Positions 1 to 38,983 of a stretch of 38,983 bases of DNA are shown here, in pieces. The notes under the pieces were generated by a model. The model was not told the DNA's origin. It searched no databases and saw only the letters and a program-made list of their open reading frames with translations. Where the stretch lies: the NCBI GenBank assembly GCA_021324075.1, contig JAJPJW010000100.1, forward strand, positions 1 through 38,983, read 5' to 3'. The stretch is from Pseudomonadota bacterium (GTDB taxonomy: Bacteria > Oederibacteriota > Muellerivitia > Muellerivitales > Muellerivitaceae). Every line of letters starts with the position of its first letter. The first letter of the stretch is position 1. The position numbers and the translations under genes are program-made.

Positions 1-2
1 AG

Positions 3-569
3 GTGCTCCTTTATTCCCACGAGCGGCACGAAAGCGTCCGGGCCCATCTGCTGGAGGCCGGTTTCATGCTGACGGATTCCTTGCGGGAAGGCGTCCTGGA
101 CCCAGCCCAGGCCGAGGCGCTGGCCGATTCCGTGGAGGCCCGCCTACTCCAGGCTTCCACCCTGCCGGATATGCTGTCGGCCTTCCAGTATGGACTTGAA
201 CGCATCGGGAAAGCCGGGGATCGGCCCTCCGAAGGGAGGCATTTTATTCGAATGGAAGAAGTAAAGCGCTATGTGGACCGTCATTTTACCCAGGACCTCC
301 GGCTCAAGGACCTGGCCCGGCAGGCGGGCCTTTCCGAGCCTGCCTTCCTAAAGGGTTTCCGCCAAGCTACCGGACAGGGCTTTTCGAAATACCTCCAGGC
401 CTTAAGGCTGGGGGAGGCAAAGCGTTTGCTCCGGGCCTCCCCCCTTTCGGTCGAACGGGTGGCCCAGGAAAGCGGATTCAACTCGGCCAGCTACTTTGTT
501 CAATCTTTCAAACGGGCCACCGGCCTCACCCCCGGGGCCTTCCGTGACCAGGGCCGAGCCGGTTCATAA
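3..569 (+). CDS. AraC-family transcriptional regulator, C-terminal part (5' truncated by window)
   Basis: The reading frame is open from the first bases of the window, so the N-terminal sensor part is probably missing; the GTG at 3 is simply the first possible start. Residues about 85-184 form an AraC/XylS double helix-turn-helix: a first helical repeat around LKDLARQAGLSEPAFLKGF and a second around VERVAQESGFNSASYFVQSF, ending in the usual GLTPGAFR tail. Such proteins bind DNA and usually activate sugar-catabolic genes in response to a ligand. It lies directly upstream of, and in the same direction as, a secreted GH42 enzyme and a GH74 enzyme, so control of those genes is a reasonable inference. 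Its stop codon touches a 64-bp repeat that recurs upstream of the GH74 gene and could be its target. The inducer cannot be read from this fragment. Confidence 0.9.
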   Translation: MLLYSHERHESVRAHLLEAGFMLTDSLREGVLDPAQAEALADSVEARLLQASTLPDMLSAFQYGLERIGKAGDRPSEGRHFIRMEEVKRYVDRHFTQDLRLKDLARQAGLSEPAFLKGFRQATGQGFSKYLQALRLGEAKRLLRASPLSVERVAQESGFNSASYFVQSFKRATGLTPGAFRDQGRAGS

Positions 570-631
570 ATGATATAAATACAAATTTTGTTTTTTATAA
601 ATCTTTGAACAAAACCTCCGGGTATCTTTTT
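568..631 (+). repeat. 64-bp direct repeat, copy 1 (putative shared promoter/operator)
   Basis: An AT-rich 64-bp segment starting at the AraC stop codon is repeated exactly 2540 bp downstream with only three substitutions (582, 604 and 618 against 3122, 3144 and 3158) and no gap. It contains TATAAAT, TTTTTTATAAAT and TTGAACAAAACC. This copy sits about 200 bp before the GH42 start. Conservation of a non-coding AT-rich block ahead of two enzyme genes suggests a shared promoter or activator site; that role is inferred. Confidence 0.7.
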
Positions 632-830
632 CCTTTGCATCCCAACTTTCCATCACCCAACTTCTTGTCATTCGATGGAAAATAAACAGAAGTTAGGATA
701 GTAGCCACCAGGGAAAACTTTGGATTCCAAGGAAAATTTCTTAGCGGGATCATATGGATTTTTAGCGGCCCTCTTCGTTCTCTTCTTGTGGTCTTTCGTT
801 TAAAGTTTCAAATCACTTTGGAGGAATCCT

Positions 831-2933
831 ATGAAGTTTCCCATGAGGAAAGCGGGGAAAGTTGCTTTGAGATCGTCCATCTTCGGTCTCGTTGCGCTGG
901 CCGGTTCCATCTATGCCCTGGCCGGACCCGTGGCCACCCCGGATCGAACCTCCCAGGAAAACCCCGATTGGCCGGGCAAGGGACAGCTTTTCGTCGGCAC
1001 CAACTATCAGCCGATCGACCGCTCGCCGGAAGAAGTGAAAAAAGATATCGCCATCATGAAAGGCGCGGGCTTCAACGTGGTGCGCATGGGCGACCTTTCC
1101 TGGGACTCGTTCGAGCCGAGCGAGGGAAAGTTCACGTTCGGATGGTTCGATAAGGTCATGGACCAGATGCAGGCAAGCGGCATCCGGGTCATTTTGGACA
1201 TCCCCGGGCTGCCTGCCCCGACCTGGCTTCACCACAAGTATCCAGGCGTCAACATCGTGGCCCAGAACGGAACACTGCTGTACCCGGCCGAGCGTTACAT
1301 GGACGACACCAGTGATCCCGATTACCGGCGCCTGGTGGTCAAGCTCGCGGACGCCCTCACCAAACGATACGCGAAACATCCGGCGGTGATCGCCATCGGC
1401 TATGACAATGAAATCGGGAACAGCTACATGTCCTATTCGCCGGGGGCCAGGAAGCGTTTCATCGCATGGCTGAAGGCGAGGTATGGCAGCCTATCGGCGT
1501 TGAACAAGGCCTGGGCCACACAGCGTTGGTCACGGAGGCTGTCCAGCTTCGATGAGGTCGAGCTGCCCTATTTGGACGGCCCGGGCCCCCCGGAGCGCTA
1601 TCTCGACCTGCACAGGTTCTGGTCGGACCAGACGATCGCCACGCTGATGGACCTGGAAGCGGTCAGGAAAAAGAACATGCCCTCCATCCCCACGATCTCG
1701 AATCTTTGGGACACGGGTTGGAGGAAGGGCTTCGACTACCTCGGCTCGTTCAAGAAATATGTCTCCTACGGGGCGGAAGGCTTCTATCCCGGGGAGCCCG
1801 TGGGCGCCAGTTTTGGGGCGCTCATGACCAAAGGCGACCTCGAAACGCCCATCTGGTTCAACGAGTTCACGGCAGGAGGATCGGGCTACTATGGCACCAA
1901 GGGGCAAAGCCATATGTGGGCCTATGTGGGCCTGATGGACGGCGTGCAGGGCCTGTTGGCCTGGACCTTCAACAGCCACCGGGGCGGGGAAGAGCAGGCC
2001 CTTTTCGGGCTGGTCGACCATGATGGCAGCCCCTCCTGGAAGGTGGGTGAATTCCAACAGATCGCTTCCGAGTTCCATCGCCTTCAAAAATTCGGATTTC
2101 CACGCGTCACCAAGCCCGAAGTCGCGATCGCCTATTCCTTTGAAAGCGCGGTGGCCTCACACCCGAATGGTCCCAGCAATTCCGCCAGGGACTATTTCAA
2201 AACGCCCTATGAGGACCAGGTGCGGAACGCATTCGAGCCTTTTTTTACCGACAACATCGATACCGCGATCATCCATGTGGCCCACGCGGACCTTTCCAGG
2301 TACAAGCTGCTGGTGGTCCCGGCGGATTACCTGATGGACAAGGCCAGCGCGGACGCCATCCGCGGCTATGTGGAGCAGGGCGGGACGGCGATCATGACGG
2401 CCTACTCCGCCAAGGTGGATGAGACCAACCAGTGGTTTGACAGCCCTTTGCCGGGCCGGCTGAGCGACGTATTCGGCCTGCATACCAACGAGTTCTACGA
2501 TCGGGGGAATTCGCCGTTGGAGTTGAGCTTCAATGGACGGCCCTTGAAGACGACCATCAACCGCTATGAGGTCCTGGAGATCGATACCGCCCGGATACTG
2601 GCTAAATTCACCAATACTCCCGAACAGTCCCCCGCCATCACGGTCAACAAGTTCGGCAAGGGCAAAGCGATCTACCTGGCTGTCCCCGCCCAAGAGGCCG
2701 TACTGGGGCCCTTATTGCGGGATTGCCTTTATGCCGAGCTGGGTGTGGCGCGGGGGCCGATAACGCCCGAGGGGGTCTATGCCCGTGTGGTGGAAGGACG
2801 GACCCTCTATGTCAACACCACGGGTGAAGTGAAAAAAATCGCCATTGAGGGGGAAAAGTCCGGGCTGATCAGCGGCAAGACTTTCAAGGGAAACCTACAG
2901 CTTGATCCCTATCAGGCGGAACTCTTGCAATAG
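831..2933 (+). CDS. Secreted GH42 beta-galactosidase
   Basis: A 700-residue protein of glycoside hydrolase family 42, expected to release terminal galactose from oligosaccharides outside the cytoplasm. An N-terminal signal peptide (basic start, hydrophobic residues about 12-32) is followed by the family opening GTNYQPIDRSPEEVKKDIAIMK. The acid/base glutamate is E194 in YDNEIGN and the nucleophile is E345 in WFNEFTAGG. The catalytic barrel spans about residues 50-420, and a trimerisation-type (glutamine amidotransferase-like) domain follows at about 430-640. The start at 831 is supported by a GGAGG 6 nt upstream. Most GH42 proteins are cytoplasmic, so the export signal is notable. It sits between an AraC regulator and a GH74 xyloglucanase, which fits removal of galactose from xyloglucan side chains; arabinosides or other galactans are alternatives. 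Confidence 0.9.
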   Translation: MKFPMRKAGKVALRSSIFGLVALAGSIYALAGPVATPDRTSQENPDWPGKGQLFVGTNYQPIDRSPEEVKKDIAIMKGAGFNVVRMGDLSWDSFEPSEGKFTFGWFDKVMDQMQASGIRVILDIPGLPAPTWLHHKYPGVNIVAQNGTLLYPAERYMDDTSDPDYRRLVVKLADALTKRYAKHPAVIAIGYDNEIGNSYMSYSPGARKRFIAWLKARYGSLSALNKAWATQRWSRRLSSFDEVELPYLDGPGPPERYLDLHRFWSDQTIATLMDLEAVRKKNMPSIPTISNLWDTGWRKGFDYLGSFKKYVSYGAEGFYPGEPVGASFGALMTKGDLETPIWFNEFTAGGSGYYGTKGQSHMWAYVGLMDGVQGLLAWTFNSHRGGEEQALFGLVDHDGSPSWKVGEFQQIASEFHRLQKFGFPRVTKPEVAIAYSFESAVASHPNGPSNSARDYFKTPYEDQVRNAFEPFFTDNIDTAIIHVAHADLSRYKLLVVPADYLMDKASADAIRGYVEQGGTAIMTAYSAKVDETNQWFDSPLPGRLSDVFGLHTNEFYDRGNSPLELSFNGRPLKTTINRYEVLEIDTARILAKFTNTPEQSPAITVNKFGKGKAIYLAVPAQEAVLGPLLRDCLYAELGVARGPITPEGVYARVVEGRTLYVNTTGEVKKIAIEGEKSGLISGKTFKGNLQLDPYQAELLQ

Positions 2934-2962
2934 GAGATTCCTTATCTTTTGCGGAATTGGGA

Positions 2963-2974
2963 GGGAAGCTTCCC
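2963..2974. repeat. 12-bp perfect palindrome
   Basis: GGGAAGCTTCCC lies 30 bp after the GH42 stop codon. It has no loop and no following T-run, so it is not a convincing terminator; a protein-binding site is possible. Nothing else recognisable is seen between 2934 and the second 64-bp repeat at 3108. Confidence 0.3.
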
Positions 2975-3107
2975 GAAGCGGCGTTTGAACGTGTTAGGAG
3001 AGGTACTCGCCGCTGTAAATGTTCAGCGAGGCCGCGATTTCAGGGATTGTATTGGCCCCCCAAAACCGCTAATTCTGGCCCAGGTTTAAACCGCCGCTCA
3101 TACTCGA

Positions 3108-3171
3108 AAATGATATAAATAGAAATTTTGTTTTTTATAAATCATTGAACAAAACCTTCGGGTATCTTTTT
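3108..3171 (+). repeat. 64-bp direct repeat, copy 2 (upstream of GH74 gene)
   Basis: This is the second copy of the AT-rich block at 568-631, 61 of 64 bases identical and collinear. It ends 39 bp before the preferred GH74 start codon at 3211. The possible upstream TTG start at 3145 lies inside this repeat and would translate it, which argues for the later start and for a regulatory role of the repeat. Confidence 0.7.
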
Positions 3172-3210
3172 AGGGATATCCGGCCTTCCTGGCTGACACC
3201 CCGAGGAACC

Positions 3211-5646
3211 ATGCGGCCCTATCCTGGTAAAATCGATTTAACCGTTCCAATGCTTCTTCGTGGAAGGGCTTTCAGGTCCCTCCTCGTTTCGACCCTCCTT
3301 TTGTTCGGCCTCCGAGGCATCGCCGGCGCCCAGGCCTACAACTGGCAAAACGTCGTCATGATGGGCGGGGGGTTCGTGCCGGGGTTGGTCTATAGTCCCC
3401 TCCAACAAAACCTCCTTTACGCCCGCACGGATGTCGGAGGCTTCTACCGTTGGGACAACACCAACAGCCGCTGGATCCCCCTGACCGACATGTATCGGGG
3501 CAACAACTTCGGGGGAGAGAGCATCGCGCCGGACCCGGTGAATGCCAACATCGTCTACGCGGCGGCGGGCTTCTCCGGCCCGGGCACGATCCTCAGCTCC
3601 ACCAACCAGGGCAATTCGTGGACCGCCAATGCCATCCCGGTCTCCATCGCGGGCAACAACGACGGCCGGGAAGCGGGGGAACGCCTGGCGGTGGACCCGA
3701 ACCTGAACTCCAAACTTTATTTCGGCTCCCGCTGGCAGGGCCTGTGGGTGAGCGCCAACTCGGCGGCCTCCTGGTCGCAGGTGACCGCTTTCCCCGTGAA
3801 CGGCGACGCGGGCTATGGGCTCGCCTGGGTGATCTTCCCCCCGCCCACCGGTGGTTATGGACATCCCTCGGGCTCGGCCTCGGCCACGATCTACGTGGGG
3901 GTGATGGCCATGTCCTCCGGCAACAGCAATGTCTATCGCTCGACCAACGCGGGCGCAAGCTGGTCGCTCATTTCGGGTGGCCCCTCCAACATGGTCACCC
4001 CCCGCGCCAGTTTGGGAACCGACGGGAACCTTTGGATCGTTTACGACAGCGGCGGCTACGGTCCCAACGGCGTTTCGGCTGGTCAAATCTGGAAGCTCAA
4101 TACCGCCACCCTGACCTGGACCAACGTGACCCCCTCCATCGGGCCCTGCAACGGCTGTGGGGGATACAGCGGAATCAGCGTGGACGCCCAGAATTCCAAC
4201 CACGCGCTGGTCACGACCATCGACTGGTGGAGCGGGCCCGACAAGGTCTTCTCGACCTCCAATGGCGGCGGATCGTGGTCGGTCGTCGGACTGCCCGGTT
4301 CCGGCTCCTCGGTCTACAACGCCAACGGCGCCGCCTATATTTATGGATGCGGCAGCCCCTCTTCCCCGGGCGGGACGGGTTGGGCGGCCTGCGCGGCCAT
4401 CGACCCCTTCAATTCCAACAACGCCGTTTATACCTCCGGCGGCCAAGTGGCGGGCGGCGGGCTTTGGAGCAGTACCAACGTCCAGTCGTCCCCCGTCTCC
4501 TGGATCTTCACGGACTTAGGGCTGGAAGAAAGCGTGCCCCTCTACATGAACCCCGCGGCGGCGGGCGGCGTCCTGTTCTCCTGTTTGGGTGACATGGAAG
4601 GCATGCGCCACACGAACCTCAACCAATCGCCTGCCTCGGGCCAGTACTGCAACCCCCAGTACAACAACCTCAACATGCTGGAATTCGCCGAATCGAACAC
4701 CAATACCGTGGTGAGGGTGGGGAACAGCATCAACCCCTCGTCGGTGAATTCCGACGTGGCCTATTCCAGCAACAACGGCCAGACCTGGAGCCCTTGGGGC
4801 AGCGCTCCCCCGGGCTATACCACCGCGGGCCAGATGGAATCGGTGGCGGTCGCCGCCGACGGGTCCCGAGTGGTGGTGGCGCCTTTTTCCGGCTACGGGT
4901 CGCCGGCCTACGCCTCCTCCCTGGGAGGGGGTTGGACCACCTGTACCGGGCTTCCCAGCGGAGCTTCCGTGGCCGCCGACCGTTCCAGCCCTTCCACCTT
5001 CTATGCCACCGCTCCCAGCCAGTGGGTATTCGGGGGTTCGGTGACTATCTACCGCAGCACCAACGGCGGGGCCAGTTTCAGCCAGGTGAACACGATCCCG
5101 GTGAATTGGGGCGACGCCAACGGCAATGGACAGTGGGTCATTCCCCGGCCCGTTTTTGGGCAAGCGGGGGAATTCTGGGTTTCCACCTATGGTGCCCTCT
5201 ACCGCTTCACCAACGCGGGGTCCAGCGTGGCCACCATCACCGGCGTGTACGAACCCATGGGGCCGGTGGGGTTCGGCAAGGCCGCCTCCGGCCAGACCCA
5301 TCCGGCGGTCTTCCTGATCGGGACGGTCAACGGCACCTACGGGTTCTTCCGGAACGACGATGGCGTTGGAACGGCCTGGACCCAGATCAACGACGCCAAC
5401 CACCAATTCAACGGTCCCGGGTGGATCGAAGGGGATGAGAGCATCTATGGCCGCTGTTATCTGGGTGCGGGGGGGCGGGGTATTTTGTATGGGGACCTTC
5501 TATCCGGAACCCCCACCAGTACGCCCACGTCCACACCGACAAGGACCTATACGCCGACTCCAACCGGCACCCCCAGCCCCACCCGCACGAATACACCCTC
5601 GGCAACCCCGACCTGGACGGCGACAGCTTCCCTACGGCATCTTTGA
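3211..5646 (+). CDS. Secreted GH74 xyloglucan endoglucanase, N-terminal portion (frameshifted)
   Basis: Family GH74 enzymes cut the beta-1,4-glucan backbone of xyloglucan. The mature N-terminus (YNWQNVVMMGGGFVPGLVYSP) and the double seven-bladed propeller repeats with Asp-box-like STNQGNSW, STNAGASW and STNGGASF turns are typical. The two catalytic aspartates are visible: D74 in YARTDVGG and D461 in LGDMEGMRH. A signal peptide is clear from the internal ATG at 3250. I chose ATG 3211 because GAGGA precedes it closely; 3250 is equally plausible. About 811 residues are encoded before a stop inside a Pro/Thr linker. The linker then continues in the -1 frame (next entry): adding one C to the CCC run at 5630-5632 would join the two into one protein of about 1,390 residues. 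As written, the product keeps its catalytic domain but loses the C-terminal sorting-like domain. Confidence 0.87.
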   Translation: MRPYPGKIDLTVPMLLRGRAFRSLLVSTLLLFGLRGIAGAQAYNWQNVVMMGGGFVPGLVYSPLQQNLLYARTDVGGFYRWDNTNSRWIPLTDMYRGNNFGGESIAPDPVNANIVYAAAGFSGPGTILSSTNQGNSWTANAIPVSIAGNNDGREAGERLAVDPNLNSKLYFGSRWQGLWVSANSAASWSQVTAFPVNGDAGYGLAWVIFPPPTGGYGHPSGSASATIYVGVMAMSSGNSNVYRSTNAGASWSLISGGPSNMVTPRASLGTDGNLWIVYDSGGYGPNGVSAGQIWKLNTATLTWTNVTPSIGPCNGCGGYSGISVDAQNSNHALVTTIDWWSGPDKVFSTSNGGGSWSVVGLPGSGSSVYNANGAAYIYGCGSPSSPGGTGWAACAAIDPFNSNNAVYTSGGQVAGGGLWSSTNVQSSPVSWIFTDLGLEESVPLYMNPAAAGGVLFSCLGDMEGMRHTNLNQSPASGQYCNPQYNNLNMLEFAESNTNTVVRVGNSINPSSVNSDVAYSSNNGQTWSPWGSAPPGYTTAGQMESVAVAADGSRVVVAPFSGYGSPAYASSLGGGWTTCTGLPSGASVAADRSSPSTFYATAPSQWVFGGSVTIYRSTNGGASFSQVNTIPVNWGDANGNGQWVIPRPVFGQAGEFWVSTYGALYRFTNAGSSVATITGVYEPMGPVGFGKAASGQTHPAVFLIGTVNGTYGFFRNDDGVGTAWTQINDANHQFNGPGWIEGDESIYGRCYLGAGGRGILYGDLLSGTPTSTPTSTPTRTYTPTPTGTPSPTRTNTPSATPTWTATASLRHL

Positions 5647-7376
5647 CAAATAGCCCCACCTTGACAGCAACCCGCACCACCACTTCCACGGCAACTTTTA
5701 CGACATCGGCCACTCGCACGAACACACCGACGAATACGGCCACTTCCACCACCACCAGCACCGCTTCCAGCACGCCTTCCGCGACAGCGAGTTCCACGGC
5801 AAGCCGGACCGCTTCGGCTACTCCCACCAATACCTTGATGAATACCGCCACCAATACGGCTACTTCCACCCCCACTAATACCTTAGCCAACACGGCAACC
5901 CAAACGGCTACTGGAACCGCGACCAGTACCCCCACGGCGACGTCTAGTCGTACGGCCACCTCTACGGCAACTTATTCGGCGACTTCCACCCCAACCAATA
6001 CCTTGGCCAATACAGCCACGAATAGCCCCACCGCAACGCCGACGAATACCCTGGCAAACACGGCCACCAATACGCCTACCGCGACCAGTACTAACACTTT
6101 AGTCAATACCGCCACTCATACTTCAACGGCCACTCCGTCAAGTACGTCTACCAGCACCTTGTCTTCTACCGCCACGGCTACGGTGACTCACACGACAACA
6201 TCCACTCCCACGAACACCTTGGCGAACACGGCGACGAACAGCCCAACGGCAACACCAACGAGTACTTTCGCCAATACCGCCACTAATAGTCCAACGGCGA
6301 CTTCGTCCAGTACTTCCACTAACACCACGACGAATACGACAAGCTCCACCCCAACCCACACGGCTACCTCCAGCGCCACAACGACGCCCACTAATACTTT
6401 GGCCAACACCGTGACGAATACGGCCACTTTGACCGCCACCTCAACGCCCACGAAGACACCAACCTTCACTGCCACCAATAGCGCCACGTCAACCACTACC
6501 TCGACCGCAACCTTGACCCCCACCGTGACTTTGACTTCTACTCCCACGGTTGTGGTAGTACTAGCTTCACAAGGATCCAACCCACCAGGAAATTCCATCC
6601 AAATCCAGGGCTCAGCGGTTACGGTTCAGCAAATTGAGATTACCAACCCGGGAAACAATGACGTGACGTTGACCGGTTTGACCCTTTCCGAGGCCGGAAA
6701 TTCCGCCACAGGAATTACGAGTGTTTCCTTGGTTCAGAATGGAGCGGTGGTGACCACGGCTGATTTCACGGGATCCACGGCCACCTTTAACCTGAATGGA
6801 ATCGTGGGACCCAATAATGGGACATCGACCTACCAAGTGGTGGCAACCTTCTCTTCAAGCGCTACGACGGGGAATTACCAATTCAGCATCACCGCCGGCA
6901 CGGGCACCAATGGTCAGGCGGTGCAATTCGGCAACCTGCCGGTGCAGGGGGCCATTGTTCAAATTGTCTCGGCCACGGCCACTTGGACTTCCACGGAAAC
7001 CGCAACCCTGACCCCCAGTTCCACGCCGACAGTCCAAGCGACCTTGACGCCTACGTCTACAGCTACAAACGCCTTCTCCGCGACTTCCACCCCGGCAGGG
7101 AACCAGGACGTGGTGGTTTATCCCAACCCGGTGACGGGCCCGACCGTGAATGTTCTTTCACCGGCCTATTCAGGCGTTTCCAATGTTGAGGTGGAACTGT
7201 TTACGACGGCATTCCGCAGGGTTCAAGACGAGGTCTTCTCCGATATACACTCTGGCACAGCCGTGAAGGTCAACTTGACGGATGAGTGGGGACATCCCCT
7301 AGCGGATGGCCTGTACTATGTGGTGGTCATCGTTGATGGCAAACGTTCCATCGGAAAACTTCTGGTCCTTCGATAA
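5643..7376 (+). CDS. C-terminal half of the GH74 protein: Thr-rich linker, Ig-like domain and FlgD/T9SS-like tail
   Basis: This 577-codon frame begins at a TTG with no ribosome binding site and continues the Thr/Pro linker of the preceding frame, so it is almost certainly the rest of the same gene. Residues 1-305 are low-complexity Thr/Asn/Ser/Ala sequence with a recurring unit of roughly 16-18 residues (TPTNTLANTATNSPTA). An Ig-like beta-sandwich follows at about 308-440, then a second short Thr-rich linker. The last 90 residues run from VVVYPNPVTGP to GLYYVVVIVDGKRSIGKLLV and resemble FlgD-Ig or type IX secretion C-terminal domains. The tail closely parallels that of the NHL protein ending at 27309. 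Linkers of this kind usually hold catalytic domains away from the cell or attach them to the surface. Whether it is translated alone, by ribosomal frameshift, or not at all cannot be told here. Confidence 0.75.
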   Translation: MTNSPTLTATRTTTSTATFTTSATRTNTPTNTATSTTTSTASSTPSATASSTASRTASATPTNTLMNTATNTATSTPTNTLANTATQTATGTATSTPTATSSRTATSTATYSATSTPTNTLANTATNSPTATPTNTLANTATNTPTATSTNTLVNTATHTSTATPSSTSTSTLSSTATATVTHTTTSTPTNTLANTATNSPTATPTSTFANTATNSPTATSSSTSTNTTTNTTSSTPTHTATSSATTTPTNTLANTVTNTATLTATSTPTKTPTFTATNSATSTTTSTATLTPTVTLTSTPTVVVVLASQGSNPPGNSIQIQGSAVTVQQIEITNPGNNDVTLTGLTLSEAGNSATGITSVSLVQNGAVVTTADFTGSTATFNLNGIVGPNNGTSTYQVVATFSSSATTGNYQFSITAGTGTNGQAVQFGNLPVQGAIVQIVSATATWTSTETATLTPSSTPTVQATLTPTSTATNAFSATSTPAGNQDVVVYPNPVTGPTVNVLSPAYSGVSNVEVELFTTAFRRVQDEVFSDIHSGTAVKVNLTDEWGHPLADGLYYVVVIVDGKRSIGKLLVLR

Positions 7377-7465
7377 ACGGGGATAATACAGTTGATTAAA
7401 TATCTATTGATCTATGTTGGGAATTTCCCTTGTTTACCAACCTTTTAAGCTGTTGGACGCACTAG

Positions 7466-7864
7466 ACTTTTTCCGCCCTCAAAAGGTATCTCCGTAAAAA
7501 CGTAGGCCGCCCTTGGGACAAGGTCTTCAGCGAGATTTGCGCGAATATCCGGGTGGATGACGCCGTTCAAAAGCACGTCCGAAGCCATGTCTACCATTAC
7601 GTCGAAAGGAATGTGATAGTGGAAGGAAAGGAAATTTTCACAAGGGGAATTTTGGGGGTGTGCGAACTCTGGAACGGCGACTTCTATGTCTGCCCAAAAT
7701 CGGGATTGCTTAAGGAATACCGCCGCCACTCCAAAGTGCATTGGCGGGAGCGTGAGTTCCCTGGAAGAAAGCCTGAAAGGGATTTCCTCGGGAAAATCCA
7801 GGACAGTTGTGGAAGGGAACGGGGTTTTCAAGGTTTACCGCAACCCCGAAACGGGGGAGTTTAA
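7466..7864 (+). pseudogene. Remnant of a conserved hypothetical gene (5' end lost)
   Basis: An open frame starts just after an in-frame TAG at 7463 and has no start codon near its beginning. It reads ALKRYLRKNVGRPWDKVFSE, then a helical stretch with VQKHVRSHVYHYVE and FYVCPKSGLLKEYRR. The VGRPWDKV...SEI pattern followed by a xxYVxPxTGLL segment resembles a family of uncharacterised bacterial proteins that I recognise only as hypothetical. The part after about 7740 loses this character, while another frame becomes protein-like (next entry). I therefore read it as a decayed gene at the edge of the accessory region. A genuine short gene from GTG 7553 is less likely. Confidence 0.5.
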
Positions 7865-8057
7865 TCTGCGAAACCCGGCCCGCCCGGTTCACGCCGAGGT
7901 CGACTTCAAGGAGACCCTTCTCCGCCGTGGGCTCAAGCCCCTTGATTCATTCTTCACGGAATTCTCCAAATCTGTTCCAATGGATCATCCCTATTGGGCT
8001 ACCTATAGCCGTTTATATCAGGAGCATAAAGCCAGCCTGGTTCAATCTAGGGCATGA
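7752..8057 (+). CDS. Small hypothetical protein or continuation of the remnant in a second frame
   Basis: From GTG 7752 this frame encodes about 101 residues. The part from VFKVYRNPETGEFNLRNPAR to the end (DHPYWATYSRLYQEHKASL) has a composition typical of a real protein. It overlaps the preceding remnant by 113 bp in another frame. It may therefore be the frameshifted 3' end of that gene or a separate small gene; an upstream ATG at 7686 is also in frame. No ribosome binding site with good spacing is seen, and no family is recognised. Confidence 0.35.
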   Translation: MSSLEESLKGISSGKSRTVVEGNGVFKVYRNPETGEFNLRNPARPVHAEVDFKETLLRRGLKPLDSFFTEFSKSVPMDHPYWATYSRLYQEHKASLVQSRA

Positions 8058-8293
8058 CTTGTTGGCAGTTTAACGGCAGCTTATCGGCGGTTAAGAGATT
8101 CAGAATTAGAGATCCATAACCACTCAAGCCGGTCATGTAAAAGAATGGGTCATCAAAAATTAAGGGGATTTGAGACGAAAAAACCCTCGTGAAGTCGTAA
8201 AAGCTAATAGGGATAAGGGAAATGTCGATGCTCCATGGAACTAAAAGTTCCGCGCCATGGAACTCCAAAAATTAAATTTTCCCTTTGAATGGG

Positions 8294-8393
8294 CCGGTTT
8301 TACCACGCTCCGATGGCGAACCCCCCTATCTACGCATCAAGTGAGGATGCGAGAAACGATAGGGGGGTTCGCCCTCTACGCGTGGTAAACCGG
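8294..8393. repeat. 100-bp nested palindrome (cruciform-forming element)
   Basis: Three nested arms share one centre. The outer arms are 8294-8307 and 8381-8393 (13 pairs with one bulged T). The middle arms are 8315-8330 and 8358-8373 (16 bp, perfect, containing CCCCCC/GGGGGG). The inner arms are 8333-8338 and 8346-8351 (6 bp, loop AAGTGAG). Symmetric 7-nt internal loops separate outer and middle arms. No T-run follows, so it is not an ordinary terminator. A non-autonomous mobile element (MITE or REP type) or a structured RNA are the main candidates. Confidence 0.75.
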
Positions 8394-8400
8394 GAAAAGT

Positions 8401-8600
8401 GAAAGGCAGTTTGTCTGGAAGGTTGGGTGGGATGGTATTGGACAGCAAAGATAAACCGGAGGAGTATCCGGGAGTGGTTGGGGTGTTATGGCAGGGGTGG
8501 GAGTTGATTGGGGTGTGGGTGAGTAGGCTGTTGGGGTTGTGAGTGGGGTGGGTGTTTGAGCGTGGGTGGTAGGTATTGAGTGATGGCTGGTTAGATCTGG
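8401..8600 (+). other. G/T-skewed non-coding stretch
   Basis: About 200 bp of the plus strand consist mostly of G and T, with many GGG and GGGG runs separated by short T-rich spacers, densest from 8473 to 8570. No reading frame of note covers it. The repeated G-runs could form G-quadruplexes on the plus strand. The rest of 8058-8293 holds no recognisable gene. Confidence 0.6.
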
Positions 8601-8775
8601 TGGTTAGTCCTTCCTAGTAGCCTGGATTTTGCCTTTAGAAGTCCGTTTATGGGGGGAACGTCCCAAGGGAAAGCCTTGGGACTGGGTCTTCCCCCTGGGC
8701 CAAGCTTCCCTCACGAAGACCGTTCGGGTGATCTTGGCCCACCCCTTTCCTGAAAGTCATCAAACATTCAATGAA

Positions 8776-8921
8776 GTTAGGACCGAGGGAAAAGCAAGCC
8801 TCGGGGCGGCCTAAAGGCCGCTGCCTCGGACGGGCCAAGGGAAGCCCGTCCTTCGCCCTCGGTTTTGCCCATGAAGCGCCAAAACCGGCCATGGGCACAA
8901 ACTTTCCCCATCGGTCCTAAC
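8776..8921. repeat. 146-bp element with 10-bp terminal inverted repeats and three internal hairpins
   Basis: GTTAGGACCG at 8776-8785 is exactly inverted at 8912-8921. Between them are three successive hairpins: GCGGCC/GGCCGC at 8806-8821, GGACGGGC/GCCCGTCC at 8828-8851, and CGGTTTTG/CAAAACCG at 8860-8887. The whole can fold into a four-way, cloverleaf-like structure. It could be a MITE-like element, a structured RNA, or a folded single-stranded recombination site. Nothing shows that it is transcribed. Confidence 0.55.
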
Positions 8922-9023
8922 AACCCGTGGACTTCGCTCCGGGCTTTGGCCCTCCGCTCGTCCACCCTCGGCCCTCGGTGGTCGGCCCCCAATTTTTTGA
9001 GGGCCGTCCTCCGGAATTAGGAC
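8914..9023. repeat. attC-like imperfect palindrome (tentative)
   Basis: GTCCTAAC at 8914-8921 pairs with ATTAGGAC at 9016-9023 (7 of 8), and just inside CCCGTGGAC at 8924-8932 pairs 7 of 9 with GTCCTCCGG at 9006-9014. Two paired boxes separated by a small offset, over about 110 bp, are how integron attC sites are built. The outer boxes are close to, but do not fully match, the RYYYAAC/GTTRRRY consensus. No integron integrase is in the window. Confidence 0.3.
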
Positions 9024-9121
9024 GTACGATTTGTAGCCGTTTTTGCGTTACAATTAGCCCTTTTTGAGAAGGCGCAAAAATGGATAATAGGCTTTGATTC
9101 CTTTCTTCGTGGAGTTTTCCA

Positions 9122-10273
9122 ATGGCTGAAGTTGCTGTTAATAGGGAAGTCCTGCAATGGGTGTTAGACCGCTCTGGTCTTACCTCCAAAAAGCTTGAGA
9201 ATAAATTCCCCAAAATTCCAGCTTGGTTAAAGGGCGAAAGCCAGCCTTCCCTACCTCAATTGGAAAAATTGGCTCATGCGGTTCATGCCCCCCTAGGGTA
9301 TATGTTCCTCCAAAAACCCCTTCATGAAACTTTGCCAATCCCTCATTTTCGTACTGTGGCGGATGAGGCCCCCAATAAATTCACTCCTGATCTTCTGGAA
9401 ACGGTCCAAATGATGCAACGAAGGCAAGCTTGGTTGCGTGATTGGATAGTTGACCAAGGTCAGGATAAACAACCATTTGTCAAATCGACAGAACTGAAAG
9501 AAACCCCGCTGGTAGTGGCGGGCCGGATAAGGAAAGTTTTGGGGTTTAATTTGGATTGGGCTTCCCATGAGGGAACTTGGACTGCCGCCTTAGATGTCTT
9601 GCGAAATGCCATGGAAACGATTGGAATTCTTGTGGTCACTAATGGCATCGTCGGCAACAACACCCATCGAAAACTCGATCCGAATGAATTTCGTGGTTTT
9701 GTCCTAGTGGATGATTTTGCCCCCCTTGTATTCGTCAATGGAACCGATGGGAAAGCGGCCCAAATGTTCACGCTCGCCCATGAATTAGCCCATATTTTTT
9801 ATGGAAGCAGCGCGGCATTTGATCTACGGGAAATGCAGCCTGCCAATGATCCAACTGAGCAAGCCTGTAACCGTGTGGCGGCTGAATTCCTCGTCCCTGA
9901 GAGTGAAATCCGAAGTCTATGGCTGTCCGTGCGGGGAAATGAAGAGCCGTTTCAGGATTTAGCGAAGAAATTCAAAGTTAGCTCGATTGTTGCCGCCCGT
10001 AGGGCGCTGGATTTGAATTTGATTTCCAAAACAAAATTTTTTGAATTCTATGAAGAGTACCAAAAAGACGAAAGGCGCAAAAAAGACAATGCGCCAGGCG
10101 GGGGGGATTTTTACGCGAACCAAAATTTTAGGATAGGACGGACATTCGCTTACGCTGTCGTTAGGGCTGTCAGAGAGGGAAAGCTGCTATATTCTGAGGC
10201 TTACCACCTTACAGGTCTTTATGGGAAAGCCTTTGGAAAATACGCCGATTCGATCAAGATCGGCGGCGCTTAA
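9122..10273 (+). CDS. XRE-like/ImmA-IrrE metallopeptidase, putative antitoxin of a TA pair
   Basis: A 383-residue protein with an N-terminal helical, XRE-like segment (about residues 8-60: VLDRSGLTSKKLENKFPKIP) and a C-terminal ImmA/IrrE (COG2856) zinc-peptidase domain. The zinc motif is H220-E-L-A-H224 (HELAH), followed by TEQACNRVAAEFLVP, in which E246 is a likely third ligand. COG2856 proteins with N-terminal HTH domains act as regulators or antitoxins and often precede a PIN-type toxin. The stop codon overlaps the start of the next gene by one base (TAATG), so the two are translationally coupled. Codon use is visibly more AT-rich than in the flanking genes, consistent with acquisition by transfer. 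No strong ribosome binding site is seen (GGAG lies 8 nt upstream in GTGGAGTTTTCCA). Confidence 0.85.
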   Translation: MAEVAVNREVLQWVLDRSGLTSKKLENKFPKIPAWLKGESQPSLPQLEKLAHAVHAPLGYMFLQKPLHETLPIPHFRTVADEAPNKFTPDLLETVQMMQRRQAWLRDWIVDQGQDKQPFVKSTELKETPLVVAGRIRKVLGFNLDWASHEGTWTAALDVLRNAMETIGILVVTNGIVGNNTHRKLDPNEFRGFVLVDDFAPLVFVNGTDGKAAQMFTLAHELAHIFYGSSAAFDLREMQPANDPTEQACNRVAAEFLVPESEIRSLWLSVRGNEEPFQDLAKKFKVSSIVAARRALDLNLISKTKFFEFYEEYQKDERRKKDNAPGGGDFYANQNFRIGRTFAYAVVRAVREGKLLYSEAYHLTGLYGKAFGKYADSIKIGGA

Positions 10274-10773
10274 TGACCAATGGGCGGATTTACGCGCTGG
10301 ATGCAAATGTATTCATTGAAGCGGCTCGCCGGTATTATGCGTTCGACTTGGTTCCCATATTCTGGCAAACTTTGGAAAACCTAGCTCAAAATAACCACGT
10401 AAAAAGTATTGACCGCATTCAAACCGAGTTGCTTCGCGGCCACGACGAATTGTCAAGATGGGTAACTCCCCACTTTGGGAACGCGTTTGAATCAACAAAT
10501 GAGCCTCAAATACTTCAACAATACGGAAATGTCATGAACTGGGTCCAAAGCCAAGATCAATTCCTCGATTATGCAAAATCCGATTTTGCGGCTGGTGCGG
10601 ATGGCTGGTTGATTGCGTATGCGATTGTTAATAATTACGTTGTGGTTACCCACGAAGTATATAACCCTACCATTAAGAACAAAGTTCCAATCCCAAACGT
10701 ATGTCGAAACTTCAATGTCCAGAATGTTGATACGTTTGAAATGTTAAGAGCGCTTTCCATTCGATTTAATTAG
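10273..10773 (+). CDS. PIN-like DUF4411-type ribonuclease, putative toxin
   Basis: A 166-residue protein that opens with YALDANVFIEAARRYY. The first acidic residue of a PIN-type active site is D10, with E52 (TELLRG) and D110 (GADGWLIAYA) in the expected order, followed by VVVTHEVYNP. This is the pattern of the DUF4411 group, predicted metal-dependent RNases partnered with ImmA/IrrE-HTH proteins. It starts on the last base of the upstream gene's stop codon, which implies coupled translation and matched amounts of the two proteins. Function as the toxin is inferred from family and gene order. The complete acidic triad suggests that it is intact. The low GC content matches its partner. Confidence 0.85.
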   Translation: MTNGRIYALDANVFIEAARRYYAFDLVPIFWQTLENLAQNNHVKSIDRIQTELLRGHDELSRWVTPHFGNAFESTNEPQILQQYGNVMNWVQSQDQFLDYAKSDFAAGADGWLIAYAIVNNYVVVTHEVYNPTIKNKVPIPNVCRNFNVQNVDTFEMLRALSIRFN

Positions 10774-10843
10774 TCCATCAAAATTCTGATAAACGAGAGA
10801 GGAAATTGGCCGAATTTTTATAAGATGAACAGGATGGTGCGCC

Positions 10844-11659
10844 GTGTCGGTACAAGAAGAAGTTTTGTTTCTGTTGAAGCATTACTTGAAAGTCATAGAT
10901 GCGAGCAAAGGCCCAAACGCAACCGTTCGTCTCAAAAGGGCGCAGGGGCTTATAGCGAAATGTCTGGATCATTGTGCTTCGACGGAATACCTTTTGCGCG
11001 GTACTCATCTTCCCGAGATAAATTTCAACTTTAAAGATTTTGGCACTGTCTTTGTAACCGCAAGAGCCGCCCTAGAAAGCCTTCTTACTTTTGGGTATGT
11101 ATTTTATCATCCGGCAACCGACGATGAATTTGAATACAAGTATCTTGCTTGGGTAATGTCCGGTCTAATTGACCGCCAAGAATTTTTTTCGGAAGAAAAC
11201 CTTATCGAAGCGAATAAGGTGAAAGTGGCCGCTGAAAAAAAGGAAATACAAGAAATGAAAGCGGCTCTGAATTCCAATCAAAGCTTTCTAAAACTAACAG
11301 AGAAGCAGAAAAATAGGGTGATGGAAGGGGACTGGCGTTTCGATGGTTGGACGACAATTGGGATCAATATAGGTTTTAATGAAAACCGGATCAGGACAAT
11401 TTACAGCTTTCTTTGCGGTTACGCGCATTCCGGCGGATTAAGCGGCCTTCAATATAACCATCTTGTAACGTTAGCGGATGACCCACAACAGGGGGATTTC
11501 ATTGATCCTCTGTTAGCCGTTATTTTGGCAAACATGATAAATATGTTTTGCGCGTTGTTTCCCAAAAGCAAAGAAACGCACGAGTCGGACCGACAGGCAG
11601 TTGAATTGGTATATATGTTTTTAAAATTCGGACAGGAGCCTTTTGAGGTTTTTGAATAA
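10844..11659 (+). CDS. Hypothetical protein, helical (DUF5677/HEPN-like resemblance)
   Basis: A 271-residue, mainly helical, soluble protein starting at GTG 10844, with AGGATG about 9 nt upstream. Residues about 30-110 include STEYLLRGTHLPEINF and AARAALESLLTFGYVF. A charged Lys/Glu segment follows at about 125-155, and a C-terminal part contains RTIYSFLCGYAHSGGLSGLQ. The tyrosine/histidine-rich AHSGGLS segment recalls DUF5677 and other HEPN-like proteins found near defence genes, but I cannot confirm the family. It follows the ImmA/PIN pair by 70 bp and shares its low GC content, so it probably belongs to the same acquired island. It could be a third component or an independent cargo gene. 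Confidence 0.6.
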   Translation: MSVQEEVLFLLKHYLKVIDASKGPNATVRLKRAQGLIAKCLDHCASTEYLLRGTHLPEINFNFKDFGTVFVTARAALESLLTFGYVFYHPATDDEFEYKYLAWVMSGLIDRQEFFSEENLIEANKVKVAAEKKEIQEMKAALNSNQSFLKLTEKQKNRVMEGDWRFDGWTTIGINIGFNENRIRTIYSFLCGYAHSGGLSGLQYNHLVTLADDPQQGDFIDPLLAVILANMINMFCALFPKSKETHESDRQAVELVYMFLKFGQEPFEVFE

Positions 11660-11839
11660 AATAGGATAAGCTTGTTTTGTCTCTCAATTACCCTCTAAAA
11701 ATATTTAACCATAACAAACGTCTGTTTCAAAAAACATGATCATTCCCACCCGTTTTTTCATTCAGCACTTTCCCGCCAAATAGGGCGAGAAATGCCCTGG
11801 CCTTTTTAATTATCACAATCTACAGATGGTTGCGGGTTG

Positions 11840-11851
11840 CCCAAATTTGGG
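11840..11851. repeat. 12-bp palindrome in the integrase upstream region
   Basis: CCCAAATTTGGG is a perfect palindrome 176 bp before the integrase start, inside an AT-rich gap (11660-12027) that otherwise holds only the terminator below. An operator or a recombinase arm site is possible. Confidence 0.3.
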
Positions 11852-11914
11852 TGACCTTATAAGGACCTTTTGAAAACACCCAGAGAACTCTAGGTTTTTC
11901 TAAAAAGGTCTTCG

Positions 11915-11935
11915 CGCTAAGAAGTTAGCGTTTTT
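11915..11935 (+). terminator. Rho-independent terminator-like hairpin
   Basis: CGCTAA and TTAGCG form a 6-bp stem around the tetraloop GAAG, followed directly by TTTTTC. It lies 256 bp after the hypothetical gene and 93 bp before the integrase start, and would insulate the recombinase from upstream transcription. Confidence 0.6.
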
Positions 11936-12027
11936 CAAAACCGGATCGTTTGTAAGTTAAGAGACGTTGTTTTGAAATATTCGGTGCCCCTGCTATGATT
12001 AACTCGCTGGGGACATTAGGAGGAAGC

Positions 12028-13119
12028 ATGGCTAAACCTAATGTTCATGGATTGCCGCAACATCTTCGCAAGGATGGGGCGGGTTATTTCCTGGATTATT
12101 TCGTCCGGGAAGATGGATTGAGGAGAAGGAAAAGGGTTCGTTTGGGAAATATCCCCTTGGCCCAGGCCAAGCGCATTTTGGCCCAGAGCATGGGGGATAT
12201 GGCCGAGGAGAAGTATTTGGCCCCCGACAAACCGCAGGTAGGTTTTTTCGCGGCGGCGGACGCTTTCCTGGCCTATTCCAAGGCTAGGAAGAAAAGCCAC
12301 GAGAGGGATATCTACCGGGTGCAGTTGTTCAAGGACTTTTTCGGCGACCGTCCCTTGGACAGCTTGAGCCCTGATTTGGTGGAAGCCTTCCTGGTTCACC
12401 GGCGGGAAAAGGGCCAGTTGTCCCATCCCGGCAGGCCGGTGGCCGAGGGGACCTTGAACCTGGATATCGCCATCCTGAAGGCCCTGGTCAGCCGGGCGGT
12501 GTTGAACCGCATGATCGACCGGGACCCGATCCGGGGCGTGAAGAAGTTCAAGGCGAACTTCCGGAACCGCACCCTGGAGCCCGAGGAATACCGAAGGCTC
12601 CTGGAGAAGTGTTCCAGCCACCTCAAGCCCATCGTTCAGCTGGCTTATTTGACCGCGATGCGTTGCGGTGAAATCCTGAAGTTGCGTTGGGAGCAGGTGG
12701 ACTTCAAGAACCGGGTGATCTACCTGGAAGCCGCGGACACCAAGACCCAGGAAAAAAGGGAAGTGCCGCTGACGGAGGAGCTTTTAGACCTCTTGAAGCA
12801 GGTTCCCCGAACCCTTGGAAGTCCCTATGTCTTCACCTGGAAGGGTCAGACCATGGGGACCATCAAGACCGCCTTCAAAAGGGCGTGCCGGCAGGCCGGG
12901 GTTTTGGATTTTCGTTTCCATGACCTCAGGCATTGCGCGGTGACGAACTTGAGGAAGGCGGGCGTGAGCGATTCGGTCATCATGTCGATTTCGGGCCACA
13001 AGACCCACGCGGTGTTTCGCAAGTACGATCGTGTGGACCGAGAGGACCGCTTGGCGGCCTTGGAGAAGGCGAAGGCCCTCAATGACACGAATATGACACG
13101 GACCGCAAAAGGCAAGTGA
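12028..13119 (+). CDS. Tyrosine recombinase (phage-type integrase)
   Basis: A 363-residue site-specific recombinase. I start it at ATG 12028 because a strong AGGAGG lies 6 nt upstream; the ATG at 11995 has no such site. An N-terminal Arm-type DNA-binding part (residues 1-65) with many basic residues is followed by a core-binding SAM-like domain (about 70-170) and the catalytic domain. All six active-site residues are visible: R212 (TAMRCGEILKLRW), K239, H298 and R301 (HDLRH), H324 (SGHKTH) and nucleophile Y333 (FRKYD). The enzyme therefore looks functional. It ends 88 bp before a tRNA 3'-half sequence at 13207-13251, the usual arrangement for an integrase that uses a tRNA gene as target. GC content is higher than in the cargo genes just upstream. 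Confidence 0.93.
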   Translation: MAKPNVHGLPQHLRKDGAGYFLDYFVREDGLRRRKRVRLGNIPLAQAKRILAQSMGDMAEEKYLAPDKPQVGFFAAADAFLAYSKARKKSHERDIYRVQLFKDFFGDRPLDSLSPDLVEAFLVHRREKGQLSHPGRPVAEGTLNLDIAILKALVSRAVLNRMIDRDPIRGVKKFKANFRNRTLEPEEYRRLLEKCSSHLKPIVQLAYLTAMRCGEILKLRWEQVDFKNRVIYLEAADTKTQEKREVPLTEELLDLLKQVPRTLGSPYVFTWKGQTMGTIKTAFKRACRQAGVLDFRFHDLRHCAVTNLRKAGVSDSVIMSISGHKTHAVFRKYDRVDREDRLAALEKAKALNDTNMTRTAKGK

Positions 13120-13140
13120 AGGGAAGAATACTAACGCAGT

Positions 13141-13167
13141 TAAAACCCTTTCGACGGAAGGGTTTTA
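13141..13167. terminator. Hairpin after the integrase (bidirectional terminator-like)
   Basis: TAAAACCCTT and AAGGGTTTTA form a perfect 10-bp stem with loop TCGACGG. The A-run on one side and T-run on the other allow termination in both directions. It lies 21 bp after the integrase stop and before the attachment site. Confidence 0.65.
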
Positions 13168-13206
13168 CAAATGACACGGGCAAAAACCGCGACGCCGATC
13201 CAAAGA

Positions 13207-13251
13207 CTCATAATGCCTTGGTCCCTGGTTCGAATCCAGGATGCCCCACCA
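13207..13251 (+). other. tRNA 3'-half (CAU anticodon loop to CCA): integrase attachment site
   Basis: From an anticodon loop CTCATAA (anticodon CAU) the sequence reads as the 3' half of a tRNA. It has the 3' anticodon stem TGCCT, variable loop TGGTC, a perfect T-arm CCTGG-TTCGAAT-CCAGG, acceptor strand ATGCCCC, discriminator A and an encoded CCA. The bases 5' of the loop do not pair as a tRNA (AAAGA against TGCCT), so this is not an intact gene. A duplication running from the anticodon loop to the 3' end is typical of attachment sites formed by tRNA-targeting integrases. The intact CAU tRNA (Met or Ile2) is not in the window. Confidence 0.75.
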
Positions 13252-13255
13252 ATTT

Positions 13256-13705
13256 TCACTTATTACTTCGTTCCTTTTTCTCGGGTTTGCTTTCCTTGAG
13301 GTTCCTGCGGATTTTCTGGATTTCCAGTCCTCGATTCGTTTGGACTCTTTTGATGAAATCCGGTGGGGCTTCCGTTTGGGGATCGTATTTTGCACCCCAA
13401 AGGATCATTTCCAAAAGCATCGGCAGCAGGTCCAAGCCCTTTTCGGTTAAGGAATAGATTGCTTTGCCTTGGTGTGCCGGATCGGTTTTCCATTTAAGGA
13501 TTCCGGCATGTTCCAGCTTTTCCAAACGATCCGCCAGGATGTTGGTCGCCATCCCTTCTCCGGCATTGAGAAACTCTCCATAATATTTCATGCCCTTGAA
13601 CAGGATGTCCCGAACGATCAGGAGAGTCCATTTGTCCCCCAGAAAATCTAACGTGAAGCTCACAGGGCAACCAGAACGGCGACAATTTTTTGTGGTTTTT
13701 TTCAT
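13256..13705 (-). CDS. HxlR-family winged-helix transcriptional regulator
   Basis: A 149-residue HxlR regulator, translated leftward. I start it at the ATG at 13705 (MKKTTKNCRRSGCPVSFTLD), because HxlR proteins begin close to this Cys-containing segment; the longer frame upstream lacks family character. The winged helix is clear: FLGDKWTLLIVRDILFKGMK, then FLNAGEGMATNILADRLEKLEHAGIL, and the wing YSLTEKGLDLLPML. Family members often sense reactive electrophiles or quinones through an N-terminal cysteine, here within NCRRSGCP. The family is commonly autoregulated, and an inverted repeat lies 17 bp upstream. The divergent neighbours are a small membrane protein and a TfoX-N protein, which are possible targets. 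Confidence 0.9.
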   Translation of the reverse strand: MKKTTKNCRRSGCPVSFTLDFLGDKWTLLIVRDILFKGMKYYGEFLNAGEGMATNILADRLEKLEHAGILKWKTDPAHQGKAIYSLTEKGLDLLPMLLEMILWGAKYDPQTEAPPDFIKRVQTNRGLEIQKIRRNLKESKPEKKERSNK

Positions 13706-13721
13706 GAGGCAGTTTACGGAT

Positions 13722-13744
13722 ACTACTTGCAAAATACAAGTAGT
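13722..13744. promoter_or_regulatory. HxlR operator-like inverted repeat
   Basis: ACTACTTG and CAAGTAGT are perfect 8-bp half-sites separated by 7 bp (CAAAATA), just upstream of the HxlR start codon and in the gap shared with the divergent genes. Spaced repeats with an ACTT/AAGT core are typical for this family, so autoregulation is likely. Confidence 0.65.
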
Positions 13745-13993
13745 GAAGATATCCTGACAAAGTTGGTCGCCAAAACTATTAAGCGGTGTTTTAGGCAAGA
13801 GTTTCGCGAGAACCCATGGGCAGTCTTGAGAACAGACCTTTCCAATTTTTCTTTGGTTGGTTTTTGGCACAATCCATAATTTTTTGGCAAGGCTTACCTT
13901 GAATTGGCAGCAACTGCGGAAAGCGTAATGAAGAAAAGGGTGGGGACATTCTGGCCTCTGGGTTTAACTCAAAATTTTTTTTTGGAGGATTGG

Positions 13994-14398
13994 ATGAACA
14001 AAAAATTTATCATGGCGTTTTTTGCCTACATCGCGCTGACTTTCGCCTGTGCGGTCACCTGGCACCTGGTGCTTTTCCACGATTATTACTTGAGCGTGGG
14101 GATGCGCAAGGAACCCCTAATGTATTTAGGAGTGATGTCCATGATGATCCAAGCCGCGGTCTTGGCCTACCTTTACCCCCGCTTTTACAAAAGCGGTGAA
14201 CCCCTAAAGGAGGGCGCCAAGTTCGGGTTCTCCATGGGCTTGTTCCTGGCGAGTTTCGCCGCCCTCGCGGACGCGGGTAAATTTGATTTAGGCTCCCCGA
14301 TCGCCTGGATCCTTCACGAGGGAACGGTCACCCTTCTTCAATTCACGCTGGCAGGTATCATCATCGGACTAATATACGGTCGCATGAAGACGAAGTAA
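13994..14398 (+). CDS. Small four-helix membrane protein, unknown function
   Basis: A 134-residue integral membrane protein. ATG 13994 is preferred over the ATG at 13904 because GGAGG lies 7 nt upstream and the first helix starts immediately after. Four hydrophobic segments are seen at about residues 5-28, 45-65, 78-98 and 108-130. The loop between helices 2 and 3 is charged (YPRFYKSGEPLKEGAKFG), and the last helix ends LAGIIIGLIYG. The size and layout recall DUF1761/DUF2177-type proteins. The protein from 27757 to 27332 has the same plan and a similar final helix (ITGIVIGLIYK). It ends 3 bp before the TfoX-N gene, so the two are probably co-transcribed, perhaps under the HxlR regulator. Confidence 0.75.
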   Translation: MNKKFIMAFFAYIALTFACAVTWHLVLFHDYYLSVGMRKEPLMYLGVMSMMIQAAVLAYLYPRFYKSGEPLKEGAKFGFSMGLFLASFAALADAGKFDLGSPIAWILHEGTVTLLQFTLAGIIIGLIYGRMKTK

Positions 14399-14401
14399 TT
14401 C

Positions 14402-14743
14402 ATGGCCTATGATGAGAAGTTGGCGGTGAGAATTCGTGAAATCCTTGAGGGGGAAATTGGCGTCACTGAAAAGAAAATGTTTGGTGGGTTGGCTTTTTTG
14501 CTGAATGGGAAGATGTTTGTTGGCATCCAAAAAGATGAATTGATGGCGCGGGTAGGGGCGGAACAACACAACAAGGCAGTTTCCCAGAAGCACGCTCGTC
14601 CAATGGATTTTACGGGTAAACCCATGATGGGTTTCATTTATGTCAAACCGGCAGGATTTAAGACCAAAGCCTCACTCAAGAAATGGGTGAAGTGGTCTGA
14701 AAATTTCGTTAAAGATCTTCCAAAGAAGAAAAAGAAAAATTAA
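14402..14743 (+). CDS. TfoX N-terminal domain protein
   Basis: A 113-residue protein made up of a TfoX/Sxy N-terminal domain: MAYDEKLAVRIREIL, then the hallmark KKMFGGLAFLLNGKMFVGI, and later KPMMGFIYVKPAGF. The C-terminus is a run of lysines. Stand-alone TfoX-N proteins are widespread, and their biochemical role is not settled; the competence function of full-length TfoX/Sxy should not be assumed. The start lies 3 bp after the stop of the membrane-protein gene, indicating one transcription unit. A decayed tRNA-end sequence lies just after its stop codon, so the pair with HxlR may itself be mobile cargo. Confidence 0.88.
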   Translation: MAYDEKLAVRIREILEGEIGVTEKKMFGGLAFLLNGKMFVGIQKDELMARVGAEQHNKAVSQKHARPMDFTGKPMMGFIYVKPAGFKTKASLKKWVKWSENFVKDLPKKKKKN

Positions 14744-14748
14744 AGCCA

Positions 14749-14787
14749 AAATGCTTGGTCCCTGATTCGAACCCGGGATGACCACCA
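14749..14787 (+). other. Decayed second tRNA 3'-end copy (possible attachment site)
   Basis: AATGCTTGGTCCCTG followed by ATTCGAAC, CCGGGATG and ACCACCA aligns with the tRNA 3' end at 13213-13251. The changes include a lost base in the anticodon stem, a mismatched T-stem and altered acceptor bases. It is in the same orientation. The 1.5 kb between the two copies holds the HxlR, membrane-protein and TfoX-N genes. Confidence 0.55.
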
Positions 14788-14874
14788 TCAATTGATTTTT
14801 CCATGACTCCTGTCATACCTTACTCCTGCCACCTGCCCTAGATTGCCGCTCAAATCTGCCGAGGAAAGCGAACC

Positions 14875-17626
14875 ATGGACCCCCTCAAACCCCTCAAGCC
14901 TAGCCAGGCCGACCGCAGCCAGGACGTCTACCGTCTCACCTCCCATCCCCTCAACGCTTTCTTCAAACCCCGGGCTGTCGCGGTCATTGGGGCCACCGAA
15001 AAGCCGGGATCGGTGGGTCGGGCGGTGTTCTGGAACCTGCTGTCCACCCCCTTTGGCGGCACGGTTTATTCCCGTCAATCCCAAGCGGCCCAGCCTCTTG
15101 GGGGTCAAGACCTATCCCCAAGTCTCCGAACTTCCCGAAGTGCCCGACTTGGCGGTGGTCTGTACCCCCGCGGCCACGGTGCCGGGCGTCATGGAAGAGT
15201 GCGCCCAGGCGGGCATCCCCGCCGCCATCATTATCTCCGCGGGCTTTAAGGAAACGGGCCCCGAGGGCGTCGCCCTGGAAAACAAGGTCATCGAGATCGC
15301 CCGAAAAGGCGGCATCCGGGTCATAGGGCCCAACTGCCTGGGCATCCTCACTCCCCCCACGGGCCTCAATGCCTCCTTCGCCAAGGAAATGACCATGCCG
15401 GGCAAGGTGGCTTTCCTTTCCCAAAGCGGCGCCCTGGGCACTGCCATCCTGGACTGGAGCCTCAAGAACCGGGTGGGCCTCTCGGCCTTCGCCTCGGTGG
15501 GCTCCATGGCCGACGTGGGTTGGGGCGACCTCATCGACTATTTCGGCAGTGACTCCAATACCAATAGCATCGTCATTTACATGGAAAGCATCGGCGACGC
15601 CCGTTCTTTCCTCTCCGCGGCACGGGAAGTGGTCCTCAACAAGCCCATCGTGGTCATCAAGGCGGGCCGCACGGGCGCGGCGGCCCAGGCGGCGGCCTCC
15701 CATACGGGCTCCATGGCGGGCAATGACGAGGTCCTGGATGCGGCCTTCGAGCGCTGCGGGGTCCTGCGCGCTGACCATATTTCCGAAATCTTCGACCTGG
15801 CCGACATCCTGGCCAAACAGCCCCGGCCCCGGGGCAACAAGCTGACCATCATTACCAACGCGGGGGGGCCGGGCGTCCTCGCCACCGACAGCCTGATCCG
15901 CCGGGGCGGCGAATTGGCGGAGCTTTCCACCGGGACCGAACAGGCTTTGAACAAGTTCCTGCCCGAGGCCTGGAGCCACCACAATCCCATCGACGTGCTG
16001 GGGGACGCGGACGCCGAGCGCTACGCCAAGACGCTGCAAGAGGTGATGAAGGACGAGAAAAACGACGGGCTTCTGGTGATCCTGACCCCCCAGCAGATGA
16101 CCGACCCCACGGCCGTGGCTGAAATGCTCAAGCCCTATGCCAAGGTGGACGGCAAGCCGGTCTTCGCCAGTTGGATGGGCGGCGACCAGGTTTTGGCGGG
16201 GGCCACCATCCTGTCCCACGCCGGCATCCCCACCTACGAATACCCGGACGACGCGGTGAGGACCTTCGTGGACTTGTGGCGTTACAGCCATAACCTGCGG
16301 GGACTTTACGAAACGCCCCAGGCCCTGCCCGAATTCGCCACCCAACCGCCCGACCGCAAGAAGGCGGTGGAACTGCTCAATGCCGCCCGGGCCCGCAAAC
16401 AGACTCTCTTAACCGAGGATGAGTCCAAGAGTCTCCTGGCTTCCTACGGCATTCCGGTGGTGCCGACCCTCATGGCGAAGACCGCGGACGAAGCGGCCCA
16501 GACGGCCAAAAAGATGGGGTTCCCTGTCGTGGCGAAACTCTACTCCGAGACCCTGACCCACAAGACGGACGTCGGCGGGGTGAAGCTTAATTTGAGGAGC
16601 GAAGACGAGGTTAAAACGGCTTTCCAAGAGATCCTGAAGTCCGTCACCGAAAAGGCGGGCGCCCAACATTTCCAGGGCGTGACCGTCCAGCCCATGATCA
16701 AAACGGGCGGGCAGGAAATCATTGTGGGCAGCCACATCGATCCCCAGTTCGGGCCCGTGGTGCTTTTCGGCATGGGCGGCCAATTGGTGGAGGTCTTCAA
16801 GGACGTGGCCCTGGCCCTGCCGCCGCTCAACACCAACCTGGCCCACCTCCTGATGGAAAAGACCAAGATCTTCAAGGCCCTGCAGGGCGTGCGCGGCGCC
16901 AAACCGGTGGACATGAACGCCCTGGAGCAACTGCTGGTGCGCTTCAGCTACCTGGTGGTGGAACAGCCCTGGATCAAGGAGATCGACATCAACCCGATCC
17001 TGGCCTCCGCGGAAGGGCTGCTTGCGTTGGACGCCCGGGTGATCCTGCATCCCCTGGAAACGCCCGAGGCGGCCCTGCCCAAGCCGGCCATCCGACCCTA
17101 TCCAACCCAATATGTCTCGACAACCCGGCTCAAGAGCGGGCCGGAAGTGACCCTGAGGCCCATCCGGCCGGAGGACGAGCCCCTCCTGGTGAAATTCCAC
17201 GAATCCCTTTCGGAAACCAGCGTGTTCATGCGCTACTTCCAGCCCCTGAATATCAGCCGCCGGGTGGCCCATGAACGCCTCACCCGCACCTGCTTCACGG
17301 ACTATGACCGGGAAATGGCCCTGGTGGCCATTTCCCCTAATTCGGCAGGAGTTCCGGAACTCGTGGGGGTGGGCCGTTTGAGCCGCGTACGGTGGAAAGA
17401 GGAGGCGGAATATTCCATCTTGATCAGCGATCAATGGCAGAACAAGGGCCTCGGGGGACTGATGATGCGGACCCTTTTGGGGGTCGGCCGCAAGGAAGGT
17501 TTAAAGAAGATCGTGGGGTATATCCTGCCCGAAAACGGCAGGATGCAAACAGTTTGTACCAAGCTGGGCTTCAAGCTCGCCCATAACCCGGACACGGACC
17601 TCATCCTGGCGACCCTCGAGTTGTAA
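14875..17626 (+). CDS. ADP-forming acyl-CoA synthetase-GNAT fusion (PatZ/Pka-like), one internal frameshift
   Basis: The domain order is CoA-binding Rossmann domain (nt 14950-15300), succinyl-CoA-ligase-like domains, ATP-grasp (nt about 16400-17060) and a C-terminal GNAT acetyltransferase (nt about 17140-17620, with QWQNKGLGG as the acetyl-CoA loop). Such fusions acetylate lysines on acyl-CoA synthetases and other enzymes (Pat/PatZ), or act as NDP-forming acetyl-CoA synthetases. The N-terminus ([20 protein letters not shown]) is in one frame. After GGTVY the homologous sequence ([16 protein letters not shown]) continues in the +1 frame, as if one T near 15070 were extra. The histidine of [10 protein letters not shown] (codon 15701) is present, so synthetase activity may be retained. 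The corrected length is about 917 residues, normal for the family. The start at 14875 has GAGGA upstream. The alternative ATG at 14843 reads an unrelated frame before the shift. Confidence 0.88.
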
Positions 17627-17651
17627 GCCGTCTTTTGCGGGGTTGGGACAT

Positions 17652-17687
17652 AAAAAAAGGCCGTCCCTTGCGGGAACGGCCTTTTTT
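17652..17687. terminator. Bidirectional Rho-independent terminator
   Basis: A-run, then GGCCGTCCC, loop TTGC, GGGAACGGCC and a T-run. The stem is 9 bp with one bulged A, flanked by A7 and T6, so it works on both strands. It separates the convergent PatZ-like gene and the minus-strand operon. Confidence 0.9.
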
Positions 17688-17700
17688 ATTCTTGCCAGCG

Positions 17701-18762
17701 CTAGGGTGTGGCGGTGGGGGTGGGTGTTGAGGTAGGAACGGTGTTCTGGTTGCAGTTGATATGGCCGTTGGTGGTTTCGTCGAACTTCATGTAGTCCAGG
17801 CCCTCATTGTTGTAAACGAACCAGAACTGCATAAGGGTGGAACCGCCGACGCCGCAAACGTTGTTGTTGATCCAGGGCTGGAACCAAACCATTTGGTTGG
17901 ATTCGGGTCCCTTGATGACGAAGACATCGTTGACGGTGATCCCGGCGGAGGCGGCGCCCAAGACCGCGCCTTTGGCCTGGAGGGTATCGGGATAAAAGGC
18001 GGTTCCACTGGGGACGAAGGCATAATTCACCAGGTCGCCGTTGCCCAAATAGGCATAGGTGGCCCCGGTGGTGCTGCCGGACAGGTAGGTCGAAAGGGTG
18101 GTCACCGGGTCATAGAGAGCCTGGATATCCCCTGTTGTGCCTAATGTAACGGAAGCCGATAAGGTCCCGGTATTGAAGGAATAAAGGTCCAGCCAGGTGC
18201 TGTTCAGCAGGTAATCGCAGTCGGTCGGATCCGTCAGGGTCCCGTTATAACAGGTGCCTTCCGTTTGGTTATAAATTTGCTCCATGTTCAATGTGAAGTT
18301 TGTGGTCCCTTGGATGTCCACTTTGTCCGCGCCCACGAACTCAGGGGTGGAGTTCAGGCCCGGCAGGACGAGTTGGGCGCTGGGCCGGCGTATGCCCACC
18401 GAGGGAACGGACACCGAGAACAGCTCGGCGGCCACCAGCCAGGTGCCGGCCTTGGGCAGGTTGATATAGATGCTGCCGATCTGGGACACATCGCTAAAGA
18501 GCAGGACCCCGGTGACGGGGGCGGCCCCGTCGGTGACCAGGTAGTATTCCAGGGCGCCCTGGCCGGACATGGGCACTGCGTTTTGCGCGGTTATGGTCGC
18601 CGGGGCGTTCTTGAAAAGAAGCGACTGGACCCGGGAGGGAACGGTAAGGTGCAATACCGCCGCCTTGGCGGGAACCACCGGGCTCCCAGCCTGGTTACAG
18701 GCCGTGGCCCCGGCCAGGACCAGGGCAGTGACGGCTATGGATTGGACAAGTTTTTTCACCAT
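17701..18762 (-). CDS. Putative exported lipoprotein with short Thr/Pro tail
   Basis: A 353-residue protein with a signal peptide ending ALVLAGATAC; the Cys at 22 suggests a lipoprotein, although the lipobox is imperfect (Ala rather than Leu at -3). The body is Ser/Thr/Gly-rich beta-type sequence without a family I can name. It has several cysteines (GTCYNGT, DCDY, NNVCGVGG) and a C-terminal segment with WFQPWINNN. It ends with TSTPTPTATP, a stub of the Thr/Pro linker seen in two other secreted proteins here but without the following domain. It is the last gene of a minus-strand operon and overlaps the upstream beta-barrel gene by 7 bp. Function is unknown; a surface or periplasmic partner of the barrel and FecR proteins is an inference. 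Confidence 0.7.
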   Translation of the reverse strand: MVKKLVQSIAVTALVLAGATACNQAGSPVVPAKAAVLHLTVPSRVQSLLFKNAPATITAQNAVPMSGQGALEYYLVTDGAAPVTGVLLFSDVSQIGSIYINLPKAGTWLVAAELFSVSVPSVGIRRPSAQLVLPGLNSTPEFVGADKVDIQGTTNFTLNMEQIYNQTEGTCYNGTLTDPTDCDYLLNSTWLDLYSFNTGTLSASVTLGTTGDIQALYDPVTTLSTYLSGSTTGATYAYLGNGDLVNYAFVPSGTAFYPDTLQAKGAVLGAASAGITVNDVFVIKGPESNQMVWFQPWINNNVCGVGGSTLMQFWFVYNNEGLDYMKFDETTNGHINCNQNTVPTSTPTPTATP

Positions 18763-19925
18763 TTGAACCCCACATTCGTGCCGATGCTGAATCGATTGTA
18801 AGTGATCGTCGTGTTGCCCACGCCCGCGCCATCGTTGGCAATGGAATGGAAAAGTCCGGCCAGGTTCCAGAAAGTGGACTGGGAAAGCTGGAAAGTCAGG
18901 CTTTGCTCGGCGCCCAGGAGAATCCCGCCCCCCTGATAACCTGCAACGCTCACCGTCTGGCCCTGGGGATAGCCGTTGGGCTGGATCCAGTCCATCATCA
19001 GGCCCGATTCCAGCACCACGCCGGGGCCCATGGAATAGCCGAAGATGGGATGCAATTCCAGCTTGTCGCCGAAATAGGAACCCGGGTCCGGCGTCAGGGA
19101 ATAGGGGGCCGTGGTTTGGGCCGTCTGTCCCGTGCCGTAGAAACTATAGGAGGCGTTGAGCACCAGCCGGTCGCCCCCCATCTGGCTGAACCACTGGGTG
19201 GTCAGGATATTGCCGGGGCCCTCGGTGAAGTCGGTGGCGGCGTTGTCATAGGTGGATTCCATGGGGAAGGTGCGCACGTAACGGAAGGACCAGCTTTCGG
19301 AGGGCGACATCTGGAAGCCCACCGTGGCCAGGGCCACGAAGTTGTTGCCTGGGCTGAAGGTGCCCTCGGTGGAAAGTCCGGTATCGTAGTTGCCGGTGGA
19401 CATGAAGCCGCCGCCCAGCCCGTATTCCATGCCGGTGGTCGAGGCCGAGAGGGTATAGAAGAGGTTCCCGCCCCAGCCCGCGCCGTGGTAGTAGCCGGGT
19501 TCGAAGATGAAGGGGATGGCCCCGACCTCCTCGGCGATCTCCCAATTGTCGTTGCCGGTCGGCAGGTTGAGGGACCCGCTGAAGGTGGACTTGACGGAGC
19601 CGCCCATGTCCAGGCCCAGATTCAACCCCAGGGTCGTGTCGGTGAACTGGCTGGAATTAAAGGAAGCGCCCGTGATGCCCTGGGTGGCGTCCGCATCCTG
19701 CTCGTAGTCGCCGGTCACGAAGGCGGTATTGACCGTTAACAGGAAATCCTTCGCGGAGTAGTAATAGGAAAGAGGGATGCGGTTTTCGGTGCCGTGGTAA
19801 AGGGAATTGCTGTTCCAGCCGTCAAAGACGTAGCCCAACTGCAGTTCCTGCTCGGCCCCGGCGGCGGTAGACAAGAGCAGGCCCAGGGCCAGGATCGGGA
19901 GGGCCTTCATTTTACGGGGGTTCAT
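18756..19925 (-). CDS. Predicted outer-membrane beta-barrel protein
   Basis: A 389-residue protein with a signal peptide ending AAGAEQ. The rest is alternating polar/aromatic beta-strand sequence rich in Gly, Tyr, Phe and Trp (for example LQLGYVFDGWNSNSLYHG and WSFRYVRTFPME). The last strand ends TNVGFKW with a C-terminal aromatic residue, as recognised by the BAM machinery. It resembles the transporter/porin-like barrel proteins often called 'putative outer membrane protein'; no substrate can be inferred. It lies 9 bp after the FecR-domain gene and overlaps the lipoprotein gene, so the three are one operon and may form an envelope assembly. Confidence 0.75.
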   Translation of the reverse strand: MNPRKMKALPILALGLLLSTAAGAEQELQLGYVFDGWNSNSLYHGTENRIPLSYYYSAKDFLLTVNTAFVTGDYEQDADATQGITGASFNSSQFTDTTLGLNLGLDMGGSVKSTFSGSLNLPTGNDNWEIAEEVGAIPFIFEPGYYHGAGWGGNLFYTLSASTTGMEYGLGGGFMSTGNYDTGLSTEGTFSPGNNFVALATVGFQMSPSESWSFRYVRTFPMESTYDNAATDFTEGPGNILTTQWFSQMGGDRLVLNASYSFYGTGQTAQTTAPYSLTPDPGSYFGDKLELHPIFGYSMGPGVVLESGLMMDWIQPNGYPQGQTVSVAGYQGGGILLGAEQSLTFQLSQSTFWNLAGLFHSIANDGAGVGNTTITYNRFSIGTNVGFKW

Positions 19926-19934
19926 TAGGTCTCC

Positions 19935-20729
19935 TTAAGGCAGGTACTGGGGAAAACCCAGTTGAAGGTTCAGGTTCACATGGCCGCTCAGCCCGGCCAC
20001 GCCGTTGTTGTTCAGGTCACCCGTAATCCCGGTAAGGCCGCCGGGCAGGTTGGTCAGGTGGTTGTTGAAATCATCCGAGCCGTTGCCGTTGAAACCGTAA
20101 AAGGGGTTGGAGGCGATGAAGCCCGGGTGTTGGTTGTTATTGGTCGTGGGCGGAGGGTTGCCGCCGGTGGGAGGCTGGTGGGGCGTCCAGGATCCGTGGA
20201 ACCAGGAACCGCCCTGGCCCCCGTGCAATACCTGGGTCTGCCCGTTGGCGGTGGACCAGACGGTCCCCGTGATCACCAGGACGTCCACTTTGTGGGTGGA
20301 AGGGTTGTATTCCATCGAATATTCGGTGCCGCGGACGCCGCAGACCACGCCCCCGGCCTCGATCTCGAAGGAGGACTTGGAACTGGCCAGTTTCCTCACC
20401 GTGGCGAAGAGTTTGCCCAGCGAAAGTTTGAACTGGATGACCTTGTCCTGAAGGCTGGGTTGCTGGAGTTTTTCCACCGTAAAGATGGTGTTGGGGCTGA
20501 CATTGACCTCGGAGCCGTCAAAAAGCCGCAGGGTGGCCTGGCCGTCGGCGCCCGCTGAAATTACCTCGCCTTCAACCACTTTTCCGTCCACCTTGGCGTC
20601 GCGGGTTTTTGTTCCCTTGGCGTCCTTGACCTCCACCTTTCCGGCGACGGTGGTAAAGGCGGCTTCGGTGGCGGCCCAAAGCCCGGCGGGGGCAAGAAGA
20701 ACCAGGGCCAGCAAAAGAATTCGTTTCAT
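19935..20729 (-). CDS. Exported FecR-domain protein
   Basis: A 264-residue protein with a signal peptide (residues 1-19, ending GLWA) and a FecR domain at about 25-155: GKVEVKDAKGTKTRDAKVDG, ATLRLFDGSEVNVSPNT, then FEIEAGGVVCGVRGTEYSME and VLVITGTVW. The C-terminal third is Pro/Asn/Gly-rich and disordered. It has no transmembrane helix, unlike anti-sigma FecR regulators, so it belongs to the exported stand-alone FecR proteins of unclear, probably scaffold or peptidoglycan-related, role. It is the first gene of the minus-strand operon with the beta-barrel and lipoprotein. A TATACT -10-like box lies 22 bp upstream of its start. Confidence 0.85.
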   Translation of the reverse strand: MKRILLLALVLLAPAGLWAATEAAFTTVAGKVEVKDAKGTKTRDAKVDGKVVEGEVISAGADGQATLRLFDGSEVNVSPNTIFTVEKLQQPSLQDKVIQFKLSLGKLFATVRKLASSKSSFEIEAGGVVCGVRGTEYSMEYNPSTHKVDVLVITGTVWSTANGQTQVLHGGQGGSWFHGSWTPHQPPTGGNPPPTTNNNQHPGFIASNPFYGFNGNGSDDFNNHLTNLPGGLTGITGDLNNNGVAGLSGHVNLNLQLGFPQYLP

Positions 20730-20750
20730 GAAAACCTCATCCGTATCAGT

Positions 20751-20756
20751 AGTATA
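20751..20756 (-). promoter_or_regulatory. -10-like box upstream of the FecR operon
   Basis: TATACT on the minus strand, 22 bp upstream of the FecR start codon. The matching -35 region is poor, so the promoter is tentative. Confidence 0.35.
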
Positions 20757-20882
20757 GAGTAAACCCGAAAAAGCGTTGTTTTGGTAGGGGGGGCATCTTA
20801 AATAGAAAACGGGAAAATTTCAGGTTTTTCTTAAAAATCCCTGCCTTAAATAACACGCAAAGGAGGATAAGTTACGTGAATT

Positions 20883-21053
20883 TTAAAACCGGAACCACCA
20901 TTCCCTGGACGAGGGGTTCCGGCTGAGGGCGTATTTGTGGTGGATATCCAGGTATTTCCCGATGCGGTGGTCTCCAACGCAAAAGGGCCAGTTCCAGGGG
21001 CTGAAGTAGGTGGCGCAGGTGCGCCAGATCGCCCCGCTCCCCTTCCCCTCCGC
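20883..21053 (-). pseudogene. Possible C-terminal remnant of an unknown protein
   Basis: In the gap between the FecR operon and the FKBP gene, one minus-strand frame of 56 codons without a start codon reads like a folded protein. It contains [18 protein letters not shown] and [16 protein letters not shown], and ends EWWFRF before TAA. The frame is closed upstream by TAG. The high content of Trp, Tyr, His and Ile is unusual for chance frames in GC-rich DNA. It may be a relic of a lost gene, or chance. The rest of 20730-21122 holds only the promoter elements noted. Confidence 0.25.
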
Positions 21054-21122
21054 CTAGCTGAAATCCACGGGGGCATCGGATATACTTGCGCCGCTTCACC
21101 ATTCATTCGAGGAGAACCGAAA

Positions 21123-21641
21123 ATGAAATACCGCACGACCGTCTTGATTCCGGCCATCCTGGCCTTGCTGGGCCTGGCGACAGGCCCTGGCGCCAAGGCG
21201 CAGGACCCGGCTTCCGTTGCCGCCACGCCGACCACCGCTGACACTTCAGCCACGGCTACCCCGGCTCCCAAGGCGAAGAAGAAGAAGGCCGAGGCCGAAG
21301 TCATTACCACGCCTTCGGGGCTCAAGTACCAGGTCCTCAAGACGGGAAAAGGGTCTTTCGCCATGAAGGGCCAAATGGTCAGCGTGCATTACACCGGCTG
21401 GTTGACGGATGGGACCAAGTTCGACAGCTCGGTGGACCGTGGCCAACCCTTCCGGTTCACCCTCGGGGCCGGGCAGGTCATCCAAGGATGGGATATCGGC
21501 GTGGCGGGCATGCGGGTGGGGGAAAAGCGCAAACTGACCATCCCTCCCGACCTGGGCTACGGCGCGGCCGGTGCGGGGGGCGTCATACCGCCCAACGCCA
21601 CGCTGGTCTTCGACGTGGAACTGCTGGGCATTTCCCAATAA
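21123..21641 (+). CDS. Exported FKBP-type peptidyl-prolyl cis-trans isomerase
   Basis: A 172-residue protein. ATG 21123 is chosen because GAGGAG lies 10 nt upstream and a signal peptide ([19 protein letters not shown], cleavage near AKA-QD) follows directly. After an Ala/Thr/Lys linker (residues 27-60), the FKBP domain (about 65-172) is complete: [33 protein letters not shown], the active-site segment [20 protein letters not shown], and [15 protein letters not shown]. It should catalyse prolyl isomerisation and assist folding in the periplasm. A strong terminator follows, so it is probably monocistronic. A TATACT box around 21080 is a possible promoter. Confidence 0.95.
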
Positions 21642-21644
21642 CTT

Positions 21645-21679
21645 CAGTTGGCGGCTGACAGTTCACAGTCGGCGGGCAG
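21645..21679 (+). repeat. Degenerate 7-bp repeat array (CAGTNNN), copy 1
   Basis: Immediately after the FKBP gene the sequence reads in 7-bp steps: CAGTTGG, CGGCTGA, CAGTTCA, CAGTCGG, CGGGCAG. A similar array lies after the LacI gene at 38703-38737. Both are in short gaps behind a stop codon. Confidence 0.55.
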
Positions 21680-21695
21680 TCCAAAAATGACGGAA

Positions 21696-21725
21696 AAGGC
21701 GGGGCCCCAAGCCCCGCCTTTTTTT
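21696..21725 (+). terminator. Rho-independent terminator of the FKBP gene
   Basis: AAGGCGGGGC and GCCCCGCCTT form a perfect 10-bp stem with a 5-nt loop, followed by TTTTT. Confidence 0.93.
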
Positions 21726-21861
21726 ATGTCCCTCCCGGGTGATCTGATTGAAATCGCCCAAGGGGCGGACTATAAATGTTGCCAAACCAGCTATTCACTG
21801 TTCCAACACCATTCCGTAAATCCGAAATTAAAGACCCAATTTTTATTTTGAGGAGGCGTCT

Positions 21862-24800
21862 GTGTCCCATCCAAGGTTATCCGCCGGGAAACGATTTTTA
21901 GGAGCCCTCCTTTTATTCTTCGCGGCCTTGCCTCTTCTTGCCCAAACTTCCATCACCAGCAACGACGGCGGCACCAGCACCGCGGGCAACCTTTATGAAG
22001 CCGTGACCACGATCAACGGAACCTCCAGCGGCAACGTCACGCTGGCCATCAGCGGCTCCAACACGGTGGTCTTGGGCCAGCCCCTTCCCACCATTTCCCA
22101 AAGCCTGACCTTCTTGGGAACCAACGGCACGGACCAGGCCCTGAACCTCATCGGCGAAAACGAAGGGCAAAGCGCGGTGACCTTCAACCAAAACCTTGCC
22201 CTCGGCAACGCCGTGACCCTGGGGTTGTCGAACGATGGGGCCGGCGGGGCGGGGCAGTTGGACAGCTTTTTTTCGGTGGGCGGAACCCTTTCCTTGGGAG
22301 TGAGCGACAGTTTGGCAATCACCGGCGGCCCCGGTAACTTGGGCGCCAATGGCGGCCCTGGGCCCGTCTACGGATCGGCCACCAACGGCATCAATGGGAC
22401 CTCCACCGTTTCGGGTTTTGGCGGACCCGGCGGCCCGGGCGCTAACAGCACCACTACGGGCTACAACGGCGGCAACGGGGGAGCCGGCGGCAACGGAAGC
22501 ACGGGGGGCGGCAACGGCGGCGCGGGGGGAGCGGGTGGAATTGACGGCAATGGCGGCACCGGGGGTGTGGGCGGCAGCGGCAGCAGTGGTTTCGGCGGGG
22601 CGGGAGGGAATGGGGGCACTGGTGGAGCCTACGGTAACGGCGGCAATGGGGGAAATGGCGGTACGGGCACCAGCGGCCCTGGGGGCGCGGGCGGCAACGG
22701 CGGCACGGGCGGCATCAGCCCCGGCGGCAATGGAAGCACGGGGGGCGGGGCCGGCCTAGCGGCCGGGACGGTGTCCCTTTCCGGCTCGGGGGATCTTTTG
22801 AACCTGACCGGTAGTACCGGCGGTGTCGGCGGCACGGGCGGCTCTTGCGCGGGCGGCGCGGGGGGTTCGGGCGGCAACAGTTCCACCGGCAACGGCGGCA
22901 ACGGCGGCCATGGGGGTACGGGCGGCATCGGCGGTAGCGGCGGCACCGGTGGTGCGGGCGGCAGCGTGGGTGTGACGGCAGGAAGCCTGGATTTCACCGG
23001 TTCGGGGGATGTCCTCAATATGACGGCCGGCGACGGCGGCCAAGGCGGCACCGGTGGCACTGGCGGTTCCGGGGGTAACGGCGGCAACGGCGGCTTCAGT
23101 CCCTCCGGCTTCGGAGGCAATGGCGGCAACGGCGGCAACGGTGGCGTGGGCGGCAATGGCGGTACGGGCGGCGTGGGCGGCAGTGTTGTCCTGACGGCGG
23201 GAAGCTTGGATCTTTCCGCCGCGGGGGATGTGGCCAACCTCACTGGCGGAACGGGCGGTTCGGCCGGTTCCGGCGGAACTGGTGGTGCCGCCGGCCCCGG
23301 CGGCACCGGAGGTCCGGGGACTTCCACCGGAGCCAACGGCGCCAATGGCAACAGCGGCTTCAGCGGTTCGAACGGTATGGGCGGCAACGGGGGGGACGCG
23401 GTGGTTTCCATCGGTAGCCTCAACCTGGCGTCGGGAACGACTTTTACCGCCGTGGCAGGGGCGGGAACGGGCGGCGGTACGGCCGGTTCGGCCTACGTGA
23501 CCCTGGGCAGCCTCACGGGCTCGGGCACGGTGAGCCTTTATGGAAGCACGGCTATCCTGCGGGCGGATTCGGGCGACTTTTCCGGGACAGTCGCGGGCGA
23601 TGAGGCCCTGGTGGTGGCGAGCCTGGGCACCCTCGCCCTTTCAGGCGCCAACAGCTATACGGGCAACACTACCGTTACCAGCGGCACCCTGGTGGCCGGC
23701 AGCCTTCATGCCCTCAGCACCGGTAACGTGGCGGTGAACAGCGGGGGCACCCTGGGCTTCGCGGGCCCCGTGACGGTGGACGTTGGGGGCAATTACACCC
23801 AAGCCGCCGGGGGCACCCTCAAGATGGGCCTGGGGGCCTCGGGAACCCACGACCAGCTCAACGTCTCGAGCGCGGCCAGCCTGGACGGCACCTTCAGCCT
23901 CGTGCCTTACGGCGGGTTTGTGGCCCGCAACAACGAAAGCGTGACAATCCTCACCGCCCTCAGCGTCAGCGGCACCTTCGCCACCCTGGACGATGGGGTT
24001 TCCCGCAGCGCGGTGTCGCTGATTTACGACCCCGACGCGGTGGTGCTGGAACTCTTCGCCAACGCGCTTTCCTTCCAGGACCTGGGAAACACCCACAACC
24101 AAAAGAACATCGGCGCGGCCTTGGACGGCCTGGACAGCCGGGGGGGGAACCCCAATTTAATCAATAACCTCAACACCCTTTCCAACGCCGCCATGCCCGG
24201 GGCCTACGACCAGCTTTCCCCTGCCGGCCTGACGCCCCTCTACCAGATGGGCTTCGCCACGGCCCGGGCCGAGGCGGGCTTGGTGGGCAGCCACATTTCC
24301 CAGCTATTCGGGGACCTGGGGCTGAATTCCAACGACACGGCCTGGACCGGGCAAAGCCCTATGTTTGCAGGGGATATGCCTGCCGCCCAGGAAGCTTCCA
24401 TCTCCAAGGACCTGGAACCCCAACGCTGGGGCGTCTTCGTCAACGGATTAGGCAACTTCGGGACGGTTACGGGCGACGGTAACGGGCCGGGCTACCAATA
24501 TTCCACCGGTGGCATGGCGGCGGGACTGGACTACCGCTTCTCGAAAGACTTTGTGGGTGGTCTGCTCTTAGGCTACAACTCTTCAGGCACCAGCCAGTCT
24601 TCCGGCACGGTCAATTCCACCGGCGGGCAGGCGGGCCTTTACGCGGGCTGGAAGCAGGAATCCCTACATATCGAAGCCCTGGCGTCAGGTGGGGTGAACA
24701 ACTACACCACCCAGCGAAGCGCCTATGGCGGCACGGCCTCGGGCAGCACCCAGGGAACCCAGTTCTCGGGCCAGTTGGAAGCGGGATACGACCTGAAGGC

Positions 24801-25230
24801 GGGAGATGTGAAGGTAGAGCCCTTCGTTTCGGGCCAATACACCAATGTGGCCGTCAATGCCTTTACCGAAACGGGTTCAACGGCACCCTTGAGCTTCGGG
24901 GCGCAGAATGAAGGTTATTTGTCCAGCGACCTGGGGGCTTCGGCGAACAAGAAATACGACATGGGCGGCTGGAATTTGTCGCCCAAAATCAGCGCGGCCT
25001 GGGAGCACATCTACCAGGGAAACCTGGATAGCCTCTCGGCTAATTTCGGCAGCGGCCCGAACTTTACGGTCAACGGCCCGGCCACGGGCAGGGATTCGGC
25101 AGTCTTGGGTGCGGGGATCGACGCCTCCTTCGCCAAAGGCATGAGCGCTTATGTACAATACCAGAGCAAGGTTGGCCTGACGAACTATACGGAACAGAAC
25201 ATATCCCTTGGAATAAATATAGGCTTTTAA
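21862..25230 (+). CDS. Type V autotransporter with long Gly-rich (PGRS-like) passenger
   Basis: A 1,122-residue protein from GTG 21862, with AGGAGG 5 nt upstream. A signal peptide (residues 1-28, ending PLLAQ) is followed by a beta-helix-like segment. Then comes a Gly/Asn-rich stretch (about 150-530) built from GGxGGxGGT repeats and interrupted three times by similar non-repetitive inserts (VxLSGSGDLLNLTG, VTAGSLDFTGSGDVLNMTAG, LTAGSLDLSAAGDVANLTGG). An autotransporter-associated strand repeat follows (LSGANSYTGNTTVTSGTLVAG, about 590-630). The C-terminal 12-stranded translocator barrel (about 850-1122) ends in the aromatic LGINIGF. The glycine repeats look like mycobacterial PE_PGRS but sit in an outer-membrane autotransporter. 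Likely roles are surface display or adhesion; the target is unknown. The repeats are prone to length change. Confidence 0.9.
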   Translation: MSHPRLSAGKRFLGALLLFFAALPLLAQTSITSNDGGTSTAGNLYEAVTTINGTSSGNVTLAISGSNTVVLGQPLPTISQSLTFLGTNGTDQALNLIGENEGQSAVTFNQNLALGNAVTLGLSNDGAGGAGQLDSFFSVGGTLSLGVSDSLAITGGPGNLGANGGPGPVYGSATNGINGTSTVSGFGGPGGPGANSTTTGYNGGNGGAGGNGSTGGGNGGAGGAGGIDGNGGTGGVGGSGSSGFGGAGGNGGTGGAYGNGGNGGNGGTGTSGPGGAGGNGGTGGISPGGNGSTGGGAGLAAGTVSLSGSGDLLNLTGSTGGVGGTGGSCAGGAGGSGGNSSTGNGGNGGHGGTGGIGGSGGTGGAGGSVGVTAGSLDFTGSGDVLNMTAGDGGQGGTGGTGGSGGNGGNGGFSPSGFGGNGGNGGNGGVGGNGGTGGVGGSVVLTAGSLDLSAAGDVANLTGGTGGSAGSGGTGGAAGPGGTGGPGTSTGANGANGNSGFSGSNGMGGNGGDAVVSIGSLNLASGTTFTAVAGAGTGGGTAGSAYVTLGSLTGSGTVSLYGSTAILRADSGDFSGTVAGDEALVVASLGTLALSGANSYTGNTTVTSGTLVAGSLHALSTGNVAVNSGGTLGFAGPVTVDVGGNYTQAAGGTLKMGLGASGTHDQLNVSSAASLDGTFSLVPYGGFVARNNESVTILTALSVSGTFATLDDGVSRSAVSLIYDPDAVVLELFANALSFQDLGNTHNQKNIGAALDGLDSRGGNPNLINNLNTLSNAAMPGAYDQLSPAGLTPLYQMGFATARAEAGLVGSHISQLFGDLGLNSNDTAWTGQSPMFAGDMPAAQEASISKDLEPQRWGVFVNGLGNFGTVTGDGNGPGYQYSTGGMAAGLDYRFSKDFVGGLLLGYNSSGTSQSSGTVNSTGGQAGLYAGWKQESLHIEALASGGVNNYTTQRSAYGGTASGSTQGTQFSGQLEAGYDLKAGDVKVEPFVSGQYTNVAVNAFTETGSTAPLSFGAQNEGYLSSDLGASANKKYDMGGWNLSPKISAAWEHIYQGNLDSLSANFGSGPNFTVNGPATGRDSAVLGAGIDASFAKGMSAYVQYQSKVGLTNYTEQNISLGINIGF

Positions 25231-25238
25231 GAGGCGCC

Positions 25239-25265
25239 TGTTGCCAGGCCACAAGCCGGGCAACA
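25239..25265 (+). other. Hairpin directly after the autotransporter gene
   Basis: TGTTGCC and GGCAACA pair around an inner GGC/GCC with loop CACAA, 8 bp after the stop codon. There is no T-run, so it may protect the mRNA end or pause transcription rather than terminate it. A further inverted pair (GTGCCGGG at 25365-25372 and CCCGGCAC at 25409-25416) lies downstream; the rest of 25231-25614 has no gene. Confidence 0.45.
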
Positions 25266-25447
25266 TGACTTGGCTGTGCCGATTCCATCTTTGTATCAGG
25301 AATCGGCAACGGGTGAATGTAGGGTTTTAACCAACAAACAGCAGTAGGTTATTTTGGAGGCGGGGTGCCGGGTCACCTTTTTGGGGCCCGATAAATCTCA
25401 CTCCTCGCCCCGGCACATCCTAACAGTGCCCCTCGGCTTGAGGGCCT

Positions 25448-25476
25448 CGGGGCAGGGTCCCAAGCCCCGTCTTTTT
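25448..25476 (+). terminator. Rho-independent terminator
   Basis: CGGGGC and GCCCCG form a 6-bp stem with a 10-nt loop, followed by TCTTTTT. It lies 218 bp after the autotransporter stop and is the most likely end of that transcript. Confidence 0.7.
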
Positions 25477-25614
25477 GTGGGCGTTTTTAAATTTTAAGCG
25501 ATTATTATTTCGGCCTTTCAAAAGCACCGTCATTTTGGTGTTAAACTATTCCCCGACCAATATTTGACGGGGATTCCTCCTTTCTCTTGGAGAAGTCCTG
25601 TTTCGAGATCCTTT

Positions 25615-27309
25615 ATGAGAAAAATATCCTATTTGCCCGCCCTCTCGTTCCGTCTCCCCGGCTATCTTTTTCAAACCCTGCTCCTTTTGCTGGCGGCGCC
25701 CTGGGCCGCAAGCCCGGCCTTGGCCCAATGCGACATCAACCCCAGCTCCATCATTACCACTGTCGCGGGAAATGGCATTAGTGGTGATACCGGTGATGGA
25801 GGCCCGGCCGTCTTGGCTGAAATCGACCAACCGCGGGATGTTTGCCTGGACTCGGCAGGAAACATCTATTTCACAGTGCTAGGGGGAGGCGGGGTCCGTA
25901 AAATCAACAGCGCCGGCATCGTCACGGCCTACGCGGGGAATGGAGCCGCCGGCTATTCGGGGGACGGGGGACCCGCGACTTCCGCCGAGATTGACTTTCC
26001 CAATGCCCTGGCCTTCGACAGCAACGGCAATCTTTACATCGCCGATTACGTTGCCAACGTAGTGCGGAAGGTCTCTTCGTCAGGCATCATCACGACCTTC
26101 GCGGGAACCGGGACGCTGGGCTATACGGGAGACGGGGGCCCGGCCACCTCCGCTCAAATGGGGGTTTATGACCTGGCCGTGGACCAGTTCGACAGCATCT
26201 TCGTCAGCGACCCTCACCACTCCGTCATCCGCAAGATCACCCAGGCGGGCATCATCACGACCTTCGCGGGAACAGGGACCGCGGGGTATACGGGGGACGG
26301 GGGCCCGGCCACTTCCGCCGAAATGGCCATACCGGAGGGGATGGCTTTCGACCGGGGGGCGGCCAGCCTTTATTTGTGGGATGATGTCAATTATGTGATC
26401 CGCAAGATCGATTCCTGCGGCATCATCACAACCATCGGCGGGACGGGTGTGCGGACCTATGCGGGGAACGGGGTTCCCGTCTCGACCGCCTCCTTCGCGG
26501 ATGCGGAAGGCTTGGCCCAGTATGGGGGAAACCTCTATGTCAGTGATTGGGCCACGGATACGATCCGGATGATCGACCCCTGTTGGATCGTTCATTTGAT
26601 CGGGGGAACGCCCAGTTTGGGCACCGATACGGGCGACAACGGGCCGGTTGCCAACGCCACCTTGAACACTCCCTTCGGCATCGCCTTCGACGCCGTGGGC
26701 AACCTTTACGTACCCGACCAGGACGGAAACGTCATCCGTAAAATCGCCGTGAATTGTTCCCCTACGCCCACCTTGGCCTGCGTGCCCGACCCGACCGCTA
26801 CGCCGGCCTGCACCCAGCCCCTCCCCACAGGAACACCCACGGACACCCCGACCAACACCATCATCCCGCCGACCGGCAGCCCCACACCCACCCCGACCGA
26901 AACCCCCACTAGTACGCTGACGGGAACGCCCACCAACACCCCCACCGTCACTCCCACCGGTACTCCGACCTTAACGCCCACCATCACGTTGACGGCAACC
27001 CCGAGTTTGACACCCACGGTGACTCCCACTGCCACCCCGATTTGCGTCATCCATGTTTGGCCCGACCCTTTCAGCCGGCAGTATTCCCACGACCAGGCCC
27101 TGAAGATCAGCTGCCTGCCTGCGGGGGCTCAGGTTTCCATCTATACCCTTTCCGGGGAATTGGTGGACCAGTTCGGCCCTTCGGGCGACCCTACCGAATG
27201 GCCGGCGAAGAACCAAAACGGCGCCCCGGTTTCACCGGGGATTTATTTTTACGTGATTGAAAGCGGGCAAACGGTCCTGCAACGGGGAAAGTTTTTGATG
27301 ACGCAGTGA
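25615..27309 (+). CDS. Secreted NHL-repeat protein with Thr/Pro linker and FlgD/T9SS-like tail
   Basis: I start this at ATG 25615 ([13 protein letters not shown]), about 564 residues, because a signal peptide follows (hydrophobic [13 protein letters not shown], ending SPALAQ); an in-frame TTG at 25564 is less likely. Residues about 40-390 are six NHL-type propeller repeats with a recurring [20 protein letters not shown] unit and [15 protein letters not shown]-type strands. A Thr/Pro linker (about 400-480) follows, and then an 85-residue beta domain from HVWPDPF to [10 protein letters not shown] and GKFLM, matching the tail of the frameshifted GH74 protein. NHL propellers bind ligands or proteins and are not usually catalytic. 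The shared tail suggests a common export or surface-attachment route, which is an inference. Confidence 0.85.
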
Positions 27310-27331
27310 GGCCTTGCGGCGGCCCCGGTCC

Positions 27332-27757
27332 TTAGGGTGTGGCGAGGGGTTTGTAAATAAGGCCGATGACGATTCCGGTGATCGTCCATTGGACGAAGTA
27401 AGCCACAGCCTGTAGCAGGGCAAGTTTCAGCCCTATATTCAGGTTCACGTAATTGTGCACCACAAACCCGCAAACCACGAAAAGGCCCAGGAGGGCCCCG
27501 AAGAGCGCTCCTCCCACAAGGCCCGATCCGCCCTGGCGCATCATCGCGAAAAGGATGGCGGCCACCAGGATCGCAACGAAAGTCGCGGCCATTCCGGCCG
27601 GCATGAGGGACATTATTTTTTCCTTGGGCCGGAACACCGACCGGTACTTGCGGTTTTCCTTGATCAGGTCCGGTACCAGTGCCACCAGCAAGAAACCATA
27701 GGCAAAATAAACGACCATGCCGCACAGCGCCGTCAGCGCAAGACTGAAGTAGTTCAT
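27332..27757 (-). CDS. Small four-helix membrane protein, unknown function
   Basis: A 141-residue membrane protein with four hydrophobic segments at about residues 5-30, 55-75, 80-102 and 110-134. A charged cytoplasmic-type loop lies after the first helix (DLIKENRKYRSVFRPKEKI). The last helix reads TGIVIGLIYKP, very like the protein at 13994-14398 (AGIIIGLIYGR), and the overall plan is the same, so the two are probably distant relatives. The gene lies 38 bp downstream of the BI-1/YccA gene on the same strand, with GGAG 8 nt before its ATG, and is probably co-transcribed with it. No function is known to me. Confidence 0.75.
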   Translation of the reverse strand: MNYFSLALTALCGMVVYFAYGFLLVALVPDLIKENRKYRSVFRPKEKIMSLMPAGMAATFVAILVAAILFAMMRQGGSGLVGGALFGALLGLFVVCGFVVHNYVNLNIGLKLALLQAVAYFVQWTITGIVIGLIYKPLATP

Positions 27758-27795
27758 TGGCGCTCCTTTATAAGTTAAAGAAAGGGGGACGGGGC

Positions 27796-28491
27796 TTAGT
27801 TGCGGCGGCTGCCTGAAAGGATCCGCAGGATAAACAAAAAGAGGTTGATGAAGTCCAGGTAGAGGCTCAAGGCCCCGCTGACGTATTCATCGGTCTGGTG
27901 GGTGCGAAGGATGCGGGAGGTGTCAAAAAGGATGAAGAGGGAAAACAAAACCGAACCGATCCAGGAAACGGCCATGGTGGCGGCTTCGCTTTGGATGAAC
28001 ATATTCACCAGCATGATGCCGATCACCGCGAAAAGGCCCACGTAGACGATGCCGCCGAGGAAGGAAAAGTCCTTCTTGGAGATGAAGGTATAGGCGGTTA
28101 ATCCCACGAAAATCGAACCGGTGATTCCGGCGGCCTGGAACACCACATCCATGGATCCGGTCTTCAGTACGGCGTACATGAGGGCTGGGGCAAAATAGGC
28201 GCCGGAGATGAAGGTGAAGGCCAGCAGGGCCAATACGTTGATGACCGCCATTTTGCGCACCGCCATGGCAAGGAAAAACACCCCGAAATAAACCAATGTG
28301 CCGATCAAGTAATGGCCCAGGACCGCGCGGGCGACGTCGGTGTTCGTCATGGTAAGGAAAGCGCCGGCGGTGGCGGAAAGGAGTCCCAACAAGAAAAGGG
28401 AATAAACCTTCTGCAGGAAGCCCATTTGGATCGAGGCGTCTTCCTGAACGACGCTTGAGGCAACCGGTTGGTCTGATGTCAAAAGGCCCAT
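27796..28491 (-). CDS. Bax inhibitor-1/YccA family membrane protein
   Basis: A 231-residue protein with seven predicted membrane helices and family features: FLQKVYSLFLLGLLSATAGAF, VLALLAFTFISGAYFAPAL, ILFDTSRILR, and the C-terminal ALSLYLDFINLFLFILRIL. Family members form pH-sensitive cation channels; bacterial YccA also modulates the membrane protease FtsH. The start is supported by AAGGAG 9 nt upstream. The conserved Asp residues that gate the pore in BsYetJ-type proteins correspond to the D of LFDTSR and of LDFINL. The 234-bp gap upstream is shared with the divergent serine-hydrolase gene. Confidence 0.93.
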   Translation of the reverse strand: MGLLTSDQPVASSVVQEDASIQMGFLQKVYSLFLLGLLSATAGAFLTMTNTDVARAVLGHYLIGTLVYFGVFFLAMAVRKMAVINVLALLAFTFISGAYFAPALMYAVLKTGSMDVVFQAAGITGSIFVGLTAYTFISKKDFSFLGGIVYVGLFAVIGIMLVNMFIQSEAATMAVSWIGSVLFSLFILFDTSRILRTHQTDEYVSGALSLYLDFINLFLFILRILSGSRRN

Positions 28492-28725
28492 GTCCTAGCT
28501 CCTTCGCTGATAAAGCGGATCTTCGGCGCGTTTAGTTTGAGAACCCCCGGGCCAAATGTCAATGAAGCTGCGTTAATAATTAGGTAATAAGCAAAACTCG
28601 GGGCGCTAATGAGGGTAAGGAAAAGGTTGGATGGGGTGACACTCGAAGGGTCCACCCGAGTCCAATAGGTGCGAATGGGGTGGCGGGGCACTGGTTGGAC
28701 AACCGGACTTTAGGAGTGAAAGCGC

Positions 28726-29910
28726 ATGATTCCATTTAAAACAATCGCCGCATTGACGGGAATCGGGGTTTTGTTCTTTTTAGCGGGAACCGGAAAAGCC
28801 CTGGCGGAAAAGGACCCAATCCCTCCCCCGCCGGTGGAGAATGATTCGGCCCTCGTCCAGGCCCAGCCCGAACCGGCCAAAATCCATTACGTTTACGAAG
28901 TTCCGCAAAAGCTTCCGGATGGATGGGCTGTGGGGGATCTTCGGAAGGCAAAAGCCGACCTTGATCCGATAGCCGGGGCGGTGGATCAGATCCTGTCGGG
29001 GGGGATACCCGGGGTCCACAGCCTGCTGCTCCTCCGGCACGGCAAAATAATACTGGAAGAGTATTTCAACGGATATAAGCCGGACGAACCCAACGCCCTG
29101 TATTCCTGCACGAAGTCGGTCTTTTCCACGGTTTGCGGCATCGCCCGGGACCAGGGTCTCCTGGACCCCGGCCAAAAAATTTACGATCTTTACCCCGATT
29201 GCCGCTCGAAGGCCGGTTGGAGCCCCGAAAAGGACGCCATTACGGTGGGGATGATCCTGTCCATGACCTCCGGCCTGGACTGCAACGACGCCGGGAACTG
29301 GAGCACCTCTTGCGGGGTCGCCATGGCGCAAACTTCCGATTGGCTGGCTTTTTGCTTCGGTTTGCCACTCCTGCATCCCCCGGGAAAATCCTGGATGTAC
29401 AACGGAACCAGCTTGTCGCTGGTCGCCGACCTGATCGCCAAGAAAAGCGGCATGGGCTTCCCCCTCTTTGCCCGTAAATATCTTTTGGATCCTTTGGGGA
29501 TCCCGGGTGACACATGGATCCTGGGACCCGGGGGAGTGCCGAAAGTGGACACGGGCCTTTTCTGGAAATCGCGTGACATGGCCAAGCTAGGGCTCCTTTA
29601 TATGAACAAGGGCCTTTGGGAAGGGAAGCGCATCGTTTCAGAAGCCTGGGTGAAAGAAGCCACTACGCCGCAGGCGCCCCTGGGGGCTGCTTTTGGCCAT
29701 GATTACGGCTATCTGTGGCACATCAAAAGCATGCGGTGGGGAGGCCGGACGGTTCCGGTGTTTTACGCCAACGGCTACCAGGGCCAGACGATCTTCGTGT
29801 CCCCCGATGCGGACCTTATCTGCGTGATGACGGGGGGAAACCCGAACGACAGCATTTACGCACTGGAAGAGGGGCTTTTTGAGGGCACGATCCTTCCTTC
29901 TTTTCATTGA
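28726..29910 (+). CDS. Exported class-C-type beta-lactamase-like serine hydrolase
   Basis: A 394-residue protein of the beta-lactamase/transpeptidase-like (PF00144) family. A signal peptide (residues 1-27) and a Pro-rich spacer (32-50) precede the catalytic domain. The nucleophile motif SxxK is S127-C-T-K130 (YSCTKSVFSTVCGIA), and the tyrosine motif is YNG in WMYNGTSLSLV. The segment ILSMTSGLDCND is the usual family loop. Members include esterases, D-aminopeptidases, 6-aminohexanoate hydrolases and true AmpC enzymes; the sequence is closest in style to the esterase/hydrolase group, so antibiotic resistance should not be assumed. AGGAG lies 9 nt before the ATG. It is divergent from the BI-1 gene and convergent with the SnoaL-like gene. 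Confidence 0.88.
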   Translation: MIPFKTIAALTGIGVLFFLAGTGKALAEKDPIPPPPVENDSALVQAQPEPAKIHYVYEVPQKLPDGWAVGDLRKAKADLDPIAGAVDQILSGGIPGVHSLLLLRHGKIILEEYFNGYKPDEPNALYSCTKSVFSTVCGIARDQGLLDPGQKIYDLYPDCRSKAGWSPEKDAITVGMILSMTSGLDCNDAGNWSTSCGVAMAQTSDWLAFCFGLPLLHPPGKSWMYNGTSLSLVADLIAKKSGMGFPLFARKYLLDPLGIPGDTWILGPGGVPKVDTGLFWKSRDMAKLGLLYMNKGLWEGKRIVSEAWVKEATTPQAPLGAAFGHDYGYLWHIKSMRWGGRTVPVFYANGYQGQTIFVSPDADLICVMTGGNPNDSIYALEEGLFEGTILPSFH

Positions 29911-29974
29911 AACAAACACGCGGCCCAGGGCTTGAGGAACCCGCTTCGGCCCCCAAGAGCCCCGATCCCCGAAT

Positions 29975-30397
29975 TTACTTTTGGGTGGCCGAATGGTTCT
30001 CCAGCATGGCGGGGTGGGAGGCCATTTCAATCTTTTTAATGAGCCCGTCTTCCGCGTGGGTGGTCCTCAGTGTGCCTTGAATGGGGCCCGCGGGGGCGGG
30101 CATAACCATGTAATATTTGAAATAAATCAGGTTATTCGCCAGGGCCTCGGTGGTCATATCCAGCTTCTCCAAATTGGCGAAGACTTTGTGGTAGGTTTCC
30201 AAAAAGCCCTCCCGGCCATGCACTTCGCCCGCCGGCCCCACAAAATGGAGGTCCGGATGCAGGGTCTTGCCGATGGCTTGGAGATTGCGGGCGTTCACGG
30301 CCGCGACATATTCCCCGGCGATCCTCTGGCTTTCCCGGGCCGAGCCGATCCTCGTCGATTCCTCAATGGCGGCAATTCGCATGTTTTCCTGGTCCAT
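29975..30397 (-). CDS. SnoaL-like/NTF2-fold protein
   Basis: A 140-residue protein with a SnoaL-like polyketide-cyclase (NTF2) fold. A helical start (SQRIAGEYVAAVNARNLQAI) is followed by GKTLHPDLHFVGPAGEVHGREGFLETYHKVF, a pattern typical of the family. A strand-rich C-terminus follows (YYMVMPAPAGPIQGTLRTTHAEDGLIKKIEM). Such proteins bind small hydrophobic ligands or act as isomerases or cyclases; the substrate cannot be told. It converges with the serine-hydrolase gene. The ribosome binding site is weak. Confidence 0.82.
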   Translation of the reverse strand: MDQENMRIAAIEESTRIGSARESQRIAGEYVAAVNARNLQAIGKTLHPDLHFVGPAGEVHGREGFLETYHKVFANLEKLDMTTEALANNLIYFKYYMVMPAPAGPIQGTLRTTHAEDGLIKKIEMASHPAMLENHSATQK

Positions 30398-30662
30398 GGC
30401 CCGCTCCGTGGGTTTCTTCCTTCAACTTAGTGACGAAAGGCCCCTATTGCAATGCGCCCTTCCGGCCCGGACCCGCCAAAGGGCTCGGAAAAAAGCCGCC
30501 GGTCTTCGCCTGCTTTTTAGGGTGGCGGAAAAGGGGCCTTTCTTCAAGGCTTTCCCCGTATTATCAGTCAAACCGCAAGGGCAATCCACCGCTCCCGGGC
30601 CCCAACGGCCCGCAGGCGGAAGCGGCCTTGAAACTTGCCCCGCCAAGGAGTAGGGTTGTGCC

Positions 30663-31016
30663 ATGACGAAATTAAAGGGTTTGCGGAAAAATCTGCTGGT
30701 TTTTTTAATTGCTGCCGTGGCGCTTCCCGTAGCTTGCCGGGAACTGGTCATGATGATGGTCCGCACCAATGCCCAATACGGGACCCAGGATAGTCTCCAC
30801 GGTTCCGGCCGGCTTTGCTTCGGTAAGAGGCTTTTAAGCCAGATCAACTGCCAATCCCTCCAAACCCGTGAAAAAACAGCGAAATCCAAGCCTTGTGCCT
30901 TCTCCTTCTTTTCACCAATGTCCGTTCCCGTTGTCCGGGTTACGGCCAAAGCTGTTCCCTCTGTCTTGGGGGAAGAGCGTTTTCCTTCCGCTGGCCCCAT
31001 TCCGCTTCGAATCTGA
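30663..31016 (+). CDS. Small Cys-anchored exported protein, paralogue A
   Basis: A 117-residue protein of no family I recognise, clearly related to the one at 32527-32883. Both have a basic start, a hydrophobic stretch ending in an Ala-Cys pair at residue 25 (LPVACRELV here), then QDSL-x-SG, FG-x4-L, the segment INCQSLQTRE, and an identical C-terminal PIPLRI. The N-terminus looks like a signal peptide with an approximate lipobox, so a lipoprotein is likely. AAGGAG lies 12 nt before the ATG. It precedes the Gly/Trp-rich secreted protein, whose other side is occupied by paralogue B. This duplicated flanking arrangement suggests a joint function at the cell surface, which is unproven. Confidence 0.65.
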   Translation: MTKLKGLRKNLLVFLIAAVALPVACRELVMMMVRTNAQYGTQDSLHGSGRLCFGKRLLSQINCQSLQTREKTAKSKPCAFSFFSPMSVPVVRVTAKAVPSVLGEERFPSAGPIPLRI

Positions 31017-31268
31017 AACTTTACCCCCGATCCCGATTGCCCGGGTGATTCCCTGTCCGTTTTTCCGGGGAATCGTCCCGCGTTTTTCCTTTTTACCGTA
31101 GAAACCCTTCAACCAATTAAATCTTTTACCGGGCTTTAAGAGTGAAATTTCCAGGTCCGGCGCGATCTTTTTAAAACGGTTTTTTTACCAGAAGTTGAAA
31201 CGTCGAAAGACAAGAAGGGATTCGGGCCGGACGGCACGAAAGATCCGGGTCCCATCAGGTGGTGCAGC

Positions 31269-32465
31269 ATGAAGAAAACAATCGTTGTCTTTGCGATGGC
31301 CCTGTTGTTCCCGGCGGCGGCATTGCCTTACCACAGTTCAAGCAGCGGAGGGCGCGGCGGCGGAGGTAGTTTCAGAGGGGGCGGCCGTGGCGGTGGTTTC
31401 AGCGGCGGCGGCCGCGGAGGTTTCGGCGGGGGAAATAGGGGTTTCACGAACTTTTACCGGGGGGGCTCCCATTCTTATTACGGGCGTTCCTACGGGGGCA
31501 ACCGGGGCTACTGGGGCGGGCGGAATCGGTTTTTTAACCGGACCTATGGAAGCCACAACGCCTTCAACCGGAATTACGGCCGTTACATTTTCAACGGAAA
31601 CCGGTCCGTGGATTCCCGTTTTTTGAACCGTCCCGCGGATAGGGGTTCCGTTGCCGCGGGCCGAAATTCCTTCCCCGGGAGCCTGCAGCACTCCACCGCG
31701 CGGCCGCCCTCCCTTGGCCCCGACGGCCGGCGCCTCTCGGCTTCGGCCTTCTCCCCCCGCCAGATGAACTCCGGCTTCGTGCGCAACCAGATGGGTTCCA
31801 TCACCGGGGACCGGAACTTTAGGTCCCGGATCAACGGGTTCAACCAACTGGCCCGGAACAACCCCAACCACTACTTTTGGCACAACTACGGCGGATGGAA
31901 CTATTGCAACTATTGCGACGGGTTCGGATGCAACTGGTACGGCTGGTATTGTGGCGGCGGCTTCTTTTGGACCCAATATTACGGCGGACTTTTCTGGTGG
32001 AACGACCCCTGGTACGGCTGTTGGGACTATTGGGCCGACGGTTGCTGGAACTGGCCCAACCCCGTGACCAACACGGTTTATGTTTACGAGAACGGCCAGT
32101 ATGAGCCTTCCCAGGGCGACGGCGGCGCCAACAGCCCGCCTTCGGCCGGCGGCGACGGTCCGCGGGTGATGAACCCCGGCGGCGAAGGCCCCGGCGACAC
32201 CTCGCGAAGGGAAGGGGCCGGGATGATCCTCTTCGAAAGCGGCGACAACAGCCGTGCGGTGAAGCTGGTGGGGGACGCCCGGGACGCCTTTTTGATGGAT
32301 ACCGACGCCAAGGCGCTCAAACCCGTTTTCCTCGATACCGGCGTGAAAGGGGTCCGGTTCACCGGGGTGGGAAAGAGATTAAAGGTCCAATTGACCCTCC
32401 AGGATGGATCGGTGGAGACCTTCAAGGCGGACGGGGAAGCGGTGAAGGGAACGACGGCCGGGTGA
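31269..32465 (+). CDS. Secreted Gly/Arg-rich, Trp/Tyr/Cys-rich protein
   Basis: A 398-residue protein with a signal peptide (MKKTIVVFAMALLFPAAALP), an RGG/GGG-rich segment (about 25-65), and a Tyr/Asn/Arg-rich region. A remarkable aromatic/cysteine block follows at about 205-260: WNYCNYCDGFGCNWYGWYC and GCWDYWADGCWNW. A spacer rich in Gly/Pro leads to a compact C-terminal domain of about 90 residues (MILFESGDNSRAVKLVGDARDAF to VQLTLQDGSVETFKADG). The N-terminal part resembles glycine-rich exported proteins of unknown role; the Trp/Cys block could bind glycans, metals or another protein. The gene lies between the two paralogous small proteins and is probably transcribed with paralogue B, 61 bp downstream. 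No defined family is recognised. Confidence 0.75.
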   Translation: MKKTIVVFAMALLFPAAALPYHSSSSGGRGGGGSFRGGGRGGGFSGGGRGGFGGGNRGFTNFYRGGSHSYYGRSYGGNRGYWGGRNRFFNRTYGSHNAFNRNYGRYIFNGNRSVDSRFLNRPADRGSVAAGRNSFPGSLQHSTARPPSLGPDGRRLSASAFSPRQMNSGFVRNQMGSITGDRNFRSRINGFNQLARNNPNHYFWHNYGGWNYCNYCDGFGCNWYGWYCGGGFFWTQYYGGLFWWNDPWYGCWDYWADGCWNWPNPVTNTVYVYENGQYEPSQGDGGANSPPSAGGDGPRVMNPGGEGPGDTSRREGAGMILFESGDNSRAVKLVGDARDAFLMDTDAKALKPVFLDTGVKGVRFTGVGKRLKVQLTLQDGSVETFKADGEAVKGTTAG

Positions 32466-32526
32466 CCGGGGCTGGCGGTGGGACCCAATCCGGGGTCCCA
32501 AATCTTTTTGGAGGTGTTTTGAAAAC

Positions 32527-32883
32527 ATGCCGAAGTTGAACCGTTTCTGGAAAAAACTTTTGCCTTTGCTCGTGACCGCCGCCCTGGTCCCCATGGCCTG
32601 CCGGGACCTGGTCTTGGTGATGATCCATGCGGACAAGGCCGATGGAAGCCCCCAGGACAGCCTCAATCACTCGGGCTCCCGCACCTTTGGGAGGATGTTT
32701 TTACACCAGCTCAACTGCCAATCCCTGGAGTTCCGGGAAAAGTTCTCAGGGGACCATGGCGGGAGCGCGGCCCAACCGGGCATGGAAAGCCTGGCCTTTT
32801 TCCCCCAAACGCCGCGACCCCTTGGGGCCCCCTATGAACGAAGATCCTTTGCCCCAACCACCCCCATCCCCCTACGGATTTGA
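32527..32883 (+). CDS. Small Cys-anchored exported protein, paralogue B
   Basis: A 118-residue paralogue of the protein at 30663-31016. Shared features in order are the signal-like N-terminus ending in Ala-Cys at residue 25 (VPMACRDLV), QDSLNHSG, FGRMFLHQ, LNCQSLEFRE, and the exact C-terminus PIPLRI. The middle parts differ in sequence but not in length. A GGAGG lies 12 nt before the ATG. Two conserved cysteines (residue 25 and that of NCQSL) could be the lipid anchor and a disulfide or ligand site. It closes a three-gene set with paralogue A and the Gly/Trp-rich protein. Function is unknown. Confidence 0.65.
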   Translation: MPKLNRFWKKLLPLLVTAALVPMACRDLVLVMIHADKADGSPQDSLNHSGSRTFGRMFLHQLNCQSLEFREKFSGDHGGSAAQPGMESLAFFPQTPRPLGAPYERRSFAPTTPIPLRI

Positions 32884-32988
32884 GGTTTTGGCTGAAATCC
32901 GGACCGCCTTCGGGGTGGTCCGTTCCCCGCGCTCCCGTAAAAGGCTTCACGGCCGCGCCCCCAACCCCAAAACTGAAAAGAGGAAAAA

Positions 32989-33258
32989 ATGTCCAAAAAA
33001 GTAACCCTCCAAAACAAACCGGGCCTTCCCGGCTGGGCCCTGACCGACCTGGTTTATATCGCCCGGGAGTTCCACTGCCATATCAGCATCCACGACGATG
33101 AAATCAAGATCGACGGGAAGAAACTGCTGGAAGTCCTCTCCCTGGTCCGGCCCGACTTATCGAAGGTGGAAGTGGGCTTCCACGGGGTCGATGAAGCGGA
33201 AGCGGAAAAGACCATCCGGGATTCCAGCCTGGGCCGGTTCATCGCGGCAAACCCCTAG
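32989..33258 (+). CDS. HPr-like protein lacking the phosphorylation histidine
   Basis: An 89-residue protein, the normal HPr length. It aligns with HPr throughout: KVTLQNKPGLPGWALTDLVYIAREFHCHISIHDDEIKIDGKKLLEVLSL corresponds to the usual VTI...GLHARPAAxLVxxAxxFxxxIxI...GKSIMGVMxL, and GVDEAEAEKTI matches the last helix. The active-site GLHARPA is replaced by GLPGWAL: the phospho-accepting His is Pro and the catalytic Arg is Trp. It therefore cannot be phosphorylated by enzyme I at that site and may be a regulatory or binding version. The second HPr-like gene lies 355 bp downstream. The start is supported by GAGG about 9 nt upstream. No PTS enzyme I or EII gene is in the window. Confidence 0.8.
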   Translation: MSKKVTLQNKPGLPGWALTDLVYIAREFHCHISIHDDEIKIDGKKLLEVLSLVRPDLSKVEVGFHGVDEAEAEKTIRDSSLGRFIAANP

Positions 33259-33333
33259 GCCTCGGGCCTGAAGTGGCCCCGGAGCCGGAACGGCCCGGAA
33301 GATGGAACGACCAGGACTAAAAGGAGGTGTTTC

Positions 33334-33516
33334 ATGGATTGCGGACAAGTCGCCAAGAACTATAGGGCCTACCTTCTCGGGAAATTGCCGCCGCAGGAAA
33401 GGGAGGCCGTCGCCGACCATATCCAGGACTGCGCCGATTGTTTCGTGATGGACCGGAATGAAAACGGGCCTCACCTTCTGGAGCCTTCGGCACGGAAATG
33501 GGACGGGAAAGAATAA
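33334..33516 (+). CDS. Small zinc-finger (anti-sigma zf-HC2-like) protein
   Basis: A 60-residue protein that begins MDCGQVAKNYRAYLLGKLPPQE and continues REAVADHIQDCADC. The spacing Cys...H-x3-C-x2-C, together with the surrounding helices, matches the zinc-binding domain of anti-sigma factors (zf-HC2). Unlike typical anti-sigma factors it has no transmembrane part and no sigma-factor gene beside it. It may bind a sigma factor encoded elsewhere, or act with the two HPr-like genes on either side. A strong AAGGAGG lies 8 nt before the ATG. Confidence 0.75.
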   Translation: MDCGQVAKNYRAYLLGKLPPQEREAVADHIQDCADCFVMDRNENGPHLLEPSARKWDGKE

Positions 33517-33612
33517 AAGGGGACTGGACGGCGGCTTCCTTTGACAAGGGAAAACCGCCGCCCGGCTTGTTGCCGGCGGGGAAAAGGGCTGGTTGATTCC
33601 AAAAGGGGCCGC

Positions 33613-33879
33613 ATGGAAATCTTCGAGAAAATCGTCGTCCAAAGCCCTGAGATCCTCCATTTGAGGTCCGCGGCAAAACTCGTCCTTTTGGTGAGCCGCT
33701 ACAAATGCGAGGTGACGGTCCAAAGAGGGACCAGGTGCGTGAACGCCAAGAGCATCATCGGACTGGTTACGCTTGGAGTGGAGGAGGGAACCCAGTTGAT
33801 ATTCGCCTTCCAGGGCGACGATGCCCGGGAGGCCTGCCTCGACGTCCAGGAATTCTTCCAACCCGGGCTGTTCGAGTAG
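33613..33879 (+). CDS. HPr-like protein retaining the active-site His-Arg
   Basis: An 88-residue HPr-like protein from ATG 33613 (AAGGGG just upstream); the longer frame to 33541 is Arg/Cys-rich and unlike the family. The active-site segment reads ILHLRSAAKLVLLVSRYKCEVTV, which keeps the phospho-accepting His and the nearby Arg of GLHARPAA, with Ser in place of Pro. The second half, NAKSIIGLVTLGVEEGTQLIFAFQGDDAREACLDVQEFF, matches the regulatory-serine helix region (AKSIIGL) and the last helix. It can plausibly be phosphorylated. Together with the His-less homologue at 32989 it forms an unusual active/inactive pair around a zinc-finger gene. Confidence 0.82.
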   Translation: MEIFEKIVVQSPEILHLRSAAKLVLLVSRYKCEVTVQRGTRCVNAKSIIGLVTLGVEEGTQLIFAFQGDDAREACLDVQEFFQPGLFE

Positions 33880-34030
33880 CGCGTGGCCGGTTTTTCCACG
33901 GCACGGATGACTGATCCAACCCCGCCGCAAGCGGGGAAATTGGAGGCGGCAGCGTGAAACGAGGCGGAGGCCCGCCCGGCCCAAGGGCGGCACTTCCCCT
34001 GCCGTTTAATCAAATCAATAAGGAGTGGTT

Positions 34031-34228
34031 ATGAAAAAGTTGATCCTTTCGATGGGGGCGGTTTTCTTACTGGCGGCGGTATCGGGCCCGGCTTGGGCCG
34101 ACGATGCCATGGCCGTCAAGACGCCTGTCGTCAAGACGATGAAACACAAAGCGAAGCAAAAGAAGAAAAAGATGAAGAGGGGGAAGAAGGCCGCGGAGCC
34201 CAGCGCCACGCCGACGGCCGCCAAGTAA
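34031..34228 (+). CDS. Small exported Lys-rich peptide
   Basis: A 65-residue protein with a good signal peptide (MKKLILSMGAVFLLAAVSG, cleavage near AWA-DD). It is followed by a strongly basic stretch (KHKAKQKKKKMKRGKK) and an Ala/Thr/Pro end. AGGAG lies 5 nt before ATG 34031, which is why I prefer it to the GTG at 34025. Small exported Lys/Ala-rich proteins are frequent in Gram-negative bacteria and usually have no assigned role; binding to nucleic acid, lipopolysaccharide or peptidoglycan is possible. Confidence 0.65.
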   Translation: MKKLILSMGAVFLLAAVSGPAWADDAMAVKTPVVKTMKHKAKQKKKKMKRGKKAAEPSATPTAAK

Positions 34229-34238
34229 AGCGTTGCCC

Positions 34239-34323
34239 GGGTCCCGGGGTTTCCCGGGGAACCCGCCTGGAAACGGGTCCTGCCGGTTTCCAGACGGGTT
34301 CGGGGCCGGTTCCCGAAACCGGC
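34239..34323 (+). other. Three consecutive hairpins upstream of the NYN gene
   Basis: GGGTCCCGGG with CCCGGG-GA-ACCC (34239-34264), CTGGAAAC with GTTTCCAG (34267-34293) and GCCGGTT with AACCGGC (34305-34323) fold into three adjacent stem-loops. The last ends 33 bp before the NYN start. None is followed by a T-run. A structured leader or an intercistronic processing region is possible. Confidence 0.45.
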
Positions 34324-34356
34324 GGTGCGGTTATAAAGAAGAAAGGAATTTTACTT

Positions 34357-34956
34357 ATGGAACGAGTATTCGTCTTCATTGACGGAAGGGGTTTTTATTT
34401 CGCCCTCAAACGCAACAACCGGGTGGCGAGGGTGGATTACCACCAGTTGAGCCTCGCCCTGGCCGGGCCCGACCGGAGGCTCGTCCGCACCTATTACTAC
34501 GACGCCGCCTGCGATAAAAATGCCTCCTCCGACAGGGCCAAGAACCAAATGTCGTTCCTGGATTCGATGGTCCGGACCTTCTATTTAGAACTTCGCCTGG
34601 GCCGCCTCGTCCCGATAAGCGACAGGAACGTCATGGAAAGGGGGACGGGCGTTTTATTCGCCTCCGACCTGGTGTATCACGCGGCCCGTAAGGCCTTTGA
34701 CACGGCCATTGTGGTGACGGAGGACGGGGATTATTCCATGGTTTTGGAACGGGTCAAGGCACTGGGCCGGCACGTCGAGGCCGCCAGCTTCAACGACGGC
34801 CAAAGCCGGGAGCTTAACCGGGTGGCCGACGTGCAGATCCCCTTGGACCTGGTCTTGGACAAATACTCTTCCAGGATTTTTCCCCCGGGCGGGGAGGACG
34901 ACCGCAGGAGCATGACGGACCGCGTGGGAGGGGTCTCGAAGTCTTCCGCGAAGTAG
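34357..34956 (+). CDS. NYN-domain (LabA/DUF88-like) putative ribonuclease
   Basis: A 199-residue protein of the NYN/PIN-like superfamily. The first acidic motif is FVFIDGRGFYFALKR (D9), the second region YYYDAACDKN, and the third IVVTEDGDYSMVLERVKALGRHVEAAS, in which the two Asp residues after TE match the usual SGDSDF motif. These are metal-dependent RNase-fold residues; LabA-type proteins are thought to act on RNA. Start ATG 34357 has AAGGA 10 nt upstream. The C-terminal 30 residues are polar and probably disordered. It follows a structured intergenic region. The target is unknown. Confidence 0.87.
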   Translation: MERVFVFIDGRGFYFALKRNNRVARVDYHQLSLALAGPDRRLVRTYYYDAACDKNASSDRAKNQMSFLDSMVRTFYLELRLGRLVPISDRNVMERGTGVLFASDLVYHAARKAFDTAIVVTEDGDYSMVLERVKALGRHVEAASFNDGQSRELNRVADVQIPLDLVLDKYSSRIFPPGGEDDRRSMTDRVGGVSKSSAK

Positions 34957-35049
34957 GCCCGATCCCGGTTTTTGGGGGAAAACGGGGGGTGGGAACCTTG
35001 ATTGTATCGGATAGGTTATTAAGAATCGTGCCGAAGGGAAAACTTTAGA

Positions 35050-36201
35050 ATGAACAGCCGTTTGCGAATCGTTCAGGCCGTTTCCTCCCTTGGGGAAGGG
35101 GGGATGGAATGGGTGCCGTTGATGCTGGCCCCCGGCCTGCGGGAAAAGGACCAGGAAGTTTCGGTTTGGGCGGACCCGGATTCGTTTTTGGGGCGGAAGA
35201 CGGCGGAGCGGGGGTTTTCCCCCAAGCCGTTCCGCTTCAGCGGGTATTTCCACCCTTCCAGCATTTGGAAGGTCCGCCAGGCATTGCGGAAAGACCCGCC
35301 GGACCTCATCCACCTCCACCACTCAAGGGATTTGTCGACGGTCGTGCCCGCCCTGGCCTTGGAAGGCTGGAAGGGGCCCCTGGTTCTCTCCAAGCACGTC
35401 GCATCCTCCATCCTGAAAAAGGATTTCCTGCACCGTTGGCTTTACCGGCGGGTAGACCTGCTTTTGGCCTGTTCCGATTTCATCCGGCGGAACGTGATCG
35501 AGACTTGCCCCATCGATCCGGGAAAGGTTCGGACGGCCTTTGCCCCGGTGGACACCCGGCGTTTCCGGGCCGATCCGGACGCCCGCAAGCGGAAAAGGAA
35601 AGCCTGGGGTTGGGAGGGCCGGGAGGTCATCGGCATGGTGGCCCGGATCACGCCCGGGAAGGGCCATGAGCTTTTTTTGGAGGTCGCCGCCAGGCTCTTG
35701 GCGGAAAGGCCAGGGGCGTGCTTCAGGATCGCGGGCCATTATTCACCGGATGAGGAATGGTTTCACGACCGCCTCATGGCCTTGAGGAGGCGGTTGGGAC
35801 TGGAGAAGTCCGTTGTCTATGAAGGAAGGGTGGAAGAGGTCCAGGAGTTTCTGTCGGGGCTGGACGTTGTTGTCCACATGGCCAGGGCCGAATCCTTTGG
35901 CATGTCGGTGGCGGAGGCCCTTGCCTGCGGCCGCCCGGTCATTGTCCGGCGAGGTGGGGGTATCGCGGAGATACTGGAAGGGAAGGGCAACAAAGCTTGC
36001 GCCGGGATCGTCCTGGACACGGACGATCCCGGCGAATGGGCCCGGGTTCTTGCGCGGGTTTTGAAATCGAAGCCCTTGGCGGCCCGGTTTCGCCGGGAGA
36101 GCCGCCCAACGGCCTCGCGCTTCAGCCTGGGCTCCTGGGTGGACCTGCACCTTCGCTGGTACCGCCAACTCCTGGAGGCCAAAAGGCAGCCGGCTGGTTG
36201 A
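35050..36201 (+). CDS. GT4-family glycosyltransferase
   Basis: A 383-residue glycosyltransferase of the GT-B fold, family 4. The N-terminal domain begins IVQAVSSLGEGGMEWVPLMLA with the acceptor-side glycine loop and includes PDLIHLHHSRD. The C-terminal donor domain has IGMVARITPGKGHELFLEVAARL, YEGRVEEVQEFLSGLDVVVHMARAESFGMSVAEALACGRPVI and GGIAEIL; the E-x7-E element is ESFGMSVAE. Such enzymes use nucleotide-sugar donors to build lipopolysaccharide, capsule or glycolipids. It stands alone here, so the acceptor is not known. The ribosome binding site is weak (AGGGAA about 12 nt upstream). Confidence 0.9.
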   Translation: MNSRLRIVQAVSSLGEGGMEWVPLMLAPGLREKDQEVSVWADPDSFLGRKTAERGFSPKPFRFSGYFHPSSIWKVRQALRKDPPDLIHLHHSRDLSTVVPALALEGWKGPLVLSKHVASSILKKDFLHRWLYRRVDLLLACSDFIRRNVIETCPIDPGKVRTAFAPVDTRRFRADPDARKRKRKAWGWEGREVIGMVARITPGKGHELFLEVAARLLAERPGACFRIAGHYSPDEEWFHDRLMALRRRLGLEKSVVYEGRVEEVQEFLSGLDVVVHMARAESFGMSVAEALACGRPVIVRRGGGIAEILEGKGNKACAGIVLDTDDPGEWARVLARVLKSKPLAARFRRESRPTASRFSLGSWVDLHLRWYRQLLEAKRQPAG

Positions 36202-36466
36202 AATTTTCAAAGTCGGATCCGGCCCCCCGGGGCGGGGCTTGGACATGCGATCCCGGACCGCGGAAACCGTCCCGGTCAAGCCGGTCCCCGGTAAAATCCC
36301 CTTCCTCAGCTCCACCACTTGGTTCCCATCAACCGTCTCAATTGGGCCTTCTGGCGCAAGCCCGCCCAATCGCCCTCAGGGGGAAGGCGGGTTTCTGGAT
36401 TTCCATTAGACATTAATGAAACTTTTTCTATGGAATTTAGGTTGAAAAATGGCTTTAAATGCACAA

Positions 36467-36481
36467 TATTAAACCGGTTTC
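36467..36481 (+). promoter_or_regulatory. LacI-type operator overlapping the xylA promoter
   Basis: AAACCGGTTT (36471-36480) is a 10-bp palindrome with the central CG typical of LacI-family operators. It overlaps a TATTAA -10-like box; a TTGAAA -35-like box lies at 36442-36447. It is 34 bp upstream of xylA and probably the target of the LacI protein encoded two genes later. The rest of 36202-36514 holds no gene that I can see. Confidence 0.6.
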
Positions 36482-36514
36482 AGTAAATTCCCATGCCTGA
36501 AAGGAAGGTCTCTC

Positions 36515-37681
36515 ATGGCCAGTTTTAAACCCAAGAAGGAACACCGTTTCTCATTCGGTCTCTGGTGTACCGCCAACCGGGGCCGCGATCCCTTCGGCGA
36601 AGAAACCCGCTCCCGCCTGGACCCCCTGACCAACATCAAGGAATTGGGCAAGCGCAACGTCTACGGCTTCAACTTCCACGACGACGACTTGATCCCCTTC
36701 GGTGCCAACCTCCAACTGCGCAACAAGATCATCAAGGGCACCAAGCAGATCATGAGGGACTACAACATCGTCTGCTCCATGGCCACCACCAACCTCTTCT
36801 ACCACCGCGTCTTCAAGGACGGCGCCTTCACCAGCCACGACCCAAGGGTGCGGGCCTTCGCCCTCCAGAAGGTGATGAAGAACATGGACCTGGGCGCGGA
36901 ACTGGGCGCCAAGACCTACGTCTTCTGGGGCGGCCGGGAAGGCACGGAAGTAGACGCTTCCAAGACCCCGGGCGAGGCCATCAAGCGCTACCGGGAATGC
37001 ATGAACTACCTGTGCAGCTACGCGCGGCACCAGGGCTACAACTACCGTTTCGCCATCGAACCCAAGCCCAACGAACCGAGAGGCGACATCTTTTTGGCCA
37101 CCACCGGGCACGTGCTTGCCTTCATCGAGACGCTGGATTACCCCGAGATGGTCGGGGTCAACCCGGAGATCGAGCATTCGCGCATGGCGGGACTCAACAC
37201 CTACCACGACTTCGGACAGGCCATGGAAGCGGGCAAGCTCTACCACGTGGACCTGGGCGCCCAGAAGCCCAACCGCTTCGACCAGGACCTTCGCTTTGGA
37301 AGCGAGGACATCAAGGAAACCTTCTTCGTGGTCAAGCTGCTGGAAGACAACAACTGGGCCGGGACGCGCAACTTCGACGAGCACCCCTACCGTAACGAGG
37401 ACGAGAAGGGCGTTTGGGACTTCGTGGAAGGCAGCATGAAAACCTACCTGATCCTCTGGGACAAGGTGAGGCAGTTCAACGCGGACAAGAAGATCCAGCA
37501 GATCCTCAAGGACATCCACGGCACCGACCCGGCTCTGGAGCACCTGATGGGCCGTTACACCCCCGAAGGTGCGTCCAAGTTGAGGGCGCAGTCCTTTGAC
37601 CCCATGGCGCTCTCCAAGAAGCGGCTTCCTTACGAGGAACTGGACCAGCGGTTGCAGGAATTGTTGATGGGCGTGGCCTAA
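36515..37681 (+). CDS. xylA: Xylose isomerase
   Basis: A 388-residue enzyme that converts D-xylose to D-xylulose (EC 5.3.1.5). Its length and the residue numbers match the short class I (Streptomyces-type) enzymes: the catalytic pair H55/D58 in NFHDDDLIPFG, WGGREG at 138-143, and the metal and proton-shuttle residues E182 and K184 in IEPKPNEPRGD. Further metal ligands follow in NPEIEHSRMAG and YHVDLGAQ. GGAAGG lies 8 nt before the ATG. The LacI gene starts 25 bp after its stop and is probably in the same operon, with a LacI-like operator upstream of xylA. It supplies the xylose-catabolic step that fits the hemicellulase genes at the other end of the window. Confidence 0.96.
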   Translation: MASFKPKKEHRFSFGLWCTANRGRDPFGEETRSRLDPLTNIKELGKRNVYGFNFHDDDLIPFGANLQLRNKIIKGTKQIMRDYNIVCSMATTNLFYHRVFKDGAFTSHDPRVRAFALQKVMKNMDLGAELGAKTYVFWGGREGTEVDASKTPGEAIKRYRECMNYLCSYARHQGYNYRFAIEPKPNEPRGDIFLATTGHVLAFIETLDYPEMVGVNPEIEHSRMAGLNTYHDFGQAMEAGKLYHVDLGAQKPNRFDQDLRFGSEDIKETFFVVKLLEDNNWAGTRNFDEHPYRNEDEKGVWDFVEGSMKTYLILWDKVRQFNADKKIQQILKDIHGTDPALEHLMGRYTPEGASKLRAQSFDPMALSKKRLPYEELDQRLQELLMGVA

Positions 37682-37706
37682 AAAACTTCGTTCCCCGGAG
37701 GGGAAA

Positions 37707-38699
37707 ATGGGCGTGACGATCCAGCAAATCGCGGAAAAGACCGGGGTATCCAAGGCCACGGTCTCGCGGGTTCTGAACGGCCTGGCGGTGAAATACGAGA
37801 CCGAGCAGAAGATCAAGGCCATGATGGAGAAGCTGCAGTACCGGCCCCACCGCTTCGCCCGGGGTCTGGCCAACCGGCAGACGGGGTTCTTGGGTGTGCT
37901 CACGCCTTCCATGGACCCCTTCGTGGCCGCGATCCTCGCGGGCATGGAGCAGGAGGCCCGGAAGTTCGGGAAACTGATCACCCTCGGGGTGATCCAGGAC
38001 GCGGCCGAGCCGGAAGAGGAAAGGGAAGTGGTGCGCACCATCACCGAACCCCCGGTAGTGGACGGCCTCCTTTATTTCCTCCCCACCCAAAACAGCGAAA
38101 ACCTGATCCGGAACCTTATCCGCAAGAAGTTCCCCCTGGTGATCCTCTGCGAAAGGCGCTTCGAGAACCTGGCCTCCTCGGTGGTGATCGACAACTTCGA
38201 CGGGGCCAAGCAGGCCACCAAGCACCTCATCCAGAAGGGCAATAAGCGCATCGGGTTCATCATGGGCCGGCCGGAATTGAGCGATTCCACGGAGCGGCTG
38301 GAGGGCTATAAACAAGCCCTGACCGAGGCCGGCCTTTCCTTTGACCCTTCCCTGGTCGTGCCCGGCATTTACACCGTGCAGTCGGGACTGGAGGCGGGGG
38401 CCAAGTTTCTTTCCATGGCCCATCCCCCCACGGCGGTTTTCGCCGCCAACGACGCCATGGCCGTCGGCCTTTTGAAGGCCCTGCACGAACGCAAAAAAGA
38501 GGGCTCCATGGCGGTGGTCGGCTTCGACGACATCGAAATGGCCTCGCTGGTGAGCCCCAGCCTGACGACCGTCAGCTACGACCTGCATGAGCTGGGCCGC
38601 CAAGCCATCCACAAGCTCATGCGGCTGGTGACGGGGGAGGAAAAGACCCGGTCGGTCCTGCAACTGAAGGCCAATTTGGTCACCCGCGAATCGGCTTAA
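37707..38699 (+). CDS. LacI-family transcriptional regulator
   Basis: A 330-residue repressor. The helix-turn-helix is VTIQQIAEKTGVSKATVSRVLNG (residues 3-25), and the hinge helix follows around YRPHRFARGLA (46-56). The periplasmic-binding-like sensor domain covers the rest: GFLGVLTPSMDPFVAAIL, FIMGRPELSDSTERLEGYKQAL, AVFAANDAMAVGLL and VVGFDDIEMASLVSPSLTTV. It is co-directional with and 25 bp from xylA. A palindromic CG-centred operator lies before xylA, so control of the xylose operon by a sugar ligand is likely. GGAGGGG lies 6 nt before the ATG. Confidence 0.93.
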   Translation: MGVTIQQIAEKTGVSKATVSRVLNGLAVKYETEQKIKAMMEKLQYRPHRFARGLANRQTGFLGVLTPSMDPFVAAILAGMEQEARKFGKLITLGVIQDAAEPEEEREVVRTITEPPVVDGLLYFLPTQNSENLIRNLIRKKFPLVILCERRFENLASSVVIDNFDGAKQATKHLIQKGNKRIGFIMGRPELSDSTERLEGYKQALTEAGLSFDPSLVVPGIYTVQSGLEAGAKFLSMAHPPTAVFAANDAMAVGLLKALHERKKEGSMAVVGFDDIEMASLVSPSLTTVSYDLHELGRQAIHKLMRLVTGEEKTRSVLQLKANLVTRESA

Positions 38700-38702
38700 A
38701 AC

Positions 38703-38737
38703 CAGTTCACAGTCCGCAGTCGATAGTTGGCAGGATA
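38703..38737 (+). repeat. Degenerate 7-bp repeat array (CAGTNNN), copy 2
   Basis: CAGTTCA, CAGTCCG, CAGTCGA, TAGTTGG, CAGGATA follow one another in strict 7-bp steps right after the LacI stop codon; CAGTTCA-CAGTC is shared with the array after the FKBP gene. Confidence 0.55.
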
Positions 38738-38801
38738 GGCAAAACAAAGGCAGTCGGAAGCCCACAACAAGAAAACTGCAAAGGCAAACGAAGGAGGAGA
38801 C

Positions 38802-38983
38802 ATGAAGTCCAAACTCTTGATAGCGCTTTTATCCATCCTGGTCCTGACGGCGGGCTGCGGGAAGAAACAGGACACGGTCCGTCTGGCCCAATTCCTCACC
38901 GACCCGGTTTTGATCACCAAGCTCAACAACGTGATCAAGGATATCGAAGCGAGGCATCCGGGACTGGTCATCCAGCTGGACAG
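38802..38983 (+). CDS. Extracellular solute-binding lipoprotein of an ABC transporter (3' truncated by window)
   Basis: The first 60 codons are present. A lipoprotein signal peptide ends LVLTAGC, with the lipid-modified Cys at residue 19, followed by GKKQDTVRLAQFLTDPV and then VIKDIEARHPGLVIQL. The pattern of an early strand followed by a helix ending in HPGI/LxV is that of family 1 sugar-binding proteins of ABC importers. An excellent AAGGAGGAGA lies 1 nt before the ATG context (spacing about 6 from the GGAGG core). It follows xylA and the LacI gene in the same direction, so uptake of xylose or a xylo-oligosaccharide is the likely role. The rest of the transporter lies outside the window. 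Confidence 0.8.
   Translation, partial: MKSKLLIALLSILVLTAGCGKKQDTVRLAQFLTDPVLITKLNNVIKDIEARHPGLVIQLD

Follow-up and report, generated by a model that had tools for sequence, protein, structure and literature searches.

A duplicated 64-bp AT-rich block precedes adjacent GH42 and GH74 genes beside an AraC-type regulator gene and may place both under shared control

The window analysed (38,983 nucleotides) was an entire contig (C73) of the assembly GCA_021324075.1, and its first genes are the end of an AraC-type regulator gene cut at the contig start (its N-terminal part lies beyond the contig end), a GH42 β-galactosidase gene and a GH74 xyloglucanase gene (Table 1). The GH42 protein carried an apparent N-terminal signal peptide (by inspection). 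The assignment of the GH74 protein was confirmed by solved structures of GH74 xyloglucanases, and its most likely start codon (ATG) was preceded by GAGGAA. Both enzymes probably digest the plant polymer xyloglucan, a sensible common substrate. The “hemicellulose system” of the initial annotation is a fair description; its “two polysaccharidase genes” applied to the GH74 xyloglucanase but not to GH42, which targets galactosyl side chains. Paralogues of the AraC-type gene in the family encoded proteins of about 600 aa carrying the AraC helix-turn-helix (HTH) domain at the C terminus (36-40% identical), and at least one of these relatives was located near a GH2 glycosidase gene.

Table 1. Features at the beginning of the window (positions are those of the window).
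Feature	Position	Strand	Details
3' end of AraC-type regulator gene	3-569	+	188 aa seen; Pfam HTH_18 81 bits, HTH_AraC 70 bits
Block copy 1	568-631	+	AT-rich, non-coding, between the AraC-type gene and the GH42 gene
Leader/upstream region of GH42	632-830	+	199 bp; nothing equivalent behind copy 2; GGAGG before the ATG
GH42 β-galactosidase gene	831-2933	+	700 aa; Pfam Glyco_hydro_42 224 bits; PDB GH42 relatives E 4e-66
Decayed AraC-family HTH remnant	2942-3053	-	Second HTH half over two frames; six-frame reading and Pfam HTH_AraC
Block copy 2	3108-3171	+	3 substitutions with respect to copy 1 (block positions 15, 37 and 51)
GH74 xyloglucanase catalytic domain and start of Thr/Pro-rich linker	3211-5646	+	PDB GH74 relatives E 5e-132

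Orthologues of GH74 (78-79% identical) were present in two family members (G005 and G004), both lacking the block upstream. The orthologue in G005 was a single frame of 1223 aa. In the window, the GH74 frame stopped within the Thr/Pro-rich linker, and the remainder of the linker, together with a C-terminal sorting-like domain, was found in another frame (5643-7376); this break (5600-7376 region) reflects either a true frameshift mutation or an error in sequencing the repeat. Further along the window, a small mobile-island-like group (9122-13119) encoded an ImmA/IrrE-like peptidase M78 protein (with weak PADLOC matches to capP and RmrA), a DUF4411 protein, a DUF5677-like protein and a tyrosine integrase.

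The two block copies were identical at 61 of 64 positions, ungapped and on the same strand; no match to the 30-base core of the block was expected in shuffled windows, which excludes a chance match. Identity fell to 11/30 in the left flank and 4/30 in the right flank, so the edges were abrupt, and the left edge of copy 1 was located inside the stop codon of the AraC-type gene (TAA, 567-569), the first two bases of the copy belonging to this codon. Local GC content was 30-40% around copy 1 and 18-50% around copy 2, compared with about 57% in the genome sample. Copy 1 ended 199 bp before the GH42 start codon; copy 2 began 174 bp past the GH42 stop codon and ended 39 bp short of the most likely GH74 start. 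The duplication, its sharp edges and its placement before the two hydrolase genes with an AraC-type gene immediately upstream, all proposed in the initial annotation, were thus borne out.

A frameshifted remnant of an AraC-type gene, overlooked in that annotation, was observed between GH42 and copy 2. Its HTH_AraC score was just above the cut-off (26.7 vs. 26.6 bits, E 6e-6); an extension to 3102, toward the edge of copy 2, was rejected because the profile score gained nothing. The segment between the blocks therefore comprised GH42 and the remains of a broken regulator gene; the two copies were direct repeats bracketing exactly this segment.

A search of the entire assembly (3.57 Mb; completeness 98%) with an 81-bp query gave exactly two copies of the block, 2540 bp apart, and two sub-motifs of the block, allowing up to 3 mismatches, both matched only these same two sites. 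There was no third copy before other hydrolase genes and no convincing copy in 191 other genomes (short and weak AT-rich alignments, E about 1e-4 to 1e-2, were discounted); viral contigs, plasmids and phages gave no match. The block is a local pair specific to the present genome, neither a dispersed element nor a wide regulon signature. The “regulon signature” proposed earlier survives only trivially, as a regulon of two genes; as a genome-wide reading it was rejected, since the block occurs just twice. A small mobile promoter, or another dispersed mobile repeat, was also suggested: the block is short, non-coding and located before non-homologous genes, as in the proposal of Matus-Garcia et al. 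(2012), in the form in which it is cited in PMC8049555. That origin is very improbable with exactly two copies 2.5 kb apart, no unlinked copies in the genome and none clear in relatives or mobile elements, and this part of the annotation was not supported. What the contig holds has the form of a local duplication of an upstream module: two near-identical non-coding copies on one strand, each upstream of a gene.

Recognizable signals were sought inside the block. The promoter search covered the sigma-70 and sigma-54 types: the best sigma-70 match in or at the block (8/12) was no better than background, and no sigma-54 core was found. A de novo promoter motif derived from intergenic regions of the present genome was uninformative. 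Internal 7-bp inverted and 7-bp direct repeats (22-bp spacing) looked like activator sites; as AraC-type half-sites they were discarded, their presence being expected by chance (48% of shuffles contained the inverted and 31% the direct repeats). Of the “recently copied promoter/operator module” of the initial annotation, there remains a copied segment upstream of two linked hydrolase genes beside an AraC-type gene, but no recognizable promoter inside it.

The block might, unlikely as it seems, terminate transcription of the AraC-type and GH42 genes that precede it, or form a 3' element of their mRNAs. Copy 1 starts within the AraC stop codon, and in both copies ACC-UNCG-GGU is followed by a terminal ATCTTTTT, with one of the substitutions altering the variable loop base alone. 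However, this stem is just 3 bp, no intrinsic terminator (a GC-rich stem of 5 bp or more with a T run behind it) was called in the block, there was no Rfam match, folding energies were not better than those of shuffles (z -0.25 and -0.93), and copy 2 lies well past the GH42 stop codon.

The present genome was also scanned for local non-coding pairs (1.23 Mb, 574 intergenic regions), and six same-strand pairs were found. Apart from the block pair itself, most were set aside as members of an inverted-repeat family, as a Thr/Pro-repeat coding stretch or as pairs without assignment. A dispersed REP-like inverted repeat family (core CACCGCCAAGACGCCAAG...CTTGGCGTCTTGGCGGTG) was observed in contigs C3, C30 and C35 (L091, L118 and L123), and a 71-bp non-coding pair in L106 (12951-13021 and 16423-16493, 79% identical) had a strong terminator-like hairpin after each copy, with no tRNA call. 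One pair, on contig C28 (L116; 5763-5888 and 10380-10506, 126 bp, 86% identical), occurred exactly twice in the genome and was absent from 11 relatives, and its copies preceded two chemotaxis operons, one of the cheX/cheA type and the other a cheW operon. Each copy contained a sigma-54 -24/-12 core (TGGCA-N6-TTGC, at 5864-5878 and 10481-10495), conserved while the spacer bases differed; only 18 cores of this type were found in 2.38 Mb of strand, and the genome encodes RpoN. This pair demonstrates that, in the present genome, upstream modules do get copied locally to sites in front of functionally linked genes; it is one case and not a rate. A broader generalization, rather doubtful at present, would be that short upstream control segments are copied time and again across a few kb in this lineage, so that neighbours of one pathway (the xyloglucan genes here, and the chemotaxis genes with their sigma-54 cores) come under one control, the AT-rich block being of a promoter/operator type outside the standard consensus motifs.

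No close homologue of GH42 was found in relatives from the genus and the family. The nearest homologues (62-67% identity) were from Acidobacteria, Rhizomicrobium and Duganella; the order AraC then GH42 recurred in Duganella, and a GH74-like gene adjoined GH42 in Rhizomicrobium. No donor GH42 loci carrying the block were found. The codon usage of GH42 was typical of the present genome, and its acquisition, if any, need not be recent.

We consider it about an even bet (probability roughly 0.5) that one recent local duplication equipped GH42 and GH74 with one and the same regulatory segment upstream. A single event would have copied the 64-bp AT-rich segment, after which the same cis-regulatory DNA would precede both genes. 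The block would most likely hold a site for activator binding, a promoter or both, through which the neighbouring AraC-type regulator would act, and the removal of galactosyl side chains and the cleavage of the xyloglucan backbone would thereby be induced together. The likely history would be an older order of AraC-type gene, block, 39 bp and GH74, with the segment of GH42 and AraC remnant later placed between two block copies. Binding of a regulator by the block, the encoding of that regulator by the AraC-type gene and the identity of the inducer are all presumptive. Several observations argue for this shared control: each copy lies, in coding-strand orientation, in front of a gene for a secreted hydrolase, and the two enzymes share one substrate; an AraC-type gene is immediately upstream; the gene neighbourhoods of Duganella and Rhizomicrobium are partly similar; and there is precedent in the xyloglucan genes of Ruminiclostridium cellulolyticum (PMC4780118), in the two-copy pair of C28 and in promoter capture (PMC11111574). 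Against it count the absence of promoters of the sigma-70 and sigma-54 types within or next to the block, the unequal distances from block to start codon, the chance-expected internal repeats, the lack of a third copy before other hydrolase genes, the three substitutions, too few to reveal constraint, and the position of the N-terminal part of the AraC-type protein off the contig.

The main and serious rival shares this history, and differs solely in the function of the block: the direct repeat may be the neutral footprint of the rearrangement that brought the GH42 segment between the AraC-type gene and GH74, with no regulatory role. Staggered-break fill-in, template switching and integration by recombination at the block were considered as mechanisms. 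We regard such a scar as a real possibility, if somewhat short of an even chance. It accords with repeats that bracket exactly the inter-block segment, with a GH42 foreign to genus and family, with abrupt edges (one of them in a stop codon), with a block lacking a promoter signature, and with the compact arrangement of AraC-type gene, block and GH74 that is left when one unit is dropped. On the other hand, 64 bp would make a long target duplication, and the ends of the segment showed neither a transposase nor terminal inverted repeats. The genome-typical codon usage makes the acquisition of GH42 not obviously recent, in contrast to the near identity of the two block copies.

If the block does confer shared control, the locus would be a clean example of a newly placed gene gaining common regulation with a resident pathway neighbour via a very short copied upstream segment. 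The pair on C28 would then provide another case from this genome, independent of the first and with a recognizable promoter type, and the two would be small testable instances of co-regulation assembled outside operons.

Promoter capture by duplication is documented (PMC11111574), and the present finding would be an instance of this known kind: non-coding upstream DNA was duplicated locally, and a second gene, without homologue in close relatives, would have gained it. In contrast to that system, the copied unit here is just 64 bp and its promoter activity is putative. With the mobile promoters proposed by Matus-Garcia et al. (2012), as far as they are described in the citing work (short non-coding DNA upstream of non-homologous genes), the block shares a near-identical short sequence before unrelated genes, but it differs in consisting of two linked copies with no dispersal inside or between genomes. 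The closest functional parallel was found in R. cellulolyticum, where GH74, GH42 and an AraC-like regulator serve xyloglucan use, the GH42 enzyme strips galactosyl side chains, and the regulator is encoded within the cluster of the GH42 gene (PMC4780118). The two systems have in common a GH74 xyloglucanase, a GH42 β-galactosidase and an AraC-like regulator. The set of R. cellulolyticum also has a sensor kinase and an ABC transporter, its GH42 is cytoplasmic and its GH74 is cellulosomal and encoded elsewhere (PMC4780118), whereas the GH42 and GH74 genes described here are adjacent and both products appear to be secreted. It is plausible, by analogy with this experimental precedent, that the AraC-type regulator, the secreted GH42 and GH74 together form a xyloglucan set.
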